DNA of 64,000 bases. Source: Thermaerobacter sp. PB12/4term (lineage in GTDB: Bacteria > Bacillota > Sulfobacillia > Thermaerobacterales > Thermaerobacteraceae). A program made the translations under genes and the position numbers. Shown in pieces: positions 1 through 64,000 of the stretch. The DNA lies in the NCBI RefSeq assembly GCF_003403315.2, contig NZ_CP048407.1, positions 1,860,001 through 1,924,000 of the forward strand. Direction: 5' to 3'. The notes beneath the pieces were generated by a model. That model was not told the origin of the DNA, made no database searches, and was given only the letters and a program-made list of their open reading frames with translations. The first letter of the stretch is position 1. The number at the start of each line of letters is the position of its first letter.

Positions 1-2
1 TG

Positions 3-761
3 GGCTTGAGCCACGCGGCGGCGGTTCTCGAAAGCCGCCTGGAGGCCGCCGCCCAGAAGCAGCTCCCCTACCCCGACTTCCTCGTGGACCTGCTGGGCCT
101 CGAGGCGGCGGCGCGCCGGGAGCGCTACCTGCGGACACGGACACGACTGGCGCATTTGCCCTTTCACCGCACCCTGGAGCAGTTCGACTTCGGGTTCCAG
201 CCGTCCGTCGACGAGCGCCAGATTCGCGAGCTGGCTACCCTCGCCTTCGTCGCCGACGCCGCCAATGTGATCTTCCTCGGACCACCAGGCGTGGGCAAAA
301 CCCACCTGAGTGTGGCTCTCGGGATCAAGGCGATCGAGGCCGGTTACGGAGTGTACTTCGTGCGGGCTCACGAGCTGCTCGAAGACCTGCGCCGCGCCCA
401 AGCCGAGCACCGACTCGACCGACGCATGCGAGTCTACTTGGCCCCCAAGGTGCTGATCATCGACGAATTCGGGGTCTGGCCCTACGACCGGGCTGCGGCG
501 ACCGCCCTGTTCGCCCTGATCTCGGCCCGTTATGAACGGGGCAGCATCATCTTGACCAGTAACAAGGGCTTTGCGGAGTGGGGCGAAGTGTTGGGCGATT
601 CGGTGATCGCCACCGCCATCCTCGACCGGTTGCTTCACCACAGCCACGTCATCAACATCCGGGGCGAGAGCTACCGGCTTCGGGAGAAGAAGCGGGCGGG
701 ACTGTTCGGCGGAACCCCACCCCGAAGGGAGGTGATGCCACAGGACGGCTCTGCGGAGTAA
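3..761 (+). CDS. istB: IS21-family helper ATPase IstB (5' end cut by window)
   Basis: AAA+ ATPase subunit that assists the IstA transposase of IS21-type elements. A Walker A motif (GPPGVGKTH) lies near residue 95 and a Walker B motif (VLIIDEF) near residue 150, followed by the usual IstB C-terminal region. A TTG at position 6 could serve as a start, but the reading frame is open to the window edge and IstB proteins normally begin earlier, so the gene is probably partial. The partner istA would lie to the left and is not visible. Together with the IS110 remnant and IS3 copy to its right it forms an insertion-sequence hotspot next to the CRISPR genes. The family call is secure; whether the element is complete cannot be judged. 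Confidence 0.9.
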   Translation, partial: GLSHAAAVLESRLEAAAQKQLPYPDFLVDLLGLEAAARRERYLRTRTRLAHLPFHRTLEQFDFGFQPSVDERQIRELATLAFVADAANVIFLGPPGVGKTHLSVALGIKAIEAGYGVYFVRAHELLEDLRRAQAEHRLDRRMRVYLAPKVLIIDEFGVWPYDRAAATALFALISARYERGSIILTSNKGFAEWGEVLGDSVIATAILDRLLHHSHVINIRGESYRLREKKRAGLFGGTPPRREVMPQDGSAE

Positions 762-864
762 GTGACCCGAAGGGGTGGGATTTCCTAAGCGCTTGTCAAG
801 GTGCAGACGGCGCGAACTGTGGTAGCTTTAAAGTTGGGGGCACCCCTACGGGGAGCTGGGTGGC

Positions 865-1134
865 TCAGCCGACCCGAACGTTATCCCCCGGGTGCCCTTC
901 ACGATTGCGGCGGGCGCGCCGCACGGAGTCGGGAACGGTGTACGCCTGTGCCAGGCGCCGAGCCGTTTCCCGGTCCACGGGCGTGCCGTGTGCATCGCGC
1001 AGGACGTACAGCCTTCCGTCCCTTCGCACGGCATACAGCCGGTCGGCAAGGTGCACCGCCACGACGCACACGGCCTGCGTGTGGTGGTGGCCCTTCTCGA
1101 CGAGGCAGCGGCAATAGAGCCGGGCGAGTTCGGG
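865..1134 (-). pseudogene. C-terminal remnant of an IS110/IS116-type transposase
   Basis: An open minus-strand frame encodes about 90 residues resembling the C-terminal end of IS110-family (DEDD) transposases, with a Cys/His/Lys-rich helix followed by the typical 'LYAVRRDG' stretch. The N-terminal catalytic part is missing because the frame ends abruptly at the boundary of the IS3 element at 1135. It is therefore a remnant rather than a functional gene. The rest of the transposase is not found on the far side of the IS3 copy, which instead abuts a truncated cas3, so sequence has been lost here. The family assignment rests on remembered family patterns only. Confidence 0.5.
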
Positions 1135-1168
1135 TGAAGTTGACCCGGTTTCGTGGACAGGTTGAGGC

Positions 1169-2071
1169 TTACGCGACAACCCCTTCCTGTGGCTGAGCCT
1201 TTCGCTCCTGGATCCAACGCTCCTCGTACTCGTAGGGCGAGAGGTAACCAAGTGCCGAGTGACGCCGCCGCCGGTTGTAGAACCCTTCGACGTACTCGAA
1301 GATCGCCATGCGCAGTTGATCCCGTGTGGCCCAGGCTTGGCGGTCGAGGAGCTCCCGTTGCAGGGTCGCGTAGAAACTCTCCGCCATCGCGTTGTCCAGC
1401 GCATCGCCCACGGAACCCATTGATCCGGCGATGCCCAGGACCTCCAAGCGGCGGGTGAATGCCAGCGAGGTGTATTGCACGCCATGGTCCGAGTGGTGGA
1501 TCAGACCGGGCCCCGGCCGGCGACGCCGTACCGCCATGGTGACGGCGTCGACCACCAACTCCGCCACGGGCCGGTCCCCCATGGCCCAGCCCACCACGGC
1601 GCGGGAGAAGGCATCCACCACCGTGGCCAGGTACAGCCAGCCTTCCTCCGTGCGATGCTGCGTGAGGTCCGCCACCCACACCCGGTTGGGGGCATCGGGC
1701 ACAAACTGCCGACCCAGCCGATCAGGGTAGACGGGGCGGCGGGGATCCCGGAGTGTGATCCCCCGGGTCCGGCGCCGGTGCACGCCGGCCAGCCCCATAG
1801 CCCGCATCAGCCGGGCGACCCGCTTCCGACCACAGCGGACCCCATGCGTCAACCGCAGCTCTGCATGGATGCGGGGCGCGCCATACGTGCCCCGGCTGCC
1901 AGCATGGATGAGCCGGATCCGCTGGCTCAAATCCGCGTCCTCCTGGGACCGTCTGGAGGCACCCCGTTGCCGCCATGCGTAATAGCCACTCGTCGAGACG
2001 CCCAGGACACGGCACAGCGTGGCCACCGGATGGTGGGCCTTCTCCTGCTCGATGAACCGAAACACGGTCAC
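1169..2071 (-). CDS. IS3-family transposase OrfB (DDE integrase domain), intact
   Basis: 300-residue catalytic half of the transposase. It opens with an HTH_21-like region ('GVSTSGYYAWRQR'), then an rve integrase core. The DDE residues are visible as D in 'VWVADLTQH', D in 'HHSDHGVQYTS' and E in 'NAMAESFYATL', followed by an integrase C-terminal segment with 'YNRRRRHSALGYLSP'. Translation normally depends on frameshifting from orfA at an A-run near 2111. Here orfB lies in the -1 frame relative to orfA, but orfA meets a stop codon just before the A-run. A GTG start gives the listed frame. This copy could still supply transposase if OrfB is produced. Confidence 0.92.
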   Translation of the reverse strand: MTVFRFIEQEKAHHPVATLCRVLGVSTSGYYAWRQRGASRRSQEDADLSQRIRLIHAGSRGTYGAPRIHAELRLTHGVRCGRKRVARLMRAMGLAGVHRRRTRGITLRDPRRPVYPDRLGRQFVPDAPNRVWVADLTQHRTEEGWLYLATVVDAFSRAVVGWAMGDRPVAELVVDAVTMAVRRRRPGPGLIHHSDHGVQYTSLAFTRRLEVLGIAGSMGSVGDALDNAMAESFYATLQRELLDRQAWATRDQLRMAIFEYVEGFYNRRRRHSALGYLSPYEYEERWIQERKAQPQEGVVA

Positions 2072-2115
2072 CGGTTCCGTCGGCTCTCCTGGGCAAAAAA
2101 GGCTGCGGCTTTTTT

Positions 2116-2373
2116 TTAGATTTCACGCTCCTCCCGCAGGATCCGGTTCTCCCGCCGCAGCCGGTTGAGTTCCTCCCGTTCGGCGGTCGTCAACCCGGGG
2201 CGCTGCCCCGCGTCGATCCCGGCTTGCCGAACCCACTTCCGCAGGCTGGCCTCCGAGACGCCGAGGTCGGCGGCAATCTGCTGGAGCTTCTTCCCACTCT
2301 CCCGGACGAGGCGGACGGCTTCGGCCCGGAACTCGGGAGGATACGGCGGCTTGGTAGCCGGCATGGGGATCAC
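2116..2373 (-). CDS. IS3-family transposase OrfA (HTH)
   Basis: 85-residue DNA-binding half of the transposase. It carries an HTH_Tnp_1 domain ('KKLQQIAADLGVSEASLRKWV') followed by a leucine-zipper-like segment ('EREELNRLRRENRILREER') typical of IS3 OrfA. It ends at TAA immediately before a run of eight A on the coding strand. Copy 2 has CCT plus six A at the same place, so the two copies differ by one C and two A. The usual programmed -1 slip would have to occur upstream of the stop, so productive OrfAB fusion from this exact sequence is uncertain. Confidence 0.88.
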   Translation of the reverse strand: MIPMPATKPPYPPEFRAEAVRLVRESGKKLQQIAADLGVSEASLRKWVRQAGIDAGQRPGLTTAEREELNRLRRENRILREEREI

Positions 2374-2430
2374 CCTTTCCGGGGCTTACGCCCCAAGTAT
2401 CGGGGTGTCCACTAAACCGGGGCAAGTCCA

Positions 2431-3255
2431 AATACCCCGGGTGGCCCCGGACCCCGTAGCATCACCGGCGGCCGAACCTGCAGCACCCAGGGACGCTTCG
2501 AGCCGTTCAATGGCAGCCGCCGCCTCACCAGGCAGCAGAGTTTCGGGTTCGATCCCGGCCACCGAAAACCGGTCGGCCTGGATCAGCCGCGCCGTATGGT
2601 GGCGAAGGAGGCGCCGGACCTCCAGCGATGCGGTTTGTCTGTGGCGTTGCAGGCGGACGACCGCCCGCCCCCATGCACCCCGAGCCAGATCGACCCAGCG
2701 CCCCCATTCGGCACCGTCGCGAGGCCATCGGCCGGCCGCGATGGGGAGATTAGCCGCCCGCACGAGCCGGAGGAGTCCCTCCACGTCCATCTCGTCCAGT
2801 ACGCCTGGGGTCCATAAAGCCTGCCATGGGGTGTCGGTCTCCAGGTCCGCCAGCGTTCCATGGTGATCCGCGATGTCCCGCGTCAACGCCAGCAGCCGGT
2901 CGACGGCCAGCGTGGCCGAAGGGGTGACGGTTCCGCCGGCACCCGCCTGCACGCCGGGGCCCCGGTTCCACTGAAGAACCAGCGCAGCGAACAGGGCGGC
3001 TCCGACGAAGGCGTGGGGGCCCACGGGTCCCCTGCGCTGGGGATCCAGCAGCCGTTCCTGCCAGCTGCGACGTGCTTTGCCGGCATCGTGCAGCAGGCCC
3101 GCCAGATAGAGGAGTTGGTCGTCCACGGAGCCCTGCGGATCGCCCGCGCGGCGGGCCACTTCCACCAGGTGATCGACCAGGGGGTAGGCGCGGCCCCCCT
3201 CGGGAGGCCGCGCCACACACCTTTCAAGAGGTATCCAGCCTCGCACCGTATTCAT
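2431..3255 (-). pseudogene. cas3: Cas3 HD nuclease domain, truncated by the IS3 element
   Basis: About 275 residues matching the N-terminal HD phosphohydrolase of type I Cas3. Metal-binding residues are visible in 'HLVEVARRAG', 'LLHDAGKARRSWQ' and 'GPHAFVGA', with a further 'IADHHG'. The DExD/H helicase half that normally follows is absent: the frame runs into the IS3 element at 2430 and stops a few codons inside it. A Cas3'' (HD-only) design is possible, but the abrupt IS boundary and the Gly/Ala-rich tail argue for truncation. It starts with ATG behind GGAGG, 70 bp downstream of cas5, in the same minus-strand operon. Without helicase activity DNA degradation by this system is probably lost unless supplied in trans. 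Confidence 0.8.
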
Positions 3256-3325
3256 TCCTGGCGGGAACCTCCGCCTGCCGCCCTTCCCGTGGACTCTGTG
3301 CCCGAATCAGAGTCACTCTACAGCT

Positions 3326-4057
3326 CTACCAGAGACAGACCAGCCCGTCGGAACAGCGCACCCAGCGCACGGGCGGATCGTATGGCCCCGGGGCCGGCCG
3401 GAACCGCAGGCTCCCCCCGTTGGGCTCGTAGAGGAAGCTCATGGAGCGCCGAAAACGCCGGCCACCAAGGTGGGTGTGAAGGACACCGCCCACGCGGGCA
3501 TAGACCCGTCCGGGAACGGGTTCAACGCCCGCCACGACATGGGCAGGCACCACGGCGGGTGACTCCACAGGCTCGCCGTCACCCGCCACCTCGGGGGCCC
3601 AGTCCAGTTCCTCGGCTTCCTCCACCGCCACAAACCGCGGCACCGTCAAGGCAAAGGCGGAGCCGAGGTATGTCGGGTAGACGCTTTGCTGGTTGCGGAT
3701 GCGTTCCGCCAGGTCATCAGCGTCAGGCCCAGCGTAGTAGACCCGGTAGGCGGGTTCCACCACCAGCTCGATGGCCGTAGGCCGGTTGAAACTGTCGCTC
3801 CCACCCAGCCATCCCTTTCCCAGCAAGGATAGCTCCTGGGAGCGGGTGCGAATCGGGCGCAAGCACCGGACGCCCGTCCAGGCTTCCCGGGTGGTCCACT
3901 CGGGCAGCCCCAAAATGGCCCCCAGCATGCCCCTTAAGGCCGTGCGGGTTGGGAACGGATAGGTGGCATGGGTCACGGCGGTGTCCGGGCGCCGGTAGTG
4001 GGCGATGGACCCGGCGACGTCAAACACCAGCAACGGCAAGGACCGTGCCATGATCAC
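3326..4057 (-). CDS. cas5: Cas5 (type I-B Cascade subunit)
   Basis: 243 residues. Cas5 binds the 5' handle of crRNA and caps the Cas7 backbone in Cascade. The N-terminal RAMP strand is followed by the diagnostic 'YPFPTRTALRGMLGAILGL' segment of the Cas5h/Cas5b family. It lies 5 bp after the cas7 stop, which fits translational coupling in the order cas6-cas8-cas7-cas5-cas3. The C-terminal half is divergent, as usual in the family. No frameshift is seen. The subtype assignment to I-B comes mainly from the Csh2-like Cas7 and Csh1-like Cas8 neighbours. Confidence 0.9.
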   Translation of the reverse strand: MIMARSLPLLVFDVAGSIAHYRRPDTAVTHATYPFPTRTALRGMLGAILGLPEWTTREAWTGVRCLRPIRTRSQELSLLGKGWLGGSDSFNRPTAIELVVEPAYRVYYAGPDADDLAERIRNQQSVYPTYLGSAFALTVPRFVAVEEAEELDWAPEVAGDGEPVESPAVVPAHVVAGVEPVPGRVYARVGGVLHTHLGGRRFRRSMSFLYEPNGGSLRFRPAPGPYDPPVRWVRCSDGLVCLW

Positions 4058-4062
4058 CCCAC

Positions 4063-5001
4063 CTACATGGCGGGCTGGGGCTCGCCGCCCAGTTCCCGCA
4101 GCGCTGCGTCACCCTGCAGCTGGAAGGCCGGGTTGAGCCAGTAGCGGACCCGGGCAATGCGGTCCTGAAACTCCAGCAGGCGCTGGCCGAGAACCTGGAC
4201 ATCCAGGCTCACCTCGGCAACCGACGTGGGCCGCGACGGCTGGAGCCAGGCCTCCCGGCCCGGCTCCAGCCGAACCAGGCGGTCCAGGTCGCCGATGCGG
4301 AAGAAGGGATCCTGGTACTCCACGTGGAGCAGGAAGAGCGGCTCCTGGATGCCACGGCCCCGGGCCTGGCGGAAACGGGTCCCCTTCCAAAGGCCCTCCA
4401 GCACCAGGTCAACATCCTCGCTGGATAGACCGGTCTCCTTCGCCAGGGTCGCGTTGATGATTCCATGCATGGCAAAGACGGCGAAGGGAACGATGTAAGT
4501 GGTCCAGATGGTGCCCTGTTCCTTGCCCCGGTCATCCTCGGACGCCATGACCACCGTTCCCTGCACATACCGGCTCTCCACGGGGTGCAGGGAGTGGGCC
4601 CAGGCGAACTGCACCGGACCGGTGAGGTGGAAGGACACATCCCGAACAGAGTAGACGACACCGAAGGCCCGGACGTCGAAGGCCTTGCGCGGCAACTCGG
4701 CCCGCGCCTCACCAGGGCTGATTCCGAGGACCTGTTCCGCCAGAGCCTTGCGCCCCAGCAGCTTCCCGTCGGCCGACCGGGCCTCCCGGACATAGATGTG
4801 GCGGGTACCGTCACCCCCATCCGGATACCGGGCCAGGACGTAATCCCGCACGTCCCGCTTGATGCTGACGTCCGAAAGGCTGATGCGGCCGTCCTCCTCG
4901 TCGAACAGCCGGCGGGCATCGCTATCGTTGAGCGGATCGCGGTTGGGAATACCATCCTTCACCGACTTGACGAAGAGCAGCTCCCCACTTCGAACGGCCA
5001 T
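4063..5001 (-). CDS. cas7: Cas7/Csh2 (type I-B Cascade backbone)
   Basis: 312 residues, the subunit that polymerises along the crRNA spacer. The N-terminus carries the Csh2/Cst2 signature: 'GELLFVKSVKDGIPNRDP' corresponds to the common NPNGDP motif (here IPNRDP), followed by 'RRLFDEEDGRISLSDVSIKR'. A central 'GPVQFAWAHSLHPVE' segment also matches the family. The ATG start at 5001 has a GGAGGAG site just upstream. cas8 ends 82 bp upstream on the same strand. No truncation is visible, so the interference complex apart from Cas3 appears coding-competent. Confidence 0.92.
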   Translation of the reverse strand: MAVRSGELLFVKSVKDGIPNRDPLNDSDARRLFDEEDGRISLSDVSIKRDVRDYVLARYPDGGDGTRHIYVREARSADGKLLGRKALAEQVLGISPGEARAELPRKAFDVRAFGVVYSVRDVSFHLTGPVQFAWAHSLHPVESRYVQGTVVMASEDDRGKEQGTIWTTYIVPFAVFAMHGIINATLAKETGLSSEDVDLVLEGLWKGTRFRQARGRGIQEPLFLLHVEYQDPFFRIGDLDRLVRLEPGREAWLQPSRPTSVAEVSLDVQVLGQRLLEFQDRIARVRYWLNPAFQLQGDAALRELGGEPQPAM

Positions 5002-5083
5002 GGCTTCTCCTCCCCGCTTTGCACTCGATTTGCTTTCTTACTTGAAGATGGGTCGGGTCCCCTCGGTTACACCTGTGAGCCCG

Positions 5084-7186
5084 TCATGCGGTCGCGCCGG
5101 GAGTCTCGTCCTCCAGTTCCCCGGCGGGTTCCCCGCTCTCGCTGCCGGCGCCCGGGCGGTTGGCATCCGCCAGGAGGTAGCCGGCCCAGAAGCCAGCCAG
5201 GAACCGGTCTGGCTGCGCCTGAACCTCACGGCGCGCCTGTTGCGCCTTGACCAGAAGAACGCCGTTCAGGTGGCGAAAACGCTCCGAAAGGGCCATATTG
5301 AGCCGGGCAGCATACTCGGGGAATCGCGTAAGAGCCCGCGTAATGATGGCCTCAGGCGTCAGGTTCGTGCCGAAGGTCATCACCCGGTGCTTGAGAAACT
5401 CCTTCCCCCGAGTGGCTGCATAATACTGCCTGGAAAACTGCCGGGTCAGGTCGCCAATGGCGAAGCCCAGCTCCTCCACATCCTGCAGATCCAGTTCCTG
5501 TGGGGGAATGGACCGCAGCTCAGCCTGCAACTCCTGCCAGGGGCGAATGGCAAACACCTCCCCTGCCGGCCACTGGCCGGCGATGTCGCGATGATAGCGC
5601 TGCCAGAAATCACGAAACACCACGTACAGGCGAATCTCGGCCTGCATGCGGTACATGGCCTGGCGGTCGCCCAGCCGGTGAGCCAGCTCCGTCAGGCGAA
5701 GCGCCAGGTTGCGTACGAACCGCCGGTAAGAGATGGGCCGCCGGCGCAGTACGGCCTCCATGCCCTGCCAGACGTAACCGGGGCCGTAGGCGTTGATCAG
5801 CAGCGAAGGAAGCGAGCGTAACCGCCGGAGGGCTTCATCGGCGAACCGGTTGCCTCCCCGGATCAGCTCCTCGTGGGTGCTGACCACTTCATACAGGGCA
5901 TCGCGAACCTCCGACGCGACCGCGGGGACTACATCCTCGATCATCGCCCGCAGGTGGATATCACCCCGTTCCGGCGCACCGCTGAAGTAGACCAGCGTGA
6001 TGCGGTAATGGTCGGTGAAGAAGTCGTCAGCCACAGCAAACTCAAATCCGGCGACGGACTCCAGGTGCCGGGTCCAGCCGGCCTCCCCGGTCCGCATGTA
6101 CATGAACCCCGTGCAAAACTGCTCCACCGCCTCAGGATCCCGGAAGATGCCGTCGGACAGAGGCAGAACAAAACCCGTTCCGTAAATGGTACCGGGCATC
6201 CGCCCCCTTTCGGCCATCTCTCGCCCGCCGGGGCTGTCGGCGGGGGCGAACAGCTCGCGCGTGAGCCACAAGGGCAGCGGTCGCGTCAACGCGTTAAAGA
6301 CCTGGGCTCCCTGGGTCAGGGCTGCGTAGCAATCGGTGCAAAGGGCAGCACCCTCCACCAGTTCTTCCTTGGCAAGGGTCTCCGGAAAGGGGGCCTCCCA
6401 CGTTGGTGCAAACCACGGCCAGGCCTTGGAGTAGATCGAAACCACATCGCCTTCACGGTGGCACAGGGTGCACGTACCCTGCATCTGACCCAGGGTCGCG
6501 CCTTCCTCGGCCTTCGCCGCCCATACCAGGGGCACCAGGGCGGGCAGGTAAGCCACCACCCGCCGGCCGGGGTATAGCCGGCTGGCCCCCAGTTCCACCA
6601 CGGTGTTCGGGTCGGCAGCAGGGCCCTCCATGTAGCGATAGGGCCCCTCGCCGGTGACGGGCACGATCAAAAGGAGCCCCATGACCTTACGCCCCTTGCC
6701 AGCCTTGCCTAGGGACGCACCCGTCACCATGGCCGCGGCAGCCCTGGCGACAACACCGACGGCGGCATCCGGCCGGTGCAGGGTCCTCTCCCACCGGCCC
6801 TGAATGAAGCGTTCCACCACACCCCCGTCGTGGAACGCCGCCAGGTCGCCTTCGTAGATGATGTAGGCCGGAACGGGGTAGCGGCCCTGGGCATGGCGGG
6901 GGTTCCCACCCCGGGGCAGCGTAAAAGGGGCGGCGACCGCGATGTCCAGTTTGGTTTCGACCACCTCGCTCTTGCCCTGGACGCGCCGGGCCGTCCAATC
7001 CTGGAGCGGCCACGCCGCAACGGGCTTGTCGGGGTGGCTCTCGTCAACCTCCACGATGATGACGTTGCAGAAAAACCCCACGGCCTGCGGGCTGCCTACG
7101 TCCGTGATGTCCAGCAGGGTTTCCCGGGCCGCCGCGCTTTGACCCAGAAAGGGGCGCCCCAGCCGAACAAGGTTCTCAATCAGCAC
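5084..7186 (-). CDS. cas8b: Cas8b/Csh1 (TM1802-type large Cascade subunit)
   Basis: 700 residues, the large subunit that recognises the PAM in type I-B complexes. A zinc-ribbon-like pair 'CTLCHREGD' and 'CTDCYAAL', about 45 residues apart near residues 235-280, is typical of the Csh1/TM1802 family. The rest is alpha-helical and poorly conserved. It overlaps the 3' end of cas6 by 11 bp, indicating coupled translation. The family is inferred from the zinc ribbon, length, position next to csh2 and overall character; exact subtype (I-B against a related variant) is less certain than the Cas8 identity. Confidence 0.85.
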   Translation of the reverse strand: MLIENLVRLGRPFLGQSAAARETLLDITDVGSPQAVGFFCNVIIVEVDESHPDKPVAAWPLQDWTARRVQGKSEVVETKLDIAVAAPFTLPRGGNPRHAQGRYPVPAYIIYEGDLAAFHDGGVVERFIQGRWERTLHRPDAAVGVVARAAAAMVTGASLGKAGKGRKVMGLLLIVPVTGEGPYRYMEGPAADPNTVVELGASRLYPGRRVVAYLPALVPLVWAAKAEEGATLGQMQGTCTLCHREGDVVSIYSKAWPWFAPTWEAPFPETLAKEELVEGAALCTDCYAALTQGAQVFNALTRPLPLWLTRELFAPADSPGGREMAERGRMPGTIYGTGFVLPLSDGIFRDPEAVEQFCTGFMYMRTGEAGWTRHLESVAGFEFAVADDFFTDHYRITLVYFSGAPERGDIHLRAMIEDVVPAVASEVRDALYEVVSTHEELIRGGNRFADEALRRLRSLPSLLINAYGPGYVWQGMEAVLRRRPISYRRFVRNLALRLTELAHRLGDRQAMYRMQAEIRLYVVFRDFWQRYHRDIAGQWPAGEVFAIRPWQELQAELRSIPPQELDLQDVEELGFAIGDLTRQFSRQYYAATRGKEFLKHRVMTFGTNLTPEAIITRALTRFPEYAARLNMALSERFRHLNGVLLVKAQQARREVQAQPDRFLAGFWAGYLLADANRPGAGSESGEPAGELEDETPGATA

Positions 7187-8411
7187 CCTCTTTCACCTCC
7201 CTGCTCACTGCCACCTCTACCGCGGGTGCGGTCTCCTCACCGTTGCGCAAGGCAGGGACGGGCTCCTCAGCAGCGCGGCCATTGCCCCGTGACGGAGTCT
7301 GAGCTCGTGCGGACACGAGGTCACACAGCCCGAACCCCTGGGCGTTCTTCGAGCCGAAGCCGGCTTCCAGTCCCAGGGCAATCAGGGCGGGGTCGCCCGT
7401 TGCCTCGAAGGTGCCGGTGTAGCCCTTGATGATCCCGTGGCGGAACCGGGCCACATGGCCGCGGGCGGTGCCCCACCAGCGGATCTGAATGCCCGGCCCC
7501 TCGTAGGTGCGCCCGGTGAAGGCCTCCCACTTGCGAACCAGGTTCTCGGCCACCAGCCGCTCGAACTCCCCGCTGCGCGGTTCGAAGAAGTACGTAAAGC
7601 GGCTGCCGTCGGGCCGGTTCACGGTGCTGTATACGGTGATGGGCGTCCGCGCCCGCAGGGTGACGGGCGGGGTGATGGAAGGCAGCTCTTCAAAGCGAAC
7701 CGACTCGATTTCCACCAGCTGGCTGCCAAGCCGGAGCGTGCCCAGCTGCAGGGCCCGGGACGCCAGGGCATGGACCACCGGGGCAAAGGGCGAGCTCACC
7801 GTGAAGTGGACGCTCCCGGCAAAGCGGATCGCCTTGCTGCCGTTGGGCCCGTGGAGGCCGCTGCCGTTGTTGGGGCCGTTGCCGTTGTTGGGGCCGCTGC
7901 CGCCGCCGGTGTCGCCAGTGATGTTGACGGCGTTGGAGCCGGTGCCGGAGGCGCCGCTGGTGCCGCTGGCACCGTCGAGGCCCGTGCTGGCCGCACCGCC
8001 GGTTCCGCTGGCGAGGCCAGCCCCACCGGTACCGCCGGCAATGCCGCCACCGCTGGCATGCGTAGTGCCGGAGGTTCCGGCCGTACCGGGGATGCCAGCG
8101 GTGCCGCTGGCGCCGGTGGTGCCGCTCGCTTCGCCCTTGCCGTTCGGGCTGCCGTCCGAGCCCCGGTCGCCCCGGGTCCCCCGCCCAGCAGCCCCTCCGG
8201 GCGACCGCTCGATGGTGTACATCCCCTCCAGCCGGGAGAAGGTGAACATCTTGTACCGGCGGGCACCGCGGGTAAAACCCTGGTCATGGAGGAACCCCGC
8301 CACATCGGTGCCTTCGAGAAGGTGGTAGACCAGGCCCTGGAGCAGGCTGTTGTACTGCAGCGGCAAAACCAGCTGGCCCGAAACCGGTCGCAACTCCATG
8401 ATGACCCGCAT
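7176..8411 (-). CDS. cas6: Cas6 crRNA endoribonuclease with a long Gly-rich insertion
   Basis: Processes the pre-crRNA into crRNAs. The ATG at 8411 (MRVIMEL) follows a GGGGGAG site and matches the usual Cas6 start; an upstream in-frame extension looks spurious. Residues 1-69 form the first ferredoxin-like half ('MFTFSRLEG' region). Residues 70-191 are a low-complexity segment of Gly, Ser, Thr, Ala and Asn with GTSGT/GASGT-like repeats. The second half resumes at 'KAIRFAGSVHFTVSSP' and ends with the Cas6 glycine-rich loop 'GFGSKNAQGFGLC'. At 411 residues it is about 150 longer than usual, the excess being this insertion and a polar tail. First gene of the cas operon seen here; downstream genes overlap or follow closely. 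Confidence 0.88.
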   Translation of the reverse strand: MRVIMELRPVSGQLVLPLQYNSLLQGLVYHLLEGTDVAGFLHDQGFTRGARRYKMFTFSRLEGMYTIERSPGGAAGRGTRGDRGSDGSPNGKGEASGTTGASGTAGIPGTAGTSGTTHASGGGIAGGTGGAGLASGTGGAASTGLDGASGTSGASGTGSNAVNITGDTGGGSGPNNGNGPNNGSGLHGPNGSKAIRFAGSVHFTVSSPFAPVVHALASRALQLGTLRLGSQLVEIESVRFEELPSITPPVTLRARTPITVYSTVNRPDGSRFTYFFEPRSGEFERLVAENLVRKWEAFTGRTYEGPGIQIRWWGTARGHVARFRHGIIKGYTGTFEATGDPALIALGLEAGFGSKNAQGFGLCDLVSARAQTPSRGNGRAAEEPVPALRNGEETAPAVEVAVSREVKEGAD

Positions 8412-9219
8412 GGATGACTCCCCCCTGCTCCCCCCACTGGGGACATCGGTCGGCTGCCCCTCACCCTTAGGCTCCACGGACCCGTGTCCAGCGCCCCCCA
8501 CCGGCAGGACCCGTGGCGCACCGCCTCACCGCTCCGCGCCGGCCCCGAGGCCCCGTTCGTCCGGCCGGGTTCGTCGGTACAAACCCGCTGCGCGCCACCT
8601 CCTTTCCAGCCCGCACGTTAAGCCCTTGCGGTATCTCCCCTCGGGTATCTCCAGGTGTCTTCAAAGGTACGGAACCCGGGCTGACAAAACGTGTCATCGC
8701 CACCCGCGCCCTTGGCTGGGCCTGCAGCCGCCCTTGCCAGGCCCAGGCCGGCGTGGCCACCCTTGCCTGGCCTTAGCCGGCGCACCGCCCTTGCCTGAGC
8801 CCGCCCACCGCGCCGCCCTCGCCGGGGCCTGACCGGCGCCGCCCTCGCCGCCGGAGCCGTCCTCTCCGGAGGCCCCCTTGCCGGCGCAACCACCCTGCGG
8901 ACCCGGCCCTGCCCGGCAATGCCGCCCGCCGGCACCCCGCGGCACCGCCTCACCGCTCTTGCAGGAATTCTGGCCCGCAACACGCCCAGGGCTTGGTCCC
9001 GGCGCCGTCAGGCGGGGACCACGGCCCGCCACCGGCCCGCCACAGCCCGCCGCCGGCCCGCCGCTCCGGCCCGCCGTCGGGCAGCAACCAGGCCCCCCAC
9101 CAGCCCTGGGTTGGGACCGGCACCAGGCCGAGACCACGGCCCGGCGGCCGCCCGGAGCCTTTCCCCGTTACGGGCTCGGGTCCGCGGCCCGCCCAAGGGC
9201 CGGCCGCTCCGGCTCGCCA
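8412..9219. other. GC-rich intergenic region between cas6 and the WYL regulator gene
   Basis: About 800 bp without a convincing gene and without CRISPR repeats. It should contain the leader and promoter of the minus-strand cas operon and the 3' end of the WYL gene's transcript. Two copies of GGTATCTC occur 14 bp apart at 8630 and 8644; they might be operator half-sites, but nothing confirms it. Overlapping reading frames here are arginine- and proline-rich shadows of extreme GC content. Confidence 0.5.
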
Positions 9220-10218
9220 TCAGCGGTAGACGCGCGCCATGGCCGCCGCTTCCGCAGCCATGGCCTCCCGCAGCGAAGCGGGTTCCAGCACCTCGACCCC
9301 AGCCCCAAACTGCAAGAGCCAGCGCATGATTTCTTCCGTTCCGAGCACCCGGAAGGAGAGCACCAGCGATCCGTCCGGTTCTTCCCGGGACTCCTGGCTG
9401 GGATGCCAGGTCCGGCCCCGGACGTAACGGGCCTGGGGCGGATGGAACCGCACCACCACCTTCTGGCGCTCGGCGCCCCTCTGCAGGCGCCAGGCCTCGC
9501 CAAAGTAGACATCGGGGGAAAAGCGATCGGGGGTCGGAGGAGGGAAGGTTTCCGCCAGCACCTCGATCTCCCGGATCCGGTCGACGGCAAAGGTCCGCAC
9601 GTCCTGGCGCCAGCGGCAGAACCCCGCCACGTACCAGGCGCCGTCGTAATACCGCAGGTGGTACGGTTCGACCAGGCGCGTGGTCTCCTGGTCCCGGGAG
9701 GCGGTGTAATACCGCAATCGGACCACCCGGCACCCCTCGATGGCGGCCCGCAGGGCCCCCAGCCGCTCGCCCACGGCCTCCGGGTCGCCGCGGGCCGGCT
9801 CGAAGAAGAAGGACACCTGGTGGGCCAGGGACGCCAGGTCGACCGTCACCTGGTCCGGCAGCAACTCGGGCAGCCGGTTCAAAAGCGTCCGGAAGGCGTC
9901 TTCCAGCCCGTGGGCCCGCACCGCCTCCAGGGCCTGCAAGCCCAGGACCAGCGCCAGGGCCTCACCGGCGCCCAGCCGGGCCAGCCCCGCTCCCACCGGC
10001 GGCTGCCACCCCGGGTCCGCCAGGTAATACCCGTTCCGGCGCCGGTCGAACTCCAGCGGAGCGTGCCAGTCGTCGCGCAGCACGTCCAGGTCGCGGTGGA
10101 TGGTCCGGGAGGTGACCTCCAGTTTCTCCGCCAGGGTACGGGCATTGGGATAGCGTTTCGCCCGCAGCTCGTCGACGATGCGCACCAGCCGGTGGAGCTG
10201 GGCACGGTTCATCGGCAT
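9220..10218 (-). CDS. WYL-domain transcriptional regulator (DeoR-type HTH)
   Basis: 332 residues. An N-terminal winged HTH ('TLAEKLEVTSRTIHRDLDVLRD') is followed by a WYL domain with 'YYDGAWYVAGFCRWRQDVRTFAVDRI', then the WCX-like C-terminal region. WYL domains bind ligands, often nucleic acid fragments or nucleotides, and such regulators frequently sit beside CRISPR-Cas and other defence genes. The start at 10218 (MPMNRAQ) follows a run of G and removes a long low-complexity extension. It is encoded on the same strand as, and downstream of, the peptidase gene but is separated by 376 bp, and it precedes cas6 by 800 bp. A role in cas control is inferred from position. Confidence 0.9.
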   Translation of the reverse strand: MPMNRAQLHRLVRIVDELRAKRYPNARTLAEKLEVTSRTIHRDLDVLRDDWHAPLEFDRRRNGYYLADPGWQPPVGAGLARLGAGEALALVLGLQALEAVRAHGLEDAFRTLLNRLPELLPDQVTVDLASLAHQVSFFFEPARGDPEAVGERLGALRAAIEGCRVVRLRYYTASRDQETTRLVEPYHLRYYDGAWYVAGFCRWRQDVRTFAVDRIREIEVLAETFPPPTPDRFSPDVYFGEAWRLQRGAERQKVVVRFHPPQARYVRGRTWHPSQESREEPDGSLVLSFRVLGTEEIMRWLLQFGAGVEVLEPASLREAMAAEAAAMARVYR

Positions 10219-10594
10219 TTGGTCCCCCCATCCCCAGGAACTCCCCCGAAAAACGGTAAAAACTCCCCCTGTGGGATATGACGCCCCAGGAAAGAATTCC
10301 AAGGGATGGGTCAACTTCCTGCCGAATGTTGCCGCGAATTGTCGCCTATTGGCCGAATCAGCAAATACGTACAAAAGCGCCGGGCATGCCGCTCGAGGCG
10401 GCCCACCCGGCGCAACGACACCGCCACCGGCCCAAGAAGGCCGGGCAGCCGATGAGACCAGCCCGACGGGTCGCCGGCTCTGACACCCACCGGCCCCTAA
10501 CCCCGCCCGGCTCTCTCGCGCTCCGGACGAACCCGGCCCGCGACCTGGACAAACAAGGCCCGGGACCGGGACGAACCCGGCCCCGGGGCCGGCA
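10219..10594. other. Intergenic region upstream of the WYL gene
   Basis: Holds the presumed WYL promoter on the minus strand. Two direct repeats AACTCCCCC lie 22 bp apart (10239 and 10261), within 50 bp of the start codon, which would suit autoregulation. A weak promoter-like pair TTGGAA / CATATC (16 bp apart) is read on the minus strand just upstream of them. The left-hand part towards 10594 is featureless GC-rich sequence after the peptidase stop. Confidence 0.4.
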
Positions 10595-12274
10595 TCAGCG
10601 GGGCGCAAACATCAGGCGGTACAGGGCCCGAGCGTAGATCCGGACGCAGCGCACCAGGTCGTCGATGCTCCAGTACTCGTCGGGCTCGTGGGCCAGCTCC
10701 CGCTGCCCGGGGAACAGCGGGCCGAAGGCCACGCCGTTCCTGAGCACCCGGGCGTAGGTACCGCCGCCGATGGCCAGGGGCCGGGCCGCGGGATCCCCCG
10801 CCTCCTCCCGGTAGACGGCCAGGAGCCGGCGGACGATCTCGCTGTCGTCGGGCACGTGGTGGGGCGGCATGTCCTCCCGGGATTCAAACCGCCAGCCGGT
10901 TCCCGCCAGGGCGGCCACCACGCGCCGGGCCAGGTCCTGGGCCGAAGCCGTCACCGGGTAGCGCACGTTGCAGTCGGCATAGAGGATGGCACCCGCCGTC
11001 CCGGCCCGCCCAGCACCCCGGGAGGCCTCGGGCGCCGCCGCCTCCCCCGGCGCACCGGCGGCAAGGCTCGCCGCCCCCTGCAACGGATGCTCCCCCACCA
11101 GCCGGATCAGGCCCAGGTTGACGGTCAGCGGCCCCGACACCTGGTCCGCCACCGCGATCCCGAAGCCCGAGCCGTCGGTCCGTGCCCCCGCCCCGGCCAG
11201 GAACGCCAGGTCGGACGAGCGTGGCAGGGCGGGCCCCAGCGCCCGCGCCAGGGCGTTCAGCAGACCGGCCACGGCGTTGATGCCCTTCTCCGGGTGCATC
11301 GCATGGGCCGCGGCACCCCGGGCCTCGACCACCAGCCGTTCCCCCTCCACCCGGGCCGTGATGCGGGCCCGCCCCGGGCCGCCGCCGTCCTGGAGGCGGC
11401 GGGCCAGTTCGTCCAGGGAGGGGGCCCCGGGCCCCTCGACGGCCAGTTCTGCCACGGCATGTTCGGGTACCACGTTGACCCGGGTGCCGCCCTCCAGGCG
11501 GAGCAGGCGGGCGCGCCAGCCGGTGCCCGCGGCCTGGGCCTCGCCGGGCAGCTCCAGGCTGAGGCGGAAGGTCCACATCCCCTTCTCCGCGTTGACCAGG
11601 GGGAACATGGCGTCGGGGCTGAAGCCCAGGGCGGGCTGGGGCTCGCGGGCGAAGTAGTACTTGACACACTCGAAACCCGACTCTTCGTTGCCGCCCACCA
11701 CCAGGCGGGCGCGGCGGGCGGGCCGCCGGCCTTGGGCCAGGGCCAGATCGGCCACGGCCTTCAGCGCATAGAGAGCCGCCACCGTGGGGCCCTTGTCGTC
11801 GACGGCGCCACGAGCGTAGATGCGGCCGTCGTGGATCTCCGCCCCGTAGGGCGGGTAGGTCCAGCCCGTGCCTTCGGGCACCACGTCCACGTGGCCGAGG
11901 ACGGCGATCCACTCCTCCCCCTCACCGATCTCGGCATCGACGGCATAGCCGTCGAGGTTCCGGGTTCGGAAGCCCATGGCCTCGGCATGCCGGCGGATCC
12001 ACTCCAGCGCTTCGGCCACCCCGGGCCCGAAGGGCTGGCCGGGGGCCGGTTCGTCCTGCACGCTGCGGATGCGGCAGAGGGCCTGGACGGCCTCGATCAT
12101 GGCCTGGCGGTGCTCGCCCAGCCAGCGGTCGAGCTCGGCAACGAAATGGGCCTCGCCGGCAGCATCCTCGCCGGCCAGACGACCATGCCCGGCACCGCCT
12201 GCGTTCTCGCGCACCTCACCCTCGCCTGCCACGGCTGGCACTCCTTCCTGAATGGCATCTGCCCGGCGCGGCAT
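10595..12274 (-). CDS. M20-family metallodipeptidase (PepV/Sapep-like)
   Basis: 559 residues. A cytoplasmic zinc aminopeptidase/dipeptidase of the PepV group, cleaving short peptides or N-acyl amino acids. Metal and catalytic motifs occur in order: 'GHVDVVPEG' (about residue 128), 'DDKGP' (about 158) and 'NEESGFE' (about 198), then a lid domain and a C-terminal '[17 protein letters not shown]' zinc ligand region. The ATG at 12274 (MPRRADA) starts 16 bp after the ABC ATPase stop, so the gene ends the amino acid transport operon and would hydrolyse imported peptides or derivatives. The first 45 residues and a segment near residue 430 are low-complexity additions. Confidence 0.9.
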
Positions 12275-12290
12275 CGGCCCGGGGCGGGTC

Positions 12291-13073
12291 TCAGGCCTGG
12301 GCGTGCCAGAGGACCCGGCCCAGGAAGTCCCGGGCCCGCGGGTGCCCGGGATCGCGGAAGAACTGCTCCGGCGGCACGTCCAGCAGCACGCGCCCGTCGT
12401 CCATGAACACGATGCGGTGGGCCACCTCCCGGGCAAAGCCCATCTCGTGGGTGACCACCACCATGGTATACCCCTGCCGGGCCACGTCGAGCATCACGTT
12501 CAGCACCTCGCCCGTCAGCTCGGGATCCAGGGCGGAGGTGGGCTCGTCGAAGAGGATGACCTTGGGCCGCATGGCCAGGGCCCGGGCGATGGCCACCCGC
12601 TGCTGCTGGCCGCCCGACAGCTTGGACGGCCGGTGGTCCATGCGGTCCGCCAAGCCCACCCGGGCCAGCATCTCGCGGGCGATCCGCTCCGCCTCCTGGC
12701 GCGGCATCCGCCGGACCGTCACCAGCCCCTCCATCACGTTCTCCAGGGCCGTCATGTGGGGGAACAGGTTGAACTGCTGGAATACCATGCCGATCTCCTG
12801 GCGCTTGCGGTTAATCTCGGCCGGGGAGTCTTCCACCCAGCGGTTGCCCTGGCGGCGCCGCCCGATGGGCTCGCCGTCCACCAGGATCTCCCCCTCCTGC
12901 ACCGGCTCCAGGTAGTTGATGGTGCGCAGGAGGGTGGACTTGCCGCTGCCGCTGGGACCGGCGATGACCACCACCTCGCCGCGGCCGATGGTCAGGTTGA
13001 TGTCCTTGAGCACGTGCAGGTCGCCGAACCACTTGTTGACGCCACGGAATTCGATCATGGGCGCCTCACTCAT
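12291..13073 (-). CDS. glnQ: Polar amino acid ABC transporter ATP-binding protein (GlnQ-type)
   Basis: 260 residues. Walker A 'GPSGSGKST' at residues 39-47, ABC signature '[15 protein letters not shown]' near 155, Walker B '[14 protein letters not shown]' near 178 and H-loop '[10 protein letters not shown]'. The sequence is that of HisP/GlnQ-type ATPases energising amino acid uptake. A charged insertion around residues 72-85 ('[12 protein letters not shown]') is characteristic of a GlnQ subgroup. It overlaps the permease gene by 8 bp, indicating translational coupling. The substrate (Gln, Glu, His, Arg or similar) cannot be fixed from sequence. Confidence 0.95.
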
Positions 13074-13767
13074 ACTCCTTCAACTTCCTTTCCAGCCACG
13101 ACCCCAGGGTGGTGAACAGCGTCGTCATCACCAGGTAATAGAACGCGGCATAGCCGAAGAACCACACCGACTTCAGCGTGGCAGAGGCAAACTGCCGCGA
13201 GTTGAGCATGATCTCCTGAAGCCCAATGACCGACACCAGGGACGAGTCCTTGAGCAGGATGACGAACTCGTTCACCATGGGCGGGATCATGCGGCGGTAC
13301 GCCTGCGGCAGGATGACCCGGCGCATGGCCTGGCCATAACTCATCCCCAGGGACCGGGCGGCTTCCATCTGGCCCCGCGGGATGGACTCGATGCCCGCCC
13401 GGATGATCTCCGCCAGGTAGGCTCCCGAGTTGATGGACAGCGCGGCCACTCCCGAGGGGAAGGCGTCCAGAACGATCCCGTAGTCCGACAAGCCAAAGTA
13501 GATAAGGTAGATCTGAACCAGCAGGGGCGTCCCGCGAATGATCCACGTGTAGGCGGAGCCGATGGTCCGCAATACCCCGAAGCGGGAGAGTTTCATGAGG
13601 GCCACCAACAAGCCGATGGCGAGGCCGAGAACGATCGAGACCACCGTCAGCTTCAACGTAAGCCAGGCGCCGGCCAGGTAAATCGGCGTTACCCGGTGCA
13701 GCGCGCCCCACAAGCCCAGATCCACCAGACCTTCTTGCGGCATCTTCTGTCGCCGTCCTCCCATCAC
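13066..13767 (-). CDS. Polar amino acid ABC transporter permease (HisM/GlnP family)
   Basis: 233 residues with about five membrane segments, the first around residues 27-50. The EAA-loop is visible as 'EAARSLGMSYGQAMRRVILPQAYRRMIPP', binding the ATPase. A single permease gene implies a homodimeric transporter with the downstream ATPase. It lies 173 bp after the binding-protein gene, with a strong hairpin in that gap, and overlaps the ATPase gene. The starting ATG at 13767 (MMGGRRQ) has GGACGG upstream. Inner membrane location. Confidence 0.93.
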   Translation of the reverse strand: MMGGRRQKMPQEGLVDLGLWGALHRVTPIYLAGAWLTLKLTVVSIVLGLAIGLLVALMKLSRFGVLRTIGSAYTWIIRGTPLLVQIYLIYFGLSDYGIVLDAFPSGVAALSINSGAYLAEIIRAGIESIPRGQMEAARSLGMSYGQAMRRVILPQAYRRMIPPMVNEFVILLKDSSLVSVIGLQEIMLNSRQFASATLKSVWFFGYAAFYYLVMTTLFTTLGSWLERKLKEYE

Positions 13768-13813
13768 CCGGGGTCAAGAGCCCGCCCGGCCCCACACGTG
13801 GCTCCGGAAACCG

Positions 13814-13847
13814 CACGCCGGCGCTGCGGTTGCCGCGCGCCGGCGTG
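13814..13847 (-). terminator. Intra-operon hairpin between binding-protein and permease genes
   Basis: An 11-bp perfect stem (CACGCCGGCGC paired with GCGCCGGCGTG) with a 12-base loop in the 173-bp gap. No T-tract follows on the minus strand, so it is more likely an RNA-stabilising or attenuating structure than a full terminator. In ABC operons such hairpins commonly keep the binding protein in excess over membrane components. Confidence 0.55.
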
Positions 13848-13940
13848 GCTCGTGCCTCGGACTCTCATCTCACCCGGCGTTGTGTGCTGATCGTGGTGGC
13901 GCAGGCGGGCCGGCCCACCTGCGGCCCGCCGGGCGGCCGC

Positions 13941-14825
13941 TCACTGCCCACCGAACCACTTGGTGTAGATCTGGTCGTAGGTCCCGTCCTGCTTCAATTC
14001 GTCCAGGGCCTTCTGGATCGCCTGCACCAGGTCCTCGTGGCCCTTTGCCACGGCGATCCCCACCGGCGCCCGCTCAAACGGTTCGCCCACGAACTCGTAC
14101 TTGTCGCCCTCGATATTGGCGTAGTAACGGGCCACCGGCTCGTCCAGGATGGTGGCGTCAGCCCGCCCGACGTGGACTTCCTTCAAGGCGTCGGGGAAGG
14201 TCTGGAAGGTCTTCACCGTCGCGCCCTCGATGCCCCGGGCAATCTCTTCGTTGGTGGTCCCGATCTGCACGGCGATGACCTTGCCCTTCAGGTCATCCAG
14301 CGAGTAGATGCCCTTGGGGTTCCCCTTCGCCACGACGATCATCTGGCCCATTTCAAAGTACTGGACGAAGTCCGCGCTCTTCTGCCGCTCCTCGGTGATG
14401 TTCATGGAGCTCATCACCACGTCGTAGCGGCCGGACTCCAGACCTGCCAGGATGCCGTCCCAGTCCACCACCACCGCCCGGTGCTCCACGCCCAGCTTCT
14501 CGGCGATGGCCTTCCCCAGATCGATGTCAAACCCGATCAGCTCACTGGGATTCTCCGGGTTGGGGAATTCCATGGGCGGGTACGCGCCGTCGGTGGCGAA
14601 GGTCATGTACCCGCGCTCCTTGATCTCATCCAGCAGCGACTTCTCGCCACCTTCGCCCCCGGCGCCGGTGCCCGTGCCGCTGCTGGTACCGGAGCTGCTG
14701 CCCGAGTCCCCTGTGGCCGGCTGGCCGGATCCACCGCAGCCGGCGACGATCACCAGGGCGGCCACCAGGGCCAGGGCGGCCCACAGCCGGGCCATGCGCC
14801 CCCTACGACCGAAGATTGCCAACAC
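13941..14825 (-). CDS. Amino acid ABC transporter substrate-binding lipoprotein
   Basis: 294 residues, SBP family 3. GTG at 14825 is chosen because GGTGGGAG lies 5 bp upstream; longer frames read through the promoter. A lipoprotein signal runs to Cys30 ('LVIVAGC'), then a Gly/Ser/Thr-rich linker (residues 31-60) and the periplasmic-binding fold beginning 'MTFATDGAYPPMEF', with 'GFDIDLGKAIAEKLG' and 'DVVMSSMNITEERQK' typical of polar amino acid binders. Anchored outside the membrane, it delivers substrate to the downstream permease. Own sigma-A-type promoter identified upstream. Confidence 0.94.
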   Translation of the reverse strand: MLAIFGRRGRMARLWAALALVAALVIVAGCGGSGQPATGDSGSSSGTSSGTGTGAGGEGGEKSLLDEIKERGYMTFATDGAYPPMEFPNPENPSELIGFDIDLGKAIAEKLGVEHRAVVVDWDGILAGLESGRYDVVMSSMNITEERQKSADFVQYFEMGQMIVVAKGNPKGIYSLDDLKGKVIAVQIGTTNEEIARGIEGATVKTFQTFPDALKEVHVGRADATILDEPVARYYANIEGDKYEFVGEPFERAPVGIAVAKGHEDLVQAIQKALDELKQDGTYDQIYTKWFGGQ

Positions 14826-14877
14826 GTTCTCCCACCTTTCCTGCCGGAAACGCATAAAAATACAAGCAACACGTTTG

Positions 14878-14906
14878 AAAATAAAGATTCGGGGCCGGCT
14901 CGTCAA
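14878..14906 (-). promoter_or_regulatory. Sigma-A promoter of the amino acid ABC operon
   Basis: On the minus strand TTGACG and TATTTT are separated by 17 bp, placed about 50 bp before the GTG start of the binding protein. The surrounding AT-rich patch stands out from the GC-rich background. Confidence 0.7.
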
Positions 14907-15102
14907 CTCCTTGTGGACAGCGGCGATTTTCTGTCGTTTTTCGTTGCGGGGCCCGGTGGTTTCCAGAGGGAACGGCGCACCGGCGGCGAATCGCTGACGG
15001 GTTACGACAGCGATCGACACCGGCCCGCAGGTGCCCATCGACCCCTGCGCGGAGGGGCGCAGGGTGCCGGCACCGGGCCGGCCAGCGAAAGGAGGATGTC
15101 CT

Positions 15103-16485
15103 TTGCAGTTTGAGGTCGTCATCGTGGGCGGCGGCATCGCCGGCCTGCAGGCCGCCTGGCACCTACGCGAGATGGGGATCCGGCGGATCGCCGTCATCGA
15201 GCAGGGGGCTGTGGGGGGCGGCGCCACCTCCCACGGGGCGGGGTTCCTCTCCCACTTCACGTGGAACCCGCTGGACGCCCACCTGGTACGGCGCAGCGCG
15301 GAGCTCTACGCGGCCCAGCAGGCGGAGCTGGGCGGCTCCTTTTTCCGGGTCACGGGCTCGTACGTGGTGGTGTCGCGGACCGTGCCGCGGCCGGGGGCCA
15401 GCGGCCATGGGGGCACGGTGACCGGGGTGCCGGGAAGCCGTGCCCGGCAGGAGGCACCGGCCGAGGTGCCTGCGCCGGCCCGCCGGGCAGGGGTGCCGGC
15501 GCAGGCAGCGGCCACCAGCGGCCAGGCGAACCAGGGCGGCGAGGCAAGCCAGGAAAGCATGGTCGAGGGCGTGACTCGCCAGCTGGCCGCGCGGGCTGCC
15601 ATGGTGCGGGAAGCCGGCATTGCCGTCCACGACCTGACCCCCGCCGAGGGTGCGGTGGCGGTGCCCGCCTGGAACTGGGCGGACGTGGAAGCCGCCTGGT
15701 TCGTCCCCGGAGACGGCACCTTGCTGCCGGGCGAGGTGGCCCGCACCCTGGCCCGGCGGCTGCGCCAGCGGGAGGTGGCCATCCTGGAGGAAACTCCCGC
15801 CCTGGAGCTGGGGCTGGGGCGCGGTGCCGCCGGCCCGGTGGTGGCCGGGGTCCGCACCCCCGCCGGCCCCGTGGCGGCCGATGCGGTGGTGGTGGCCACG
15901 GGTGTCTGGACCCGCCGGCTGCTGCAGACGGCGGGACTGGACGCGCCCATCAAGCCCTATCGCACCCAGCTGTCCTTCTGGGCGCTGCCCGCCGGTCTTG
16001 ACCCCTCCACCGTGCCGCCCCTGCACGACGTCACGGGCGAATATTACTGGCTGCCCCGGGAGGGCTTCCTGGCCGTGGGCGACGGCACCCAGCTGGTGGA
16101 ACAGGACCCTGCCGCCTTCCGCCGCGAGCCCGACCCCGAGTTCATCGCAGCCTGCCGGGCACGGCTCGAGCACCGGCTGCCGGCGGCCCGGGGCGCCGAG
16201 CTGGTTCGCGGCTGGGCCCACCTGTGCGACGCCACCCCGGACCGGCGGCCGCTGCTGGGGCCCTACGGAGGCGTTGAGAGCCTGCACCTGGCGGTGGGCT
16301 TCAACGGCTTCGGTGTGATGCGGGCACCGGCGGTGGGGGAGCTGGTGGCCCGGTTCGTCCTGGGGGAAGAACCGGCGCTGGGCGGCCGCCCGCTGGAAGG
16401 CACCGAAGCCCTCCGCGCCAGCCGGTTCAGCGGCTATACCGATTTTGAGATGGGGCAGGGCTTCAACACGGCCGGCGAGGGCTAG
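15103..16485 (+). CDS. FAD-dependent oxidoreductase (DAO/glycine oxidase family)
   Basis: 460 residues. TTG at 15103 is chosen because AAAGGAGG lies 7 bp upstream and the Rossmann motif 'VVIVGGGIAGLQAAWHL' begins five residues later. Other DAO features are 'GAGFLSHFTWNPLD', 'VVVATGVWTRRLL' and the C-terminal FAD contact 'HLAVGFNGFGVMRAPAVGELVA'. Probably oxidises an amino acid or N-methylated amine with oxygen. Residues about 109-165 are a Gly/Ala/Pro-rich insertion not typical of the family. It is divergent from the amino acid transporter, so a role in using an imported amino compound is plausible but inferred. Confidence 0.88.
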   Translation: MQFEVVIVGGGIAGLQAAWHLREMGIRRIAVIEQGAVGGGATSHGAGFLSHFTWNPLDAHLVRRSAELYAAQQAELGGSFFRVTGSYVVVSRTVPRPGASGHGGTVTGVPGSRARQEAPAEVPAPARRAGVPAQAAATSGQANQGGEASQESMVEGVTRQLAARAAMVREAGIAVHDLTPAEGAVAVPAWNWADVEAAWFVPGDGTLLPGEVARTLARRLRQREVAILEETPALELGLGRGAAGPVVAGVRTPAGPVAADAVVVATGVWTRRLLQTAGLDAPIKPYRTQLSFWALPAGLDPSTVPPLHDVTGEYYWLPREGFLAVGDGTQLVEQDPAAFRREPDPEFIAACRARLEHRLPAARGAELVRGWAHLCDATPDRRPLLGPYGGVESLHLAVGFNGFGVMRAPAVGELVARFVLGEEPALGGRPLEGTEALRASRFSGYTDFEMGQGFNTAGEG

Positions 16486-16670
16486 CGGGTGGCGGCCCGG
16501 AGAGCGGGTGCGGAGGGGAGCGGGCCGGGCGCCCCGCCGGACCCGCAGCCCCCGGTCACCGGCGTGTTCGGCAGGAACCGGGCCGCCCACCCCTAAGCAA
16601 TCATCAAAGGACAGCAGTTTAAGGAATCTTCGCGCGCCTTCGACTTTCGAGTCGCGTCGTCTGGAGGGTC

Positions 16671-17972
16671 ATGCCCGTGGACAAGCCGATTCCGGCCCCT
16701 GCCGCGGCCGCGGCGGGTGCCATCGACCTCTCCTGGTGCCGGGCGGAGTTCCCCGCCCTGGAGCTGACCGTCAACGGCCATCCTGCAGCCTTTCTGGACG
16801 GGCCCGGCGGGACCCAGGTCCCCCAGGCGGTGATCGAGGCCATGGCCGCCTACCTGGTCAAGAAGAATGCCAACACCCACGGCGCCTTTATGACCAGCAG
16901 GGCCACCGATGAAACCATCGCCGAGGCCCGGGCCGCCCTGGCCGACTTCCTGGGGGCCACGCCCGCCGAGATCGCCTTTGGTGCCAACATGACCACGCTC
17001 AACTTCAACCTGGCGCGGGCCATCGGCCGCACCCTGCGCCCGGGCGACGAGATCGTGGTGACCGAGCTGGACCATGACGCCAACGTCAGCCCCTGGCTGG
17101 CCCTGGAGGAACAGGGGGCCGTCATCCGCTGGCTGCCCGTGGACCCGGAGACCTGCACCCTGGACCTGGACCAGCTGGCAGGCCTACTGGGGCGCCGCAC
17201 GCGGGTGGTGGCCATCGGCTGGGCGTCCAACGCGGTGGGCACCATCAACGACGTGGCCCGGGCCGTGCGCATGGCCCACGACGCCGGCGCCCTGGCGGTG
17301 GTCGACGCCGTCCACTACGCGCCCCACGCGCCCATCGACGTCCGGGCCATCGGCTGCGACTTCCTGCTCTGTTCGGCCTACAAGTTCTTCGGCCCCCACG
17401 TGGGCGTGCTCTACGGGCGCCGGGCGGCCTTCGAGGCGCTGGCCACCTACCGGGTGCGGCCCCAGTCGCCCTCGGCACCGGAGAAGATCGAAACGGGGAC
17501 CCTGAACCACGAGGGGCTGGCCGGGGTGGTCGCGGCCATCGACTTCATCGCCCGCCTGGGCCGTCGTCACCTGGACACCTTCCGGCCGCTGCTGGGCGAG
17601 GCCACCGGCCGCCGGGCAGAGATCCTGGCCGCCATGCATGCCATCGAGGCGCACGAGGCGCCCCTGGCGGCCCGCCTGCGGGCCGGCCTGGCCGCCCTGC
17701 CGGGGGTCAAGGTCTACGGGCCTCCCGAAGGCCATCCCCGCACCCCCACGGTGTCCTTCACCGTGGCCGGGCATCATCCGGCCGATGTCGCCCGGTACCT
17801 GGCCGAGCGGGGCCTGTTCGTCTGGGACGGCGACTTTTATGCCGTCACCTTGATCGAACGCCTGGGGCTGGCGGCGTCGGGTGGCCTGGTGCGGGTGGGC
17901 CTGGCGCCCTACAACACGGTCGCGGAGGTTGACCGGCTGCTGGCGGCGGTGGAGGAACTGGCGCGCCGCTAA
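16671..17972 (+). CDS. Cysteine desulfurase-like class V aminotransferase
   Basis: 433 residues, PLP-dependent fold type I. The PLP lysine is in 'LLCSAYKFFGPHVG' (about residue 241), with the cofactor-binding 'VVDAVHYAPH' upstream and 'ELDHDANVSPW' in the usual SufS/IscS-like positions. The family includes cysteine desulfurases, selenocysteine lyases and isopenicillin-N epimerase-like enzymes; the first label is the NCBI-style family name, and activity is not provable here. ATG with GGAGGG 5 bp upstream. It follows the FAD oxidoreductase by 185 bp on the same strand. Confidence 0.87.
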   Translation: MPVDKPIPAPAAAAAGAIDLSWCRAEFPALELTVNGHPAAFLDGPGGTQVPQAVIEAMAAYLVKKNANTHGAFMTSRATDETIAEARAALADFLGATPAEIAFGANMTTLNFNLARAIGRTLRPGDEIVVTELDHDANVSPWLALEEQGAVIRWLPVDPETCTLDLDQLAGLLGRRTRVVAIGWASNAVGTINDVARAVRMAHDAGALAVVDAVHYAPHAPIDVRAIGCDFLLCSAYKFFGPHVGVLYGRRAAFEALATYRVRPQSPSAPEKIETGTLNHEGLAGVVAAIDFIARLGRRHLDTFRPLLGEATGRRAEILAAMHAIEAHEAPLAARLRAGLAALPGVKVYGPPEGHPRTPTVSFTVAGHHPADVARYLAERGLFVWDGDFYAVTLIERLGLAASGGLVRVGLAPYNTVAEVDRLLAAVEELARR

Positions 17973-18032
17973 TCCAGTACCCCGCCCGCGCCGGCCCCCG
18001 CCAGGGCCTCGAGGGGAGGGAAGCCCACCACC

Positions 18033-18956
18033 ATGGACCTTGCTGGTCACGGGCCGGCCCGCCGCTCCGGCGAGGTGCCTGGCCACGGGACGGACCAGCC
18101 CCCGGGCGGCGAGCCGCTCGGTTTCGGGACGGACCATCCCCCGAGCGGCGATCCGCCTGCGCCCGCCCCCGGCCGGCCGCAAGCGGGCGAGCCGGCTCAG
18201 GGGTACAGGCCCGACCCCGTCCAGGAGCGCAGTCCCGAGCCGGCCGCCCGGGGGGCTGGGGGGCGCGCCCGGGAAGGTGCCCGGGGGCGTGCCCGCCGGC
18301 CGGCCCGGCCCCCGGCCCGCCGGCCGCGCCGCCTGCGGCGGTACCGGTTCGTCCCCGTGGACTTTGAGACCTTCACGGCCTGGGCGGAGGAGATCGTCGG
18401 CCGGCTGCCGCCCCGCCTGCTGCAGGAGCTCGAAGGCGGGGTCCAGATCGACCCCGAGGCCCGGCGCATCCCCTCGGACCCGCCGGGGGTCTACCTGCTG
18501 GGCGAGTACATCACCGAGCCCTACCTGGGCCGGTTCATCCGCATCTACTACGGCTCCTTCGAGCGGGTGCTGGCGGGAGAACCCGCCGGCGTCTGGTACG
18601 CCGAGCTGGAGGAGACCATCCTCCACGAGCTGCAGCACCACGTCGAAGGGCTGGCCGGCGTGGACTGGCTGGGGCTCGAAGACCTCCGCCAGCTCCAGCA
18701 GCTCTGGGAGGAGGCACGCCGGGGCAGGGCCCCGGGATCCGGGGAAGCCCCCGGCCCGGAGGCACCCGGAGCCGCCGGTACACAGGCCGGCACCGGCCCA
18801 GCACCAGCCGATCCGGCGCAGGGCACAGCCCCGGGCGCCGGAGCCGGGCCGGAAGGGGCATCCCGGGCGGAAGCCCCCGGCATCGCGGGCATCGCGCAGG
18901 AGCCGCCCAGGCGGGGCACCCGGCGGGGCACAGGCCACGGCCGGCACCCGGGGTAG
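18033..18956 (+). CDS. Zincin-like metallopeptidase family protein
   Basis: 307 residues. The C-terminal half matches small bacterial zincin-like proteins (PF06262 type): 'PVDFETFTAWAEEIVGRLP', then 'VYLLGEYITEPY' and the metal-binding 'ETILHELQHHVEGLAG' with HExxH. The first 105 residues and last 60 are Gly/Pro/Ala/Arg-rich low complexity, unlike the compact 110-130-residue family norm. ATG with GGAGGGAAG upstream, 60 bp after the aminotransferase. Cellular role of the family is unknown. Confidence 0.8.
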   Translation: MDLAGHGPARRSGEVPGHGTDQPPGGEPLGFGTDHPPSGDPPAPAPGRPQAGEPAQGYRPDPVQERSPEPAARGAGGRAREGARGRARRPARPPARRPRRLRRYRFVPVDFETFTAWAEEIVGRLPPRLLQELEGGVQIDPEARRIPSDPPGVYLLGEYITEPYLGRFIRIYYGSFERVLAGEPAGVWYAELEETILHELQHHVEGLAGVDWLGLEDLRQLQQLWEEARRGRAPGSGEAPGPEAPGAAGTQAGTGPAPADPAQGTAPGAGAGPEGASRAEAPGIAGIAQEPPRRGTRRGTGHGRHPG

Positions 18957-19004
18957 GAAGGCGAGGAACCCAAGCCCATACGTCACGGGAGGGAGGAACG
19001 GACG

Positions 19005-20210
19005 GTGAAGGGCCGCCAGGGGCCGCTTCAGGGCATCCGCGTGCTCGACCTTTCGCGGGTGCTCAGCGGGCCGTACTGCACCATGATGCTGGCCGACTTC
19101 GGCGCCGACGTGATCAAGATCGAGCGCCCGGGGGCGGGCGACGACACCCGGGCCTGGGGGCCGCCCTTCGTCAACGGGGAGGCCGCCTACTTCCTATCCG
19201 TCAACCGCAACAAGCGCAGCGTGGTGGTCGACCTCAAGGCTCCCGAAGGCCGCGACCTGATCCGGTGGATGGCGCGGCACTGCGACGTGGTGGTGGAGAA
19301 CTTCCGGCCGGGTACGGCCGCCCGGCTGGGCATCGGCCCCGAGGACCTGCTGCGGGAGAACCCGCGCCTGGTCTATGCCTCCATCTCGGGCTTCGGCCAG
19401 GACGGGCCGTACCGGGACAAGCCGGGGTACGATGCCATCGCCCAGGCCATGGGGGGCATCATGCACGTCACCGGCGAGCCCGACCGGCCCCCGGTGCGGG
19501 CCGGCGTGGCCATCGCCGACATCGGCGCCGGGATGTGGGCCGCCTTCGGCATCCTGGCCGCCCTGTGGGAGCGGGAGCGCTCCGGCCGCGGCCAGGTGGT
19601 GGACGTCTCCCTGCTGGAGGGCCAGATCGCCTGGCTGACCTACGTGGCCGGTAACTACTTCGCCACCGGCCAGGTCCCGCGCCGCTACGGCTCGGCCCAC
19701 CCCAACCTGGTCCCCTACCAGGCCTTCGAGACGGCCGACGGCCACCTGATCGTGGCGGTGGGCAACGACAGCCTCTGGCGGCGCTTCTGCGAGGCGGCGG
19801 AACGGCCCGATCTGGCCGCCGACCCCCGTTACGCCACCAATGCCGGCCGTGTGGAGCATCGGGACCAGCTGCTGCCGGAGCTGGAGGCCCTGATGCGCAG
19901 CCGGACCACCGCCGAGTGGCTCCGGCGCCTGGACGCGGCCGGGGTGCCGGCGGGTCCCATCCTCAGCATCGCCGACCTGGCCCAGGACCCCCACGTGCAG
20001 CACCGGCAGATGATCGTCTCCCTGGAGCACCCGCGGGCCGGGGTCATCCGGGTGACGGGCATCCCCGTCAAGCTCTCGGTCACGCCGGGCGCCATCTACG
20101 CCCCGCCCCCCCTGCTGGGCCAGCACACCGACCAGGTGCTGGAAGAACTCGGCCTGCCGGCCGAGGAGCGGCAGCGGCTTCGGGAAGCGGGCATCATCGC
20201 CGGCGCTTAG
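19005..20210 (+). CDS. CaiB/BaiF-family (family III) CoA transferase
   Basis: 401 residues. N-terminal 'GIRVLDLSRVLSGPYCTMMLADFGADVIKIERPG' pattern, 'NRNKRSVVVDLK' and 'VVVENFRPG' are hallmarks. The catalytic Asp lies in 'AIADIGAGMWAAFGILAAL' (about residue 171). It moves CoA between carboxylic acids, for example succinyl-CoA to another acid; the substrate is unknown. GTG start at 19005 with GGGAGG upstream, 48 bp after the metallopeptidase gene. Confidence 0.93.
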   Translation: MKGRQGPLQGIRVLDLSRVLSGPYCTMMLADFGADVIKIERPGAGDDTRAWGPPFVNGEAAYFLSVNRNKRSVVVDLKAPEGRDLIRWMARHCDVVVENFRPGTAARLGIGPEDLLRENPRLVYASISGFGQDGPYRDKPGYDAIAQAMGGIMHVTGEPDRPPVRAGVAIADIGAGMWAAFGILAALWERERSGRGQVVDVSLLEGQIAWLTYVAGNYFATGQVPRRYGSAHPNLVPYQAFETADGHLIVAVGNDSLWRRFCEAAERPDLAADPRYATNAGRVEHRDQLLPELEALMRSRTTAEWLRRLDAAGVPAGPILSIADLAQDPHVQHRQMIVSLEHPRAGVIRVTGIPVKLSVTPGAIYAPPPLLGQHTDQVLEELGLPAEERQRLREAGIIAGA

Positions 20211-20264
20211 GGCGAAGGACGGTGGCCGGAAGGGCAGCTGGCGAAGACAGGAGGACCGGTTCAG

Positions 20265-23200
20265 GTGAGCGGCACGGCAGCAGGTCCAACCCGCATCAAG
20301 AACCCTGCAACCCCCTCCTTTCCCCTCCCGGCATTGCTGGACGCCCTTTCCGATCTCGTCGATACGGCGCCGCCGGTCATCGCGCGGCGGGGGCGGGACT
20401 ACGCCGCCGGGGGGCAGGTCCTGGAGGTCGGCTGGGAACCGGGCCCGCGCCTGGTCGGCCGGGTCCAGGGGACCGCTGCCGAACCCTACCGCGTGGCGAT
20501 CTGGTGGGACCCGGCCATGGAGGACTGGCAGGCCGCCTGTTCCTGCCCGTACGATGACACGCCGTGCAAGCACGCCGTGGCCGTGGCCATCGATGTCCTC
20601 ACCACCTGGAGTCGCCTGCGGGAGGCCGGGACCACGGCCGGGCCCGAAGAGGGGCCGGATGAACCGGCCCCCGAAGGGCCGGCCCACGGCCTGGCGCCGG
20701 CGGCCGGTTCGTCCCCCGCCGCCGCGCCGCCTGGACCCGCCACCGGCCAGCGGGCACCCGGCACCGGCCAGGGGGCTCCGGCCCCCGGCTGGCGGGAAGC
20801 CATGGAGCGCTGGACACGGCCCGCGGGATCCGGCGGAACCCGGGTTGCGGGGTCGCACCCTGCCCGCCACCCGCTGCCCCGGCCCGGAACGGACCAGGTG
20901 GTCGTCCGCGTCTACTTCTACCCCGGCGGCCCGCGCCTGGCGATCCACCGGGCCCGCTGGGGCCGCCAGGGGCTGGGCAAGGAGCGGCCCCTTTCCTTCG
21001 ACCCCTTCTCGCCCTGGGGCCCCTCTCCCGCCGGGCCGCTGCACCGGCTGCTCTTCCGCCTGGTGGAGCAGGCCGGTCCCCATTCCCGCCGGCCCGCACC
21101 GGCCGGTTACGACCCGCTTTACGAGCTGCCGCCCGGCATGGTCGACCTGGGCTTCGAAATCCTGGGCCGGCTGCCCTTCGTGTTCGCCGGCGACGGCTCC
21201 GAACCCCTGCGCATCGAGCACGAGCCCTACCGGGTCGAACTGCTGGTCGCACCGGCCGGAAGCGGCGGCGACCTGACCCTGACGACCCTCTGGTCGACCC
21301 CCACGGGCCAGCCCTGGTCACCCCCGGCGGGCAGCATCGGGATCCCGGGGGAGCGCTACCTGTGGGTGCAGTGGGGGCCTGTGGTGCGCCCGGTGCTGCC
21401 GGAGGGCGACGTGGCGCTGCACCTCGCAGTGGGTGCCCGGCCGCTGGTGATCCCGGCGGCCGAGGTGGCGGAGTTCGTCGGCCACTACCTGCCGCGGCTG
21501 CAGCAGCAGGCCCGGGTGCGGCTGCCCCGCCTTCTGGAAGAGCGCATCCGGGACGGCACCCCGCGGCCCGTGGTCCTGCTCTCGGAGTCCGAGGGCGCCC
21601 TGGTGGTGGAACTGGCCTTCGCCTACGCGCCTGGCGGCCCCACCGTCCGGGTGCAGGACGAGGAACCCGTCCTGATCGAAGGGGAGGCGGGCTTCCGCAG
21701 CGGGAGGAAGGAGCCGCCCGTCTGGTACCGCCGCCGCCGGGACCTGGAGCAGGCGGCCTGGGACGAGTTTGCCGCCCTCATGGCCGCCGCCAGAGCCCGG
21801 CCGGACGCCGCCGGCCGCTGCCTCCTCTTCGCGGACAGCGCCCTGGACTTCCTCACCCAGACCCTGCCCCGGCTGGCCACACGATGGGAGGTCCGGGGCC
21901 AGGAGCGCCTGGTCCGCTTCCGGGTCGGCCGCGGTCCCCTGCGCTCCCGGGTTCAGGTGCGGACGGGCATCGACTGGCTCGACCTGGACGTCGCCCTGGA
22001 AGGGCCCGACGGCGCGGCGGGAATCGACGCCCTGCTGGACGCGCTGGCGCGAGGCTCCCGTTATGTCCGCCTCGACACGGGGGTACTGGCGCGGCTGCCT
22101 GAAGCCTGGCTGGAGCGGCTCGACACCCTGGCCGCCCTGGCGCCCCGGCGGCGGAAGACCCAGCGCCCCTCGGCCGGCAAGGGGCAGGGTTCGCCCCTAC
22201 CGGAGCCGCTGCGGCTCAGCCGCTGGGCCTTCGGCCTGGCTGCGCAGATCCTGGAAGGAGCCGACGAGGCGGAGGCCGACGAGGGCTACCGCCGCCTCAG
22301 CCGGTTGCTGGACGGCTTTCGGAGGATTCCCGCCGTCCCGCTGCCCCGGGGGCTGAAGGCCCGGCTGCGGCCCTACCAGATCCTGGGCTACCACTGGCTT
22401 GCGTTCCTGCGGGACCACGGGCTGCACGGGATCCTGGCCGACGACATGGGCCTCGGCAAAACCCTCCAGGTGCTGGCCCTGTTGCTGGCCGAGAAGGAGG
22501 CGGGCCGGGCGGCAGCCCCCAGCCTGGTGGTGGTACCCACCTCCCTGGTCCACAACTGGGTGGAGGAGGCCCGCAGGTTCGCCCCGTCCCTCGACGTGCT
22601 GGCGCTGGCGGGACCGCGGCGCAGCACCCTCTTCCGCCAGGCGGGCCGGTACGACCTCCTGATCACCACCTACCCCCTGGTCTGGCGGGACGCGGAACGC
22701 CTGCTCGAGCGGGACTACCACTACCTCATCCTAGACGAGGCCCAGCACGTGAAGAACCCCGAAACCCAGTCCTGGCGGACCTTGCGGCAGGTCAAGGCCC
22801 GGCACCGCCTGGCCCTGACGGGAACGCCCGTGGAGAACCACGTCCTCGACCTCTGGGCCCTGTTCGAGATCCTGCTGCCGGGATACCTGGGGCCCCGGGA
22901 TGCCTTCCTGCGCCGCTACGGCGGCGCGGAGGTCGAACCTGGACCGGCGGCGGCCCCGAGGGCGGCACCGGCACCGGCGGAGGGCCGGCTGGTTCCGGCC
23001 GGTGAGGCGGATCCGCGGGTGGTGGAGCTGCGGCGCCGGATCCACCCCTTCATCCTGCGGCGCCTCAAGGATCAGGTTGCCCGGGACCTGCCGCCCCGCA
23101 CCGAGGTCGTCCAGTACTGCGAGATGGCGCCCGCCCAGCGGCGCCTCTATCGCGAGCTCCTGCTGGCCTACCGCACCCGGGTCCAGGACGAGGTGGATCG

Positions 23201-23819
23201 GGTGGGCATCGCCCGCAGCCGGATGACGATCCTGGAAGCCCTGCTGCGGCTCCGCCAGGCCTGCTGCCACCCCGCCTTGCTCGACCTGCCCGCCTATCGC
23301 AAGGCGGGGTCGGCCAAGCTGGAGGCCTTTCGCGAGCTGGTGGAGCACGCCGTGGGCGGCGGCGGGCGGGTGCTGGTCTTCAGCCAGTTCGCCCGCATGC
23401 TGGACATCCTGGGCCAGGAGCTGGACCGCATGGCGATCCCCTGGGAGCGCCTGGACGGCCGAACCCGCAACCGGGCGGCCCGGATCGAGCGCTTTCAGGC
23501 GGGCCAGGTGCCGGTGTTCCTGATCAGCCTCAAGGCCGGCGGTACGGGCCTGAACCTGACCACCGCCTCATACGTCATCCACTTCGACCCCTGGTGGAAC
23601 CCGGCGGCGGAGGAACAGGCCACGGGCCGCGCCCACCGCATCGGCCAGGACCGGCCGGTGTTCAGCTACAAGCTGATCACCCGGGGTACGGTGGAGGAGA
23701 AGATCCTGCAACTCCAGGCCCGCAAGCAGGCCCTGGCGGGGGCGCTGCTGGCCGGCGATGGCAAGCTGGGCAAGGACCTGACCCGCGAGGACCTGGAGTT
23801 CCTGCTGGCGCCGGATTGA
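20265..23819 (+). CDS. SWIM zinc-finger SNF2-family helicase
   Basis: 1184 residues. A SWIM zinc finger ('CSCPYDDTPCKHAVA', residues about 90-105) is followed by a Gly/Pro linker, an SNF2-associated N-terminal region, and a full SNF2 ATPase: 'DDMGLGKT' at about 725, 'LDEAQHVKN' at about 823, 'LTGTPVEN', and the C-terminal helicase lobe with 'VFSQF', 'GTGLNLT' and 'ATGRAHRIGQ'. Such bacterial Swi2/Snf2 proteins translocate on double-stranded DNA and are thought to remodel protein-DNA complexes. GTG start at 20265 with AGGAGG upstream. Confidence 0.94.
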   Translation: MSGTAAGPTRIKNPATPSFPLPALLDALSDLVDTAPPVIARRGRDYAAGGQVLEVGWEPGPRLVGRVQGTAAEPYRVAIWWDPAMEDWQAACSCPYDDTPCKHAVAVAIDVLTTWSRLREAGTTAGPEEGPDEPAPEGPAHGLAPAAGSSPAAAPPGPATGQRAPGTGQGAPAPGWREAMERWTRPAGSGGTRVAGSHPARHPLPRPGTDQVVVRVYFYPGGPRLAIHRARWGRQGLGKERPLSFDPFSPWGPSPAGPLHRLLFRLVEQAGPHSRRPAPAGYDPLYELPPGMVDLGFEILGRLPFVFAGDGSEPLRIEHEPYRVELLVAPAGSGGDLTLTTLWSTPTGQPWSPPAGSIGIPGERYLWVQWGPVVRPVLPEGDVALHLAVGARPLVIPAAEVAEFVGHYLPRLQQQARVRLPRLLEERIRDGTPRPVVLLSESEGALVVELAFAYAPGGPTVRVQDEEPVLIEGEAGFRSGRKEPPVWYRRRRDLEQAAWDEFAALMAAARARPDAAGRCLLFADSALDFLTQTLPRLATRWEVRGQERLVRFRVGRGPLRSRVQVRTGIDWLDLDVALEGPDGAAGIDALLDALARGSRYVRLDTGVLARLPEAWLERLDTLAALAPRRRKTQRPSAGKGQGSPLPEPLRLSRWAFGLAAQILEGADEAEADEGYRRLSRLLDGFRRIPAVPLPRGLKARLRPYQILGYHWLAFLRDHGLHGILADDMGLGKTLQVLALLLAEKEAGRAAAPSLVVVPTSLVHNWVEEARRFAPSLDVLALAGPRRSTLFRQAGRYDLLITTYPLVWRDAERLLERDYHYLILDEAQHVKNPETQSWRTLRQVKARHRLALTGTPVENHVLDLWALFEILLPGYLGPRDAFLRRYGGAEVEPGPAAAPRAAPAPAEGRLVPAGEADPRVVELRRRIHPFILRRLKDQVARDLPPRTEVVQYCEMAPAQRRLYRELLLAYRTRVQDEVDRVGIARSRMTILEALLRLRQACCHPALLDLPAYRKAGSAKLEAFRELVEHAVGGGGRVLVFSQFARMLDILGQELDRMAIPWERLDGRTRNRAARIERFQAGQVPVFLISLKAGGTGLNLTTASYVIHFDPWWNPAAEEQATGRAHRIGQDRPVFSYKLITRGTVEEKILQLQARKQALAGALLAGDGKLGKDLTREDLEFLLAPD

Positions 23820-23977
23820 TTTCCGGCCCGCCGTAGGGCATGGTGGACCCGGACGAACCGGCCTCGACCCGGGCGCGCCAGCCTGAACGCGGACACGCCG
23901 CCGGGGACGCGAACGCACCGGCGCGATGAAGGCGCGACGGCCCGGCCCGATGGACCGCCATGGAGGGCAACCGGCCC

Positions 23978-24739
23978 ATGCGCAGGAACGAGCCAGCCAA
24001 CGGAGGAGCGGACCCACGAGCGGAACCGGCGGAACCGGCAGCCGCAACCCCTCGCCCCGACGGGGTGGAGGGTGGAGCGGCCGCAACCCTGGCCAGGACC
24101 GGTGACGACCCGGCGCCCGGCCGGATGCCGGCGACGCGCCGCCGGCGGCGCGTCGCCCTGGCCGTCGCCCTGGTTCTGGCCCTTGCTTTCCTCGCCGGCG
24201 TCCGTTCCATGGAACACATCCTGGCTTCTGCCCCGGCTCCGGGCAAGCCGGCGCCGGACTTCACCCTGCCCCAGCTGGACGGCCCGCCGGTGCGGCTGGC
24301 GGAGTTGAAGGGACGGGTGGTCGTCCTCAACTTCTGGGCGTCGTGGTGCCTGCCCTGCCGGGAGGAAACGCCGGCCCTGCAGGCGTTCTACCAGCGTTAC
24401 GGCGACCGGGTGGCCTTCTACGCCATCAACGTGGCCGAGCCGGTGGACACGGTCCGCGCCTTCCTGGCCGAGTTCGGCGCCACCTACCCCGTGCTGCTGG
24501 ACCGGGATAAGACGGTCTTCCGCCGGTACCGGGTCACCGGCTACCCGGAGACCTTCTGGATCGACCCCCAGGGGATCCTGCGGGTCCACTGGCACGGCCC
24601 CATGACCCTGGCCGACATGGAGCGGCTCTACCGGGAGACGGTGGCCGCTTCACAAGGGGCGGCGCCTCACCCGCCGAAGAGCACGTCCAGAATGGTCGAG
24701 AGGGTGCCGCGCTTGCCGGCCAGGGCGCGGGGGTCGTAG
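23978..24739 (+). CDS. TlpA/ResA-type thiol-disulfide oxidoreductase
   Basis: 253 residues. ATG at 23978 follows GGAGGG by 10 bp; a second ATG 18 bp earlier overlaps that site and is less likely. After a polar N-terminus a single membrane segment (about residues 55-75) anchors a thioredoxin domain with 'FWASWCLPCREE' (CxxC) and cis-Pro in 'GYPETFWI'. Acts outside the membrane in disulfide reduction, for example for cytochrome c maturation. The last 25 codons overlap the convergent zinc-ribbon gene by 73 bp, so the tail is probably an unstructured extension. Confidence 0.88.
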   Translation: MRRNEPANGGADPRAEPAEPAAATPRPDGVEGGAAATLARTGDDPAPGRMPATRRRRRVALAVALVLALAFLAGVRSMEHILASAPAPGKPAPDFTLPQLDGPPVRLAELKGRVVVLNFWASWCLPCREETPALQAFYQRYGDRVAFYAINVAEPVDTVRAFLAEFGATYPVLLDRDKTVFRRYRVTGYPETFWIDPQGILRVHWHGPMTLADMERLYRETVAASQGAAPHPPKSTSRMVERVPRLPARARGS

Positions 24740-24909
24740 ACCTCGGTGTAACCGCAGTTCTGGCACGACACAAAAAGATAGTGGTTGTGCTGGATGTCGA
24801 AAATCTTGCTGAGGCCCGCTCCCGTCATGGCCACTTCCTTGACCCGGGCCCCATCGTGCCCGCACTTGCTGCACTTGAAGCGCTGCGCGATGGCGCTGGC
24901 GATGTCCAC
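24667..24909 (-). CDS. Small zinc-ribbon protein
   Basis: 80 residues with two CxxC pairs (C13/C16 'CSKC' and C49/C52 'CQNC'), forming a zinc ribbon of the nucleic-acid-binding type found widely in Gram-positive bacteria. GTG at 24909 is preferred because GGAGGGAGG lies 7-14 bp upstream and the ribbon starts ten residues in. Function unknown. It is convergent with and overlaps the TlpA gene end. Confidence 0.8.
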   Translation of the reverse strand: MDIASAIAQRFKCSKCGHDGARVKEVAMTGAGLSKIFDIQHNHYLFVSCQNCGYTEVYDPRALAGKRGTLSTILDVLFGG

Positions 24910-24949
24910 CCCGGATCCTCCCTCCTGCCGGCGCGGGCACCCGGACACC

Positions 24950-25594
24950 GTGGGGACGGGGTCCGGCCGGCCGCTCCCTCTCCCGCGAGTCGCCCGGCTA
25001 TCCTGCGGCAGGCGGATGGCGGCGCGGTGCCGGGCCAGCGGCGCCTATCGGCGCATCGACGGCCGGGCTCCTCACCTGCACCGGATGGTCGCGGGAGTCC
25101 TGGATGACGACATTCGCCTCTCGCTTTCAGTATCCTGGTCCGGTCTCCCGGGCATCTCCGCCGGGGGGACCGGATGCCGCCGGGACCTATTCCCGGCTGC
25201 CGGGGACGAGCCTGGCGGCACCTGTCCGCCATCACGATCCCGCGAGCTCACTGCCCGAGGTCCGTTGTAATCCGCGGGTCTGAAGAATGGAGGAAAGGCC
25301 GCTGGGACGAACCGCTGCGGAGCGCTACCTTCCCCCACTTGGCCATCCGCCTGGGTGGCCTGCGGGCAGCGCTGCAAGACCCATCTCAAACCGGCCGCGG
25401 CGCCGGCCGCCCGAACCCGGGAGCCCCCGCGGCCCTGCGGAGCGGACGAACGCCGGGACGAACTCGGCGTAGCGGGCCTCCCGGAACCGGGCGGCCGGAC
25501 GAACGCAGGCCCTCCCGTACCGAGGAAGCCGTGAGGCCTCCTGGACGGCCGCCGGTCACCGCCGGCCACGGCCGGGCCGGGCACGCGCCGGCCG
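24950..25594. other. 645-bp intergenic region with possible RNA structure
   Basis: No convincing gene. On the minus strand between about 25275 and 25085 there are nested GC-rich stems, including CCGGGA-AUAGG-UCCCGG inside a larger GCCGCC/GGCGGC arm, followed by a CCGGTC...GACCGG stem whose 3' side reads GGGAGACCGG. A riboswitch was considered but the match to known classes is incomplete. The rest is plain GC-rich spacer. Confidence 0.3.
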
Positions 25595-25798
25595 TTACAC
25601 CACCTCGTAACCGGCGTCCTCCACGGCCTCCCGGACGCGGACGTCGTCCAGATCACCCTCGTACGTCACCGTCACCCGGCCCGTCGCCAGGTCGACCTCC
25701 ACGTCCTTGACCCCCGCCACACCGGAAATGGCCTTCTTGACGGCCATCTTGCAGTGGTCGCAGGACATGCCCCGCACCTGGTAGACTCGCGTCGCCAT
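25595..25798 (-). CDS. copZ: Copper chaperone CopZ, cassette 1
   Basis: 67 residues, a single HMA ferredoxin-like domain with the Cu(I)-binding 'GMSCDHC' (C13, C16). It hands Cu(I) to CopA-type ATPases in the cytoplasm. ATG at 25798 follows GGAGGG; a longer upstream frame lacks support. Divergent from csoR1, with its own promoter and a CsoR-type dyad between. A paralogue lies at 35094-35297. Confidence 0.95.
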   Translation of the reverse strand: MATRVYQVRGMSCDHCKMAVKKAISGVAGVKDVEVDLATGRVTVTYEGDLDDVRVREAVEDAGYEVV

Positions 25799-25881
25799 GG
25801 GACCCATCCCTCCTGCCTGGCCGGCGGAGCGCTTTCCTTCAACCAACCCCAAGCGCGCCCGCCTTGGGCCGTTTTGCCGAA

Positions 25882-25938
25882 GATACCCACAGGGGGTATC
25901 CTTCCCCTATCCTAGGCGCTTCCCGCGGGCGCTGTCAA
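25882..25938 (-). promoter_or_regulatory. copZ1 promoter with CsoR-type operator
   Basis: On the minus strand TTGACA (25938-25933) and TAGGAT (25914-25909) are 18 bp apart. Just downstream is the dyad GATACCC...GGGTATC (25882-25900), the ATACCC/GGGTAT pattern typical of CsoR operators. CsoR bound there would block copZ1 until Cu(I) is sensed. Confidence 0.75.
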
Positions 25939-25960
25939 ACTCCGCCGGGCGGGGTCGCCG

Positions 25961-25991
25961 TTGACACCCTTATACCCCATGGGGGTATGAT
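25961..25991 (+). promoter_or_regulatory. csoR1-copA1 promoter with embedded CsoR-type operator
   Basis: TTGACA (25961-25966) and TATGAT (25986-25991) are separated by 19 bp, and the spacer itself carries the dyad ATACCCCATGGGGGTAT. The csoR2 promoter has the same layout. A repressor in the spacer would occlude RNA polymerase. Confidence 0.78.
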
Positions 25992-26052
25992 GGGGGAGAA
26001 CCTGAATTCGCCTGCGTAGAGACCGAAAGGAACCGCTGAGGAGGCGCGTCCC

Positions 26053-26373
26053 TTGAACGCCGAGCCAGCCAAGTGCCACGACCCCGGGTCGCGGCGCATG
26101 ACGCCCCACGCCGACCGCAAGAAGCTGCTCGACCGGCTGCGCCGCATCGAGGGACAGGTCCGCGGGCTGCAGCGCATGGTCGAGGAGGAACGGTACTGTG
26201 TGGACGTGCTGGTCCAGGTGGCGGCAGTGCGGGCGGCCCTGGACGCCGTGGCCCTGCAACTGCTCGAACAGCACACCCACCATTGCGTCCAGGACGCCGT
26301 GCGCAGCGGCGATGGCGACGCGGCCATCGACGAGGTCCTGGCCGTGGTGCGGCGCCTCTTGAGGACCACATGA
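26053..26373 (+). CDS. csoR: Copper-sensing repressor CsoR, cassette 1
   Basis: 106 residues of the DUF156 all-helical family. The Cu(I) triad C-H-C is present at C49 ('ERYCVDV'), H74 and C78 ('QHTHHC'), and the family core '[22 protein letters not shown]' is conserved. TTG start at 26053 with GAGGAGG upstream. Apo-CsoR binds ATACCC/GGGTAT dyads and releases on copper. First gene of the copA1 cassette; nearly identical in its core to csoR2 at 37091. Confidence 0.95.
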
Positions 26374-26524
26374 CCTGCCAGGCGTCCCGAGGTAGCGTAC
26401 GCGCCACGGGCATGCACGCTGACGCCACTGCCGGAACCCATCCCGGACGGGGCCGGCCGGGTTTCGCGCCCGCTGAGACCCGAATGCCGCCCCGGCCGGA
26501 CTGCCGGGCAAGGAGGGATCGCTG

Positions 26525-29231
26525 ATGACGGAAACCCGCGTCCTCGACCGGCCCTCGTCGGCGGAGGCCGACACCAGGCCGCCGGCCGCCCCGGCCGAGA
26601 TCACCCTGCCCATCGAGGGCATGACCTGTGCCGCCTGTGCCGCCCGCATCGAGCGCGGCCTGAAGAAGATGGAAGGCGTGGATGACGCGGCGGTCAACCT
26701 GGCCCTGGGCCGCGCGCGGGTCCGGTTCGACCCCCACCGGGTGAGTTTGACCGACATGGCCGGGCGGGTGCGGGATCTGGGGTATGACGTCCCCCTGGAG
26801 AGCATCCAGCTGGCCGTCACCGGGATGACCTGCGCCGCCTGCGTCAACCGGGTCGAACGGGCCCTGCGCCGGGTCCCCGGCGTGGTCGACGCCGCCGTCA
26901 ACCTGGCCACGGGCACGGCCACCGTACGGCTCATCCCCGGGGCGGCGGCGGCCGGCGACCTGATCGCCGCCGTCCAGGCGACCGGCTACGAAGCCCAGCC
27001 CGTGGGAGAAACCCGCGACGAGGCCGAGGCGGCCCGCCAGCGGGAGATCCGCGGCTGGTGGAACCGGTTCCTCCTGGGCGCGGTGCTGTCCCTGCCCCTG
27101 GTGCTGGCCATGGCGGCCCACCTCTTCGGCTGGCACGGGCCGGCCGTCGCCGTCCTGCAGAACGGCTGGCTCCAGCTGGTCCTGGCCACGCCCGTGCAGT
27201 TCTACGTGGGCTGGGTCTTCTACCGCGACAGCTACTTCAACCTGAAGAACCGCAACGCCAACATGTCGGTGCTGGTCGCCCTGGGCACTACGGCAGCCTA
27301 CCTGTACAGCGTGGTGGCCCTGCTCTGGCCGGGCCTCGGCACCACGGGCCTGTACTTCGAGACCAGCGCCGTCCTCATCACCCTGGTGGCGCTGGGCAAG
27401 TACCTCGAGGCCGTCGCCAAGGGGCGGACGTCGGCCGCCATCAAAAAGCTCCTGGGCCTGCAGGCCCGGACGGCCCGGGTGATCCGGGACGGGCGCGAGA
27501 TGGACGTCCCGGTGGAAGACGTGACCGTGGGTGACGTGGTGGTGGTCCGACCCGGCGAGAAGATCCCCGTGGACGGGGTGGTGCTGGAGGGCCGCTCGGC
27601 GGTAGACGAGTCGATGCTCACCGGCGAGAGCCTGCCCGTGGAGAAGGGCCCGGGCGATGAAGTGATCGGCGCCACCGTCAACACCACCGGCAGCTTCAAG
27701 TTCCGCGCCACCCGGGTCGGGCGGGACACGGCCCTGGCCCAGATCGTGCGCATCGTGGAGGAGGCCCAGGCCTCCAAGGCGCCCATCCAGGCCTTTGCGG
27801 ACCGGGTGTCGGGCGTGTTCGTCCCCGCGGTCATCGCCGTGGCCCTGGTGACCTTCGGCGGCTGGCTCGCGGTGACCGGCGACTTCACCCGGGCCCTGCT
27901 GGCCGCCACCGCGGTGCTGGTCATCGCCTGCCCGTGTGCCCTGGGTCTCGCCACCCCCACGGCGGTCATGGTGGGCACCGGGCGCGGCGCGGAGAACGGC
28001 ATCCTCTTCCGCGGCGGCGAGCACCTGGAGGCGGCGGCCACCCACCCTGGACGCCGTCCTGCTGGACAAGACGGGGACGCTCACCGTGGGCAAGCCGTCG
28101 GTGACCGACGTGGTGGTGCTGGCGCTGCCGGACGGCCTCGAAGCACGGGATGCCGGTCCTGGCGCCGGCCGCGACGCCGCCGGGGATGCGGCCGGGGAGG
28201 CGGGTAAGGCCCCAACCGGCACCGGCGTGAGGGGAGACGGCACCGCAGCCGGTGCCGGCGCGGGCGGGGACGCCGCCGCAAGCGGTGATGCAGCCCCCGG
28301 CCGCGGCGGGGCCGGCTCGTCCGGGCTGGATGTCGCCCAGCGGGCCCTGTTGCGCCTTGTCGCCTCGGTGGAACGGGCCTCCGAACACCCCCTGGCCGCT
28401 GCCGTCGTCGAGCGGGCCCGGGAAGCCGGCCTCGAACTGGACGAACCGGCCGCCTTCGAGGCCGTCCCCGGCCACGGGGTGACGGCGCAGGTGGCCGGCC
28501 GCCAGGTGGCGGTGGGCAACCGGCGGCTCATGGAGGCGCGGGGCGTCGCCGTGGGCGCCGCGGCGGACCGGCTGGCGGCCCTGGAGGAACAGGGCAAGAC
28601 GGTCATGCTGGTGGCGGTGGACGGCCGCCTGGCGGGCCTCATCGCCGTGGCCGACACCCTCAAGGAGACGGCCCCCGAGGCGGTGGCCGCCCTGCACGCC
28701 ATGGGCCTCGAGGTCTGGATGATCACCGGTGACAACGCCCGCACCGCCCGCGCCGTGGCCCGGCAGGCGGGGATCCCCGAAGAGCGCGTCCTGGCCGAGG
28801 TGTTGCCGGCCGACAAGGCCGCCAAGGTACGGGAGCTGCAGGAGCGGGGCCTCAAGGTCGCCATGGTAGGCGACGGGATCAACGACGCCCCCGCCCTGGC
28901 GGCGGCCGACGTGGGCATCGCCATCGGCACGGGGACCGACGTGGCCATCGAGGCGGCCGACGTCACCCTGATGCGGGGGGACCTGCGCACCCTGGCCGCC
29001 GCCATCGACCTCAGCCGCGCCACCCTGGCCAAGATCCGGCAGAACCTGTTCTGGGCGCTGATCTACAACACCCTGGGCATCCCGGTGGCCGCCCTCGGCT
29101 ATCTCAGCCCGGTGCTGGCCGGCGCGGCCATGGCCCTGAGCTCCGTCTCGGTGACGACCAACTCGACCCTGCTCAAGCGTTTCGATCCCATGCGACGCTT
29201 CCGCCGCCAGGAAAGGGGCCGCCCAGCATGA
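26525..29231 (+). pseudogene. copA: Cu(I) P1B-type ATPase CopA, cassette 1, frameshifted
   Basis: Two HMA domains ('[12 protein letters not shown]', '[12 protein letters not shown]'), six to eight membrane segments, the transport motif CPC and the actuator 'LTGES' are all in the first frame. At 28040-28047 the tetramer ACCC is duplicated, which shifts the frame just before the phosphorylation motif DKTGT. The remainder (DKTGT, HP motif 'SEHPLAAA', '[10 protein letters not shown]') is open in another frame to 29231. Removing four bases restores a full CopA of about 900 residues, with an Ala/Gly-rich insertion after DKTGT absent from CopA2. As read, no active pump can be made; a sequencing slip is possible. 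Confidence 0.88.
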
Positions 29232-30364
29232 GCCCGCACGGTAGCATGAAGCGCCAGGGCGGTTCGGGGAACCAGGGCCCCCGGCGCCAGAGGCAACCGG
29301 GTCGAGGAGCGCCGGAGCAGGAGGCCTCACGCCAGGTAGCTTCCGCCCGCCAGGCAGGGCGCCGGCCGCGGGGACGGCGCTTGTCCCGCACGGGCGCCGG
29401 CCGCGCCCGGGGGCTGCGGATTGCGTGGATGGTGGCGGTTCTGGCCGTCCTGGTGACCGCCGGGGTGCTGGCCTGGAGCAGGGCCGCTTCCTCCCCCGCC
29501 ATCCGCCATGTCCACGGCATGACCTTCGACCCCCGGGATCCCGGCAAGCTCTGGGTCGCCACCCATGACGGTCTTCTGGTCTGGGAGGAACCCGGCCGCT
29601 GGCGCGGGCGCGTGGGGCCGGTGGTCGACCTCATGGGCTTTGCAGCCGCTCCCGACGGGACCCTCTATGCCAGCGGCCATCCGGGACCGGGGCTCGACCT
29701 GGCCAACCCCCTGGGGCTGGCCCGCAGCGCCGACGGCGGCCGGACCTGGGAACCCGTCAGCTTGGAGGGCGTCGTCGACTTCCATGCGATGGCGGTGAGT
29801 CCGGCCCGCCCCGGAGTGATCTACGGTTACTTTTACGGTGACGGCCGGCTCTACCGCAGTGAAGACGGCGGGCAGACGTGGACCCGCACCCCCGCTTCGG
29901 ATCTGGCCGGCCCCCGGGGTCTGGGCCCGCTGCAGCTGGTGGCCCATCCGACCGATCCCGCGACGCTGCTGGCGGCCGGGGAGAACGGGCTGCTCCTGAG
30001 CACGGACGACGGACAAACGTGGGAACCGCTGCGGGACGGGGTGGTGACGGCGGCGGCCTTCATTCCCGGAAGGGACCGTGGGACGGGAGCCGGAACCGAC
30101 ACCGCAACGGCGCGCGGCACGGACTCCGGATCGGTCACCATCCTGGTCTACGACGCCGCCGAGGGGTTGCTGCGCTCCACCGACGGGGGCCGGACGTGGC
30201 AGCCCGCGGGGTCGGGCTTGCGGGTGGACCCAGAAGATCCACTGGCCGCCCTGGCGGCCCACCCCGACGCTCCACAGCGCATCTACGCCATCACCATGAC
30301 AGGCACGCTCTGGCGCAGTACCGACGGCGGAGGCGCATGGGAAACGATCTGGGCACCGGAATGA
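29228..30364 (+). CDS. Membrane-anchored BNR-repeat beta-propeller (F510_1955 family), copy 1
   Basis: 378 residues. A basic N-terminus and one membrane segment (about residues 60-82) precede an exported propeller with repeated Asp-box motifs such as 'SADGGRTWEP', 'SEDGGQTWTR', 'STDDGQTWEP' and 'STDGGRTWQP'. The start 'IRHVHGMTFDP' is the hallmark of the F510_1955 family, called glycosylhydrolase in databases although no catalytic residues are evident. The ATG overlaps the copA1 stop (ATGA), so it is coupled to copA1. A paralogue follows copA2, so association with copper export looks real. Its molecular role is unknown. Confidence 0.82.
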   Translation: MSPHGSMKRQGGSGNQGPRRQRQPGRGAPEQEASRQVASARQAGRRPRGRRLSRTGAGRARGLRIAWMVAVLAVLVTAGVLAWSRAASSPAIRHVHGMTFDPRDPGKLWVATHDGLLVWEEPGRWRGRVGPVVDLMGFAAAPDGTLYASGHPGPGLDLANPLGLARSADGGRTWEPVSLEGVVDFHAMAVSPARPGVIYGYFYGDGRLYRSEDGGQTWTRTPASDLAGPRGLGPLQLVAHPTDPATLLAAGENGLLLSTDDGQTWEPLRDGVVTAAAFIPGRDRGTGAGTDTATARGTDSGSVTILVYDAAEGLLRSTDGGRTWQPAGSGLRVDPEDPLAALAAHPDAPQRIYAITMTGTLWRSTDGGGAWETIWAPE

Positions 30365-30940
30365 CCCATGGCGCGCCCAGCTTGACGGCTCCCAGCGCAC
30401 CCTCCTTCTGCTCAGGCCACGGGTTGTGGACAGGTGGGGCCGGGTCCCCCGTGGCCTCACCTGTTGTCGCCGGCGATTCCTGGCAGACCCGTGGCAAAAG
30501 GAGCGGTGTACGATGCCCATGGGCCCATGCCGGACGTCGCTGGGCAAGAGGGTCACCTCAAGCAAGCCAAGGCACCCCGTTGCCTGCCGCTGGCCGCGAA
30601 CACCCACCACACCACCCGGGTGGCCGGCCGCCATCCCATCGCGACCAGCGTGGCCGCGTCACAGACGGCGTTCCCTGACCCGTCCGTACCCGAACTTCGT
30701 CCCGGTGTCGCCATCCTGGCACGAGGCGAGGAGGACCACTTCAGGACGCCCTGGTCGCGTCCCCCTGCTGCTGGTTGAACGCGGGCGCGTCCCCGACGTG
30801 GTCCGCACCTGTCTCCTGAGCGTCAACCCTCGCCACACGGAGCCCGCCCCTCCGTTCATGCACGGCTCCATCGCCGGTCCGCCCGGCGAGGTGGCCTGCC
30901 GGGTCCAATTCGAGCTGGAGGTGCTCCTCCGCACGGTCAT
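30365..30940. other. Intergenic region without recognisable genes
   Basis: About 575 bp between the propeller gene and the copB terminator. Open frames on both strands are Arg/Pro-rich, match nothing recognisable and have no good ribosome binding site except a weak GGAG before 30513. No repeats or IS ends were seen. Confidence 0.4.
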
Positions 30941-30972
30941 CGAATGAAACAAGCCGGCCGCATCAGGCCGGC
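30941..30972 (-). terminator. Terminator of copB
   Basis: A 7-bp perfect GC stem (GCCGGCC/GGCCGGC) with a 6-base loop is followed on the minus strand by a T-rich stretch (TTGTTTCATT), about 80 bp after the copB stop. Confidence 0.6.
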
Positions 30973-33035
30973 CCGTCCGCCGACGAGAGGCATGGCGCCC
31001 GCCGCCGGCGGCCCATGCCTCTCCCCTTGCTCCTCCCGCTCGCCCGCTGCTCACTCGAGCCGCAGTCGCCGCAGCAGCATCGCGTTGACCGCCACCACGA
31101 CCGTGGAGAGGCTCATGAACACCGCACCCAGGGCCGGAGAGAGCAGGATGCCCCAGGCCGCACCGACGCCGGCCGCCAGCGGCAGGGCCACGGCGTTGTA
31201 ACCGGTGGCCCAGAAGAGGTTCTGGACCATCTTCCGGTACGTGACTCGCGATACGCGCAGCGCACTCACCACGTCCAGGGGGTCGTTTTCGATTAAGACC
31301 AGATCGGCCGACTCGATGGCGACGTTGGTGCCGGCACCGATGGCCACGCCTAGATCGGCCTCCAACAGCGCCGGTGCATCGTTGATGCCGTCGCCCACAA
31401 AGGCCGTCGGACCTTCCTGCTTGAGCTGGCGAACGATCTTCGCCTTGTCTTCGGGCAATACCCGGGCGTGGTACCGCTGGATCCCCAGTTCCGAGGCGAC
31501 CGAGCGGGCCACCGCCTCCGCATCGCCAGTGATCATCACGACCTGGATGCCCATGTCATGCAGCCTGCGCACGGCCTCCCGGGCGCGCCCGCGCACCTTG
31601 TCGGCCAGGGCGAACAGGGCCAACACCCCGTGCTCGTCCAGCAGGGCGATGACGCTCTCACCGCGGGATTCGGCCTCATCGAGGCCCCGGCGCAAGGAGG
31701 CAGGCAGTTCAAGCCCAAGCTCCGCGATCCATTCGGGGCGACCGATCCGATAGGCCTTACCGTCAACTGAACCGGTCACGCCCTTGCCGGCGACCACCCT
31801 GAAATCCTCCACCGCCGGCACCTGCAAATTCCGTTGCTGCGCCAGTTCCACCACGGCCCGGGCCAGGGGATGCTCGGAGCGGCGTTCCAGAGCCGCGGCG
31901 ATCCGCAGGGCCTCTTCTTCCTCCACGCCGGCCGTGTAGACGCTGCGAACCCCGAATTGGCCTTCCGTGAGAGTGCCGGTCTTATCAAAGGCGACGATTT
32001 TCAGGTCTCTTGCCCGCTCGAAAGCTTCCCGATTACGCACGAGGATGCCCGCGCGCGCCGACAGGGCCGTGGCGTTGACCGTCACCAGCGGAATCGCCAA
32101 CCCGAGGGCGTGGGGACAGGCGATGACCAGAACGGCCACCGCCCTCGTGAGCGCGAACTGCAAGGGCTCCCCGGACGCCCACCAGGCGAGGAAGGTGAGG
32201 GCACCGGAGCTGATCGCGATGTAGGTTAGCCAGCCCGCCGCCCGGTCGGCCAGGTTCTGGAAGCGACTACGGGAGGCCTGGGCTTCCTGCACCAGGCGCT
32301 GGATCTGGCTCAGGGTCGTGTCGTCGCCGGTGCGGGTGACCCGGACCTTCAGCGCGCCTTCGCCGTTGACCGACCCCGCGACCACCTCGTCGCCCGGCTC
32401 CTTGGGGACCGGCCGCGATTCCCCGGTCAGAAACGCTTCGTTGACACTGGAGCTGCCGTCCTCGACCACACCGTCCACCGGTACCTGCTCGCCGGGCCGG
32501 ATGAGGATGCGATCCCCTTCTTTTAGTTGTTCCACCGGTACGTCAGTGACCGTACCCCCCTCCAGCTTGTGGGCCCGGGAGGGTACGAGCGCCGCCAAGT
32601 GCTCCAGAGCCCTGCTGGCACCCTGGACCGACGACATCTCGATCCAGTGGCCGAGCAGCATAATGGTCACGAGCGTAGCAAGCTCCCAGTACAGGGGCAT
32701 TCCAGGCAAGCCCAGGGTCACGGCCAGGCTGTAGGCGAAGGCGACGGTAATGGCGAGGGAGATGAGCGTCATCATGCCGGGGGCACGCGCCCGTAGCTCG
32801 TGGGCCGCCCCGTTGACAAACACCAGGCCGCCGTACACGTAGATGACAACGGCCAGGAGTGCCTGGATCCATTCTGCGCCGGGGAACTGAACCGCCCGGT
32901 ATCCAAGCCATTCCTGCGTGAGGGGGGCGAAGTAGAGAATCGGAACTGTTAAGGCAAGGCATACCCAGAACCGGTCCCTGGACTTGCCCCGGTTTAGTGG
33001 ACACCCCGATACTTGGGGCGTAAGCCCCGGAAAGG

Positions 33036-33686
33036 GTGATCCCCATGCCGGCTACCAAGCCGCCGTATCCTCCCGAGTTCCGGGCCGAAGCCGTCCGCCT
33101 CGTCCGGGAGAGTGGGAAGAAGCTCCAGCAGATTGCCGCCGACCTCGGCGTCTCGGAGGCCAGCCTGCGGAAGTGGGTTCGGCAAGCCGGGATCGACGCG
33201 GGGCAGCGCCCCGGGTTGACGACCGCCGAACGGGAGGAACTCAACCGGCTGCGGCGGGAGAACCGGATCCTGCGGGAGGAGCGTGAAATCCTAAAAAAGC
33301 CGCAGCCTTTTTTGCCCAGGAGAGCCGACGGAACCGGTGACCGTGTTTCGGTTCATCGAGCAGGAGAAGGCCCACCATCCGGTGGCCACGCTGTGCCGTG
33401 TCCTGGGCGTCTCGACGAGTGGCTATTACGCATGGCGGCAACGGGGTGCCTCCAGACGGTCCCAGGAGGACGCGGATTTGAGCCAGCGGATCCGGCTCAT
33501 CCATGCTGGCAGCCGGGGCACGTATGGCGCGCCCCGCATCCATGCAGAGCTGCGGTTGACGCATGGGGTCCGCTGTGGTCGGAAGCGGGTCGCCCGGCTG
33601 ATGCGGGCTATGGGGCTGGCCGGCGTGCACCGGCGCCGGACCCGGGGGATCACACTCCGGGATCCCCGCCGCCCCGTCTACCCTGA
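33036..33686 (+). CDS. IS3-family OrfA, copy 2
   Basis: The first 88 codons equal OrfA of copy 1 (HTH plus leucine-zipper-like segment). Here the codons before the A-run read ATC CTA AAA AAG, so no stop occurs and the frame continues as non-homologous sequence to 33686. orfB lies in the +1 frame relative to this reading, so the canonical -1 slip on the A-run would not connect the two. Confidence 0.75.
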   Translation: MIPMPATKPPYPPEFRAEAVRLVRESGKKLQQIAADLGVSEASLRKWVRQAGIDAGQRPGLTTAEREELNRLRRENRILREEREILKKPQPFLPRRADGTGDRVSVHRAGEGPPSGGHAVPCPGRLDEWLLRMAATGCLQTVPGGRGFEPADPAHPCWQPGHVWRAPHPCRAAVDAWGPLWSEAGRPADAGYGAGRRAPAPDPGDHTPGSPPPRLP

Positions 33687-34238
33687 TCGGCTGGGTCGGC
33701 AGTTTGTGCCCGATGCCCCCAACCGGGTGTGGGTGGCGGACCTCACGCAGCATCGCACGGAGGAAGGCTGGCTGTACCTGGCCACGGTGGTGGATGCCTT
33801 CTCCCGCGCCGTGGTGGGCTGGGCCATGGGGGACCGGCCCGTGGCGGAGTTGGTGGTCGACGCCGTCACCATGGCGGTACGGCGTCGCCGGCCGGGGCCC
33901 GGTCTGATCCACCACTCGGACCATGGCGTGCAATACACCTCGCTGGCATTCACCCGCCGCTTGGGGTCCTGGGCATCGCCGGATCAATGGGTTCCGTGGG
34001 CGATGCGCTGGACAACGCGATGGCGGAGAGTTTCTACGCGACCCTGCAACGGGAGCTCCTCGACCGCCAAGCCTGGGCCACACGGGATCAACTGCGCATG
34101 GCGATCTTCGAGTACGTCGAAGGGTTCTACAACCGGCGGCGGCGTCACTCGGCACTTGGTTACCTCTCGCCCTACGAGTACGAGGAGCGTTGGATCCAGG
34201 AGCGAAAGGCTCAGCCACAGGAAGGGGTTGTCGCGTAA
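33337..34238 (+). pseudogene. IS3-family transposase OrfB, copy 2, frameshifted
   Basis: Identical to the intact OrfB of copy 1 until 'AFTRRL', where one A is missing near 33963 (CTTGGGGTCC against CTTGGAGGTCC). The frame then leaves the integrase core before the catalytic Glu ('NAMAESF') is reached and runs on into flanking DNA. The proper C-terminal frame is still open up to 34238. The protein made would lack the third DDE residue. Confidence 0.9.
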
Positions 34239-34682
34239 GCCTCAACCTGTCCACGAAACCGGGTCAACTTCACCCGGAACATTTCCGGGGTGTGACCCGC
34301 GTGCTTGTCGTGGGCTCTGTGGCCGTCATGCGCGCGGTGATGATGGCCCACGCTTTGGGCGTCGTGGATGTCACGGCCGTGGACGCCCTTCTCAAGCCCT
34401 TGTGCTTCCGACGCCGCGACTACGTCCCGGGGACGCGGCCGGCGGCCTTCGCGCCGGGGAGGCTCGTCCCGGCGTGACGCGCCCTTCGCCCCGGCATGTG
34501 GATGGTGGTGATGGGCGTGTGGGTGCGAATGATGGCGATCAGCATGCTCACGGCGATCGCGGTGATGGTGGGATTCATTAGATTGGATCATATTATCAAT
34601 GACCTCCTATGATCGGGGAGCAGAGGCTGCGGCAGGCGATGAGCAGCGTCGGTTTCTCAACACCCACCGACGCGTCAGGCAC

Positions 34683-34705
34683 CCAGGGATTATACCCTTC
34701 CAGGG
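34683..34705 (-). promoter_or_regulatory. Possible copB promoter with CsoR-like half dyad
   Basis: A perfect -10 hexamer TATAAT is read on the minus strand at 34694-34689, about 98 bp before the copB ATG. It overlaps ATACCC...GGGT(C)AT, an imperfect version of the CsoR-type dyad. No good -35 is seen at 17 bp, so an activator or repressor may act here. Weak evidence. Confidence 0.4.
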
Positions 34706-35048
34706 TCATCTGGCATGCACCGTGCCACAGACACGGAATCGGGTCTGGCCGCCGAATCGTGCCATTCAGTTATCTAAAGGCGCCTTTGAGAAACGTGTGA
34801 GGAAGCTGGACCGAACCTGTGTCTGGCACCCATACGGAAGGGTGGGCTCATCCTGCGGTTGCAACAAAAGGTCGACGACTGGCTTTCGTCGGTGATGGGA
34901 TCTACGACTGTCGGGCTGGTTGATCCCATCGGCCGTGATCGGCGAGCAGCGGAACCGTGGAACAAACTTCAAGGGAGCCGCGCGAGCAAGTGAAGAAGGG
35001 GCTCGACGGCCGGATGGCGTCGCTCGCGGAACAAAGCGGAACAGAGAG
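34706..35048. other. Intergenic region between copB and copZ2
   Basis: About 340 bp, less GC-rich than the surroundings. A plus-strand frame (roughly 34850-35090) contains a short helical stretch ('LQQKVDDWLSS', 'SREQVKKGLDGRMASL') that looks protein-like, but it has no clear start, and no family was recognised. It may be a gene fragment. Confidence 0.3.
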
Positions 35049-35082
35049 GACGGGACCCGGCCGGAGTGTGCCGGGTCCCGTC
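35049..35082 (-). terminator. Strong hairpin downstream of copZ2
   Basis: A 13-bp perfect stem (GACGGGACCCGGC paired with GCCGGGTCCCGTC) with an 8-base loop, 11 bp after the copZ2 stop. The following minus-strand bases (CTCTCTGTTCC) are only moderately T-rich. Confidence 0.65.
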
Positions 35083-35093
35083 GCGCCGTTGGA

Positions 35094-35297
35094 TCAGACC
35101 ACCTCGTAGCCGGCTTCGTCGACGGCCTCCCGCACCTTCTGGTCGTCGGGCTCGCCGGAGAAGGTCACAGTGACCTTGCCCGTACCCAGGTCCACCTCGA
35201 CACCGGTGACACCGGAAAGGCGGGAGATGGCCTCGGTCACCTTATGCTTGCAGTGGTTGCAGGACATGCCCTTCACGTCGTAAGTCCTGGTCGCCAT
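35094..35297 (-). CDS. copZ: Copper chaperone CopZ, cassette 2
   Basis: 67 residues with the HMA motif 'GMSCNHC' (C13, C16), the same length as CopZ1 and with the same C-terminal 'DEAGYEVV'. Transfers Cu(I) to CopA. ATG at 35297 behind AAGGGGG. Its promoter and CsoR-type dyad lie just upstream, adjoining the start of merA. It is the left arm of the second copper cassette. Confidence 0.95.
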   Translation of the reverse strand: MATRTYDVKGMSCNHCKHKVTEAISRLSGVTGVEVDLGTGKVTVTFSGEPDDQKVREAVDEAGYEVV

Positions 35298-35358
35298 AGC
35301 ACAACCCCCTTGTAGAGAATCTCCACGAAGCGCCGGGCCCTACCCCGGTCCCGCCGCA

Positions 35359-35417
35359 GATATACCCCCCATGGGTATATCCAGCCCCATCGTAAATCTT
35401 TTCCGGCGGGGTGTCAA
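35359..35417 (-). promoter_or_regulatory. copZ2 promoter with CsoR-type operator
   Basis: On the minus strand TTGACA (35417-35412) and TACGAT (35394-35389) are 17 bp apart, followed by the dyad GATATACCC...GGGTATATC (35359-35381). The layout copies that of copZ1. The -35 lies only 3 bp from the merA start codon at 35421. Confidence 0.8.
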
Positions 35418-35420
35418 CCC

Positions 35421-36791
35421 ATGGGCGGCGCCGCGGCCTTCGCGGCGGCTATCCAGGCAAGCGGGCGCGGAGCCCGGGTGGTGATAATCGAGCGCCGGGT
35501 CATCGGCGGCACCTGCGTCAATATCGGGTGCGTCCCCTCCAAGACCCTTGTGCGCGGCGCCGAGATCTACTTTCAGACCCGCAACCACCCCTTCGCGGGC
35601 CTGGATACCCATGCCGGTCCGGTCGACATGAGCCTGGTCATCGGCCAGAAGGACGAGCTGGTGGCCAGGCTACGCCGGGAGAAGTATGAGGCATTGATCG
35701 ATGAGTATGGCTTTGACTTCGTGCGCGGCGAGGCCAGGTTCGTCGACGCGACCACCGTGGAGGCCGGTGGTCGCCTCATCCGCGGGAAAGCATTTCTCGT
35801 TGCCACCGGGGCCTCTCCCGCCATACCGGACATCCCGGGGCTCCGGGAGGTCGACTTCCTCACCAGCACGACGGCGCTGGAACTGCGCCGGGTGCCGGAA
35901 AGCGTGGCCGTCATCGGGGCGGGATACATCGCCCTCGAGATGGGTCAGCTCTTCCGCCACCTGGGCGCCCGGGTCACCCTCATGCAGCGGAGTGAGCGCC
36001 TCCTCAAGGCGTACGACCCGGAGATTTCGGAGGCCGCGGCCCGGTTGCTGGCCGAGCAGGGCATCGAGTTTCTCACGGGCGTGCGGTACCTGCGGGTGGA
36101 AAGCGGCCATGCCGGGAAGCGAGTCGTCTTGGAGGTGGGCGGGCGACAGCGCGTGGTGGAGGCCGAGGAACTCCTGGTGGCGACGGGCCGGCAGCCCAAC
36201 ACAGCGGCCCTGAATCTTGACCGGGCGGGAGTGCGGGTCGGCCCGCGGGGCGAGGTAATCGTGGACGATCACCTGCGCACCAGCGTGCCCCACATCTACG
36301 CCGCCGGCGACGTCACCCTCGGCCCGCAGTTCGTCTACGTAGCCGCGCATGAGGGCGCCGTGGCCGCCGACAACGCCCTGGGTGTCGCGGACCGCCGGGT
36401 AGACCTGCGCGTCCTGCCCCGGGTCACGTTCACCACGCCGGCCATCGCCAGTGTGGGGCTCACCGAGACCGAGGCCCGGGCGGCCGGTCACGCGGTGCGC
36501 ACATCTGTGCTCCCGCTCGACGCAGTTCCGAGGGCGCTGGCCAACCGGGAGACCACCGGGGTATTCAAGTTGATCGCCGACGCCGATACCGGCCGCCTGC
36601 TGGGCGCCCACGTGGTGGCGGAGAACGCCGGCGACGTGATCTACGCCGCCACGCTGGCGGTCAAGTTCGGCCTGACGATCCAGGACCTGCAGGAGACGCT
36701 CTCTCCCTACCTGACCATGGCCGAGGGGCTCAAGCTGGCGCCCCTCACCTTCGACGTCGACGTCTCCCGGCTCTCCTGCTGTGCAGGGTAG
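35421..36791 (+). CDS. merA: Mercuric reductase MerA, truncated at its N-terminus
   Basis: 456 residues. Reduces Hg(II) to Hg(0) with NADPH. The redox pair is C32/C37 in '[13 protein letters not shown]', NAD-binding '[14 protein letters not shown]' and 'YAAGDVT' follow, and the C-terminal vicinal Cys pair 'LSCCAG' (C453/C454) specific to MerA is present. The protein opens at '[10 protein letters not shown]', so the first strand and the leading Gly of the FAD GxGxxA motif (about ten residues), as well as any NmerA domain, are missing. Upstream codons in frame do not resemble MerA. The start adjoins the copZ2 promoter; only a weak GGGG could serve as ribosome site. Possibly inactive. Confidence 0.85.
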
Positions 36792-37041
36792 ACGGGGCGA
36801 GCACGTGCGGTGGATGCAGTCGATGGCGGGACCACGCGGCAACTCCTCCCACAAGGGCTCGGGAGGCTAAACTTGCCACGTAGTCCCGCCACCTGCGTGT
36901 GGTACCCGATCCCGCCCGCTGTGTCGCCCCGGGCGGGATCAAGCAACTGTCGACTCACCGGCAAATCCTCGACCGGTTGGGTGGAAACACCCACCAATCA
37001 GGATGTCTCCGGCCCGGGCGAGCCCCTGTGAGCACCTCATC

Positions 37042-37072
37042 TTGACAAGACGATACCCCCGTGGGGTATGTT
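37042..37072 (+). promoter_or_regulatory. csoR2-copA2 promoter with embedded CsoR-type operator
   Basis: TTGACA (37042-37047) and TATGTT (37067-37072) are 19 bp apart with the dyad ATACCCCCGTGGGGTAT (37053-37069) in between, exactly the geometry of the csoR1 promoter. Confidence 0.78.
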
Positions 37073-37090
37073 ATAGCTGAACGGAGCGTG

Positions 37091-37468
37091 ATGTCCATGA
37101 GTGAGCCGCGGATCGCAGCGGGCGCAGCGGATTCCCGGGCTGAAAAGGTCGTTGCGCCTGTGCTCTCACCCACCGTGTGTGAAACTACCTGCGAGCGGCG
37201 CATGACGCCCTACGCCGACCGGAAGAAGCTCCTGGACCGGCTGCGCCGCATCGAGGGCCAGGTCCGGGGACTGCAGCGGATGGTGGAAGAGGAGCGCTAC
37301 TGCGTGGATGTGCTGATCCAGGTGGCGGCCGTACGCGCCGCCCTGGACGCCGTGGCCCTCCAGCTCCTGGAGCAGCACACCCACCACTGCGTCCAGGACG
37401 CCATCCGCAGCGGCAACGGCGATGAGGCCATCGACGAGGTCCTGGCCGTGGTCAAGCGCTTGTTGTAG
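37091..37468 (+). CDS. csoR: Copper-sensing repressor CsoR, cassette 2
   Basis: 125 residues. The CsoR core is almost identical to CsoR1, with ligands C71, H96 and C100. The N-terminus is longer, with two extra Cys ('VCETTC') that could also bind metal. ATG at 37091 lies after GGAG and about 15-20 bp past the expected transcription start; ATG at 37097 is an alternative. Precedes copA2 by 20 bp, so they are co-transcribed. Confidence 0.93.
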
Positions 37469-37488
37469 CCGGGCAAGGAGGGATGACC

Positions 37489-40026
<2,538 letters not shown>

Positions 40027-40070
40027 CCGTCATCGCCACGGCGGCATTGCCGGCGGGCCGGCGGTCACGA

Positions 40071-40111
40071 GGAGGAAGCGGGGCGGTGAGCCGCCCCGCT
40101 TCCTCCCTTTT
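40071..40111 (+). terminator. Rho-independent terminator after copA2
   Basis: A 16-bp perfect stem (GGAGGAAGCGGGGCGG with its complement) with loop TGAG, followed by CTTTT, 45 bp downstream of the copA2 stop. Confidence 0.85.
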
Positions 40112-40157
40112 CAGGCACATGGCCGGGGTCAGGAACATGGACTGGCGGTTGCCTCAA

Positions 40158-40196
40158 CATTACAATGTGTAGTGTCAGCGTTACAATGCGTCATGT
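40158..40196 (+). promoter_or_regulatory. Candidate BlaI/CopY-type operator pair
   Basis: Two similar elements, TTACAATGTGTAGTGT (from 40160) and TTACAATGCGTCATGT (from 40181), are direct repeats 21 bp apart, two helical turns. The first contains the imperfect dyad ATTACA-ATG-TGTAGT, resembling BlaI/MecI/CopY operators (TACA..TGTA). They lie about 60-100 bp before a propeller-blaI-M56 gene set that encodes such a regulator. Confidence 0.6.
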
Positions 40197-40255
40197 GAAC
40201 GCAACGGGGCGCTGGCGGCGCGTAGTTGCTGCCCCGACGCGGTCCAACACGAACC

Positions 40256-41206
40256 ATGGGGGTTATTGCGGTGAAAAAGTCCCGTCCCCGGCCTGCCCGC
40301 CGGCCTGCTCCGGCCCGGACGCGCGTGGCACTGGTACTGGCCGCCGCGGTGCTCGTGGCCGGTCTCGGCTACGCGTGGTATGCGAGGAGCGCCGGCCCGG
40401 AGATCCGTCACGTGCACGGGATGGCCATCGATCCCTTCGACCCCTCCAGGATATGGGTCGCCACCCACGACGGCCTGCTGGTTTGGCGCGAGCCCGGCGG
40501 CTGGGCAGGCCGGGTCGGCCCCGTGATGGACCTCATGGGCTTTGCCGTCGCGCCGGAGCGGGACGTGCTCTATGCCAGCGGCCACCCGGGCCCAGGCGTG
40601 CGCCTGCCCAACCCCGTGGGCCTGATGGCCAGCCGGGACGGTGACGCGTCCTGGGAGCCGGTCTCCCTGTCCGGCGAGGTGGACTTCCACGCGATGGCCG
40701 TGAGCCCCGCGGACAGGCGGCGCATCTACGGGTTCTACTACGGCGACGGCCTGTTCTACCGGAGCGACGATGGCGGCCGGACCTGGACGCGTACGCAGGT
40801 TCCCGCCCTCGCCGGCCCCCTGGGCCGGGGACCGCTGCAGCTGGTGGCCCACCCCAAGGACCCCGACACGCTCCTCGCCGCAGGGGAAGAGGGGCTGCTG
40901 CGCAGCGAGGACGGCGGCCGCACGTGGAAGACCATCCTGGCGGGGGCGGTCAGCGCCGCGGCCTTCGTCCCGCGGGACCCGGAGCAGCTCCTGGCCTACG
41001 AGGCAGGAACCGGTCTGGTACGGAGTGCGGACGGGGGGCGCACGTGGCAGCCCCTGGGCCTGCGGGTCGGCGACCGCGACCTGGTCGCTGCCGTCGCCGT
41101 CCACCCTGCGGACCCGCAGGTCGTCTACGTGGCCACGTTCGCCGGCACCCTGATGCAATCGCGGGACGGCGGCAGCACGTGGCAGGCGCTGTGGCCGGGC
41201 CCCTGA
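40256..41206 (+). CDS. Membrane-anchored BNR-repeat beta-propeller (F510_1955 family), copy 2
   Basis: 316 residues, paralogue of the protein after copA1 ('IRHVHGMAIDPFDP', 'VATHDGLLVW', 'LYASGHPGPG'). An N-terminal membrane segment (about residues 25-43) is followed by Asp-box repeats 'SDDGGRTWTR', 'SEDGGRTWKT', 'SADGGRTWQP', 'SRDGGSTWQA'. ATG at 40256 or GTG at 40271, the latter with GGGGG upstream. It is separated from copA2 by a terminator and begins a set with blaI and an M56 peptidase, so its expression is likely under the BlaI-type repressor. Role unknown; repeated linkage to copper genes suggests envelope metal stress. Confidence 0.82.
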   Translation: MGVIAVKKSRPRPARRPAPARTRVALVLAAAVLVAGLGYAWYARSAGPEIRHVHGMAIDPFDPSRIWVATHDGLLVWREPGGWAGRVGPVMDLMGFAVAPERDVLYASGHPGPGVRLPNPVGLMASRDGDASWEPVSLSGEVDFHAMAVSPADRRRIYGFYYGDGLFYRSDDGGRTWTRTQVPALAGPLGRGPLQLVAHPKDPDTLLAAGEEGLLRSEDGGRTWKTILAGAVSAAAFVPRDPEQLLAYEAGTGLVRSADGGRTWQPLGLRVGDRDLVAAVAVHPADPQVVYVATFAGTLMQSRDGGSTWQALWPGP

Positions 41207-41249
41207 GCCGGCGACACCGCGGGACCCGGGGCGCCGGGGAGGTGGCGCG

Positions 41250-41693
41250 ATGCACGAAGGGGACCATCCCATCCGCATTTTCCGTCTCGGCGACCAGGGA
41301 CTGAGGCGCGTGCTGGGCGAGCTCGAGGCCACGGTCATGGAGGTGGTGTGGGCCGGCCCGGGAGCGGTCACCATCCGGGAGGTCACCGAGCGGCTCTCGT
41401 CCTCCCGGCAGCCCCTCGCCTTCAACACGGTGATGACGGTCATGAACCGGCTCGTGGCCAAGGGGCTGCTCAGGCGCAGCGGGCGCAAGGGATCGTACAC
41501 GTACCGGCCCGCGATGGACCGCGAGGCCTTCCTGCGCGAGGTGACCCGCCGGGTCGCAGCGGGCCTGGTCCAGGACTTCGGCAGCCTCGCCGTCAGCCAG
41601 TTCGTCGACGTCCTCGCCGAGGAGGCTCCGGATGCCCTGGCGGAACTGGAGCGCGAGTTGCGGCGGAGGCAGGTGCACGATGAGGCCCCTTGA
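41250..41693 (+). CDS. BlaI/MecI/CopY-family transcriptional repressor
   Basis: 147 residues. A winged HTH ('TIREVTERLSSSRQPLAFNTVMTVMNRLVAKGLL') and a C-terminal dimerisation helix region are as in BlaI and CopY. The CopY CxC metal motifs are absent, so control by proteolysis through the neighbouring M56 peptidase is more likely than direct copper binding. ATG behind GGGGAGG. Its 3' end overlaps the M56 gene by 14 bp. Confidence 0.92.
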   Translation: MHEGDHPIRIFRLGDQGLRRVLGELEATVMEVVWAGPGAVTIREVTERLSSSRQPLAFNTVMTVMNRLVAKGLLRRSGRKGSYTYRPAMDREAFLREVTRRVAAGLVQDFGSLAVSQFVDVLAEEAPDALAELERELRRRQVHDEAP

Positions 41694-42612
41694 GGTCCGG
41701 CCGTCCAGCGGCACTGCGAACGGGGTCTTCTGGGGACTGGTGATTGTCTGGGCGTTGGTGAGCTTATCCTTTGCGGTGCTGGTCCTGTTTTCGGGTTTGG
41801 CGCCCGCCGTCTGGATCCGGGCGTGTACGATGTGGGTCCGTGCTCTGCCCAATGTTGCTCGCGCGGTCGTCACCCCGCTGGCGCTCCTCGGTCTGGTGAG
41901 CGGCGTCCTCGCGGTCAGCACACTGGTGGCGCAAATCGTGCGCACGCGCCGCTTTATCCGGGACCTCAGCCGCCACCACGGCGAAGTGCCGCGGAACCTG
42001 GCCATCTTGGCCGAGGCACTGGGCATGCACGGACGGGTTGACGTGGTGGACGATGATCGCCCCTACGCCTTCACCTATGGCTGGCAATACCCCCGCATCG
42101 CGGTGTCCCGCGCCCTCTTGGAGACCCTCGAGCCGTCCGAGTTGCAGGCGGTTTTGCTGCACGAACTCTACCACGTCCGGCAGCACGGGCCCGCGCGACT
42201 GGCCCTCGTGCGGGCCATGGCCAGGGGGCTGTTTTTCCTCCCCGTCATTACAGACCTGGCGCGGGGCTACGCCGCGCTGGAAGAGTTGGCCGCAGACGAG
42301 TTCGCCATGCGCCGCCTGGGTGACCGCTGGGCGCTGGCGTCCGCACTGGTGAAGGTAGGGCGTGGGCAGCGGCCGCCGACCGGCCTGGTTCTGGCACAAG
42401 CAGCCGATTCCGTTACGCCGCTCTCGCTACGTGCCCGCCAGATCCTGATGCACCCGCGGCCCGTGCGCGTTCCCTTAGCGCGGTCGGCGCCCGCTGCCCT
42501 CTGGAGCCTCGTGGTCGCGGTCCTTCTCGTCAGCAGTGCCGTGGTGCTCGCCGGTCAGAGCGTGGACGCCGCCCGTATGGGGGCTTGCCCGCTGTTGACC
42601 TGCTACCTGTAA
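41680..42612 (+). CDS. M56-family membrane metallopeptidase (BlaR1/MecR1 type, no sensor domain)
   Basis: 310 residues. Two N-terminal membrane segments (about 15-40 and 52-80), a gluzincin domain with 'LLHELYHVRQH' (HExxH, about residue 160) and 'EELAADEFAMRR' providing the third ligand, then a last membrane segment near 275-295. Unlike BlaR1 it has no penicillin-binding domain. Likely cleaves the BlaI-type repressor when a signal arrives, perhaps sensed through partners. ATG at 41680 overlaps blaI. Confidence 0.88.
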   Translation: MRPLEVRPSSGTANGVFWGLVIVWALVSLSFAVLVLFSGLAPAVWIRACTMWVRALPNVARAVVTPLALLGLVSGVLAVSTLVAQIVRTRRFIRDLSRHHGEVPRNLAILAEALGMHGRVDVVDDDRPYAFTYGWQYPRIAVSRALLETLEPSELQAVLLHELYHVRQHGPARLALVRAMARGLFFLPVITDLARGYAALEELAADEFAMRRLGDRWALASALVKVGRGQRPPTGLVLAQAADSVTPLSLRARQILMHPRPVRVPLARSAPAALWSLVVAVLLVSSAVVLAGQSVDAARMGACPLLTCYL

Positions 42613-42659
42613 GAGCATCAACTTCCACGAAGGGATGGTGGACAGCGTCTGCCAACTTC

Positions 42660-42899
42660 TCAGCCCATGTGCGTCATGCCCCAGGTGCCCGCGGGTGCCG
42701 CATGGGGGGCGTGGTGCGTCTGGCGCATGCGCTGGACCGCAAACTGGCACTCGGTGATGCAAAGCTCCAGGTGATGTGCTCCTTCGTGGAGCATGTCACG
42801 CGCCTTCGGGATCCGGTGGACTTGGTTGGCCAGATCGTGCAAGCGGTTGATGACCTGCTGGCAATCCTGAATGCACTGCTCCACCGATTGCGGGTGCAT
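42660..42899 (-). CDS. Small CxxxC helical-hairpin protein, candidate metal binder (paralogue 1)
   Basis: 79 residues, mostly helical. Cys pairs at C9/C13 ('CIQDC') and C47/C51 ('CITEC') put two CxxxC motifs on two helices; the C-terminus is His/Met-rich. This resembles half of the Cys-rich four-helix bundle of copper storage proteins (Csp, DUF326), but no family was identified. ATG at 42899 with AAGGAGGG upstream. Paralogue of the next gene upstream, 55 bp apart, both on the minus strand at the centre of the copper island. Copper binding is inferred from residues and context. Confidence 0.75.
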   Translation of the reverse strand: MHPQSVEQCIQDCQQVINRLHDLANQVHRIPKARDMLHEGAHHLELCITECQFAVQRMRQTHHAPHAAPAGTWGMTHMG

Positions 42900-42954
42900 G
42901 CCTACCCTCCTTCCTGGCGGTGCTCCCGTGCTCGCGGGCAGCCTGCTGTTGGGC

Positions 42955-43227
42955 TCAGCGCGCAAAGGCGGCGGTGCCGGCCGGGTGATAAAGGTGCATC
43001 TTCGCCTGCTCGCAGCCGCTGATGCACTCTTCGACGTGCCGGGCCGCTTCCGTTAACATGTAGCGGGCGCGTTGATCGTGGGTCTGGTTGGCCGCCTCGC
43101 GAAGATGGTTCGCGATGTGCTGGCAGTGCTGGATGCACTGCTGGATTTCCGACTCTACGTGGCCGTGCCCTGGGTTGTGATGCATCCCGTGCACCGGCCC
43201 GTGGTCGTGCATGTGATGGTTCTGCAC
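42955..43227 (-). CDS. His-rich CxxxC helical-hairpin protein, candidate metal binder (paralogue 2)
   Basis: 90 residues. A His/Met-rich N-terminus (HHMHDHG, HGMHH, HGH within residues 4-23) precedes a helical hairpin with C31/C35 ('CIQHC') and C68/C72 ('CISGC'). Spacing between pairs is 32-33 residues, as in its neighbour, and the helix between ('ANHLREAANQTHDQRARYMLTEAARH') aligns too. GTG at 43227; the ribosome site GGACGG is weak. Dimerisation would place eight Cys in a bundle interior, as in Csp proteins. No signal peptide, so cytoplasmic. Confidence 0.75.
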   Translation of the reverse strand: MQNHHMHDHGPVHGMHHNPGHGHVESEIQQCIQHCQHIANHLREAANQTHDQRARYMLTEAARHVEECISGCEQAKMHLYHPAGTAAFAR

Positions 43228-43493
43228 GCCCTTTCCGTCCTTCCGTCAGAGTTCCCGCCGGACAGGTTCCCCTATCACGGTTTTCCGTATTCGGGTATGG
43301 GCGCCCGGAGTTCGGATTGATGTCATCGTAAGCAGGCGCTCGGCGTACGGGATGAGTGACGCCGTCGGCAACGGGAGCCGCGAGGGAGGCCGCCGCCAGG
43401 CGCCGCCACACGCAAGGATATCCATGGATCCGTTGCCGGTGGTCATTTATTGCGGTGATCGGGTATTGCAGTGATCGGGCAGGAGGTGGCACG

Positions 43494-43843
43494 TTGCTCG
43501 GGTCCGTCCTCTTTCAGCGCTCGGCCTGGGCCGGGTTGATCGGCGGCTTCCTCGATCACTGGCTGTCGCTCCACGGGGTGCTGGCGGGGCAGGTCGCCTT
43601 GCTGGTACCGTTGACGGTGCGGCCGCCGGTCGAAGACGAGCACTCGGCCATGACCTTCTGCGGCCTGGGTGCCCTCGTTGGCAGCACTTTGGTGGTGGCG
43701 ACGCCGGTCTTCATGGAGCCGGCACCGGTATGTTGCAACACGCCTTGACCGCGGGCGCAATGATCACCATGGGCGCCTCCATGGGCGGCATGCTCGGCGG
43801 TGGCTGGCAGGCCTGGCGCTGGCGGCGCGGTCGGCCGGCCTGA
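43494..43843 (+). pseudogene. Small membrane protein, frameshifted (paralogue of 50667-51011)
   Basis: TTG at 43494 behind AGGAGG starts 'LLGSVLFQRSAWAGLIGGFLDHWLSLHG', closely matching the intact paralogue. Between 'VFM' (about 43714) and 'MITMGASMGGMLGGG' the segment is 42 bp against 43 bp in the paralogue, so one base is missing and the first frame stops at 43748. The remaining frame is open to 43843. Two or three membrane helices are expected. Family unknown. Confidence 0.75.
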
Positions 43844-43857
43844 CCTGGTTCAGAGGT

Positions 43858-45237
43858 TCAGCGCAAGGGCAGCCGGACAATAAACGTTGCCCCTTTCCCG
43901 GGTTCGCTGTCGGCGCCCACCCGGCCGCCGTGCAGCTCGACGATGCGCTTGACGATGGCGAGCCCGAGCCCCGCGCCCCCGCGGGCTCGCGAGCGCGATT
44001 TGTCAACGCGGTAGAGGCGGTCCCAGATGCGCGGTAAGTCTTCCGACGGAATGCCCTCCCCCGTATCGCGCACAGTCACGACCGCTTCGCCGTCCTCCCC
44101 CCGCAGAAGAACGGTGACCCGCCCCCCGGGCGGCGTGTGCCGGAGCGCGTTGTCCAGCAGGTTGATCCACACTTGTTCCAGCCGTTCCCCGTCACCGTCC
44201 GCCCAAAGATCCTCCGACGCATCCACCCGGAGGTTCACACCCTTTTCCTCAAAGGCCGGCAGCAGGCGCGCTACCACCGCTTTGACGGTTTGGCCCACTT
44301 CCACCGGTTGGCGACGGAGGGAGAAGGTCGGCTCCTCCAGCCGCACCAGGGTGAACAGGTCCTGAAGGAGGCGGGTCAACCGGCCTGCCTCCTGGTGAAT
44401 GGTGGCCGCCATCACCCGGCGCTGGGCTTCGTCCCCGTAACCTTTGACGAGGGCCTCGCTGTAACCCTGGATGTACGTCAGCGGAGTCCGCAGTTCGTGC
44501 GATACGTCGGCCAGGAACGCCGACTGCTGGGCGCGGTACGTTTGCAGGCTTTCGGCCATCCGGTTGATGGAAGCGGCCAGGCGAGCGATCTCGTCGTTGC
44601 CCCGAATCGCCACGCGCTGCGTGTAGTCCCCTGCGGCAATGGCGGACGTGACGGCCGTCATCTGCCGCAACGGTCGGGTCAATCGTCTCGACAACACGAC
44701 CGTCACCGCCGTGGCAAGGACCGCCATGATGCCGAGGGCGAACCAGCTGGCGACCGTGAACGCCTCCAGGTCGCGGCGGAAGGGTTCCGTGGGTTCGAAG
44801 AGGACCACCGTGGCCACCCACTCACCGTTTCTGAACACGGGCGACCATGCAACGAGGTAGGATTCCTCTCGCCAGTCGCCACTGACGACGACCCCTTCCG
44901 GCGTGGCGAGGGCACGGCCGTCTACCTGGAGGTAGCGCATCTGCTCGGGGCCCAGCGGTTCCGAGGACGCCAGGACCGTTCCCCCACGATCCACGACGGC
45001 TGCGATCAGGGGGGTCTGTCGCTCCATGGCGACGACGTGGTTCAGGGCCTCCGGCCCCCACCGGCCGCTGAGCGCTTCGGCATGCCCGTGGCCGCGGTGC
45101 AATAGATCCGCCGCCGCCTGGGCCACCAGGGAGCGGCTGAGGACCACGTAGAGGACGGCGAGCAGGATCAGGCAGAGCGAGCTGAACAGGGCGAACAACA
45201 ATAGCCCCAGTTTGGTCGACAGTTGCAGACGACTCAT
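43858..45237 (-). CDS. Sensor histidine kinase (HAMP-HisKA-HATPase)
   Basis: 459 residues. Membrane segments at about 10-33 and 163-183 flank an extracellular sensor of about 130 residues; HAMP follows (about 184-236). The H-box 'FLADVSHELRTPL' has the phospho-His at 247, then N-box 'WINLLDNALRHTPPGG', G1 'DTGEGI' and G2 'GGAGLGLAIVKRI'. ATG at 45237 overlaps the regulator's stop as ATGA. The sensor domain has no obvious metal ligands. Likely reports an envelope or metal signal to the co-encoded regulator. Confidence 0.94.
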   Translation of the reverse strand: MSRLQLSTKLGLLLFALFSSLCLILLAVLYVVLSRSLVAQAAADLLHRGHGHAEALSGRWGPEALNHVVAMERQTPLIAAVVDRGGTVLASSEPLGPEQMRYLQVDGRALATPEGVVVSGDWREESYLVAWSPVFRNGEWVATVVLFEPTEPFRRDLEAFTVASWFALGIMAVLATAVTVVLSRRLTRPLRQMTAVTSAIAAGDYTQRVAIRGNDEIARLAASINRMAESLQTYRAQQSAFLADVSHELRTPLTYIQGYSEALVKGYGDEAQRRVMAATIHQEAGRLTRLLQDLFTLVRLEEPTFSLRRQPVEVGQTVKAVVARLLPAFEEKGVNLRVDASEDLWADGDGERLEQVWINLLDNALRHTPPGGRVTVLLRGEDGEAVVTVRDTGEGIPSEDLPRIWDRLYRVDKSRSRARGGAGLGLAIVKRIVELHGGRVGADSEPGKGATFIVRLPLR

Positions 45238-45941
45238 GGGATGGTCCCACCACGTCCGTCGTGGTGCGGGTTCAAACGGTACCCGATGCTGCGCACGGTC
45301 TCGATCAGGTGCCGGGAACAGCCGGCTTCGACCAATTTGGCGCGCAACGTCTTGACGTGGGTGTCGACGGTGCGCACATCGCCGTCGTAATCCCAGCCCC
45401 ATACCCGCTCGATGATCCGCGTGCGGTCCAGCACCTGCCCCGGATGCCGTGCCAACAAGGCCAGGAGATCGAACTCCTTAGGCGTCAGGTTCAACCGGCG
45501 TCCATGGCAGTATGCCTCCCGGGCCGGCACGTCGATGAGCAGGGGCCCGGCGATCACCCGGTCGGCCGGTCGCCCCTCGACCCTTGGGGTGCGGCGCAGG
45601 ACCGCTCGAATGCGGGCCAACAGTTCTTCTTCTGCAAAAGGTTTGACGAGGTAGTCGTCCGCCCCGGCTTCGAGACCGGAGACCCGGTCCCGGACGTCGT
45701 CCCGGGCCGTCAGCATGATGACCGGGACATCGCTCTCCCTCCGGAGGATCCGGCACACCGCCCAGCCGTCGATGCCCGGCAGCATGATGTCCAGCAGAAC
45801 CAGATCCGGTCGCTCGGTTCGGACGCGCTCCAATGCCTCATACCCGTCTTCCGCCTCGGAGACCGCAAACCCGTGCTGCTCGAGGAACAGCCGGAGCAAG
45901 GCGCGCATAGGAGCCTCGTCGTCGACCACCAAGATGCGCAT
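45234..45941 (-). CDS. OmpR/PhoB-family response regulator
   Basis: 235 residues. Receiver domain with DD at 7-8, phospho-acceptor D51 ('LLDIMLPG') and Lys near 101 ('LVKPF'); winged-helix DNA-binding domain with 'LTPKEFDLLALLARHPGQVLDRTRI' and 'VDTHVKTLRAKL'. ATG at 45941 follows GGAGGG; a longer upstream frame is dismissed. Coupled to the kinase gene. Its neighbour upstream, the multicopper oxidase gene, is a plausible target. Confidence 0.95.
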   Translation of the reverse strand: MRILVVDDEAPMRALLRLFLEQHGFAVSEAEDGYEALERVRTERPDLVLLDIMLPGIDGWAVCRILRRESDVPVIMLTARDDVRDRVSGLEAGADDYLVKPFAEEELLARIRAVLRRTPRVEGRPADRVIAGPLLIDVPAREAYCHGRRLNLTPKEFDLLALLARHPGQVLDRTRIIERVWGWDYDGDVRTVDTHVKTLRAKLVEAGCSRHLIETVRSIGYRLNPHHDGRGGTIP

Positions 45942-46101
45942 GGTCTGCCCTCCCCGCCGCCTGGAGGATGCAGCGGCCCCGTTCCCCGGAACGCACCACC
46001 GGCCGCTGATCCCCGACCCGCTCCCCTTCAGCTTGACAACGGCGGCATGGACGGACAACCCGGCCTCGGCCGGCGCGCATCGTTTCCGTCCCAACAACAA
46101 A

Positions 46102-46139
46102 CGGAAGACCAGAAGGGAGGCACCCCTTCTGGTCTTCCG
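46102..46139 (-). terminator. Rho-independent terminator of the multicopper oxidase gene
   Basis: A 16-bp perfect stem (CGGAAGACCAGAAGGG and complement) with a 6-base loop, 20 bp after the oxidase stop; on the minus strand it is followed by TTTGTTGTTGG. Confidence 0.8.
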
Positions 46140-46158
46140 CGTCCCGCAACGGCCGGCG

Positions 46159-47773
46159 TCATTCCGGCCTGGCGTCGGGTTCCGGCTGCACGTTGCTGAC
46201 GTACCCGTCGTAGAGCACCTGTGTCACCATGCCGCCCGCGGCGTGATGCAGTTCGTGGCAATGGAACACCCAGTTGCCCGGGTTGTCCGCACGGAACGCA
46301 ATCACGTATTCTTCGCCCGGCTTGACATTCAGCGTGTCCTTGATCACCGGGGCACCCGTCAAGGGCTTTCCGTTCCTGCTCAGAACCTGGAAGAAGTGTC
46401 CATGGAGGTGCATCGGGTGCTCATCCGTCGGGGAGCGGTTCACGATGCGTACCTGTACCAGATCGCCCTCCTTGACGCGGATGGGCGGCGTGTCCGGGAA
46501 CGTCTTGCCGTTGATGGTGTAGATGACCCCGTTCTCGCCCATGCCCGTGCCCAGCTCCATCGTGTACTGGACGTCATATTCCTGGTCCAGGGTGAAGGGC
46601 CCCTGCTCATCCTGCCCATAATTCAGCAAATCGACCACCGGGAGCTGCGCCGTCTCGTTGGGCTGGTCCGTCTGCTGCGAGGCGCCCTCGTAGGCGATGG
46701 CCACCTTCATCCCCGAAGCGGCCGCAGCGCCCGCGTCGTGGGCCTCGAGGTACCACGTACCCGGATTGTCCGCCGTAAAGGCGATGTCGACACGCTCACC
46801 GGGCGCGATCGAGATCAGTTGATCCTTCAGCGGTCGGCCCCCGGCCACGGGCTGACCGTCGCGGGCCACCACGGTGAAGGAATGCCCGTGGAGATGCAGG
46901 TCATGCCGGAGGTAGCCCATGTTGATCAGGCGGATCCGAACCCGTTCCCCTTCCTTCACCGTCAGGGGCTGCACCAGGGAACCCGACTTGCCGTTGATGG
47001 TGAAGATGTCGTACTGCATCGTGTGCATGAGCATCGACATATCCTGCGGGCTACCCATCCCGTCGTTCTTCGTGTCCCCGGACATGCCCGGCATGTCGCC
47101 CATGCCCTGCATTCCCTGCATTCCCTGCATTCCTTGCATGCCCTGCATGCCCTGCGATCCCGTTCCCTGGCTCGATGGGCCCGACATGCCCCCCATGCTC
47201 CCGTGATCCATCCCGGTCCCGGCCGGTTCTGCGTCGCTTTCTCCCGCCTTGGTCCACTCGTCGAGAATCAGCGTGAAATCACGATCGTACGCGGATTCGG
47301 GTTCCTCCACCACCAGCGCACCGTACAGTCCCATGTCGACCTGTTCGGCGCTCTCCTGGTGGGAATGGTACATGTACGTCCCCGCAACGGTCGCCTTGAA
47401 CTCGTATACGAACTCCTCGCCCGGCTTGACCAGGTTTTGCGTCACACCCGGTACGCCGTCCATTTCATTGGGGGCCCTGCTTGACCCGGATTTCCGGCCC
47501 CGGGACGCTGCCGTTGTAGGCCCAGACTTCCTTCTCGACGCCCGGGGCGACTTCCAGCCTCGCCGGCTTGGCCACCAGGCGGATCTCACCGTTTGCATCG
47601 GGGCGCAAGATCGCCGGCGCCGTCGCCATCTCGCTGCCGGCGGTGTCGACCGGTGCCGCGCCGTCGCCGCCGCCCGCGGCGGGGCCGGGCGGTCCGACGC
47701 TCGAGCAGCCGGCCAGCAAGGCCAGCCCCGCGGCAAGCAACGCCGCGGTCCATCTCCTCCGCAACACGCGCAT
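46159..47773 (-). pseudogene. Multicopper oxidase lipoprotein with internal deletion
   Basis: ATG at 47773 behind GAGGAGGAG starts a lipoprotein signal ('LLAGC') and the first cupredoxin strand up to 'SVPGPEIRVKQG'. Near 47465-47475 the frame breaks, and the other frame resumes at 'PNEMDGVPGVTQ'. The roughly 25 residues normally between, including the copper ligand motif HWHG, are missing. Downstream motifs remain: 'MYHSHQES', 'HPMHLHGHFFQ' and 'VFHCHELHHAAGGM'. A Met-rich insert with MQG repeats lies at about 47060-47215. Such enzymes oxidise Cu(I) outside the cell. With a T2/T3 ligand pair gone and the frame broken, no active enzyme is expected. Confidence 0.85.
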
Positions 47774-48045
47774 CGCTCGCTCCTCCTCGATGAGAGTGGA
47801 ACTCTGAACCCGCCTCGACGGGTTCGACCACCCCGCTTGGCCGCACCCCGCTCGGCCGCGCGGGCCGCCACGGCACGCCTCGATGCGGCCCGCGCCGACG
47901 ATTTTAGGCCCGTCGGGTGAAAAGCGTGTGAAGAACGATTGGGAGCGTGCGCCCCACGGCGGCAGGGCGCCCGGCCTCTCCGCGGCGCGGCGCTGAACGC
48001 CACCTGGCCGTCCGCCGTGTCGGGCAGCTTGCTTGTTGAGGAGGG

Positions 48046-48843
48046 TCACGGTTCCTTGACGACGGGATGCTGCGGTTCCCCGCACCCCGCTCTCCCCCGG
48101 GCCCGTGCGATGGCTACGGCGGCCCCATAGGCCAGCAGGCCGGTGATAGCGGCCATGACCTGGAAACGGCTGATGCCGCCAGGCAGGACCGCTGCTGGGC
48201 GGAAGAAATCCGCTCCGACAGCCGCCACGCTGGCCAGAACGACGCCAGCCAAAGCGCTATGGCCCGGGAATGAAGCCAGTGGACGCAAGCGGGCGAGGAT
48301 CCCTGCCGCCAGCACGAGACCCGCCGCCAGGGGAAATGCGCGCGCGTCGCGCAGCCCCAGCGCGACGACGCCCAGGCCCAGAAGCAACGGCGTCGCGACC
48401 ACGTCAAGAACAGCCGGGATCTCGCGCCACCGCCGCGCCAAGGGACCGGCCAACAGCAAGGCTCCGATCAAGGCCCCGATCGCGGCGGTGGAACCGCCGG
48501 GCCAGGCGATCAGCAGGCGGGGGTTGTGGATGTAACTGGACGGCGAGCCCAGGATGTCGGCTGCCTTGGCGCCCAGCAAGAGACCGATCGCCACCCGTGT
48601 GAACAGCCGGTCGACGAGGGCCGGATCGGCAACCGGGGAAGGGGCCTGCGGGGAATGCGGCACCGTGGCCGGGGACGGTGCGGGCGCCGCCGGTCCCGCC
48701 GAGCCGGCGCGCGCGTCCGCTCGCTCGGCGAGCTTGACCGCGAGGACGTACGCCACCACCGTACCGGCCACCGTGGCCAGGGGCCCGGTCGGGAAAGCCA
48801 GCGGGCCGAGGCCGATCACGTCAGGTAGAACCGGCAGCGACAA
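48046..48843 (-). CDS. Lgt-like integral membrane protein
   Basis: 265 residues with about seven membrane segments. The opening 'LPDVIGLGPLAFPTGPLATVAGTVVAYVLAV' and the 'AWPGGSTAAIGALIGALL' region resemble prolipoprotein diacylglyceryl transferase (Lgt), but key Lgt residues (H-GG-L, RIGN) are not convincingly present, so it may be a divergent relative with another role. TTG at 48843 has GGGAGGG upstream. It follows the TlpA gene by 49 bp, on the same strand, a pairing reminiscent of thiol-redox clusters. Confidence 0.6.
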   Translation of the reverse strand: MSLPVLPDVIGLGPLAFPTGPLATVAGTVVAYVLAVKLAERADARAGSAGPAAPAPSPATVPHSPQAPSPVADPALVDRLFTRVAIGLLLGAKAADILGSPSSYIHNPRLLIAWPGGSTAAIGALIGALLLAGPLARRWREIPAVLDVVATPLLLGLGVVALGLRDARAFPLAAGLVLAAGILARLRPLASFPGHSALAGVVLASVAAVGADFFRPAAVLPGGISRFQVMAAITGLLAYGAAVAIARARGRAGCGEPQHPVVKEP

Positions 48844-48892
48844 GCACCGTCCCTCCCTTGTCGACCATGCAGCGCGGGGCACCCGCCGGGGT

Positions 48893-49504
48893 TCACCCTC
48901 CCTGGCGCGCCCGTTCTACGTAGCTTTCCATGACCGGCAGGCTCATCGGTCCAATGTACTTTGCCCAGACGATGCCATCCGGCCCGATGAAGTAGCTGGT
49001 AGGCAGGTAGACCACCCTGTAGATGCGGGCCACACGGCTGCCCGCATCGTAAGGAACGCGCCAGGTGAAGCCGTTCCGCTCCATGAAGGCCTTGACCTCG
49101 GCGGGCGTGGCCGGATCGCTGGTGTTCACACCCAGCACCACCAGGTCCGGGACGCCCTTGTCGACCAGCCGCTGGATCTCCGGCATCTCCTCGCGGCAGG
49201 GCGGGCACCAGGTGGCCCAGAAGTTCAGGAAGACCACCTTGCCGCGGTAATCCGAAAGCCGCACCGTGCGACCCGTGACGTCCTGCAGTTCGAAGTCGGG
49301 TGCGGGCATGCCAACGGCGATCACCGACGGGGGCGGTTCCTGCGCCGTCCCGCCCTGCCCGGCGGGCGGCGGCGTCCCTTCTGGCGCCGGTGCCGAGCGC
49401 AAGTCCCCCGGCGGAGGCGCCGCAGGTGCCTCCGGCCGCAGGCTTCCGCCGGCAAGCAACATGGCCACGAGCAGCAGGACAGCTCCCCCTAGAATCCGGT
49501 TCAT
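48893..49504 (-). CDS. TlpA/ResA-type thiol-disulfide oxidoreductase
   Basis: 203 residues. A signal anchor (residues 1-20), a Pro/Ala/Gly-rich linker to about residue 60, and a thioredoxin domain with 'FWATWCPPCREEMPEI' and cis-Pro in 'YLPTSYFIGPDG'. Acts outside the membrane to reduce disulfides, for example in cytochrome or copper-site assembly. ATG at 49504 with GGGAGGG upstream. Second TlpA-type protein of the window. Confidence 0.92.
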   Translation of the reverse strand: MNRILGGAVLLLVAMLLAGGSLRPEAPAAPPPGDLRSAPAPEGTPPPAGQGGTAQEPPPSVIAVGMPAPDFELQDVTGRTVRLSDYRGKVVFLNFWATWCPPCREEMPEIQRLVDKGVPDLVVLGVNTSDPATPAEVKAFMERNGFTWRVPYDAGSRVARIYRVVYLPTSYFIGPDGIVWAKYIGPMSLPVMESYVERARQGG

Positions 49505-49645
49505 CGAGACCCTCCCAGTACCGGCGTGGCCGCGGCCCGAGGGGGCGCAGCGGCGGATTTACTATGAACGCCCACCTCCCGGAACGCGAAACAGACGCAA
49601 CGCACCGTCCCCGGATGTCACCATGCATGCACCCTTCCTCGTGTC

Positions 49646-50266
49646 CTACGCCGGGCGCCGCGCCACACCGAAAGCCTGCGGTCTGACGGGACCGCCGACC
49701 GGCAGGTCGAACCGTTCCAGTTCCTCCAGGACGAAGCCCGCGGCCTGGATTACCTCCGTCGTCCGCCGGTTGGGGTGGCATCCGGCGGCAACGAGGCGCC
49801 ATACCGGCGTCAGCCGATCCTGCCAGCGGGCCGCCCGTTCATCCTGGGCCCGAACGTGTTCGAGGAACCGGAAGGTCCCGCCCGGCCGGAGCACCCGGAA
49901 GACCTCGCGCAAGGCCTGCTCCAGGTCGCTGACGCTGCAGAATACATGGGTGGCCACCGCGGTATCGAAGGATTGATCCGCAAAGGGCATGTTCTCCGCG
50001 GGTGCGGCGACCAGTTCCATGGGGATGCCGAGGTGCCCGGCCCGCGCCGCCGCCCGCCGGCGCATGTGGGGGTCGGGCTCAAGCCCGATCAGGCGCGTGA
50101 TCCGCTCCATCCGGTAAAACGGCAGGTTGAGGCCCGTGCCGACACCGATCTCCAGCACGCGGCCGGTCGCCCCACCCGCCACGCGCCGGCGCCAGGGATC
50201 GATCACGGGCGCCGCCGGGCGCTGGAACAGGTCGTACACGGCCGCGAAGAATGGGTGGCCTGCCAA
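49646..50266 (-). CDS. Class I SAM-dependent methyltransferase
   Basis: 206 residues. Motif I 'VLEIGVGTGLNLPFY', acidic 'LIGLEPDPHM', motif 'DTAVATHVFCSV' and 'VLRPGGTFRFLEHVRA' define a methyltransferase type 11 domain, as in phospholipid or small-molecule methyltransferases. TTG at 50266 behind GGAGGAGG is preferred; the longer frame is shadow sequence. Substrate unknown. Confidence 0.88.
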   Translation of the reverse strand: MAGHPFFAAVYDLFQRPAAPVIDPWRRRVAGGATGRVLEIGVGTGLNLPFYRMERITRLIGLEPDPHMRRRAAARAGHLGIPMELVAAPAENMPFADQSFDTAVATHVFCSVSDLEQALREVFRVLRPGGTFRFLEHVRAQDERAARWQDRLTPVWRLVAAGCHPNRRTTEVIQAAGFVLEELERFDLPVGGPVRPQAFGVARRPA

Positions 50267-50666
50267 GGTGCCTCCTCCCGTCGTCGTGGTCGTACCGGGT
50301 TCGGGAGTTCCCGGCCGCGATGCCGAAGGCCCGACCGCAACCCGCAACCGTACCGGCGGCCCGGCGTCGGGGTAGGGTTCGCGCTCCGGCCCGACCCCTC
50401 CTATCTTCCTCCGGACACCGTTCATTTCATTGTACCCTCCGGTGCGACGGTCCCTGGGGACGCCGGGTTGCCGCTTCGGAGCCCCCCGGGAGACCGTTGG
50501 ACGGAGACCACGGGATGTGATCGAAAGCCCCTGCCGCGCATACGGCATGAGTGACGGCCCGGAGCGGAAGGCCGCCCGCAGAACGACCGCCCTTCTCCGC
50601 GCCTGACAGTGGCCGGTGCAGCCGCTCACGGACAGCCGCACCTCGGCATCACGGGGAGGTGGCGCG
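50267..50666. other. Intergenic region upstream of the methyltransferase and membrane protein genes
   Basis: 400 bp shared by two divergent genes. The part around 50535-50555 (CATACGGCATGAGTGACGG) resembles 43341-43360 (CGTACGGGATGAGTGACGC), upstream of the frameshifted paralogue, so the duplication included upstream DNA. No other feature is recognised. Confidence 0.4.
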
Positions 50667-51011
50667 GTGCTCGGTGACGCCCTGTTCCAGCGTTCGGCCT
50701 GGGCCGGGTTGATCGGGAGCTTCCTCGACCACGGCTTGTCGCTGCACGGGTTGCTGTCGACCCTGCTCACCTTGGTCGCACCGCTGACGGTGCGGCCCGC
50801 GGCGGAGGAGGAGCATGCGGCCATGACCCTGGCCGGGCTTGGCGCTCTCGCCGGCAGCGCCCTGGCGGCGGCATCGACGACGTTCATGGACCTCTGGTCC
50901 GGAATGCCGGCGCACGGGCTCTCCGCGGCCCTGATGATCACCATGGGCGCCTCCATGGGCGGCATGCTGGGTGGCGGCTGGCACCTCTGGCGGTGGCGAC
51001 GTCACCGCTGA
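50667..51011 (+). CDS. Small membrane protein of unknown function
   Basis: 114 residues, three predicted hydrophobic helices and a basic C-terminus ('WRWRRHR'). 'RSAWAGLIGSFLDHGLSLHG' and 'ALMITMGASMGGMLGGGWHLW' are shared with the frameshifted copy at 43494. A conserved His in helix 1 and Met-rich last helix ('MITMGASMGGM') could bind metal. GTG at 50667 with GGGGAGG upstream. No family recognised; both copies sit in the copper island. Confidence 0.7.
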   Translation: MLGDALFQRSAWAGLIGSFLDHGLSLHGLLSTLLTLVAPLTVRPAAEEEHAAMTLAGLGALAGSALAAASTTFMDLWSGMPAHGLSAALMITMGASMGGMLGGGWHLWRWRRHR

Positions 51012-51318
51012 TCCCAGGCTCCGGGCAAGAGGTCTCAAGCGGCCGGCAACCGCCCGGCAAACCCGGGTTCCACCCAGACAAGCCATGCCCGCCCGCTTTC
51101 CAGCCAGGACTGCACCCGCCGCCGCGGCCGCCAGCACGTCCTGGTTGAGAATTTCCTGCGCCGGGTAACGCGCCAGGTGGCCGAAGCCCGGGCCATGAAG
51201 CCGGGGATCCTGCGCCTGGTGGACCGGGTGTTCCTGGTCTACGTACCCGGTGATCTTCGCGCCTTCCGTCCCGCTAGGGTACAGAGGACTTCCTGAGGCC
51301 GGGTAGAAGGACGGTCGC
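51012..51318. other. Gap with a possible gene fragment
   Basis: About 300 bp. A plus-strand frame encodes a protein-like stretch ('VLVENFLRRVTRQVAEARAM', 'LVDRVFLVYVPG') ending at TGA near 51295, without a start or recognised family. It could be the tail of a lost gene. Confidence 0.3.
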
Positions 51319-54300
51319 CTAACTCCCAAAGTAACGCCGGTAGAGCTCAAGAACCTCTTCAGGCGTCAAATCGGGGAGCTCCCGCGACTGGCTCCTCGGT
51401 TGACGCCACCGCCGGTGCTGCTCGCGGCGGTAGGCCGGGTCGAGCAGGGTGTACATGACCGGCACCACCACCAGGGTGAGCAGTGTCGAGGTGAAGAGCC
51501 CGCCCACCACCGTAACGCCCAGCGGCGCCATCAGCTTCACCCCGCTGCCGCCGATGCCGAGGGCGATGGGCAGCATCCCGACTGCCGCCGCGATGGCAGT
51601 CATCAAGACCGGTCGCACCCTCACGGCGGCACCGGTGAGCACGGCCTCCCCTACGGGCATCCCCTGCTCGCGTAGTTGCTTGATGTAGTCGATCATGATG
51701 ATGCCGTTGCGCACCACGATGCCCACCAGCAGGATCGCGCCGAGGAACGCCGTGATCCCGAAGTGGTGGCCGCTCACCCACAGGCCCGCCAGCACGCCGG
51801 CCGCGGCCAGGGGGAGGGAGAAGAGGATCACGAAGGGGTGCAGGTAGGACTCGAATTCCGCCGCCATGATCAGGATCACCATGGCCACGGCCAGAACCAA
51901 GGCGAGGCTCAGACCGGAAAAGCTGTCGTTCATCAGGTCCACGACCCCGCCGTACGAGACTTCCACGTCATCGGGAAGGTCCAAGTCGGCGATGGCGGCC
52001 CGGACGTCGGCGGCAACGCTGCCGAGATCGCGGCCTTCATAGAAACCGGTGACGGTCGCCGACGGGCGCTGGTCGAAGCGCACGATGCTGACGGGACCGT
52101 TGCCCCGCTTGATGGTGGCCACGTCGCCCAGCCGCACCGGTGAGCCGTCGGACGCCCGCGCGACCGGGATCGCCTCCAGCTTTTCGACGGTGTCGCGGTC
52201 CTCCTCGCGCAGCTGCAGCCAGATGTCGTAAGACTGGTCGCCCGCCTCCAGGCGCCCGACCGTGACCCCCTTGACGGCCGGTTCCAGCAAGATGCCGATC
52301 TGGGCCGGGGTCAGCCCGTAGACCATGGCCCGGTCCCGGTCCACGGTGAGCTGCAGCTCCGGCTGGCTGAGGGAGAGGTTGTCTTCCACGCCCGTGATGC
52401 CGTCCACGCCAGCCACGGCGTCCCGGATGCGCGGCACCCAGCGCTCGAGCTCTTCACGATGGGCGGCGCTGACGTTGACCTGGATGCCGGTGCCCTGGGC
52501 GCCGACGGTGTGCACGATGGTCGAGAGGACACTGACGGTGACGTCGGCTGGGGCGGCCGCCCTCTCGATCGGTTCCCGCAACTCCTGGATGACTTCCTCG
52601 GTGTCCCGGTCGCCGTCATGGGTGACGATGAAGGTCGCCGTCCGCGGGCCGCCGTTCACCTCACCCAAGATGGCGAGCCCCTGGTTGCCACCTACCTGAA
52701 CGGTATACCCTTCGATGTGTTTGTCCTCGCGCAAAACCTCTTCCACAGCGCGCGCGGCCTGACTCGTCTCCTCCAGCGAACTTCCCGCCGGCATACGCAG
52801 CTGGATCTGGAACTGTCCCTCGTCGGTGGTGGGGATGAACTCGGTGCCGATGTGCGGCACCAGGAACAAGGAACCACCGAGGATGGCGGCGGCGACCAGC
52901 AGGGCGACCCAGCGGTAGCCCAGCACAGCCGACATGAAGCTGTAATAACGCCGGGCCAGCCAGCTGTCCGGCATGACGTCGCCGGACGTAACCGGCCCCC
53001 TGCGCGGACTCGCTTCCTGCGGATCCTCCTCGCCTTCGCGCTGGCGCCGGCCGTGCCGGCCGGGCTTGAGCAGGCGCGCGGCCAGCATGGGCACCACGGT
53101 CAATGACACCGCCAGCGACACCAGCACCGCGGCGCTGACCGTGGCCGCCAGCTCGCGAAAGATCTCGCCGGCCACGCCCGGCACGAAGATGATCGGCAGG
53201 AACACGGCCACAATGGTCGCCGTGGCGGCCAGGACAGGGACGGCCACCTCCATGGTGCCGTCCAGGGCGGCTTGCGCCGGCGTCTTCCCCCGTTCCAGGT
53301 GCCGGTGGACCGCCTCGATGACCACGATGGCATCGTCGATGATCAGGCCCACGGCCAGGGAGAGACCGCCCAGGGTCAGGATGTTCAGGCTGAGCCCGGA
53401 AACATACAACACGACGAACGTGGCCAGGATCGAAACGGGGATGGAGATGGCGCTGATCAGCGATGTGCGCAACTGCCGGAGGAACAGCAGGATCACCAGC
53501 ACGGCCAGCACGCCGCCGATGACCAAGTCCCGGCCCAGGTCTTCGATGGAACCGCGCACGATCTCGGCGGCATCGATGACCTCGCGGAAGGTCAGGTCCA
53601 GGTCGTCCTCAATGGACGCGATCTCCGCCTCCACCCGATCGGCGACCTCGACGGTGTTGGCGTCGGCCTGCTTGAAGATCAGCAGACTCAGGGTGCGGCG
53701 GCCATCGGACCGGACGATGGACGTCGCCTCGGCCGGGGCGATGCGCACATCGGCCACCTCGGACAGGCGGACGGGGCGCGGCCGGGACGGCTCGCCTCCG
53801 GTTGCGACGGGAGCTTGCCCCACGACGAGATTCTTCAGGCGATCGACAGCATCAAGCCGCCCCGTCAGGCGAAAGCTGACCCGGCCGCCGTTTTCCGGTA
53901 CCTCTCCGAGAGGATAGTTGAGGTTCGCGGCGGTGATGGCCTGGCGGACCTGCAACGCGCTGATTCCGTAACGAGCCAGATCTCCCTGCCGCAGGTGAAC
54001 CTGCACCTGGTCCGCGGCGGCGCCCACCAGTTCCACGTCCGCCACGCCGTCCAGGGCGCGCAGGCGCGGCAGGACCTCCTGTTCCACCCGTTTCGTAATC
54101 TCGTTGAGATCGGCCTCGGATTCGACCGCATACTGAAGAATCGGCATCGAGGCCGGGTCGAACTTGCTGATGACCGGCCGTTCCGCCCCTTCGGGGAGCT
54201 CCACCTGGTCGATGTGGGTGCGCAGTTCCTCGATGTCGCGGTTGACGTTGGAACCCCACGCGAATTGCACGACCAGGATCGAAACGTTTTCCTGGGAAAA

Positions 54301-54549
54301 CGCCTGGAGGTTCTCGACGCCCGGGGTGACGGCCGCCGCTTCCTCGAGGGGCTCGGAAACCAAGTCCGCCACCTCGGCGGCGGAGGCCCCCGGCAAGGGC
54401 GTGATCACGGTGACCAGGGGCGGGTTGATGTCCGGCAGCAGTTCGTTGGGCAGCCGGGTCACGGAGATGGTACCCAGGAGCGCCACGATCAGGACGAGGA
54501 CCGTCACGAAAACCGGGCGCTTGATGGACTCCTGAACCAAGCGGTACAA
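51319..54549 (-). CDS. RND-superfamily efflux permease (AcrB/HAE1-like)
   Basis: About 1076 residues with twelve membrane segments and two large extracellular loops. 'LPNELLPDINPPLVTV' at the start and the proton-relay 'VGLIIDDAIVVIEAVHR' in TM4 place it with AcrB-type permeases rather than CusA heavy-metal pumps. TTG at 54549 (behind GGGAGGG) puts the first helix at the usual distance; an ATG at 54606 is possible. No membrane fusion or outer membrane partner is encoded nearby. Substrates may be lipids, hydrophobic compounds or drugs; the linked lipid genes favour the former by inference. Confidence 0.92.
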   Translation of the reverse strand: MYRLVQESIKRPVFVTVLVLIVALLGTISVTRLPNELLPDINPPLVTVITPLPGASAAEVADLVSEPLEEAAAVTPGVENLQAFSQENVSILVVQFAWGSNVNRDIEELRTHIDQVELPEGAERPVISKFDPASMPILQYAVESEADLNEITKRVEQEVLPRLRALDGVADVELVGAAADQVQVHLRQGDLARYGISALQVRQAITAANLNYPLGEVPENGGRVSFRLTGRLDAVDRLKNLVVGQAPVATGGEPSRPRPVRLSEVADVRIAPAEATSIVRSDGRRTLSLLIFKQADANTVEVADRVEAEIASIEDDLDLTFREVIDAAEIVRGSIEDLGRDLVIGGVLAVLVILLFLRQLRTSLISAISIPVSILATFVVLYVSGLSLNILTLGGLSLAVGLIIDDAIVVIEAVHRHLERGKTPAQAALDGTMEVAVPVLAATATIVAVFLPIIFVPGVAGEIFRELAATVSAAVLVSLAVSLTVVPMLAARLLKPGRHGRRQREGEEDPQEASPRRGPVTSGDVMPDSWLARRYYSFMSAVLGYRWVALLVAAAILGGSLFLVPHIGTEFIPTTDEGQFQIQLRMPAGSSLEETSQAARAVEEVLREDKHIEGYTVQVGGNQGLAILGEVNGGPRTATFIVTHDGDRDTEEVIQELREPIERAAAPADVTVSVLSTIVHTVGAQGTGIQVNVSAAHREELERWVPRIRDAVAGVDGITGVEDNLSLSQPELQLTVDRDRAMVYGLTPAQIGILLEPAVKGVTVGRLEAGDQSYDIWLQLREEDRDTVEKLEAIPVARASDGSPVRLGDVATIKRGNGPVSIVRFDQRPSATVTGFYEGRDLGSVAADVRAAIADLDLPDDVEVSYGGVVDLMNDSFSGLSLALVLAVAMVILIMAAEFESYLHPFVILFSLPLAAAGVLAGLWVSGHHFGITAFLGAILLVGIVVRNGIIMIDYIKQLREQGMPVGEAVLTGAAVRVRPVLMTAIAAAVGMLPIALGIGGSGVKLMAPLGVTVVGGLFTSTLLTLVVVPVMYTLLDPAYRREQHRRWRQPRSQSRELPDLTPEEVLELYRRYFGS

Positions 54550-54616
54550 CAGGGTTCCCTCCCAAACGGTGCCGGGGGGCGTCGCCGCCCATGGGCCAAC
54601 GGGCATCCTGTCACCC

Positions 54617-54644
54617 AAAAGACCAATTTAACGCAAAACACCAA
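54617..54644. promoter_or_regulatory. Direct-repeat motif upstream of the RND gene
   Basis: AAAAGACCAA (54617) and AAAACACCAA (54635) are direct repeats 18 bp apart, about 70-95 bp before the permease start. Similar repeats occur before the patatin gene (57644) and at the HTH gene (58441). Confidence 0.5.
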
Positions 54645-54730
54645 ATGACAGGTTAGCATAGCCAGCGCCGTGTGGCAACCGGCAGAACATGTGAAGGGTG
54701 CAGTTAGCAGAGGGGCCAGCGGTCCGCGTT

Positions 54731-55336
54731 TCAAGGAGCGCCGCCCGATCTGCGGAGATGCCGGACGACTCCCCAGACCCCGGCCACCAAGGAGAATGCC
54801 ACCAGGGCGGCGGCACCCGGCACCAGCCACTCACCGGCGCCGGGAACTGTCCTCACCAGCCCCGCCGCCACGTACGTCCAGATCAGAGCCCATAACCAGT
54901 CGTTGAGGAACAACAAGCCCAACCAGGCCGGCCGGCCAATGCCCGCCGTCGCCAGGAGCCAGAACACCTGGGTATAGCCGAGGCCGACCCACCGCAGCGC
55001 CAGCAATGGCAGCAACGGTCGATCCTGGGCCAGCAACAGCCGCAAGCGGTGCACGGCCACACCCACGTGGGGAATCTTCGTACTCAACGCCGACAGCACC
55101 GGCTGACCAAGGTGGGCGAAGAACAGATAGCTCGCGCCGTGACCCATCACCGTGGCGGCTCCGGCCATGGCACCTGCCACCCACCAGGGGACTCCTTTCT
55201 GCTCCGCCACGTCCGCCAGCAGGCCGAAGAGGCCTAATGAAGACCCAGGGACGCCGGCGGCTAGAAGAGCGAATCCCATGGCGAGGGCAGACCAGGTCCA
55301 CAGGCACGTATCGGTTCCCGAGTCAGGCGGCGCCAC
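54731..55336 (-). CDS. DedA/VTT-like membrane protein
   Basis: 201 residues with about five membrane segments. 'GSSLGLFGLLADVAEQKGV', 'MGHGASYLFFAHLG' and 'PLLPLLALRWVGLGYTQVFWLLATAGIG' recall the DedA/TVP38 (VTT) family, thought to be lipid transporters or scramblases in the inner membrane. The match is moderate. The ATG at 55336 overlaps the glycosyltransferase gene end by 14 bp, so both are co-translated. Confidence 0.6.
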   Translation of the reverse strand: MAPPDSGTDTCLWTWSALAMGFALLAAGVPGSSLGLFGLLADVAEQKGVPWWVAGAMAGAATVMGHGASYLFFAHLGQPVLSALSTKIPHVGVAVHRLRLLLAQDRPLLPLLALRWVGLGYTQVFWLLATAGIGRPAWLGLLFLNDWLWALIWTYVAAGLVRTVPGAGEWLVPGAAALVAFSLVAGVWGVVRHLRRSGGAP

Positions 55337-56543
55337 AGCGGTTCACCTCCTGGCCACCGGGGGAAAGGCCAACGACCCGGCCGTACAACGCGACGATCTG
55401 GGCAAGGACCCGGCCCGCCTCGTGCTCCGTGGCGACGGCGCGGGCACCCTCTCCCAATCGACGGCGCAGCTCGGGATCCCGTGCCAGGCGTAACACGGCG
55501 CCTGCCAGGGCTTCCGCCTCAACGGCCGGGACCGTGATCCCGCTCTCGCCGTCGCGGACGAGTTCGGGCAGGGCGCCGGCCCGGACGGCCACCACGGGGA
55601 GTCCCGTCGCCATGGCTTCCAGCACCACCAGCCCCTGCGTCTCCGCAGGGGACGGAAAGAGGAACAAGTCCGCCCGGTGGTACTCCCCGGGCATGGCATC
55701 CCACGGCACGTGCCCGAGGAGGCGCACGCGACCGACGGCGATGTGGGGGGCCAGGACCCGCCGCAGAACACCGGCCAGCGGGCCGTCGCCAGCAATGCGA
55801 GCCCGTAGCCGCGGTTCCTCGGGCAGGACCGCGGCCAGCGCCTCCGCGAGGACTTCCACGCCCTTCTCCGGGCTGAGGCGGCCCGCGAAAAGGACGGTGA
55901 CGGGGCGGTCCTGCCCGCCGGATCCCGTGGCTCCACCGGCCGGCGGGGACACCCCGGCTTCCTCTCGAACTGAGCGGTCGAGCGGAACAAAGCGGTCGAG
56001 ATCGACGCCGTTCGAGATCACCACGACGGGCTGCCTCACACCCATCGCCTGCAGTTCCCTGGCCGCGAACCGGCTGGGGGCGATCACGGCATCGCAACGG
56101 TTGTACATGGCGCGGATGAGAAAGCTCGCGGCGGCGGACACGGCCTTGCCACCGGGAAGGAGCACCGCCGCCGACCGCACATTCGCATGGTAAGTCGCCA
56201 CCACCGGGATCCCGGGGGATCGCGCCGCCCATAGACCGAGCCAGCTCACGGGAAAGACGGTGTGGAGATGTACGATGTCCGGCCGCCAAGCCGCCAATTC
56301 GTGCCGGATCTCCCGGTAGTCCCAAGCCAGATGCGAATCCGGCGGTATGCCGGGCACGGGCCGCAGGGAGATGGAGCGTACGGGGCGGACATCCCCCGGA
56401 TGGAGGGGACCACCCGTTTGGGGCAACGTGAACACCCGCACCGTGTGGCCCGCCGCCACGAGCCGATCGTGGAGCGTGATGACGGCCCGGGTGAGTCCAC
56501 CCGTATTTTCCCGAAACGAGTCGGTGAAGAATGCCACCTTCAT
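55323..56543 (-). CDS. GT4-family glycosyltransferase
   Basis: 406 residues, GT-B fold. N-terminal 'MKVAFFTDSFRENTGGLTRAV', 'DIVHLHTVFPVSWLGL', then the donor-site 'VLFAGRLSPEKGVEVLAEAL' and 'PSPAETQGLVVLEAMATGLPVVAV'. Such enzymes make diglycosyl-diacylglycerol, mannosyl lipids or other glycoconjugates. ATG at 56543 with AGGAGGG upstream removes a spurious extension. Followed by the DedA-like gene; 25 bp after the patatin gene. Confidence 0.93.
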   Translation of the reverse strand: MKVAFFTDSFRENTGGLTRAVITLHDRLVAAGHTVRVFTLPQTGGPLHPGDVRPVRSISLRPVPGIPPDSHLAWDYREIRHELAAWRPDIVHLHTVFPVSWLGLWAARSPGIPVVATYHANVRSAAVLLPGGKAVSAAASFLIRAMYNRCDAVIAPSRFAARELQAMGVRQPVVVISNGVDLDRFVPLDRSVREEAGVSPPAGGATGSGGQDRPVTVLFAGRLSPEKGVEVLAEALAAVLPEEPRLRARIAGDGPLAGVLRRVLAPHIAVGRVRLLGHVPWDAMPGEYHRADLFLFPSPAETQGLVVLEAMATGLPVVAVRAGALPELVRDGESGITVPAVEAEALAGAVLRLARDPELRRRLGEGARAVATEHEAGRVLAQIVALYGRVVGLSPGGQEVNRCGAA

Positions 56544-56568
56544 CCCGCCACCCTCCTTCCGCCGCGGG

Positions 56569-57522
56569 TCACGACGCGAACGCCTTTCCCGGCGATGACA
56601 CCGAACCGGAGGCGGGAGCCGGACCGGTGAGCCAGGGCAGGGCCTTCCTCGCAGCGGCTCGCCCGGCGGCAATGATCTCCGCGGCCCGGTCGAACTGGTG
56701 CCCGTGGAATCGGCGGACGTCCGGGCAGATCACCACATCGGCCGGGATCTCGTCGGTATGCCGCTGCAGGCGGGCTTCCGTGATGTCGAAGGCGGTGAGC
56801 ACCGTCCGTACCAGCCCCCACCCCCGGTCACGCGACCGGTCCTGGCGGGTTCGTGCCGCCGGCAACCGCACCAGTAAACGATCGGCCCCTGCCGCGCCCA
56901 GACGGCGCCAGTGGGCGCGCACGCCGTTGACGGACCACCGCGCGCGGTTGACGGCCCGGGTCCAGACATCGTAGGGACTGGAGACGTCCACGGCCACGAC
57001 GCGAGGTGGCCGGAGTTCTCGCAGGACGTTCACCGGCACCAGTTCCACAAGGCCGCCATCCACCAGGGCTCTACCGTCCACAACGGCGGGCGCGAACAAC
57101 CCGGGGATCGAGATGCTGGCCCGTACTGCCTCGGCAATGGGCCCCCTGCGGATGACGACCGGGGCGCCCGTCTCCAGGTCTGTCGCCAGCACCGCGAAGG
57201 ACACCGACAGTTCCTCGAAATGGATCCCGCGGGTCAGGCAACGGAGTTCGTCGAGGAGGGCATCACCGCGGAGTACGCCGCCGGCAAAGACCGTATCCGC
57301 ATAGCGGACGAGGTGGGCACGACTGAGATTTCGAACGCGCTCTTCCAGCAAGTCCAGGGTGCCGCACACGTAAGCCGCGCCCACGATGGACCCGAAGCTG
57401 CACCCCGCCACGTGGGTTACAACCACTCCTGCCTCCTGTAATTCCCGCAGGACACCGATGTGCGCCAGACCGCGGGCTGCTCCACCACCCAGAGCTAGGC
57501 CCACTTCCGTCCTTCCGTGCAT
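56569..57522 (-). CDS. Patatin-like phospholipase (RssA family)
   Basis: 317 residues. Oxyanion motif 'GLALGGGAARGLAHIGVL', nucleophile S42 in 'GCSFGS' (GxSxG) and catalytic D155 in 'LVDGGLVELVP'. Ser-Asp dyad acyl hydrolase of the cytoplasm, acting on membrane lipids. First gene of the patatin-GT4-DedA unit, all minus strand with tight spacing. ATG at 57522 lacks a strong ribosome site. A repeated AAAGACCA motif lies about 120-140 bp upstream. Confidence 0.93.
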   Translation of the reverse strand: MHGRTEVGLALGGGAARGLAHIGVLRELQEAGVVVTHVAGCSFGSIVGAAYVCGTLDLLEERVRNLSRAHLVRYADTVFAGGVLRGDALLDELRCLTRGIHFEELSVSFAVLATDLETGAPVVIRRGPIAEAVRASISIPGLFAPAVVDGRALVDGGLVELVPVNVLRELRPPRVVAVDVSSPYDVWTRAVNRARWSVNGVRAHWRRLGAAGADRLLVRLPAARTRQDRSRDRGWGLVRTVLTAFDITEARLQRHTDEIPADVVICPDVRRFHGHQFDRAAEIIAAGRAAARKALPWLTGPAPASGSVSSPGKAFAS

Positions 57523-57643
57523 GGAATCAACACCCCGCTCTCACGGCGCCGACCGCCCCACCTTCGGGCGCCAGCCCCCCGTCACTCCGTTCGTGCCCCC
57601 ACCTCGCGGCGGGGACAGGGTGCGGCTACGGCGCAAGGAACAC

Positions 57644-57662
57644 GAAAGACCATAAAGACCAA
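57644..57662. promoter_or_regulatory. Direct-repeat motif upstream of the patatin gene
   Basis: GAAAGACCAT (57644) and TAAAGACCAA (57653) are spaced 9 bp apart in an AT-rich patch (57640-57690) that stands out from the GC-rich background and probably contains the promoter of the patatin-GT4-DedA unit. Confidence 0.5.
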
Positions 57663-57728
57663 AAAAGTTCATGTAAAATTAGGATAGGAAGTGGCCGGTG
57701 TACGGGCCCGTGACACGCAACGGCCGGG

Positions 57729-58427
57729 TCAACTTGGCTCGCGCAAGGCGCTCTCGAGGAGCTGGCCCAACATCTCTTGCTCGCGCGGCTCAAGGTCCTG
57801 AAAGTACTTAAGGAAGCGGCCCACAAGATCCACCAATTCAAGGCTCAGGTTCTGGCTCAGCGTTTGGATTACGGTGCCCGTCACAACCCCAATGAAGATG
57901 GATAACCGTTTCTCGGCGTCCGGGGCGGCGGCGGTCACCAGCCGTGTCACCAACCGCCGTGTCCGCTCTCCCAATTGCCGGGCGTAAACGATGAATAGGC
58001 CGAGGAGATGCGCGCAGAACCCGACCCTCGACTCCAGCCGAGGCAGCTTCTGAAGCAGCGCCTCCACGGCCTCACCCGGCCGCATTTCCTTCAGTCGTGT
58101 AATCAGTTCCCCAACCTGAGCCCGTACCAAGTCCCACTCGTCGGGTTCGGTTGGGCGGCGTACGGTGGCCGCCAGCAACCTTTCCGCTTCGGGTGTGGGG
58201 CTGAAGACGATAAGCGAACGCCCGCCCTCACCGCGTTGCAAGGCATAGTCTCGCCGCAGGTAGCCCATCTGTTCCAGGGTTTTCAACATGTCGTATGCCG
58301 TCCATTTGCTGACCCCGAGGGCGCGGGCGACGCTCTCATAATGAACGGGCAGGTTCGTTCGCCGGTACAGGTCGACCAGTTTTTCGAGGAACTGCTTGCG
58401 ACGGCCAGTCAAACCGACCTTACCCAC
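57729..58427 (-). CDS. HTH transcriptional regulator with helical C-terminal domain
   Basis: 232 residues. An N-terminal winged HTH ('HYESVARALGVSKWTAYDMLKTLEQMGYL') of Lrp/MarR/FaeA character is followed by an all-helical domain of about 140 residues ending 'QDLEPREQEMLGQLLESAL', rather like a TetR-type ligand domain. No family was identified. GTG at 58427 follows GGGGTGG; the longer frame would read through the promoter. Upstream of the patatin-RND cluster and flanked by the recurring ACCAA motif, so it is the likely local regulator. Confidence 0.7.
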   Translation of the reverse strand: MGKVGLTGRRKQFLEKLVDLYRRTNLPVHYESVARALGVSKWTAYDMLKTLEQMGYLRRDYALQRGEGGRSLIVFSPTPEAERLLAATVRRPTEPDEWDLVRAQVGELITRLKEMRPGEAVEALLQKLPRLESRVGFCAHLLGLFIVYARQLGERTRRLVTRLVTAAAPDAEKRLSIFIGVVTGTVIQTLSQNLSLELVDLVGRFLKYFQDLEPREQEMLGQLLESALREPS

Positions 58428-58428
58428 C

Positions 58429-58450
58429 GCAAACCACCCCAAAAAACCAA
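58429..58450. promoter_or_regulatory. ACCAA-type motif at the HTH regulator's start
   Basis: GCAAACCACC (58429) and AAAAAACCAA (58441) overlap the ribosome binding region of the regulator gene, close to the motif before the RND and patatin genes. Suggests autoregulation. Confidence 0.45.
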
Positions 58451-58589
58451 AATTCTCGGGCCCAATATACCGAATGCGGCCTGGCCATGTCAAATGACCG
58501 CCGTCACCCAGGCAAAATGTACCCGAAGGAGGCCCGGGTCACTCATGGAGCAATCTTACCGAAGGGACGGGCTGTGCCAATATCGCTCC

Positions 58590-58800
58590 CCAGCCGCCGC
58601 GAGTATATCGCCACCATGCGAGAACGGTATGGGCGGCCCGAACCCGTGGGGAACGCTCCCAGATCCTCGACGAGGTCCAGCAAGCCTGCGGGTATCACCG
58701 CAAGTACACGATTCGGCTCCTCCGCCAGGCCACGCCCCCGGCCCCGGCCCAGCGCGTCGCAAGCGGGCCCTGCGCTACCTGGAGGCCTTGCCGGTGATCG
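58590..58800 (+). pseudogene. N-terminal remnant of an integrase-type transposase
   Basis: Three frames in turn encode 'SRREYIATMRERYGR', 'GERSQILDEVQQACGYHRKYTIRLL' (shown in part) and 'KRALRYLEALPVIARAQ', together the HTH N-terminus common to IS481/integrase-core transposases. Frameshifts and the missing rve core mark a degraded remnant. Confidence 0.65.
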
Positions 58801-58908
58801 CGCGGGCCCAGACCACGGGCGCGGGACCAGGCCCTACGGCGGTAACAGGAAGCGGGGTGGCCGCCACTGCCGCGCCGTCGCCCAACGTGGCGACCCCGCC
58901 CCCACACC

Positions 58909-59409
58909 TCAACCACGGCCGCCCGGTTGCGCGCCGCGGGCGAAGGCATAGGACGCCTGCAGGATGGTCCACACGACCTCCAGCTCATCGTCGTCCCGGG
59001 GACCGTAGACCATCATCGCCGTGGGCGGCAGCCAGCCCCGGCGGGCGACCGGATGCAACTCGCCCCAACCCTTGGCGACCACCACGCGGGCCGTGGCTTC
59101 GGGCAGCATGAGATGCAGGCTCCCGTCGTAGGGCGGGTGCAGGTGGGCGAACTCCCGGCCGATCATGAACGCCTCCGGCGGCCCCGCCGCCAGCTCCTCA
59201 TCGAGGATGAAGGCCCGGGCTCCCGGAACGGAGATCCCGCTAGGCCCCACGCGCACCCCGGGCAGAGCCCGGGCCCGCTCAAACAATGCCTCCTGCAGCC
59301 GGGGGGGAGCGTTCTGGTCCAGCTGCTGGTGGGGGTTCGCCGGGGTCGTCCGGGGCCTTGGACCCCGGCGTTCGGGCAAAGAATCAGTCGCCGGCATGGA
59401 TACCACCAT
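58909..59409 (-). CDS. DUF5519-like protein
   Basis: 166 residues. The core 'GREFAHLHPPYDGSLHLMLP' with 'VVVAKGWGELHP' fits the short luciferase-like DUF5519 family, whose function is unknown. The first 40 residues are polar and low in complexity. ATG at 59409 with AGGGGGG upstream. No operon partner on the same strand within 140 bp. Confidence 0.7.
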   Translation of the reverse strand: MVVSMPATDSLPERRGPRPRTTPANPHQQLDQNAPPRLQEALFERARALPGVRVGPSGISVPGARAFILDEELAAGPPEAFMIGREFAHLHPPYDGSLHLMLPEATARVVVAKGWGELHPVARRGWLPPTAMMVYGPRDDDELEVVWTILQASYAFARGAQPGGRG

Positions 59410-59556
59410 TACCAGGCCCCCTTGTCCATGCCTACTCCACCTCGATGCAGGTGACCAGAGAGGGCAAGCCCGCGATCCGGCTACAGCCCTCTCCGGTGGC
59501 CGCGGGTTCGGCCCCTACAGGCCGATCCAGCGGCAGGGCGAGGCCCTGCCGGCAGG

Positions 59557-60330
59557 TTACTGCCCCGGCCCGGTCGGTTCTTCCGTGCCGCCCGGCTGCC
59601 CGGGGTGCAGGTCCAGCGCCCGCCAGATGGCCGACCAGAGATAGTCCTCCGGCACCGCGCCCTCGAATGAGACACGGTCGTTGATCACCGTCTTGGGCAC
59701 GGCGAATACCTGGTACTGCTGGGCCAGCTGCGGGTAGGAGGTGGCCTCCACGGCCTCGGCGGTCACCAGCGGGCTCTGCATGGCCAGGTTGATCGCGGAG
59801 CGCACGGCCCGCGGGCAATGCGGTCAGGTGGGGGTGAAGAAGACCCGCAGGTGAACGGGCCGGCCCGCCTCGCCAAGCAGGGCCAGAGCTTCGGCCTGGT
59901 GACCGGCCTGGCTCCCCTCCCCGCCGGCAGCGGGTGCGTCGCCCCCGGCGCCTTCACCGCCGGCGGGGACTGGCGCCGAGGCCTCGATCAGCGCTTCGAC
60001 CAGCGTCGCGAACTCGTAGCCGAGGGGCGGTCCGACGAACCGCACCCGGCCGCCGGCCCGGCCGTGGAGCACCACCGTGGGCGGCCGCTCGACACCCAGT
60101 TCCCTCGCCCGCTGGCTCTCCCGGTCGATGTCCCTGACCTGGAGGCGGACCGAAGGATGAAGCTGGGCCAGCTCCTTCATCAGCTCGACCGTTTCCTCGC
60201 AGCCGGGACACTCGCGGCCGGGAACGAACAGCCGCATGTCACGGGTGAATACCTCCACGTCGACGGGGCCAGCCAGGTCCTGGAGCCGTTCCTGCAGCAC
60301 CTTCCGGTCTTGCTCGCGAATCAGCGCCAT
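59557..60330 (-). CDS. Two-fold thioredoxin/glutaredoxin (Pdo-like) protein with in-frame TGA at the second CxxC
   Basis: 257 residues if the TGA at 59824-59826 is read through. The first thioredoxin fold has C41/C44 ('GRECPGCEE'). The second fold begins 'HLRVFFTPT', then codon 169 is TGA, then 'PHCPRAV...' with C172, and continues in the same frame through 'VFAVPKTVINDRVSFEG' (cis-Pro) to the end. In related protein disulfide oxidoreductases this site reads TPTCPHC, so TGA replaces the nucleophilic Cys, giving a UxxC motif if selenocysteine is inserted. Nonsense mutation or a base error are alternatives. ATG at 60330 behind GGAGG. Likely electron donor for peroxidases or other thiol enzymes. 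Confidence 0.8.
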
Positions 60331-60679
60331 ACCATCGCCTCCACTGCGGGGGCCAGCCCGAGCCCCGTCCCCGTCGGCGACGGGGTTCGTAGCCGGGTGT
60401 TTGCTTCCCCGGCACGGCCCACCTTTCCGCCAAGGGCACCGGCGCTTGCGGGCGCCGTCGTGGCCGCGGCCGCCCGCACCTTCTTGTGACGGCCGCGCGT
60501 GACTTCCAGCCCCAGCATAGCCTGGGCGCGGAGGCGGCTCAAGCCACGACTGGCACCGGGGCCGGCCACGCCCTGGCCAGCGGCCGGGACGGTACGCCGG
60601 ATACGGGTCCGGACCTGACGGGTTTCCTGTGCGCAGGACAGGGGGGCATGCGGGCGCCCCCCTGGTGCACCGTCCCCCG
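60331..60679. other. Intergenic region
   Basis: About 350 bp between the small secreted protein gene and the thioredoxin-like gene, both minus strand. No recognisable gene, promoter or terminator was found; open frames here are Arg/Pro-rich. Confidence 0.4.
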
Positions 60680-61000
60680 TCACTTCGTAGCTGCCGCAGC
60701 GCCGCTCGTCATGGCGGTGTGGTGGGCCTGGCAGAGGCGGATCATCTCGTCAGACGACATGTTCATCATGGTCTGGTGCATCGCGTCCATGCCGGCCCCG
60801 GCCGTGGGTCCCCGGGACGAACCGGCCCTCGCGGCCGCCATGGCCGGATGGTGAACGGCGCGCATGCCCGCCGGCACTGCAGCCCCGTTGGGCCCCCGCG
60901 GTCCGGCATTGCCGGACGCGGCCAAGGCGGCGGAGTACACGCCCAGCACGAGAACCAGCCCCAACAGCAGCGTCCAACCTCTCCTCACCACGCGCTTCAT
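60680..61000 (-). CDS. Small secreted Met/His-rich protein
   Basis: 106 residues. A signal peptide (residues 1-27, cleavage after 'AALA') precedes a Gly/Ala/Pro-rich stretch and a conserved-looking tail 'MDAMHQTMMNMSSDEM' plus 'RLCQAHHTAM'. Met, His and a single Cys suggest metal binding outside the membrane; no family identified. ATG at 61000 follows AGGAGG by 8 bp. Divergent from the histidine kinase gene. Confidence 0.65.
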   Translation of the reverse strand: MKRVVRRGWTLLLGLVLVLGVYSAALAASGNAGPRGPNGAAVPAGMRAVHHPAMAAARAGSSRGPTAGAGMDAMHQTMMNMSSDEMIRLCQAHHTAMTSGAAAATK

Positions 61001-61399
61001 CCCCTGCACCTCCTGTCACTGGCGCCGGCCGTTCCGCGGCGGGCCAGCCGTTCCGGAGCAGCCTGGCCTTCCCGGCGCGGAAGGCCGGGACGGGTTGGCA
61101 GGGCCCTGCTGTGCCGGCCCCGGCCCACCGTCACCGTAACACGCCCCTGTGGAAGTCGCGTGCCGGCGGCGGGGAGAATCGGTGGAGGGGTGAAGGGCTC
61201 TCTTCATGCTTTCTGCACAGATTCTGCACCCGGGTCGCACACGCGGGCGGTACACTGACCCTGGGAGGCGGGCCGGATCGCGGCGGGGGTATCTGGCGTG
61301 CCCGGCCGGTTCGCTGGGCAGGCGGGTCACGCCGGAACCCTGGCGAGCCGCAACGGCGAAGGATCCCCGGCGACCTGGAACGGAAGGTCGGATCGACCG

Positions 61400-62884
61400 G
61401 TGCGTCCGAAGCCGCTGTTCCTCAGCCTGTGGGCCTTCGGCGCGGGCTTGAGCCTGTTGACCGCCCTGGTCCTCGGCTTCGTCTTCATCCCCCTGGCCGC
61501 CCAGGCCGGTCCGGCCGGTCGCGGCGGGGAGGCGGTGCTGCGGACCGTCATGGTGGTCATGGTCCTGGCTTCGGCCGGTGCCCTGTCCGTGGCCACCGGC
61601 CTCGCCTGGTTGATCTCCCGCCGTCTGGCCCGGCCCCTGGAACGGCTGGGCCAGACCGCCCGAACTATTGCCCGGCAGCCCCTGGGCTACGTGGTCCAGC
61701 TTCCGCCGGCCCCATACCGGGAGGCCGCGGATCTGGCCCGGGCCCTGGAGACCCTGTCGGCCGAACTGGCCCGGGAACAGGCCCAGAAGGACGCCTTCCT
61801 GGCAGCGGTGGCCCACGAGTTGCGCACGCCGCTGACCTACCTCCAGGGTTACGCCCGGTCGTTGCTTGACGGCATGGTGGCCGACCCGGAGGCCGTGCGC
61901 GACCACCTGACGGTCATCGACCGGGAGGCCCGGCGGTTGGGGCGGATGGTCGGGGATCTGCTGGATCGGGAAGCCCTGGCCTCGGGGCGCGTCTCCCTGC
62001 GTACCGGGCCGGTCGACCTGGCCGTCCTGGCGGGCGAGGCCGTTGAGGATGCGGCCCCGGCCGCCCGGGAAAAGGGCGTGGGCCTCGAGCTGGAGGTGCA
62101 CCCGCCCGTCCCCGCCGTGCAGGCGGACGCCGACCGGCTGCGCCAGGTGCTGTGGAACCTGCTCGACAACGCGCTGGCCCACACCCCACCGGGCGGCCGG
62201 ATCTGGGTGGAGGTCTGCCGCGCCGGGCAAACGGTCGAGGTGACGGTCCACGACACGGGCACCGGTTTCGACCCCGCGGAGAGCGAGAACATCTGGCGCC
62301 CGTTCTACCGCGTGGACAGGGCTTCCGGAGGCCCCCGGCCCCCGGGGCGGCGGGGTTACGGCCTCGGGCTGGCCACGGTGCGGCAGGTCATTGAAGCCCA
62401 TGGCGGTACGGTCCATGCCGACGGCCGGCCCGGGCAGGGTGCCTCGGTGGGCTTTCGCCTGCCGGTGATGCTGCCGGCCGGCGGTCCCGCCACGACGGCG
62501 CCGGCCGCCCGGCCAGCGAGGGCGATCCCCGGTGCTGCGGGCGATGGCGGTGATGGGGTCCTCCCAGCGGACGAACCCGGCCGCCGGGCGGCGTCCGGTC
62601 TCGGGCCGCCCGCCGCCGTGCAGCAGCCGTCCCCTCGGCCGCTGCCACGGGCCGGGGACCGTGCCTGGGCCAGCGGCGAGTCCCTGGTCGCCGTGCTCCT
62701 GGTGGTCGTGGGCGTTCTGGCGCTGGCGACGGCCTCGCTCCTGCCCCGGCTGGTATCCCCGGCGGGTGCCAGAGGCTTTGCGGACCTGTTGATCATCGCC
62801 CTGACGGGAGCCGTCAGCACCGTTTTGCTGGCAGGCATCATCGCCCTTTTATACAGGGCCTGGATGGGAGGCCGGTCGACATGA
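61400..62884 (+). CDS. Sensor histidine kinase with C-terminal membrane extension
   Basis: 494 residues. Membrane segments at about 9-31 and 50-72 with almost no extracytoplasmic loop, then HAMP, HisKA ('FLAAVAHELRTPL', H139), and HATPase with 'LWNLLDNALAHTPPGG', 'DTGTGF' and 'GYGLGLATVRQVI'. A Pro/Ala-rich linker and two further hydrophobic segments (about 428-448 and 466-487) follow, unusual for the family. GTG at 61400 is the best start. Its stop overlaps the next gene by 4 bp. Confidence 0.88.
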   Translation: MRPKPLFLSLWAFGAGLSLLTALVLGFVFIPLAAQAGPAGRGGEAVLRTVMVVMVLASAGALSVATGLAWLISRRLARPLERLGQTARTIARQPLGYVVQLPPAPYREAADLARALETLSAELAREQAQKDAFLAAVAHELRTPLTYLQGYARSLLDGMVADPEAVRDHLTVIDREARRLGRMVGDLLDREALASGRVSLRTGPVDLAVLAGEAVEDAAPAAREKGVGLELEVHPPVPAVQADADRLRQVLWNLLDNALAHTPPGGRIWVEVCRAGQTVEVTVHDTGTGFDPAESENIWRPFYRVDRASGGPRPPGRRGYGLGLATVRQVIEAHGGTVHADGRPGQGASVGFRLPVMLPAGGPATTAPAARPARAIPGAAGDGGDGVLPADEPGRRAASGLGPPAAVQQPSPRPLPRAGDRAWASGESLVAVLLVVVGVLALATASLLPRLVSPAGARGFADLLIIALTGAVSTVLLAGIIALLYRAWMGGRST

Positions 62885-63150
62885 TGATGCATCCGGGGTG
62901 GAGCAACGGTTGGGGCCTGTGGGGGATGTGGCTGGCCATGGTGGCCTTCTGGCTCGTGCCGCTGTTGCTGGTGGCCGGCATCTTCTGGCTCTTCCTGGGG
63001 CGGGACCGCCATCGTGGGGACCGGGGGTCCGAGCCAGCGGTTTTCGACGAGAACCGCCGGGCCCTTGCCGTCCTCAAGGAGCGGTACGCCCGGGGCGAGA
63101 TCAGCCGCGAGGAGTTCGAGCGGATCAAGGACGACATCATGAAATCGTAG
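62881..63150 (+). CDS. SHOCT-domain membrane protein
   Basis: 89 residues: one membrane segment (about 17-40) and a C-terminal SHOCT motif ('ALAVLKERYARGEISREEFERIKDDI'), a short oligomerisation module. Starts MMMHPGW with ATGA overlap to the kinase gene, so it is translationally coupled and may modulate the kinase. Confidence 0.88.
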   Translation: MMMHPGWSNGWGLWGMWLAMVAFWLVPLLLVAGIFWLFLGRDRHRGDRGSEPAVFDENRRALAVLKERYARGEISREEFERIKDDIMKS

Positions 63151-63300
63151 GGGGCACCGGTCGCTCAGGTTGCGCAGGTCCATCGCCCTTCGGCTGGCGC
63201 CTTCGCGATACGCCCGCGCCGCCGTCCCGGCGGGTGGCGGCCACCGGGACCGTCCCCGCCGGGGTACCGGCGTGGGCGTCCTGGGGAGGTCACCCGGGAG

Positions 63301-64000
63301 ATGGAGACGGGAGAGTACGGCCACAATTCCGGTGATGCACCGTCACCGGACCGCCATCCCGGCCCGCACGCCCCGGCCGTCCTGGTGGTGGACGACGAGG
63401 CGGAAATCCGGCGCCTGCTCCGGCTGTACCTGGAACGGGCCGGGTTCGTCGTGATGGAAGCCGGCGATGGTACGTCCGCCCTGGCGGCTTTCGATGCGGC
63501 CGGGCGACAAGGCCGCCCCGTAGCGGCGGTGGTGCTCGACCTGATGCTTCCCGGCATGGACGGGTGGGAGGTCTGCGAACGGCTCCGGGAACGCAGCCCG
63601 GTGCCCATCCTCATGCTTACCGCCCGCGGTGACATCCACGAGCGGCTGCACGGCTTTCAACTGGGGGCCGACGACTATGTGGTCAAACCTTTCGACCCGC
63701 GGGAGATCGTGGCCCGCGTCCGGGCCCTCCTCCGCCGCGGGATGCCCGCTGCCGGGGCGACCCGGCCTCCGGGGGCCGAACCGGCCCTTGAACTCGGCCG
63801 GCTGGTCATCGACCCAGGCGCCCGCACGGTGACGGTCGACGGGCAACCCGTCCCGCTGACCCGCACCGAGTTCGACCTTCTCTACATCCTGGCCCGCCAC
63901 CGCGGCCAGACGCTGGGCCGCCAGCAGATCCTGGACCGCCTGCGGGGCGGCGACTATTTCGGCGACGAGCGGGTCGTCGACAGCCACGTTCGCAACCTGA
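63301..64000 (+). CDS. OmpR/PhoB-family response regulator (cut by window end)
   Basis: At least 233 residues, open at the window edge. After a 25-residue polar N-terminus, a receiver domain ('VLVVDDEAEIRRLL', phospho-acceptor in 'VLDLMLPGMDGW', 'DYVVKPF') and most of a winged helix ('LTRTEFDLLYILARHRGQTLGR', 'VVDSHVRNL') are visible. ATG at 63301 after GGGAGG. Third gene of the kinase-SHOCT-regulator set. Confidence 0.92.
   Translation, partial: METGEYGHNSGDAPSPDRHPGPHAPAVLVVDDEAEIRRLLRLYLERAGFVVMEAGDGTSALAAFDAAGRQGRPVAAVVLDLMLPGMDGWEVCERLRERSPVPILMLTARGDIHERLHGFQLGADDYVVKPFDPREIVARVRALLRRGMPAAGATRPPGAEPALELGRLVIDPGARTVTVDGQPVPLTRTEFDLLYILARHRGQTLGRQQILDRLRGGDYFGDERVVDSHVRNL

Follow-up and report, generated by a model that had tools for sequence, protein, structure and literature searches.

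Members of the TIGR02187 family with a UxxC motif already appear in reviews as a predicted selenoprotein family, under the name “homolog of AhpF N-terminal domain / Grx-like domain protein” and with ABB15282.1 as an example (PMC9312934, PMC13188914), and the selenocysteine (Sec) form had been reported earlier in Carboxydothermus and Symbiobacterium (PMC1794560, Table 3). The family, formerly named GlrX_arch, is now PDO_seleno_TRX, after the protein disulfide oxidoreductases (PDOs). In the Sulfolobus system, PDO is supplied by NADPH and thioredoxin reductase and in turn regenerates peroxiredoxins, and mutants of Sulfolobus PDO show that thiol-transferase activity depends fundamentally on the C-terminal site (PMC7465337).

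Here, we analyzed a gene within 64,000 nucleotides of Thermaerobacter sp. PB12/4term (hereafter “the window”, C1:1860001-1924000 of a complete, single-contig genome of 2.82 Mb). This gene is a well-supported, ordinary member of the listed selenoprotein family: it has in common with the listed proteins the UxxC motif and a profile score above cut-off, while it differs from them in a longer linker between its two folds and a C-terminal tail, and its host in carrying three Sec paralogues in one genome. A literature search for a Sec-PDO gene in Thermaerobacter found nothing, and the additions made by this locus are modest, i.e., three Sec-PDO genes in a single genome, and a Cys homologue that retains the hairpin of its Sec sister.

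Reading frame, family, and fold

The gene lies on the minus strand, in a frame running from 60330 to 59557 that contains a single in-frame TGA at 59826-59824 (U169 when TGA is translated as U) and ends with a TAA stop codon at 59559-59557. The features considered below are:

59557..60330, minus strand: PDO gene of TIGR02187, 257 residues if the TGA is translated as Sec, ending in a TAA stop (from profile and fold matches)
60199..60210, minus strand: CPGC (C41-C44), redox motif within the N-terminal thioredoxin fold (from sequence; absent from some homologues)
59824..59826, minus strand: in-frame TGA, U169, leading residue of the UPHC site in the C-terminal half (from translation, homologues, and alignment)
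59815..59817, minus strand: codon of C172, the putative resolving Cys (an invariant alignment column)
59794..59813, minus strand: putative bacterial SECIS hairpin, a 7-bp stem with one bulged U (from RNA folding and a published model)

A sequence-only reading of this locus had described one frame interrupted solely by the TGA, with the TGA at the first Cys of a second CxxC motif and the remainder of the same domain, including its cis-Pro, beyond it. Each of these statements was borne out: translation yields 257 uninterrupted residues once the TGA is read through, U169 sits in the context FFTPT-U-PHC-P at a position that is Cys in non-Sec homologues, and P212, downstream of the TGA, occupies the cis-proline position of the thioredoxin fold. 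The joined product scored 197.5 bits against the NCBIfam profile TIGR02187 (cut-off 185), with residues 1-168 matching profile positions 2-110 and the part following the TGA matching positions 149-207. Both halves match the same family profile, in different and consecutive sections.

Consistent domain and structure assignments were obtained by other means. Pfam returned Thioredoxin_3 and glutaredoxin-type domains, and the AlphaFold2 model displayed two thioredoxin folds in tandem (pLDDT 90.4). Foldseek searches with this predicted fold matched the PDO structures 2ayt, 2ywm, 1a8l, and 1j08, the matches to PDOs from Aquifex, Pyrococcus, and Aeropyrum extending over the full length. Archaeal and Aquifex PDOs (1a8l, 1j08, 2ayt, 2ywm, 2hls) resemble the window protein in having two thioredoxin folds with a redox motif in each, although the two best-aligned, 1a8l and 1j08, have Cys at the position taken by Sec in the window gene. 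The AhpF N-terminal domain (1zyn, 6il7, 5h29) also adopts a double thioredoxin-like fold, but it matched the window protein less well and is a piece of a flavoprotein rather than a stand-alone selenoprotein. Judging from profile and model, the gene product is a two-thioredoxin-fold protein disulfide oxidoreductase of TIGR02187, and no signal peptide was evident in its 257 residues. Examination of the flanking genes revealed no functional link to the PDO gene; the small protein encoded downstream (58909-59409, minus strand) carries the Pfam “Luciferase” domain PF17648.

Conservation of the in-frame TGA

The TGA could be a true stop, created by nonsense mutation or base error, in which case the gene would encode a 168-residue, single-fold protein followed by a dead 3′ part. 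An ORF of 168 residues does extend from the ATG to the TGA, and TGA is used normally as a stop in the host genome, where it terminates paralogues. Yet the identical TGA recurs well beyond this gene: orthologues from three other genomes retain it (98, 98, and 75% identical), it occupies the homologous position in four genomes belonging to the same taxonomic family, counting orthologues and paralogues, and many more distant genomes have it as well. The sequence-only reading had suggested asking whether this codon might be TGC, and TGA is what the other genomes show. Within the host itself, two further Sec-PDO genes (C1:250030-250692, L070/L100; C1:2618420-2619244, L069/L101) both encode TPT-U-P-[YH]-C and both end on a TGA; since TGA is thus Sec codon and terminal stop within the same paralogue, its decoding is context-dependent.

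The sequence downstream of the TGA also behaves as coding. Differences from the 75% identical orthologue were distributed as 6/10/28 across first, second, and third codon positions, and those from a paralogue as 10/14/32. They fall mostly at third positions, i.e., the coding pattern and its constraint continue past the TGA. A 168-residue form would furthermore lack the family-invariant TPT-C/U-P-x-C-P site: TPT[C/U]PxCP is invariant in an alignment of 37 homologues, residues 166-173 varying only at position 171 and by the C/U exchange, and Cys faces U169 in the Cys homologues. Given the conservation of the TGA, we consider a true stop very unlikely, and the earlier concern about a mutation or base error is countered by this conservation across genomes and paralogues together with the downstream coding constraint.

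The Sec form was seen only in selA-positive genomes. Across 61 genomes (the host and its relatives), it was found in 22 of 44 selA-positive genomes and in none of 17 selA-negative ones (Fisher p = 1.8e-4, uncorrected and overstating independence, as the homologues are related by descent). Only Cys forms occurred among the loci read in eight genomes, three of which lack selA. At the scale of the phylum, a TPT-UGA-P-x-C-P codon pattern was detected in 15 of 398 genomes drawn from it (10 of 266 genera), compared to 2 of 398 for a reversed control pattern. In a phylogenetic tree, the window gene and its long-linker paralogue fell in an all-Sec clade confined to their own taxonomic family; its nearest outgroup, on a long branch, was a Cys protein belonging to the same order.

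Selenocysteine machinery and a putative SECIS hairpin

All components that the sequence-only reading had proposed to look for, with a lack of selA, selB, or tRNA-Sec speaking against selenocysteine, are encoded in the genome: tRNA-Sec (C1:358301, anticodon TCA, 82.2 bits), selA (C1:1381384, 578 bits, cut-off 267.9), selB (C1:1496292, 315.9 bits, cut-off 242), and selD (C1:974279, 402.6 bits). The selB match spans only positions 2-348 of a 581-position profile, within an open frame of 767 amino acids. The selD gene has an in-frame TGA of its own, in TGKAGUGCK (L064:1531); the TGA in GUGCK is the usual SelD Sec site, and SelD of the host is itself a predicted selenoprotein.

This machinery also bears on a selenium-free readthrough of the TGA by a near-cognate tRNA, e.g., that for Trp. 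The frame would indeed be open whichever sense residue the TGA gives, but non-Sec homologues align Cys rather than Trp, Sec copies are restricted to selA-positive genomes, and a dedicated tRNA-Sec(TCA) is present, making such readthrough extremely improbable. Two separate genes, i.e., an N-terminal 168-residue protein and an 82-residue protein reinitiated from GTG 59805, can be practically dismissed: an ORF does span 59805-59557, but its product would start inside the active-site helix and have no redox residues, while the frame and active-site residues around the TGA are kept in all homologues.

No obvious SECIS had been recognized previously, only a small GCC/GGC hairpin. This assessment did not hold, as a 7-bp stem folds downstream of the UGA with an apical loop CGUGC at 59806-59802, 17 nt separating UGA and loop. 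Bacterial SECIS elements are modeled with a loop of 3-9 nt, a G within the first two nucleotides of this loop, and an upper stem of 4-16 bp, 16-37 nt from the UGA (PMC13188914). The window hairpin fits this model, a fit eased by high GC since 19% of synonymous sequences reach seven pairs. Taken alone, it gave a modest signal against a synonymous-codon null (p = 0.05 for energy and p = 0.19 for stem pairs). Across the family the signal was clear: the SECIS region folded better than synonymous versions in Sec genes (mean z = -1.38, n = 32) but not in Cys genes (mean z = +0.10, n = 13; p = 2e-4, a figure that likewise overstates independence given common descent). The hairpin is thus seen in the Sec genes of the family and is mostly absent from Cys genes. 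Several different stems carrying GU or GG at the apex occur repeatedly, including CCGGGC/GCCTGG, CCGTGC/GCACGG, and GGCCGC/GCGGCT.

A single 6-pair register imposed on all Sec genes failed, because of the bulged U in the window group and the shifted hairpins of L033/L036/L037, L023/L047, and L090-L092. For those genes, counting covariation pair by pair in a single register is therefore uninformative. An Rfam scan of 59400-60500 returned no SECIS family match, only chance matches below gathering scores. Separately, the Cys homologue L021 (position 1567, on its minus strand) carries a hairpin identical in sequence to that of its same-genus Sec sister (L023:1585). A Sec-to-Cys change, of the sort documented in PMC1794560, may have left this hairpin behind as a remnant SECIS.

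Taken together, the machinery in the genome, the TGA kept in relatives and paralogues, the constraint downstream of it, and the family-wide hairpin lead us to read the TGA at U169 as Sec, inserted by standard bacterial decoding to give a 257-residue PDO. We infer the actual insertion from these observations, and hold this interpretation to be nearly certain.

Proposed mechanism and implications

In the Sec interpretation, SelD would provide selenophosphate, SelA would convert Ser-tRNA-Sec to Sec-tRNA-Sec, and SelB would bring the latter to the UGA preceding the hairpin at 59813-59794. Within the protein, the C-terminal UPHC would form the main redox centre, the selenolate of Sec169 attacking the substrate disulfide and Cys172 probably resolving the mixed selenenyl sulfide. 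The CPGC of the N-terminal fold would be another dithiol, which may pass electrons on or work together with UPHC. Seven Sec homologues (L022, L026, L029, L031, L032, L034, and L038) have lost the N-terminal CxxC while keeping the C-terminal UPxC, suggesting that the essential site is the C-terminal one, in agreement with the Sulfolobus mutants and with the NADPH-fed Sulfolobus PDO system (PMC7465337). The electron donor is likely a flavoprotein disulfide reductase; a gene for a CoA-disulfide-reductase-like flavoprotein adjoins the C1:250030 paralogue on the same strand, and its product is a possible donor for that paralogue.

A more far-reaching suggestion is that roles are divided among the three Sec-PDO paralogues maintained in the genus, the long-linker form in the window being a lineage-specific selenoenzyme with its own substrate, unlike known PDOs; we regard this as rather doubtful. 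In practice, a gene caller treating this TGA as a stop would end the protein ahead of its active site, and both annotation and functional inference would then be wrong. Finally, closely related genomes carry either the Sec or the Cys version, with one such pair inside a genus (L023 and L021, respectively), and the family is therefore suited to comparing what Sec contributes in a thermophile-type disulfide oxidoreductase.
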